DNA of 13,036 nucleotides from Bacteriovoracales bacterium (GTDB taxonomy: Bacteria > Bdellovibrionota > Bacteriovoracia > Bacteriovoracales > Bacteriovoracaceae), in assembly GCA_007117175.1 (NCBI GenBank), contig SKGZ01000255.1:1-13036 (forward strand). Reading direction: 5' to 3'. Below the pieces are notes generated by a model. It saw only the letters and a list, made by a program, of their open reading frames with translations, searched no databases and was not told where the DNA came from. Positions 1-13,036 of the stretch are shown here, in pieces (position 1 is the stretch's first letter; each line of letters opens with the position of its first letter). The translations under genes and the position numbers were made by a program.

Positions 1-2513
1 GGGCCGATGAAGCTTACTATATCCTCGGTTTCAATGAAAAAGAACAAGGTAGAGAGAAATCAGCTCTTTCTTATTTCCAAAAAGCAGAGACTAAAGCTAA
101 GCCTAATTCAGAGTCACAAATTAGAATCCATAATGCTCTTGCAGAGCTTTATTACAATAAAAGGGATTATAAAAGAGCAATTTACTATTACGAAAAAAAC
201 CTAAAAATGATTAAAGATAAATGGTGGACAAAAGACGCCTATAACCTTTCTTGGTCTTATTATCGAATTAAAAACTATGAGAAGGCAATTCGGTTAATGA
301 AGAGGGTGAATGAGCTAAGTCAAAAACCACAGTATGTAGATATGAGTCATCTCGGAAAGCAAGATATTGGCTTATTTTATGCTGAGTCTGGTAAGGTTCG
401 GGAGGGTCTTCGATATTTTAAATCCCAGGGAAGAGATTTTACGCTCGAGTTATTAGCACTTGGTGCTTTACTGGCCGATCAGGGTAAATATCCACAGGCG
501 CTGAATGCCTATAATCAAGCTTTGCAATATGAGAAGGATCCACAGAACTTAGTTAAGCTCCATCTTGCTCGAATTGATCTCTATGATCGTTATGACAAAT
601 TTAACTTGCATCTTAAAGACAGCCAAAAGCTAACAACCCCTGAATTGCGATCTGCAATGACTGCGGATCAAAGACAAATGTATCTTTTTCAAGTGAATAA
701 GCAGGTAGGAAAACTGCAAAAGAGACTTACAGAAAAAGGTTATAAGGACACGCAGAATCTACGGGAATATTATGCAGGAATGACTAATGACTTTCTTAAT
801 ATTGCTATTTTAATCGATCCAAGCAAGTCAGTAGAGTATTATTTTTATCAAGCAGAGACAAGCTTTCAGGCGCGCCAGTATGAATTAGCAACTCAACAGT
901 ATGTTAAGTCTTATGATCTAGCTGATCAGGAAAATAATCAAAAGATACGCAAGCTTTCAGCTGAGGGAATCCTCGCTGCATTAGGGCAAAGTCCAAAGGC
1001 ATTCCCTACACAAGATAAATATTTAGTGGATGGTTACACCCGTTATCTTAAAGTTGATTCAACATCGAAACAAGCTCTTGAAGTTTATAAAAGACTTTAT
1101 AAGTATCACTTAGAGAAAGAGAATACAGCAGGTATGGAGGCGACCCTCAATGGTTTTGTGGTCGCTTTTCCCCAAAATCAAACTGAACAAGGTCAAATGT
1201 TAAGTTCCCTAGTCCAGCTATACTCAAAAGCAGGTAAAGATGAAAGATTGCTTAATCTTTTCAAAGGAATACGTTCAGGACAGTATAATTTATCAGAAAA
1301 GACAAAGAAAGATCTCAACGCAATCTATCAGAAGTTTGAAATTGAAAATATTGAAAACTTACTCAAGGCAGGAAAAATAGACCAAGCAAGAGAGGGCTAT
1401 CTTGTCATTTGGAATGATCAGTCCAATGATGAAATCACTAGGGCTAATGCAGCTTATAATCTGATGGTGATTAGTTATAAAGAATATCAGACAAAAGAGA
1501 CCTACGACTGGGGTTTAAAGGCCGTGCAGCTTATGGATGGCAAGGAGCTTCGTCAATTAAGAGATTCATTTCAGGGGATTTCACGTTTTCTATTTGAAAG
1601 AATGCAGTTTAGTGCATCTGCAGATCTAGCTCATAGAGTTTTTGCCAAGGGTTGTCAGTTGGGCGGGCTCGTGAGTGATAATTTATATAGAAATGCCTCT
1701 ACTGGGTATCGTGCTGCTAATAATACTGATCGTTTAAAAAATTTGTACGATTTATCACATCGTTGTAAAATCAGTCTAAGTGTTAAGAATGAAGCATTGA
1801 TAAACCTGTTGTACTCTTATCGTGATGAAAAAAGGTATAGAGACCTTAGTGAATTATTAGAGCTAGTCAAAGATAATAGGCAAATAGCCTCGGAACTTAT
1901 ATTACACGCCTCATATTTATCCCAATACTATGAAGAGAGTGCCAGGGTGAGTGAGCAAAAAAAATGGTCAAGCTATGCCATAGCTACTTATGAACAATTT
2001 GAGAAAAATAAGGCCAAAGGTAGTGAGCTAACTACAGCAGCACTTGATGCCCTTGCGATTCTCAAGTCAGAGCAAATTCAAAAAATTTATGCTCAATATC
2101 AAAAAATGCAATTAAAATTTCCAGAAAATGTTTTCAATTCAACTTTAGAGAGAAAAATTAACTGGTTAGATCGAATACAGAATGAAGCAATTCAATTAAA
2201 AGATCTTGGTTCAGGTCAAGGAATTTTGCTTTCTTTTCAATACTTAGTGACAGCATATTCTGATCTTGTCTGGGAGTTAAAAACATTTACTCCCCCAGGA
2301 AAATCAGAAGATTATGTAAAGAGTTTTAAAGCATCAATGCAGCAAATTATTTTACCTTTACAGCAAAAAATAGGCGAATTTGAAAGTCAAGGTCAAGATA
2401 TTATTAATCGCAATAAAATAATGGCAACCCATGATCCTGAACTTACGCCAATTACAGGCAATCACTTCCATGAATTTCATTTGCTACAGTCCCATAGAAG
2501 TGGAGGGTTTTAA
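1..2513 (+). CDS. gltD: Large TPR-repeat protein, GltD/AgmU-like (5' partial)
   Basis: The frame is open from the left edge (first whole codon at 3) to TAA at 2511-2513, so at least 836 residues are present and the true start lies outside the window. The first in-frame ATG, at 207, falls in the middle of a tetratricopeptide repeat and is not the start. Repeats of the A-x-x-x-L-G-x-x-Y / A-x-x-x-Y-x-x-A-L type are clear at about 9-100, 110-205, 230-300, 345-430 and 440-530, and more degenerate helical repeats continue to about 2350. No catalytic motif is visible. TPR arrays act as protein-protein scaffolds. The neighbours (TPR lipoprotein, small secreted protein, FHA-TonB protein) match the order in which M. 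xanthus GltD (AgmU, a large TPR gliding protein, roughly 1200 residues from memory) precedes gltE, gltF and gltG. The name rests on synteny plus architecture. It is unrelated to glutamate synthase gltD. Confidence 0.65.
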   Translation, partial: ADEAYYILGFNEKEQGREKSALSYFQKAETKAKPNSESQIRIHNALAELYYNKRDYKRAIYYYEKNLKMIKDKWWTKDAYNLSWSYYRIKNYEKAIRLMKRVNELSQKPQYVDMSHLGKQDIGLFYAESGKVREGLRYFKSQGRDFTLELLALGALLADQGKYPQALNAYNQALQYEKDPQNLVKLHLARIDLYDRYDKFNLHLKDSQKLTTPELRSAMTADQRQMYLFQVNKQVGKLQKRLTEKGYKDTQNLREYYAGMTNDFLNIAILIDPSKSVEYYFYQAETSFQARQYELATQQYVKSYDLADQENNQKIRKLSAEGILAALGQSPKAFPTQDKYLVDGYTRYLKVDSTSKQALEVYKRLYKYHLEKENTAGMEATLNGFVVAFPQNQTEQGQMLSSLVQLYSKAGKDERLLNLFKGIRSGQYNLSEKTKKDLNAIYQKFEIENIENLLKAGKIDQAREGYLVIWNDQSNDEITRANAAYNLMVISYKEYQTKETYDWGLKAVQLMDGKELRQLRDSFQGISRFLFERMQFSASADLAHRVFAKGCQLGGLVSDNLYRNASTGYRAANNTDRLKNLYDLSHRCKISLSVKNEALINLLYSYRDEKRYRDLSELLELVKDNRQIASELILHASYLSQYYEESARVSEQKKWSSYAIATYEQFEKNKAKGSELTTAALDALAILKSEQIQKIYAQYQKMQLKFPENVFNSTLERKINWLDRIQNEAIQLKDLGSGQGILLSFQYLVTAYSDLVWELKTFTPPGKSEDYVKSFKASMQQIILPLQQKIGEFESQGQDIINRNKIMATHDPELTPITGNHFHEFHLLQSHRSGGF
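2502..2507 (+). promoter_or_regulatory. Ribosome binding site deciding the gltE-like start
   Basis: GGAGGG ends 7 nt before ATG 2515. It lies inside the last codons of the upstream TPR gene, whose TAA is separated from this ATG by one base. It selects 2515 over the upstream in-frame ATG at 2431, which would place 28 extra residues before a good lipoprotein signal peptide. Confidence 0.8.
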
Positions 2514-2514
2514 G

Positions 2515-3351
2515 ATGAAATTATTAGTTTTTGTCGGTTTATTGATGATGGCTTCATGTGCAAGTTCCCCTCGTCAAAAAGACACTTCGGTACTGCCAGA
2601 GGTTAAGTATCAAGCCAAATCAGATTACTTTGCATCTAAGGCTGATTTTGCTATTGGCAGAGAAACGCTAGAGTTAGATTTATCTGTAAATGTTGGATCC
2701 GATCAGCTGGCCCTCATCATTAAGCAGTGTCACTCGGGAGATTTTGCCAAAGCCTATGACCTGAGTGGTGAGCTCTATCCGCAGTATAAGAATCACCCTG
2801 GTTATTGGAATGCTGTCGGGGTCTGTTTCTGGCAGAAAGGTGAAGTCTTCAGGGCAAAGCAATTTTTTAGCATAGCTCTGGAGAAACAGCATCGTTACTT
2901 TCCTGCTCTGAATAATTTGGCCATTATCTCTGTCAATGATAAAGATTGGGATCAGGCAAGAGCGCTGCTTGAGGAGGCACATAAAATAGAGCAACGCTCT
3001 CAAGTGGTTAACTATAACTTAGGTAGACTTTATTTGGCATTTGGGCACTACTCAAATGCTTTAACACATCTTAACTTATTACGTGATTCTGACTTTAAAA
3101 AATCAAAAGCAAATCTGTATATGGGAATAGCTCAGATGGGAGTTAAGCGATATCAGCAAGCACTAGAATTAATCAAACCTTTCTACTTGTCTGATAAGAA
3201 AAAAGATTATCTGAAGGTTTACTATGCATTGACGCTTTTAGAGACGGATCAAAAAAGTGAAGCGAGAAAGGTTATTTCTGACCTGCAAATTGATAGAAGA
3301 AATTCATTGTTTTCATATTACCAAAGATTAAAGAGAGGTTTAGATGAGTAG
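2515..3351 (+). CDS. gltE: TPR lipoprotein, GltE/AglT-like
   Basis: The 278-residue product starts with a lipoprotein signal peptide: K2, a hydrophobic stretch, then a lipobox M-A-S-C with the lipidated Cys at 15. Ala, not Asp, at +2 is compatible with outer-membrane sorting under the E. coli Lol rule. At least three TPR units follow at about residues 94-127, 128-161 and 162-194, with a weaker one at 200-230. In M. xanthus, GltE (AglT) is a TPR lipoprotein of the Glt gliding complex, encoded between gltD and gltF, and this gene sits in the same slot. The start is one base after the preceding stop, and the TAG overlaps the next gene by 8 nt, so the three are almost certainly co-transcribed. 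Lipid anchoring and TPRs are read from sequence; the gliding-complex role is inferred from order and architecture. A generic TPR lipoprotein is the alternative. Confidence 0.65.
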   Translation: MKLLVFVGLLMMASCASSPRQKDTSVLPEVKYQAKSDYFASKADFAIGRETLELDLSVNVGSDQLALIIKQCHSGDFAKAYDLSGELYPQYKNHPGYWNAVGVCFWQKGEVFRAKQFFSIALEKQHRYFPALNNLAIISVNDKDWDQARALLEEAHKIEQRSQVVNYNLGRLYLAFGHYSNALTHLNLLRDSDFKKSKANLYMGIAQMGVKRYQQALELIKPFYLSDKKKDYLKVYYALTLLETDQKSEARKVISDLQIDRRNSLFSYYQRLKRGLDE

Positions 3352-3601
3352 GTTGTTAATGATTTGTATGCTGATAATGTTCAGTAGTCATCTTTATTCA
3401 CAGAAACCTAAAAAGAATGTCCAATATAAATATAAAAAATTTGAGCGTTTCGATTTTGAGGCAATGAGAGTTGATAGTGGCGGGGCTACCCCGGGAGATC
3501 TGTCGATTAATCCAAGATTTAATGTAGAGTTTAGAAATAAATTACCCCATAAGCCCAATTTTAATTCAGAGCTTATGGATAGTGTGGAGTGGTTACAATG
3601 A
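3344..3601 (+). CDS. gltF: Small exported protein in the GltF position
   Basis: The product is 85 residues. The N-terminus has Arg 3 and a hydrophobic run through about residue 16, then a likely signal peptidase I site after the S-x-L-Y-S segment near residue 19, leaving a basic mature protein of about 65 residues. It has no Cys lipobox, no second membrane segment and no domain I recognise. An AAGAGAGG Shine-Dalgarno lies 5 nt before the ATG. The start overlaps the upstream lipoprotein gene by 8 nt, and the stop overlaps the next start as ATGA. Export, start and coupling are well supported. The symbol is positional only: in M. xanthus a gene of unknown biochemical function, gltF, sits between gltE and gltG. 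I could not verify sequence similarity to it. Confidence 0.5.
   Translation: MSRLLMICMLIMFSSHLYSQKPKKNVQYKYKKFERFDFEAMRVDSGGATPGDLSINPRFNVEFRNKLPHKPNFNSELMDSVEWLQ
3586..3589 (+). promoter_or_regulatory. Ribosome binding site deciding the gltG-like start
   Basis: GGAG lies 8 nt before ATG 3598, which overlaps the preceding TGA as ATGA (3598-3601). An in-frame GTG at 3589 would start inside this Shine-Dalgarno and is therefore disfavoured. Confidence 0.7.
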
Positions 3602-5553
3602 TTTCAAGTGATAGGACTAAAACTGGGACAAGATTACAATTAACATCAAGTGATGCTAAGACAAAGATTTGGTCGAAGCCTCTACGTCAAGGGAGGTATC
3701 TTATTGGAAGTAGCGAAGCATGTGATGTCTTTATCATGGACTCTAGTATTGCACCAATCCATTGCGTTATCGAAATTTTTCACGGTGAGGTTGTGCTCTA
3801 TAATCTTGACCTTAAGATAGGATCTAAAGTTAATAATGAAAAAATTATTACCAAGCAGTTAAGGCTCAATGATGTTATTAGTCTTGGGAATGTAAACCTC
3901 GTCTTAGACTATTGGAAGGACCGTGATGATAGTCCAGTCTTACCTCCAGATGCTCCAATGTCTAGCACTAAGGAGTTTACTGGCCATATTAGAAATCAAC
4001 CATTTGAGAAAATAGAAAGTAGTGATGAACCAAGAATTATTTATCCATTCAATGTTAATTATAACTTTGATACCAGTGAGTATATTTTCGAAGAGACAGA
4101 AAAATTGTATCCTGTTTTTCGCTATGGCAAAATTAAGACTTCTGTAGAAGTTATTATTATCTTTAAAAATAGAATTTTATCAGTCGATTATATTACAACA
4201 CAAAATGGAACTTACAAGCTTGCAGGTGTTGGTAAAAATAAAGATCAAATTGAGTTTGCTTATCTTCCCAAAAGTGACAATGTAGAGTTCTTAGAAGTTA
4301 AAAATAATGAATATTTTATTCATAATCTTTATGACTTTAATGTTAAGGTCTTCTCTAAGGATCAAGAAAAAAATAAAGCCAAACTCATCAATCTGTTGGA
4401 TGGTGAAATAGTTAATTTTACTAAAGGTGATCTTTCTATTGTAATTAGAAATGTGGAGTCACCTCCCCAAGTGTTAATTCCACCTGTTCTTCCAAGAGAT
4501 AAAAGTGTTCTATGGCTAGCTTTTATGGCCTTTTTATTTGTTTCAATTCCCATGTATTTTTTATCGAAGCGTGAAATCGATCAAGATGAGTTAAGTAAAT
4601 TGAAGGCGCCAGAAAGAGTGGCGACTATTCTTTACAATAGACCGAAAATGAAGGAGCCAGTCAAGCCATCTAAGCCTAAACCTAAACCTGAGCAAAAGCC
4701 ACCACAGCCTAAAGTAGAAAAAGTTCAGGAGAAAAAAGAAGCACCTAAGAAAATAGCAGATCAAACAGTTAAAAAGCGACCTCCTGAAAAAACTCCTCAA
4801 AAGGGCTCTCCGCCAAAGGCACAGCAGACAAAGGCAGCTGCACCTTCCCAGCAAAAAACAGCGGCTCAGTCAAAAACTAATAGACCATCGGCAACACCAT
4901 CAAAGTCTAAGTCAAGGCCTTCGGCAACTGCTTCCCCGACTCCAACTAGTAAGGGAACAGTTGATGTCTATAAGTCTAACCAGTTTGCATCTTCAGTTAG
5001 TTCTCTTGTGGCAAGAGGAGGACAGGTTCAATCGGCGCAAACTAAAAGTGTGAGTGGTGGAACACCAGGTGCAAGCGCGGCTTCTCCTGGAGTTGCAGGC
5101 AGTGCTGGTGTGAAAAGTGCAACAGTTTCTGATCGAATAGGCGACCGGACTGGGGCGTTACAAGGAGCCCAAGATTTTTCCAGTGGTGCCAAAGGACTTG
5201 TCACAGGAAAAGGTTTTCATACTGCCGGTATCCCATCAGAGACAGTCATTCTAGGATCAATGGACCCAGATCTTATTCGTAAGATACTAAGAGATCACCT
5301 CCCTCAATTTAGATTTTGTTATCAAAAAGAGCTTGACCGTAGTGGCCAGAATTTTTCTGGTGCACTCAGAGTTGTCTTCACCATAGGTGCTTCAGGTAAT
5401 GTGACTAATGCTGGAGTTGATGGTGCCTCTACTCTTCCTGCGCCAGTTCGTGGTTGTGTCATCAATGTGTTAAGAGGGATCCAATTTCCCAGACCTGCAG
5501 GCGGTGGTGTGGTAGAAGTAAAACAACCAATTAATTTTTATCCTAAACAATAA
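3598..5553 (+). CDS. gltG: FHA - transmembrane - AgmX/PglI (TonB-like) protein, GltG-like
   Basis: The product is 651 residues. A cytoplasmic FHA-type domain spans about residues 10-105 (GRYLIGSS at 32-39, H55, VNN near 78). A second folded region follows, then one membrane helix at 304-322 followed by Lys-Arg. A Lys/Pro-rich stretch (about 350-410) and a Ser/Thr/Ala/Gly-rich linker (about 410-545) form a long extended periplasmic arm. The C-terminus (about 549-651) is an AgmX/PglI-type TonB-like domain, with F-C-Y-Q (C574), a G-x-V strand motif, C620 and a final V-K-Q-P-I-N-F. This is the known architecture of M. xanthus GltG (PglI), an inner-membrane Glt protein proposed to reach through the periplasm. 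Canonical phosphothreonine-binding residues of the FHA domain appear replaced. It is the last gene of the block; the stop overlaps the converging acyltransferase gene by 11 bp. Confidence 0.75.
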   Translation: MISSDRTKTGTRLQLTSSDAKTKIWSKPLRQGRYLIGSSEACDVFIMDSSIAPIHCVIEIFHGEVVLYNLDLKIGSKVNNEKIITKQLRLNDVISLGNVNLVLDYWKDRDDSPVLPPDAPMSSTKEFTGHIRNQPFEKIESSDEPRIIYPFNVNYNFDTSEYIFEETEKLYPVFRYGKIKTSVEVIIIFKNRILSVDYITTQNGTYKLAGVGKNKDQIEFAYLPKSDNVEFLEVKNNEYFIHNLYDFNVKVFSKDQEKNKAKLINLLDGEIVNFTKGDLSIVIRNVESPPQVLIPPVLPRDKSVLWLAFMAFLFVSIPMYFLSKREIDQDELSKLKAPERVATILYNRPKMKEPVKPSKPKPKPEQKPPQPKVEKVQEKKEAPKKIADQTVKKRPPEKTPQKGSPPKAQQTKAAAPSQQKTAAQSKTNRPSATPSKSKSRPSATASPTPTSKGTVDVYKSNQFASSVSSLVARGGQVQSAQTKSVSGGTPGASAASPGVAGSAGVKSATVSDRIGDRTGALQGAQDFSSGAKGLVTGKGFHTAGIPSETVILGSMDPDLIRKILRDHLPQFRFCYQKELDRSGQNFSGALRVVFTIGASGNVTNAGVDGASTLPAPVRGCVINVLRGIQFPRPAGGGVVEVKQPINFYPKQ

Positions 5554-6556
5554 GTGACCTTTGCTCATGAATTGCCATTGAAAGTACAATTGGCTTTTCT
5601 TTTTGTTGAGCTAGGAAACTTTTCTTGTCTTTCCATGGTCCATCATTGAGTTCAATTAATGATCGAGCCACTGCTCCTGCAGTGTAGCTACCAGGGCCTG
5701 TTAGGATGAAAACATCTGGGGCAAATTCTCTATAGCATTTTTGTATGGCCAGACTAAAATAATAAGTGCTAATCACTTGGTTAAAGGTTGTATAGTGATA
5801 GAATTCTTCAATCGTAGTTGAATGTGGTGACCAGATTTTTCCTCGACCATCAATTAAGGGAATTTGAGGTGCTTTAAAGACTTGGCAAGAGATTATTTCT
5901 TGTGCTTTATGAGCAGCATCTTGTAATAATGGTGTGTGAAAGGCTGAGTTTCCTGGCAAAATTTGTGGGTAGATATCTCTAGCAGGTAGCTTCTTCATTA
6001 AAATATTAAGTGATTCTTTTTTTCCTGCTAAAATATAGAACCCTCCATAATCAATAGATAGAAATATTTTACTATCATCAATTTTTTCATTTACAAGTTG
6101 TTTGATTTCATAATCAACAATCCAATCTTGATTAGTAATAGGATAGATCAGTTGGCCACCGATGGGATTATTGGTTATTGAGGCCATCGTCTCAATGAAC
6201 TCAAAGGCATGTTGATCTTCTAGGGCCCCCGCTGCATGGCAGGCTAAGTACCACCCCATGGAATTTCCTGTAATGGCAACTATTTCATAATTTTCTTGGT
6301 TGATATTGAGATAATCGAGGTAACTGCAGCAGTGAATGAGTGCAGCAGAATTTGGTCCGTGATAGTGTATATTCCTTTGAAAGACATTCGCTCCATCTAA
6401 CTCTGTTATGGTAGGATTATTATTTTGAACTTTATATTGATCATAATCATTGAGAAAGGGATGATCTTTATAATGGGATTGAATCACCCCTAGCTCTGAT
6501 TTATTATAGCTTCCTCTACCTGGAAAGATTACGACTGCTCTTTTTTTTCTGCTCAC
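5543..6556 (-). CDS. FabD-like acyltransferase (malonyl-transacylase superfamily)
   Basis: The 337-residue product has the fold signatures of ACP S-malonyltransferase/AT domains: PGRGS at 12-16 (usual PGQGSQ), the nucleophile elbow G-N-S-M-G at 97-101 with Ser99 (usual GHSxG), the catalytic His in A-F-H-T-P-L (His217), and a C-terminal G-P-G-S-Y-T-A-G at 297-304. By ungapped alignment from memory with FabD, the Arg that clamps the malonyl carboxylate (E. coli R117) falls on Met124, and the Glu after the elbow is Trp102. The family moves acyl groups from CoA to a carrier protein; a missing Arg argues for a non-carboxylated acyl substrate. The GTG start at 6556 overlaps the upstream TGA as GTGA, behind a weak GAGAG at 6566-6570, so translation probably depends on coupling to the E1 gene. 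The carrier and acyl group are unknown. It is probably not the housekeeping FabD. Confidence 0.75.
   Translation of the reverse strand: MSRKKRAVVIFPGRGSYNKSELGVIQSHYKDHPFLNDYDQYKVQNNNPTITELDGANVFQRNIHYHGPNSAALIHCCSYLDYLNINQENYEIVAITGNSMGWYLACHAAGALEDQHAFEFIETMASITNNPIGGQLIYPITNQDWIVDYEIKQLVNEKIDDSKIFLSIDYGGFYILAGKKESLNILMKKLPARDIYPQILPGNSAFHTPLLQDAAHKAQEIISCQVFKAPQIPLIDGRGKIWSPHSTTIEEFYHYTTFNQVISTYYFSLAIQKCYREFAPDVFILTGPGSYTAGAVARSLIELNDGPWKDKKSFLAQQKEKPIVLSMAIHEQRSLIV
5574..5605 (+). terminator. Candidate Rho-independent terminator after the glt-like block
   Basis: GCCATTG (5574-5580) pairs with CAATTGGC (5587-5594) with one bulged T, giving seven base pairs around the loop AAAGTA. TTTTCTTTTT (5595-5604) follows directly. 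It begins 21 bp after the gltG-like stop in the right orientation. It lies inside the 3' coding region of the opposite-strand gene, so codon constraints could have produced it by chance. Confidence 0.45.
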
Positions 6557-8715
6557 GGTGATATTCTCTCTATAATTTCATCAGTCGAAACTAACAATTT
6601 TTTGGCGCTTGGCCCTAAACTGATAAATGAGTCAGCACTGCAAAGAGTTGTGACTGTTGATTGTGGGCAAGCTGATGCTATAACCCGATAGAGCTCATCG
6701 GCGAGTGCTGCCTTTTCACGACATTCATCCACGATTAGAATTTTTTTATACTTCTGTGCAATTTCAACTAGTTTTTCTTGTTGGTAGCAATTAAGCCAGC
6801 GTAAATCAATGACATCGATCTTAATGCCTCTTTCATTTAATTTTTCTTGAGCTTGTCGACTTAAGTAAAGGCCATTGCCATAAGTGATAATGAGTTGGTC
6901 ACTGGCCTTAGAGTGACTATAAACCTTTATTTGACCTAGCTGAATTTCTTCTTGATTATACTCAAACAACCATTTCTCATCTTTTTCATCAAGTAAGTCT
7001 TTTTTATGATAAAGAGCAATTGGTTCTATGAAAAAGCAAATCCTTCCTTGTTTGGCTTGTTCCACACAGGTTTTTAACATGGCGCTGGCATCCTTGGCAT
7101 TGGAAGGACAGGCAATAATGACAGCTGGTATATCCCTAAAGACACTTAAGGTATTGTCGTTGTGAAAATGCCCCCCCAGACCTTCTTGGTAGGCTAGCCC
7201 AGGTATCCGTATCACAATTCCATTTTGAAATTGCCCCTGCGAAAAAAAGCTAAGAGTACTTGCTTCACCTCTAATTTGATCTTGAGCATTATGATAATAA
7301 GCGAGAAATTGAATTTCACAAATTGGTAAAAAACCATTGAGACTCATTCCTATCCCCGTACCTAAAATTGTGGTCTCATCTAAGGGAGCATTCATCACTC
7401 TGGCAGGTCCGAATTTTTTAAAAAGACCACTAGTAATATTATAGACTCCACCTTTTTTTCCAATATCTAGGCCAATCAGACAGGCTTGTGGATTTTTTCC
7501 TAATATCTCATGTAGCGACTGATTAAGTGATTGGGCCAAAGTGTATTGTTCTCGAGGATTAGGGTGTTGGTAATTATTTAAATTGTGTTTAACTAAGTTG
7601 ACAGCGGGCTTTTTAAAATTTGGAATAAGGCTTGCCATAATTTCATTTCTACTTTGCAACTTGGGCTGTTTGATCGCCTTTTCATAAATTGATAAAATTT
7701 GCTGATCAATTCTATCTAAAATAGAGACTAGCTCTTGCTTGGTCACTGCTTTGGAATTGATGAGCCATTGAGATAACTGAATGATGGGGTCTTTTGCAAG
7801 GTCATTGAGGATATCACTTTTTTTTCGATAGAGATCTTCTCGATCATTACCAGCATGTCCATACAGGCGTACCATCTTAAGGTGGAGGAAAACAGGCCTC
7901 TTGTTTTTTCTGCTAAAATGATAGGCATTCACAATGCATTGATAAGCAAGATTAAGGTCTGTAAAGTCTACGTAAAAATATTTGATATGAGGATCTTTTC
8001 CTCGCATCTGCTCATTAATCCATCCCTGAGTTGTTTTTTGACTGATTCCTATTTCATTGTCTTCACAAACAAACACTATTGGGGTTGGTACCTTATTATA
8101 GCTAAGCCAGTGAGCACAGTTAATTGCGGTCAGGGCAGTGGCATGATTGAGTGTAGCATCCCCGAAATGGCAAGTGACAACACTGTCATAGGGAAGGTAA
8201 CTTACCAATTTTAGATCTTTGCTTCTTGGTATAGAAAGAGCACTGCCGACAGCCTTTGGAAGATGAGATGCAATTGTTGATGTTTGCGGAGGCATAAAAA
8301 GCTTAGCATTGCCTAAGACTTTGTGCCGTCCACCGGAGATTTGATCAGACTTAGAGACAACAAAAGAATGAATAAGATCAAAGAGCGGATTGCATTCATG
8401 AACTTTCAATGCTCTCTGTAGGTAAAAACTAGCATCTCGATAATGGGCATAACATAAATCATTGTATCGACTAGCCTTACCGACTAGGCTCATCATCTCA
8501 TGGCCTGCTGATGAGATAGTGTAAAATGTTTGATCTCTTGTTTTATAGACTCGACTATACAGATCGGCAATGCGGCTGCTAATCTGTGTCTCCAGAATCT
8601 CTACCCAGTCCTTGGCAGGAAGGATTTTTTCATCTATGAACTCATCTTGGGTTAGCTGTAGTTTACGCAGCCTATTGTGGAAATCTTGATGAATTTCTTG
8701 TGCGCTAAGATACAT
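6553..8715 (-). CDS. Fused alpha/beta E1 subunit of a branched-chain-type 2-oxoacid dehydrogenase
   Basis: The 720-residue product is a thiamine-diphosphate enzyme joining both E1 subunits. The alpha half (about 30-330) has S-A-G-H-E at 69-73, G-G-R at 128-130, the TPP/Mg motif from G-D-A (185-187) to E-D-N (218-220), and a phosphorylation-loop-like R-L-Y-G-H...D...Y-R (283-297). The beta half has the transketolase pyrimidine-binding domain (about 390-575) with P-L-D-E (Glu447) and G-G-H-F-H (514-518), then a transketolase C domain (about 590-710) with D-L-R-W-L. GDA in place of GDG is, from memory, usual in the fused E1 group. The reaction would be decarboxylation of a 2-oxoacid and transfer of the acyl group to E2 lipoyl. 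No E2 or E3 gene is in the window. The start is supported by AGGTG at 8724-8728, 8 nt upstream, and lies 3 nt after the preceding stop. The substrate (branched-chain or pyruvate) cannot be fixed from sequence alone. Confidence 0.85.
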   Translation of the reverse strand: MYLSAQEIHQDFHNRLRKLQLTQDEFIDEKILPAKDWVEILETQISSRIADLYSRVYKTRDQTFYTISSAGHEMMSLVGKASRYNDLCYAHYRDASFYLQRALKVHECNPLFDLIHSFVVSKSDQISGGRHKVLGNAKLFMPPQTSTIASHLPKAVGSALSIPRSKDLKLVSYLPYDSVVTCHFGDATLNHATALTAINCAHWLSYNKVPTPIVFVCEDNEIGISQKTTQGWINEQMRGKDPHIKYFYVDFTDLNLAYQCIVNAYHFSRKNKRPVFLHLKMVRLYGHAGNDREDLYRKKSDILNDLAKDPIIQLSQWLINSKAVTKQELVSILDRIDQQILSIYEKAIKQPKLQSRNEIMASLIPNFKKPAVNLVKHNLNNYQHPNPREQYTLAQSLNQSLHEILGKNPQACLIGLDIGKKGGVYNITSGLFKKFGPARVMNAPLDETTILGTGIGMSLNGFLPICEIQFLAYYHNAQDQIRGEASTLSFFSQGQFQNGIVIRIPGLAYQEGLGGHFHNDNTLSVFRDIPAVIIACPSNAKDASAMLKTCVEQAKQGRICFFIEPIALYHKKDLLDEKDEKWLFEYNQEEIQLGQIKVYSHSKASDQLIITYGNGLYLSRQAQEKLNERGIKIDVIDLRWLNCYQQEKLVEIAQKYKKILIVDECREKAALADELYRVIASACPQSTVTTLCSADSFISLGPSAKKLLVSTDEIIERISP

Positions 8716-8718
8716 ATA

Positions 8719-10371
8719 TTAATCACCTAGTTTTAGATATTTTAAGTGATTATTGATGAGATCACTAGGCTGATAGTTCTTGAGTTGAGGGTGAGTTAAA
8801 ACTTGGATAGTGGAGTAATAGAGAGGAACCCACGGGAGGTCATTAAAGACAATTTTTTGGACAGTTCTTAGCTGCTGTTCAATCTTTTCAGCTTCTAGAT
8901 TTTCAAAAATGAGATCAAATTGCTGGTTATGATAATAAGTTGCATTGACTCCCGGAGGATGGTTTTTCGAATAGAGCAATTGCAGTGTGTTTTCTGGATC
9001 AGGGTAATCTAATGTCCAGCCATCTAACCATATTTGTAGATTTCCCTTTCTAGCTTTTTCTAAAAAGTGAGAAAAACGATTAAGGTGAATTTTGACTTTA
9101 ACTCCCACTTTTTCCAGTGCTGATTGTATGAATTCTGCAAATTGTCTAGCTGTTGTATCATTAGATCGTAGGTCAAAGTTGACTTCGAGTGGTTTCTCAT
9201 GATTAAAGCCAGCTTGATTTAATAAGCTGATGGCCTTCTCGGGAGAGTATTGAACTGAGAAGTCCTCTTTGTGCCCAATAATTGAAGGGGGAAAAATAGA
9301 ATTCGCTAGAACTCCACTATTTTGAGTGAATATTTTTAATATTTTCTCCCGGTCAAGGGCATGGGCAATTGCTTTTCTAATTTTTAAATTACTTCCAAGC
9401 AGGGAATCTTCCATATTGAAAGAGATCCACCAATAAGTGAGTGAGTTTGTTTGATGTAATTGAATTCCCTTTTGATTCAATTCTTCTCGAAGAGACCCAT
9501 CTTCATTCAAGGCAAGTGGTATTTGATCTTTTCCCAAGCCTGTCATGTGCAATTTATTGGACAGAAAATTAAGCCAACGAGTTTGTGATTGTTCCATAAT
9601 AGAGTAGTGAACTTTTTCTATTGCCGGCAATGGTCGGTAGTTCTGATTTCTTTTGAGAGTAAGAGAGGATGTTAAATCATGGTGATCAAGCTGATAGGGA
9701 CCTGTGCCAAAGATAAGTTTTTGGAAATTATTATCATTACTCTTGCAAATAGATGGTGGAATAGGAGCTGTAAATGTCATTGCCAATGCATAAATGAGCT
9801 GGGGGTAGGGTTCAGTGAGTTCAATTTGTAGCTGATAATCATTGATGGCCTTAAGGCCTTCTATGTCTGTGGTGTAGATCTTTTCGAGCTCTTGCCCCAC
9901 TTCTTTCCTGAAATGATTAATGCCTTTAATCTTTCCATCAAATAACCACCAGCCATTGCTCTGATTGGATTGAAAGGCAATACGTTTAAACTGATGGATA
10001 AAGTCATGGGCGGTGACATATTCTAAGTATTCTTTGGAATGGTATTTAATACCTTTGCGTATGTTGATAGTATATTTTTTTTGGTTCGCGCTTATGACAG
10101 GCATAGCCTCAGCTAGCAATGGTTCAATTCGATAAGGCCGATCAGTGTAATGATATTGATAGAGTGTCTCGTAAATATTGCCTAAGATATTTAATGAGAT
10201 AGAGTCATAGGCATCAACAGGGTCCAGAGATGGTACCTTGTCTGTAATTGCTAGCCTGAGTATATCCTGTGATTTTTCTTGGCTACAGGAAGCGAGCAAT
10301 GAAAAAAACAATGTGAGTCTAGTTAAAAAATTCAATGAGTTTTTTTTGAAAATCTTTAAATTTTTGAGCAT
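8719..10371 (-). CDS. Oligopeptide ABC transporter substrate-binding lipoprotein (SBP family 5)
   Basis: The 550-residue product has a basic n-region, a hydrophobic core and a lipobox L-A-S-C with the lipid Cys at 29. SBP_bac_5 signatures follow: P-S-L-D-P near 47-51, N-I-Y-E-T-L near 65-70, a Y-T-I-N-I-R-K-G-I-K-Y-H segment near 90-101 with A-H-D-F behind it, and D-G-W-T-L-D-Y-P-D-P in the C-terminal third. Family members (OppA/DppA) bind peptides, and a few bind other solutes. The length is normal. The start at 10371 was chosen for its AAGGA 7 nt upstream and its complete signal peptide; it overlaps the alaS 3' end by 53 nt. An in-frame ATG at 10419 would add 16 poorly signal-like residues. 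No permease or ATPase gene lies nearby, so its transporter must be encoded elsewhere. The ligand cannot be read from the sequence. Confidence 0.88.
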   Translation of the reverse strand: MLKNLKIFKKNSLNFLTRLTLFFSLLASCSQEKSQDILRLAITDKVPSLDPVDAYDSISLNILGNIYETLYQYHYTDRPYRIEPLLAEAMPVISANQKKYTINIRKGIKYHSKEYLEYVTAHDFIHQFKRIAFQSNQSNGWWLFDGKIKGINHFRKEVGQELEKIYTTDIEGLKAINDYQLQIELTEPYPQLIYALAMTFTAPIPPSICKSNDNNFQKLIFGTGPYQLDHHDLTSSLTLKRNQNYRPLPAIEKVHYSIMEQSQTRWLNFLSNKLHMTGLGKDQIPLALNEDGSLREELNQKGIQLHQTNSLTYWWISFNMEDSLLGSNLKIRKAIAHALDREKILKIFTQNSGVLANSIFPPSIIGHKEDFSVQYSPEKAISLLNQAGFNHEKPLEVNFDLRSNDTTARQFAEFIQSALEKVGVKVKIHLNRFSHFLEKARKGNLQIWLDGWTLDYPDPENTLQLLYSKNHPPGVNATYYHNQQFDLIFENLEAEKIEQQLRTVQKIVFNDLPWVPLYYSTIQVLTHPQLKNYQPSDLINNHLKYLKLGD

Positions 10372-12886
10372 TAGCTGATCCTTGAACCATATCGGGCTTT
10401 CCTCCCCCCTTACAGTCAAAATCTGCAGGGAGCCGAGAAAGGAATTCTTTAAAATTGTTATTATTTTTTTTATGAGTTCTGATTAAAAAGGAAAAACGAT
10501 CATCGATTTTTTGGCAAATGAAAATGACATCATTGCCATGCTTATCAATAAACTTATCCGACAATGTTCGAAACTCCTTGGCAGGAACCTTATCTAATAC
10601 AGTAAAAATCTTTTGATTGTTTCTCAGCTCTTTAAATTCAGAAAAGAGCTCTTGGCTACTTTGAGATTGAATTTTATCCTTGAGTTTTTCAACTTCTTTA
10701 TTTTTTCTTTTGAGCTCTGATTGCATTTGCTCAATTTTTTCATGTAATTGGTTTGATTTCGCAGCTAAAGTTGCTTCCAGTGAGCTAATCAATTGGAATT
10801 GTTCTTGATAGTGTCTGAGCGCCATCTCTGAGGTGATGGCTTCAATTCGTCGAACTCCTGAGGCCAAGGATCCTTCTGTTAAAATCTTAAAGAGATGAAT
10901 CTGTGAGGTTTGATCAACATGGGTTCCCCCGCATAGCTCCTGCGAAAATTGATCCATAGAAATGACTCTAACGGTTTCACCGTATTTTTCTCCAAACAGT
11001 GCTGTCGCGCCCATTTTTAGCGCCTGCTCCTTGGTGGTTTCCATGGAATTGACTTTGAGATTATCTTGAATGGCACGATTCACAATTTTTTCAATTTTCT
11101 CAATTTCATTATGAGTCAACGCTTTATTGTGGGTAAAGTCAAAGCGCAGTCTATCTGGTCCAACCAGCGAGCCAGCTTGTTTGATATGAGCTCCCAGTGT
11201 CTGAATAAGTGCCGCTTGCAGAAGATGTGTGGCACTGTGGTTTTTCTTAATTCTCTCTCTGCGTTGAGTGTCAATGCTAATTTGATAATCTTTTCCAGCT
11301 TTTAGACCCTTGGCGTCCCTAGTGAGATGAATAAAAAGATCATCAATCACTTTGATAGTGTTATGAATGTGAACTTGTTCACCCTCAACGTTTCCACTAT
11401 CTCCAACTTGACCGCCTGACTCCGCATAAAAAGGAGTTTTGTCAAAAATTAATGCGACTTCATTGGCCAGAGGCTCTATGGCGATCAGCTTTGCCTTAAG
11501 AGTTGTTATTGTATACCCTTGAAAGTCTGTCGCTCCATATTGTTCACGAATAGGGTAGAGTTTTTCAAAGTCTTTTTCTTTAACTTGAAATTGTTTTTGA
11601 CTGCGAGATTGTTCTTTTTGTCTCTCCATAGCCTTATCAAATTCATCTTGATTCAACTGAATATTTTTTTCAGCTAAGAGTGTTTGAGTCAGGTCTAAAG
11701 GAAACCCATAGGTATCATAAAGTTTAAAAGCGATCTCTCCGGAAAAAGTCTTACCCTGATTGGCAGCTATTTCTTCATCGAGTATTTGTAGGCCCTTATG
11801 CAAGGTCTCTCTAAATTTTTGTTCTTCCTCTTGAGTGAGCTTAACAGCTAGTTCTAGATTTTTTTGATTCTCTGTGTATTGATCTTGAAGAGTCTCCATC
11901 ACAGCTGGCAAGATAAGGTGTAAAGAAGTTTGCCCGACTTTAAGTTCATTGAGGTGGCGAACAGCACGTCTGATAATTCTGCGCAGCACATAGCCTCGCC
12001 CTTCATTGCTAGGAATCACACCATCGGTCATCAGCATAGTCATGGCACGGGTATGATCTGCAATCACTCTCATAGAAGTCTGGTGATTTTGATATTTTTT
12101 CTTAGAGATTTTTTCTATTTTGGCGATAATTGGTTTAAAAAGATCTGTATCATAATTCCAATATTGTCCTTGCATAGCGGCACTTAAGCGCTCAAGCCCA
12201 CTTCCAGTATCAACGCAGGGAGTGGGTAGATTGACTCTGGTTCCATCTGCTCTCTTTTCATATTGCATGAAAACAAGATTCCATATTTCAACGTATCTTC
12301 TTTCATCTAAGATAATAGGGTCATATTTTCTCTGGTCTTGGTATTGCTCCCCATGATCATAGAAAATTTCACTGCAGGGGCCACAGGGGCCAATTTCTCC
12401 CATTTCCCAAAAATTATCCTTATCTCCAAGGAAAAAAATTTTCTCTTTGGAAACTCCAATATGTTTTTCCCAAATCAGTGCAGCCTCTTGATCGCTATGA
12501 TGAACAGTCACTAATAAGCGAGAAGCTGGAATTTTTAATGTTTCTGTTAAAAATTTCCAAGCGAACTCAATGGCCTCTTTCTTAAAGTAACTACCAAAAG
12601 AGAAATTGCCTAGCATTTCAAAGAATGTATGATGGCGAGGCGTGAATCCAACATTCTCCAGATCATTATGTTTTCCACCAGCGCGCACACATTTTTGAAT
12701 ACTGACTGCACTTTGGTAGGGAGCGTTTCTCTTGCCAGTAAAAAAATCTTTAAATTGATTCATTCCGGCATTGGCAAAAAGTAGAGTGGGGTCATCTTCT
12801 GGGATGAGACTAGAGGATTCAACAATACTGTGTTGATGTTTCTTGAAAAAGTTAAGAAACTCCTTACGAATTTGCGCTGATTTCAT
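10319..12886 (-). CDS. alaS: Alanine--tRNA ligase
   Basis: The 855-residue cytoplasmic enzyme attaches alanine to tRNA-Ala and clears Ser/Gly mischarging; the length is close to E. coli AlaRS (876). The N-terminal class II catalytic core shows the usual R-K-E-F-L-x-F-F opening, the A-N-A-G-M segment, R-A-G-G-K-H-N-D-L-E-N-V-G, and C-V-D-T-G-S-G-L-E-R with Asp226 in the alanine pocket. The editing domain carries the zinc ligands HxxxH (550-554) and CxxxH (652-656), so editing should be intact. A coiled coil (about 700-755) and a C-Ala/DHHA1 domain with the G-G-G-K-P-D-M-V-Q-G-S signature close the protein. The start has AGGAGG four bases upstream. It follows a probable recX by 28 nt, the recX-alaS order known from many bacteria. 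The 3' end contains the start and RBS of the next gene. Confidence 0.97.
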   Translation of the reverse strand: MKSAQIRKEFLNFFKKHQHSIVESSSLIPEDDPTLLFANAGMNQFKDFFTGKRNAPYQSAVSIQKCVRAGGKHNDLENVGFTPRHHTFFEMLGNFSFGSYFKKEAIEFAWKFLTETLKIPASRLLVTVHHSDQEAALIWEKHIGVSKEKIFFLGDKDNFWEMGEIGPCGPCSEIFYDHGEQYQDQRKYDPIILDERRYVEIWNLVFMQYEKRADGTRVNLPTPCVDTGSGLERLSAAMQGQYWNYDTDLFKPIIAKIEKISKKKYQNHQTSMRVIADHTRAMTMLMTDGVIPSNEGRGYVLRRIIRRAVRHLNELKVGQTSLHLILPAVMETLQDQYTENQKNLELAVKLTQEEEQKFRETLHKGLQILDEEIAANQGKTFSGEIAFKLYDTYGFPLDLTQTLLAEKNIQLNQDEFDKAMERQKEQSRSQKQFQVKEKDFEKLYPIREQYGATDFQGYTITTLKAKLIAIEPLANEVALIFDKTPFYAESGGQVGDSGNVEGEQVHIHNTIKVIDDLFIHLTRDAKGLKAGKDYQISIDTQRRERIKKNHSATHLLQAALIQTLGAHIKQAGSLVGPDRLRFDFTHNKALTHNEIEKIEKIVNRAIQDNLKVNSMETTKEQALKMGATALFGEKYGETVRVISMDQFSQELCGGTHVDQTSQIHLFKILTEGSLASGVRRIEAITSEMALRHYQEQFQLISSLEATLAAKSNQLHEKIEQMQSELKRKNKEVEKLKDKIQSQSSQELFSEFKELRNNQKIFTVLDKVPAKEFRTLSDKFIDKHGNDVIFICQKIDDRFSFLIRTHKKNNNNFKEFLSRLPADFDCKGGGKPDMVQGSANAQKFKDFQKKLIEFFN
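10379..10383 (-). promoter_or_regulatory. Ribosome binding site deciding the SBP lipoprotein start
   Basis: AAGGA on the minus strand lies 7 nt before the ATG at 10371-10369 and within the last codons of alaS. It is the reason for preferring this start over the longer reading from 10419. Confidence 0.7.
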
Positions 12887-12890
12887 AATG

Positions 12891-12906
12891 CCTCCTAGTA
12901 TAGGAG
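12891..12906 (-). promoter_or_regulatory. Hairpin sequestering the alaS Shine-Dalgarno
   Basis: Read on the minus strand, CTCCTA (12906-12901), loop TAC (12900-12898) and TAGGAG (12897-12892) form a perfect 6-bp stem. Its 3' arm contains all but the last G of the AGGAGG Shine-Dalgarno at 12896-12891, and the 5' arm is an exact anti-Shine-Dalgarno. If it folds in the mRNA it would lower alaS initiation and could be a site for control. The stem is short, so its function is inferred. Confidence 0.5.
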
Positions 12907-12914
12907 ATTTATAA

Positions 12915-13036
12915 TTAAAAATCAGTAAATTCTCGATTGCCTAAGGATTCTATTTTAGATCTTAGTTGTTGCTCGTCTAAATGAAATCCCTTTTGACTAA
13001 GGCTTCTCATCATTTTGAGAATCTGATTTTGTTCCA
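12915..13036 (-). CDS. recX: Probable RecX regulatory protein, C-terminal end (partial)
   Basis: Only the last 39 codons are inside the window; the reading frame runs off the right edge and stops with TAA at 12917-12915. The readable tail contains I-L-K-M-M-R-S-L-S-Q-K-G-F-H followed by L-D-E-Q-Q-L, which resembles the final helical repeat of RecX proteins (a hydrophobic helix, R/K-G-F, then a second helix). RecX modulates RecA filaments. The position directly upstream of alaS on the same strand, 28 nt away, matches the common recA-recX-alaS order and is a large part of the case. With so few residues, the similarity alone would be weak. No promoter or terminator is evident in the 28-nt gap, so alaS is probably read through from this gene. 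Confidence 0.55.
   Translation of the reverse strand, partial: EQNQILKMMRSLSQKGFHLDEQQLRSKIESLGNREFTDF

Follow-up and report, generated by a model that had tools for sequence, protein, structure and literature searches.

A conserved gltD-E-F-G block in a Bacteriovoracales genome, probably the force-transmitting half of a surface machine powered by protons

Results

Gene content and domain organization

The stretch of DNA analysed here, 13,036 nucleotides long and referred to as the window, is a whole contig (C196) of a Bacteriovoracaceae-like MAG whose assembly comprises 1.86 Mb in 301 contigs and is 85.4% complete. A single plus-strand operon (3-5553) occupies its left part, and its four coupled ORFs encode, as the initial annotation had described, two TPR proteins, the second of them a lipoprotein, then an exported protein of 85 residues and an FHA-TM-AgmX protein, here designated GltD1, GltE1, GltF1 and GltG1. 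The first gene, gltD1 (3..2513, plus strand), is open at the left edge and encodes 836 of about 955 amino acids of a large protein with Pfam TPR matches. One base apart from it lies gltE1 (2515..3351, plus strand), for which the start at 2515, with GGAGGG just upstream, was preferred to the longer mechanical start at 2431; its product has Pfam TPR matches and a lipobox, MASC, recognized by eye in MKLLVFVGLLMMASC, and it holds the position found in the 52 syntenic loci described below. An overlap of 8 bases leads into the cglF-like gltF1 (3344..3601, plus strand), and one of 4 bases into gltG1 (3598..5553, plus strand), where the ATG at 3598, in an ATGA overlap with the gltF1 stop, was preferred to the listed GTG three codons upstream at 3589.

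GltG1 consists of an FHA domain, a conserved middle region, one TM, a proline-rich linker and an AgmX/TonB-like tail. Its FHA/YscD-type cytoplasmic domain is encoded at 3679..3909 on the plus strand (PF16697, 1e-11; PF00498, 1e-9), the single transmembrane segment, a hydrophobic stretch found by eye, at 4504..4566 (plus strand) and the AgmX/PglI C-terminal domain at 5260..5538 (plus strand). The family profile of GltG1 also matches FHA chains in the PDB.

Since the window is a complete contig, the sequence to its left could not be read, and contig C227 and relatives were used instead. C227 carries OMP1, which exceeds the OMP_myx_plus cut-off, then gltC1 and 82 residues from the start of gltD, with an N-terminal signal peptide recognized by eye. 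This piece aligns to residues 16-95 of the GltD of a close relative (L071), and the GltD1 of the window to residues 131-961 (41% identity), so that about 35 GltD residues are uncovered between the two contigs.

The D-E-F-G order and architectures proposed by the initial annotation were borne out, homology and layout both being clear. GltD1 is a large exported TPR protein and GltG1 combines all of the expected elements (FHA, TM, proline-rich region, TonB/AgmX tail). The two profile matches on which the annotation had staked this identification fared differently. GltG1 matched the NCBIfam GltG model NF033760 at 89.1 bits (E 2.5e-25; equivalog cut-off 650), and its tail passed the cut-off of 40 of NF033768 with 64.7 bits in one search and 68.3 bits in another. 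GltE1, whose architecture is that of a TPR lipoprotein, gave a weaker match to the GltE model NF033758 (29.2 bits, E 4e-7; cut-off 225) and scored higher with PrsT (68 bits), PilW (39.9 bits) and MamA (38.9 bits), three other TPR families. For GltF1, the CglF model NF033764 gave 18.6 bits (E 0.0015; cut-off 90), and for its counterpart in the relative L051, 27.3 bits against the same cut-off. No NCBIfam Glt equivalog cut-off was reached by this set, and with weak profile matches for both GltE and GltF, these two assignments rest mainly on synteny.

Convergent to gltG1 and outside the machine lies a FabD-like gene (5543..6556, minus strand), which starts the stretch where relatives have aglS-Q-R. 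The minus-strand genes of the window encode AlaS, a family-5 solute-binding lipoprotein, a fused E1 alpha/beta dehydrogenase and the FabD-like protein, and in this genome those from the FabD-like gene to alaS come after gltG1. Rfam and tRNA scans of the window gave no matches. A defence role for the block was rejected, PADLOC having no match for GltG or GltE.

Conservation and synteny in relatives

GltG1 has 65 homologues apart from itself, the majority with 35-53% identity over at least 95% of the length, and those that are named belong to the Halobacteriovoraceae and Bacteriovoracaceae; five homologues of GltF1 besides itself were 44-70% identical. Among 39 genomes searched with GltG1, its own included, 37 had a match at E <= 0.001, many by the FHA domain or tail alone; near full-length matches (E <= 1e-94) were present in 17 of the 24 other genomes of the same family. 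A GltG tree (55 rows, several long branches flagged) separated type-1 loci, among which the window falls, from type-2 loci by a branch supported at 99/99, and the same grouping was returned by a tree of AglR only (89/91).

The relatives have a single locus, OMP-gltC-gltD-E-F-G followed by aglS-Q-R or aglR-Q-S. Automatic gene calls gave the unbroken order x-x-gltD-gltE-gltF-gltG in 52 of the 97 loci L051-L147, a collection that includes some genomes twice and some loci of other types, and in which an ORF on the opposite strand sometimes masks gltF. Position identifies the two genes upstream of gltD as OMP and gltC, and in L071 a family search confirmed both. For type 1, the sample was 73 of the 77 named loci, leaving out L094 (gltG hidden), L141 (type-2), and L144 and L146 (TonB-type). 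At least 6 kb follows gltG in 64 of the 73, the remaining nine being too short, and in 59 of these 64 aglR-Q-S or aglS-Q-R lies within 10 kb after gltG. The aglR/S genes are convergent to gltG in 54 loci, co-directional in five, which include the closest relatives of the window (L071, L072 and L082), and absent within 10 kb in the other five. The initial annotation had remarked that gltH, gltI and gltJ equivalents do not directly follow gltG1, which is correct; as aglS-Q-R usually come after gltG, this is normal in the lineage.

Beyond the agl genes, conserved neighbours named by eye were gmhA and trxA, then an RDD protein gene and polA, as well as helicase genes; the large gene after aglR in relatives had been considered as AlaS, an assignment rejected on its sequence, which is that of PolA. 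The block is a normal, conserved gene block among relatives of bacteria-hunting bacteria.

Further Glt-type genes in the genome

Equivalents of gltC, OMP and aglRQS were found on other contigs, and with these genes and the profile matches in hand the identification of the block as Glt-type stands. The GltC profile gave 117.8 bits on C227 and 109.5 bits on C123, neither passing the cut-off of 450, and the OMP_myx_plus cut-off was passed on C123, C227 and C166, the profile assigning neither GltA nor GltB identity. C290 carries trxA-gmhA-aglR-Q-S; its AglR, with 66% identity to the L071 protein, and its motor as a whole group with type-1. Intact copies of aglRQS1 on C290 and of OMP1 and gltC1 on C227 supply the missing parts, so that all parts of the set are present in the genome, and the gltG-aglS linkage is broken. 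In an alignment of six AglQ and six AglS proteins, the membrane Asp is kept in AglQ1 and AglS1 and is absent from the AglQ of the Bd1480 set and of the set on C255.

Within the window there is no GltH-K, in a MAG that is 85% complete. The GltJ model matches a C255 protein through the tail only, and none of the GYF_2 matches (C4, C254, C197) has an AgmX tail, so that no GltJ of known form was found. The Arf-family model, which is not known to match MglA, had three matches in ORFs of 343-872 aa, none of them MglA-sized. Of ten MotA_ExbB matches, three fall in AglR-Q-S sets (C290, C70 and C255), implying other ExbB/TolQ/MotA-type genes in the genome.

At least four Glt-type sets are carried by this genome, and three of its AgmX-tail proteins exceed the cut-off. 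Set 1 comprises C227, the window and C290. Set 2 comprises C123 (MIDAS-type lipoprotein-OMP2-gltC2) and C151 (gltD2-E2-G2), joined because relatives show that gene order; its motor was not found in this 85% complete MAG. Set 3 is C70 (aglR-Q-S-gltD), with its nearest relative in genome G003 (L224). A single cassette of C70 and C151 was rejected, as their GltD pieces cover overlapping parts of relatives' GltD and must belong to two separate sets. Set 4 is C255, where aglR-Q-S are accompanied by genes for an exported protein of 89 aa and for a TM-AgmX protein that has no FHA domain, with adjacent lipoproteins showing weak VWA or TSP3 matches; C107 perhaps belongs with it. The adhesin candidates of the genome, namely the MIDAS-type protein of C123, a C255 protein (VWA, 23.4 bits; cut-off 27) and a C4 protein having the DxSxS motif only, are none of them linked to the window set.

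A motor tree of AglR+Q+S (549 columns, 46 sets) placed types 1 and 2, C290, C70 and the Bd1480-type sets together (100/100), and the Bd0828-type, type-3 and other Bdellovibrionales sets together (99.7/100). In this tree, which like the GltG and AglR trees was drawn with midpoint rooting and without Myxococcus sequences, the C290 motor groups with Bd1480-type motors, off the Bd0828-0838 branch (100/100). Against the myxobacterial models, Bd0828-type proteins scored 234 (GltG), 188 (GltC), 46 (GltE) and 46 bits (CglF), and the window set 89, 118 (on C227), 29 and 19 bits; Bd1480-type GltG gave 145 bits against the GltG model.

Distribution of MIDAS-type adhesin genes

The typical order of a type-2 cassette is MIDAS-OMP-gltC-gltF-aglR-Q-S-gltD-E-G. 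A MIDAS-type lipoprotein gene is present in 13 of 14 type-2 cassettes picked by GltG match (L061-L065, L141, L216-L221 and L232, the exception being that of G019, L069/L223), and as five of these 13 proteins went into the MIDAS profile, eight are independent. The DxSxS motif occurs in 12 of the 13; the L221 protein is split over two ORFs. The NCBIfam MIDAS-adhesin model gave 76.6 bits for the L061 protein and 53.3 bits for that of C123 (cut-off 700), the Pfam VWA models stayed below their cut-offs on the cassette MIDAS proteins, and the C123 protein had no match by sequence in the PDB.

All three type-3 loci (L226-L228) have a MIDAS gene, as do 9 of 11 non-Bd0828-type sets of families f6, f11 and f18 picked by GltC match (with, L243-L247, L249-L251 and L253; without, L254 and L255), a count that leaves out L248 and L252, which are cut before the site, and six further GltC matches. 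L212, L213 and L235, chosen partly by MIDAS or GltC matches, are also MIDAS-bearing. No MIDAS gene was found in the partial set L200 or in any of three Bd0828-type sets (L242, L214 and L066), and the 73 type-1 loci, in stretches of 3.4 to 22 kb, had no MIDAS-adhesin profile match. Ten mixed-type sets picked by GltG match, which belong neither to types 1, 2 or 3 nor to the Bd0828-type and some of which end at contig ends (L067, L068, L222, L224, L225, L229-L231, L233 and L234), gave a single match, at 32 bits, to a divergent gene in L230.

When loci were picked by MIDAS match, 16 of 18 had no Glt gene, the orthologue of Bd0875 being among these, and two did (L212 and L213). Bd0875 itself, a MIDAS adhesin required for invasion, has no adjoining Glt set, and the best MIDAS match of G069 is separated from gltC by about 47 kb, its 17-kb surroundings being free of Glt genes. 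All 16 Glt-free proteins score best with a Bd0875-type profile and most cassette-linked ones with the type-2 profile; the cassette-linked MIDAS proteins may therefore form a separate branch.

Discussion

The window set, complete but dispersed over the genome, is best read as including the part of a proton-driven surface machine that transmits force. With a probability of about 0.72, we consider the block to encode the force-transmitting half of an Agl/Glt-type machine, driven by the C290 motor and most likely moving or clamping surface attachments for gliding. Gene content, homology, conserved synteny and the membrane Asp in Q1 and S1 are direct observations on this set, from which we infer the assembly of a complex and its coupling to the C290 motor. 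The AglR1-Q1-S1 proton channel would drive GltG1 in the inner membrane, whose proline-rich linker and AgmX tail would reach into the periplasm; GltG1 would pull or push GltD1, GltC1 and GltF1 and, via the lipoprotein GltE1, the outer-membrane barrel OMP1. Most likely, such work would serve gliding, on prey as well as over surfaces, by moving or clamping surface attachments. The published findings on AglR-GltG binding, on AglQ D28N and on the Bd0838, Bd1481 and Bd1483 mutants, given below, speak for this model. The initial annotation had likewise proposed a gliding-related machine in a predator. Homology, layout and kinship with Bacteriovoracaceae and Halobacteriovoraceae agree with it; on the other side, no equivalog cut-off was reached, the motor is of the Bd1480-type, and gliding is a use that we infer, the experimental data cited here coming from other sets (Bd0828-0838 and Bd1473-1483).

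The paralogue Nfs does other work, on the spore coat, and this counts against gliding as the use of the machine. According to published work, Nfs proteins match those of Glt in architecture, and in M. xanthus both systems are powered by Agl; the same machine could move a surface polymer or outer-membrane component, such as coat or slime, rather than the cell. With no MIDAS-adhesin match in the 73 type-1 loci and gmhA, an LPS-heptose gene named by eye, as a conserved neighbour, such a role deserves consideration, but trxA, the RDD protein gene, polA and the helicase genes, also named by eye, give no hint of polymer export, and we regard it as unlikely. Rather less probable still is a function other than movement, in which the machine would power outer-membrane uptake or stability as TonB/Tol does: the AgmX tail does resemble TonB, and Lambert 2010 calls the Bdellovibrio sets tonB-like/agl operons. 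However, seven of the ten MotA_ExbB matches lie outside AglR-Q-S sets and represent other ExbB/TolQ/MotA-type genes, and no receptor-type protein is found among the eight window proteins. Moreover, to our knowledge GltC, D, E and F with an OMP_myx_plus barrel are no part of Ton or Tol systems.

That the block is a decaying remnant, its motor separated from it in a small genome, seems very improbable. The gltG-aglS link kept in 59 of 64 related loci is indeed lost here, as it is in the other five, and the assembly, at 1.86 Mb and 85% completeness, is a small one; yet gltE, gltF and gltG are open, as is gltD wherever it can be read, and aglRQS1, OMP1 and gltC1 are intact. A motor-driven machine of the Agl/Glt type remains our preferred reading.

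In some sister blocks there is also a gene resembling those of surface adhesins, whose product could give the machine its grip. We tentatively propose, at somewhat short of even odds, that the Glt-type machines of Bdellovibrionota fall into a class with its own adhesin, the MIDAS lipoprotein being the motor's own grip, and a class without one. The former would comprise type-2, type-3, Bd1473-1483 and the operons placed like Bd0412-0420 and Bd2368-2377, to which we liken two other adhesin-bearing operons by their position in G069. Its cassette MIDAS/vWA lipoprotein would act as a CglB counterpart, gripping prey or surface for the motor, and the GYF-PilZ protein of Bd1473-1483 is a possible cyclic-dinucleotide switch. 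The adhesin-less class (type-1 and Bd0828-0838) would borrow an adhesin or do other work. If this is true, MIDAS adhesins like Bd1483 belong to focal-adhesion machines driven by a motor, and those that stand alone, like Bd0875, are relatives of the motor-linked ones. The single weak match among ten mixed-type sets, the 16 Glt-free MIDAS loci, the location of Bd0875 away from any Glt set, the sub-threshold Pfam VWA scores and the empty PDB search weigh against this idea, and the association is not universal. Comparison of the cassettes yields linked candidates in single cassettes and tells adhesin-bearing from adhesin-less sets; it ties one MIDAS-adhesin branch to motor genes and makes the adhesin-motor question testable in Bdellovibrio.

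Both halves of the Bd1483 link between MIDAS and Glt are already in print: insertions in Bd1481 (aglR) and in Bd1483, called a "putative protein in gliding motility cluster", weaken predation on biofilms and not the halos on thin prey lawns (PMC2277423, 2008), and Bd0875 and Bd1483 are described as MIDAS proteins, with a predation defect in the Bd0875 deletion and none in that of Bd1483 (PMC11003981, 2024). The available text of the latter makes no mention of Glt, and no general statement of a MIDAS-Glt link was found in the accessible portions of the literature searched. A role for Bd1482 PilZ as a receiver in gliding control has been proposed (PMC3271064, 2012), and bd3099 (vWA) and bd1480 (aglQ), from gliding clusters, are surface-induced and lower in Bd0367 mutants (Lowry 2022).

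Comparison with known systems

The Agl-Glt system of M. xanthus (clusters G1, G2 and M1; PMC3169522, Luciano 2011) has the same gltD-E-F-G order and architectures as the window, and counterparts of its gltC, barrel and aglRQS-type genes are also in this genome. It differs in that the window locus is without gltH-K, that the profiles score far under equivalog cut-offs, and that the relatives have OMP and gltC directly before gltD in one operon. The same source defines the core as gltC, D, E and G with aglR, Q and S, and reports four expanded sets in Bdellovibrio, from which GltH-K are absent. In published work, AglR binds GltG in a two-hybrid assay and AglQ D28N paralyses the M. xanthus machine.

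Among the four Bdellovibrio tonB/agl operons, which are differently regulated and of which Bd0412-0420 is predation-induced (Lambert 2010), Bd0828-0838 has been named the best gliding candidate and the closest to aglRQS (PMC3169522), and an insertion mutant in its aglS, Bd0838, is without attachment, killing and rounding activity (PMC6561027, 2019). This set (L242) runs gltC-D-E-F-G-aglR-Q-S in one direction, like the closest relatives of the window, and has no adhesin gene in the 19 kb examined; its motor and GltG, however, lie outside the type-1/type-2 group and nearer the myxobacterial models (GltG 234 versus 89 bits).

Bd1473-1483 (L236) shares with the window set an AgmX-tail GltG, OMP and GltC, and its motor lies on the same side of the 100/100 branch. 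It differs in having the MIDAS protein Bd1483 and the GYF-PilZ protein Bd1482 before aglR, whereas type-1 loci have no MIDAS gene, and in an AglQ that lacks the membrane Asp, unlike AglQ1; the order MIDAS - GYF/PilZ - AglR - AglQ of L236 agrees with the published Bd1483, Bd1482, Bd1481 (aglR) and Bd1480 (aglQ). Finally, the Nfs system of M. xanthus is a paralogue made of the same kinds of protein, set apart by its spore-coat function and run, like Glt, by the gliding motor.

Motor subunits and the ion path

AglQ1, one of the motor proteins of the window's set, carries the membrane Asp, unlike the aligned AglQ proteins of the Bd1480-type set, from the Bdellovibrio bacteriovorus Bd1473-1483 operon (L236, 16843-17400), and of the C255 set, from another contig of the window's genome (L006, 5617-6171). 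The membrane Asp of AglS is kept in all six aligned sequences; judged from these alignments, the Bd1480-type and C255 motors may have only a single ion-path Asp subunit. The C255 set represents a third type of motor set (L006, 3401-10629), in which aglR-Q-S are accompanied by an 89-residue exported protein and a TM-AgmX protein without FHA, and it is adjoined by divergent lipoproteins with weak matches to VWA, TSP3, MtsD and CglD.

In the window, a tight minus-strand operon (5543-12886) encoding AlaS, a family-5 solute-binding lipoprotein, a fused E1 alpha/beta thiamine-dependent dehydrogenase and a FabD-like protein occupies the place of aglRQS in relatives.

The FHA-TM region of GltG1

Between the FHA domain and the TM segment of GltG1 (residues about 145-295; 4030-4482, plus strand), the family alignment has more invariant columns than in the FHA domain itself, and by eye this region looks FHA-like. 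The FHA domain lacks the Arg that is usual in such domains.

Additional Glt-like genes

Stray GltC-like and barrel genes elsewhere in this genome (L162, contig C107, 3-2021; L161, contig C166, 3-620) probably belong to its other Glt-type sets. On contig C197, one gene product (L259, 2-1135) has a GYF-like domain at its N-terminus, and a TM segment can be made out in it by eye. On contig C4, a lipoprotein-like protein with a MIDAS-like DNSFS motif (L256, 24-2274), which had no match in Pfam, is directly followed by a GYF-GYF-PilZ protein. A similar pair, MIDAS then GYF-PilZ, is found in the compared Bdellovibrio genome (L241, 7908-9748), and another in the B. bacteriovorus Bd1473-1483 operon (L236), there joined to aglRQS.
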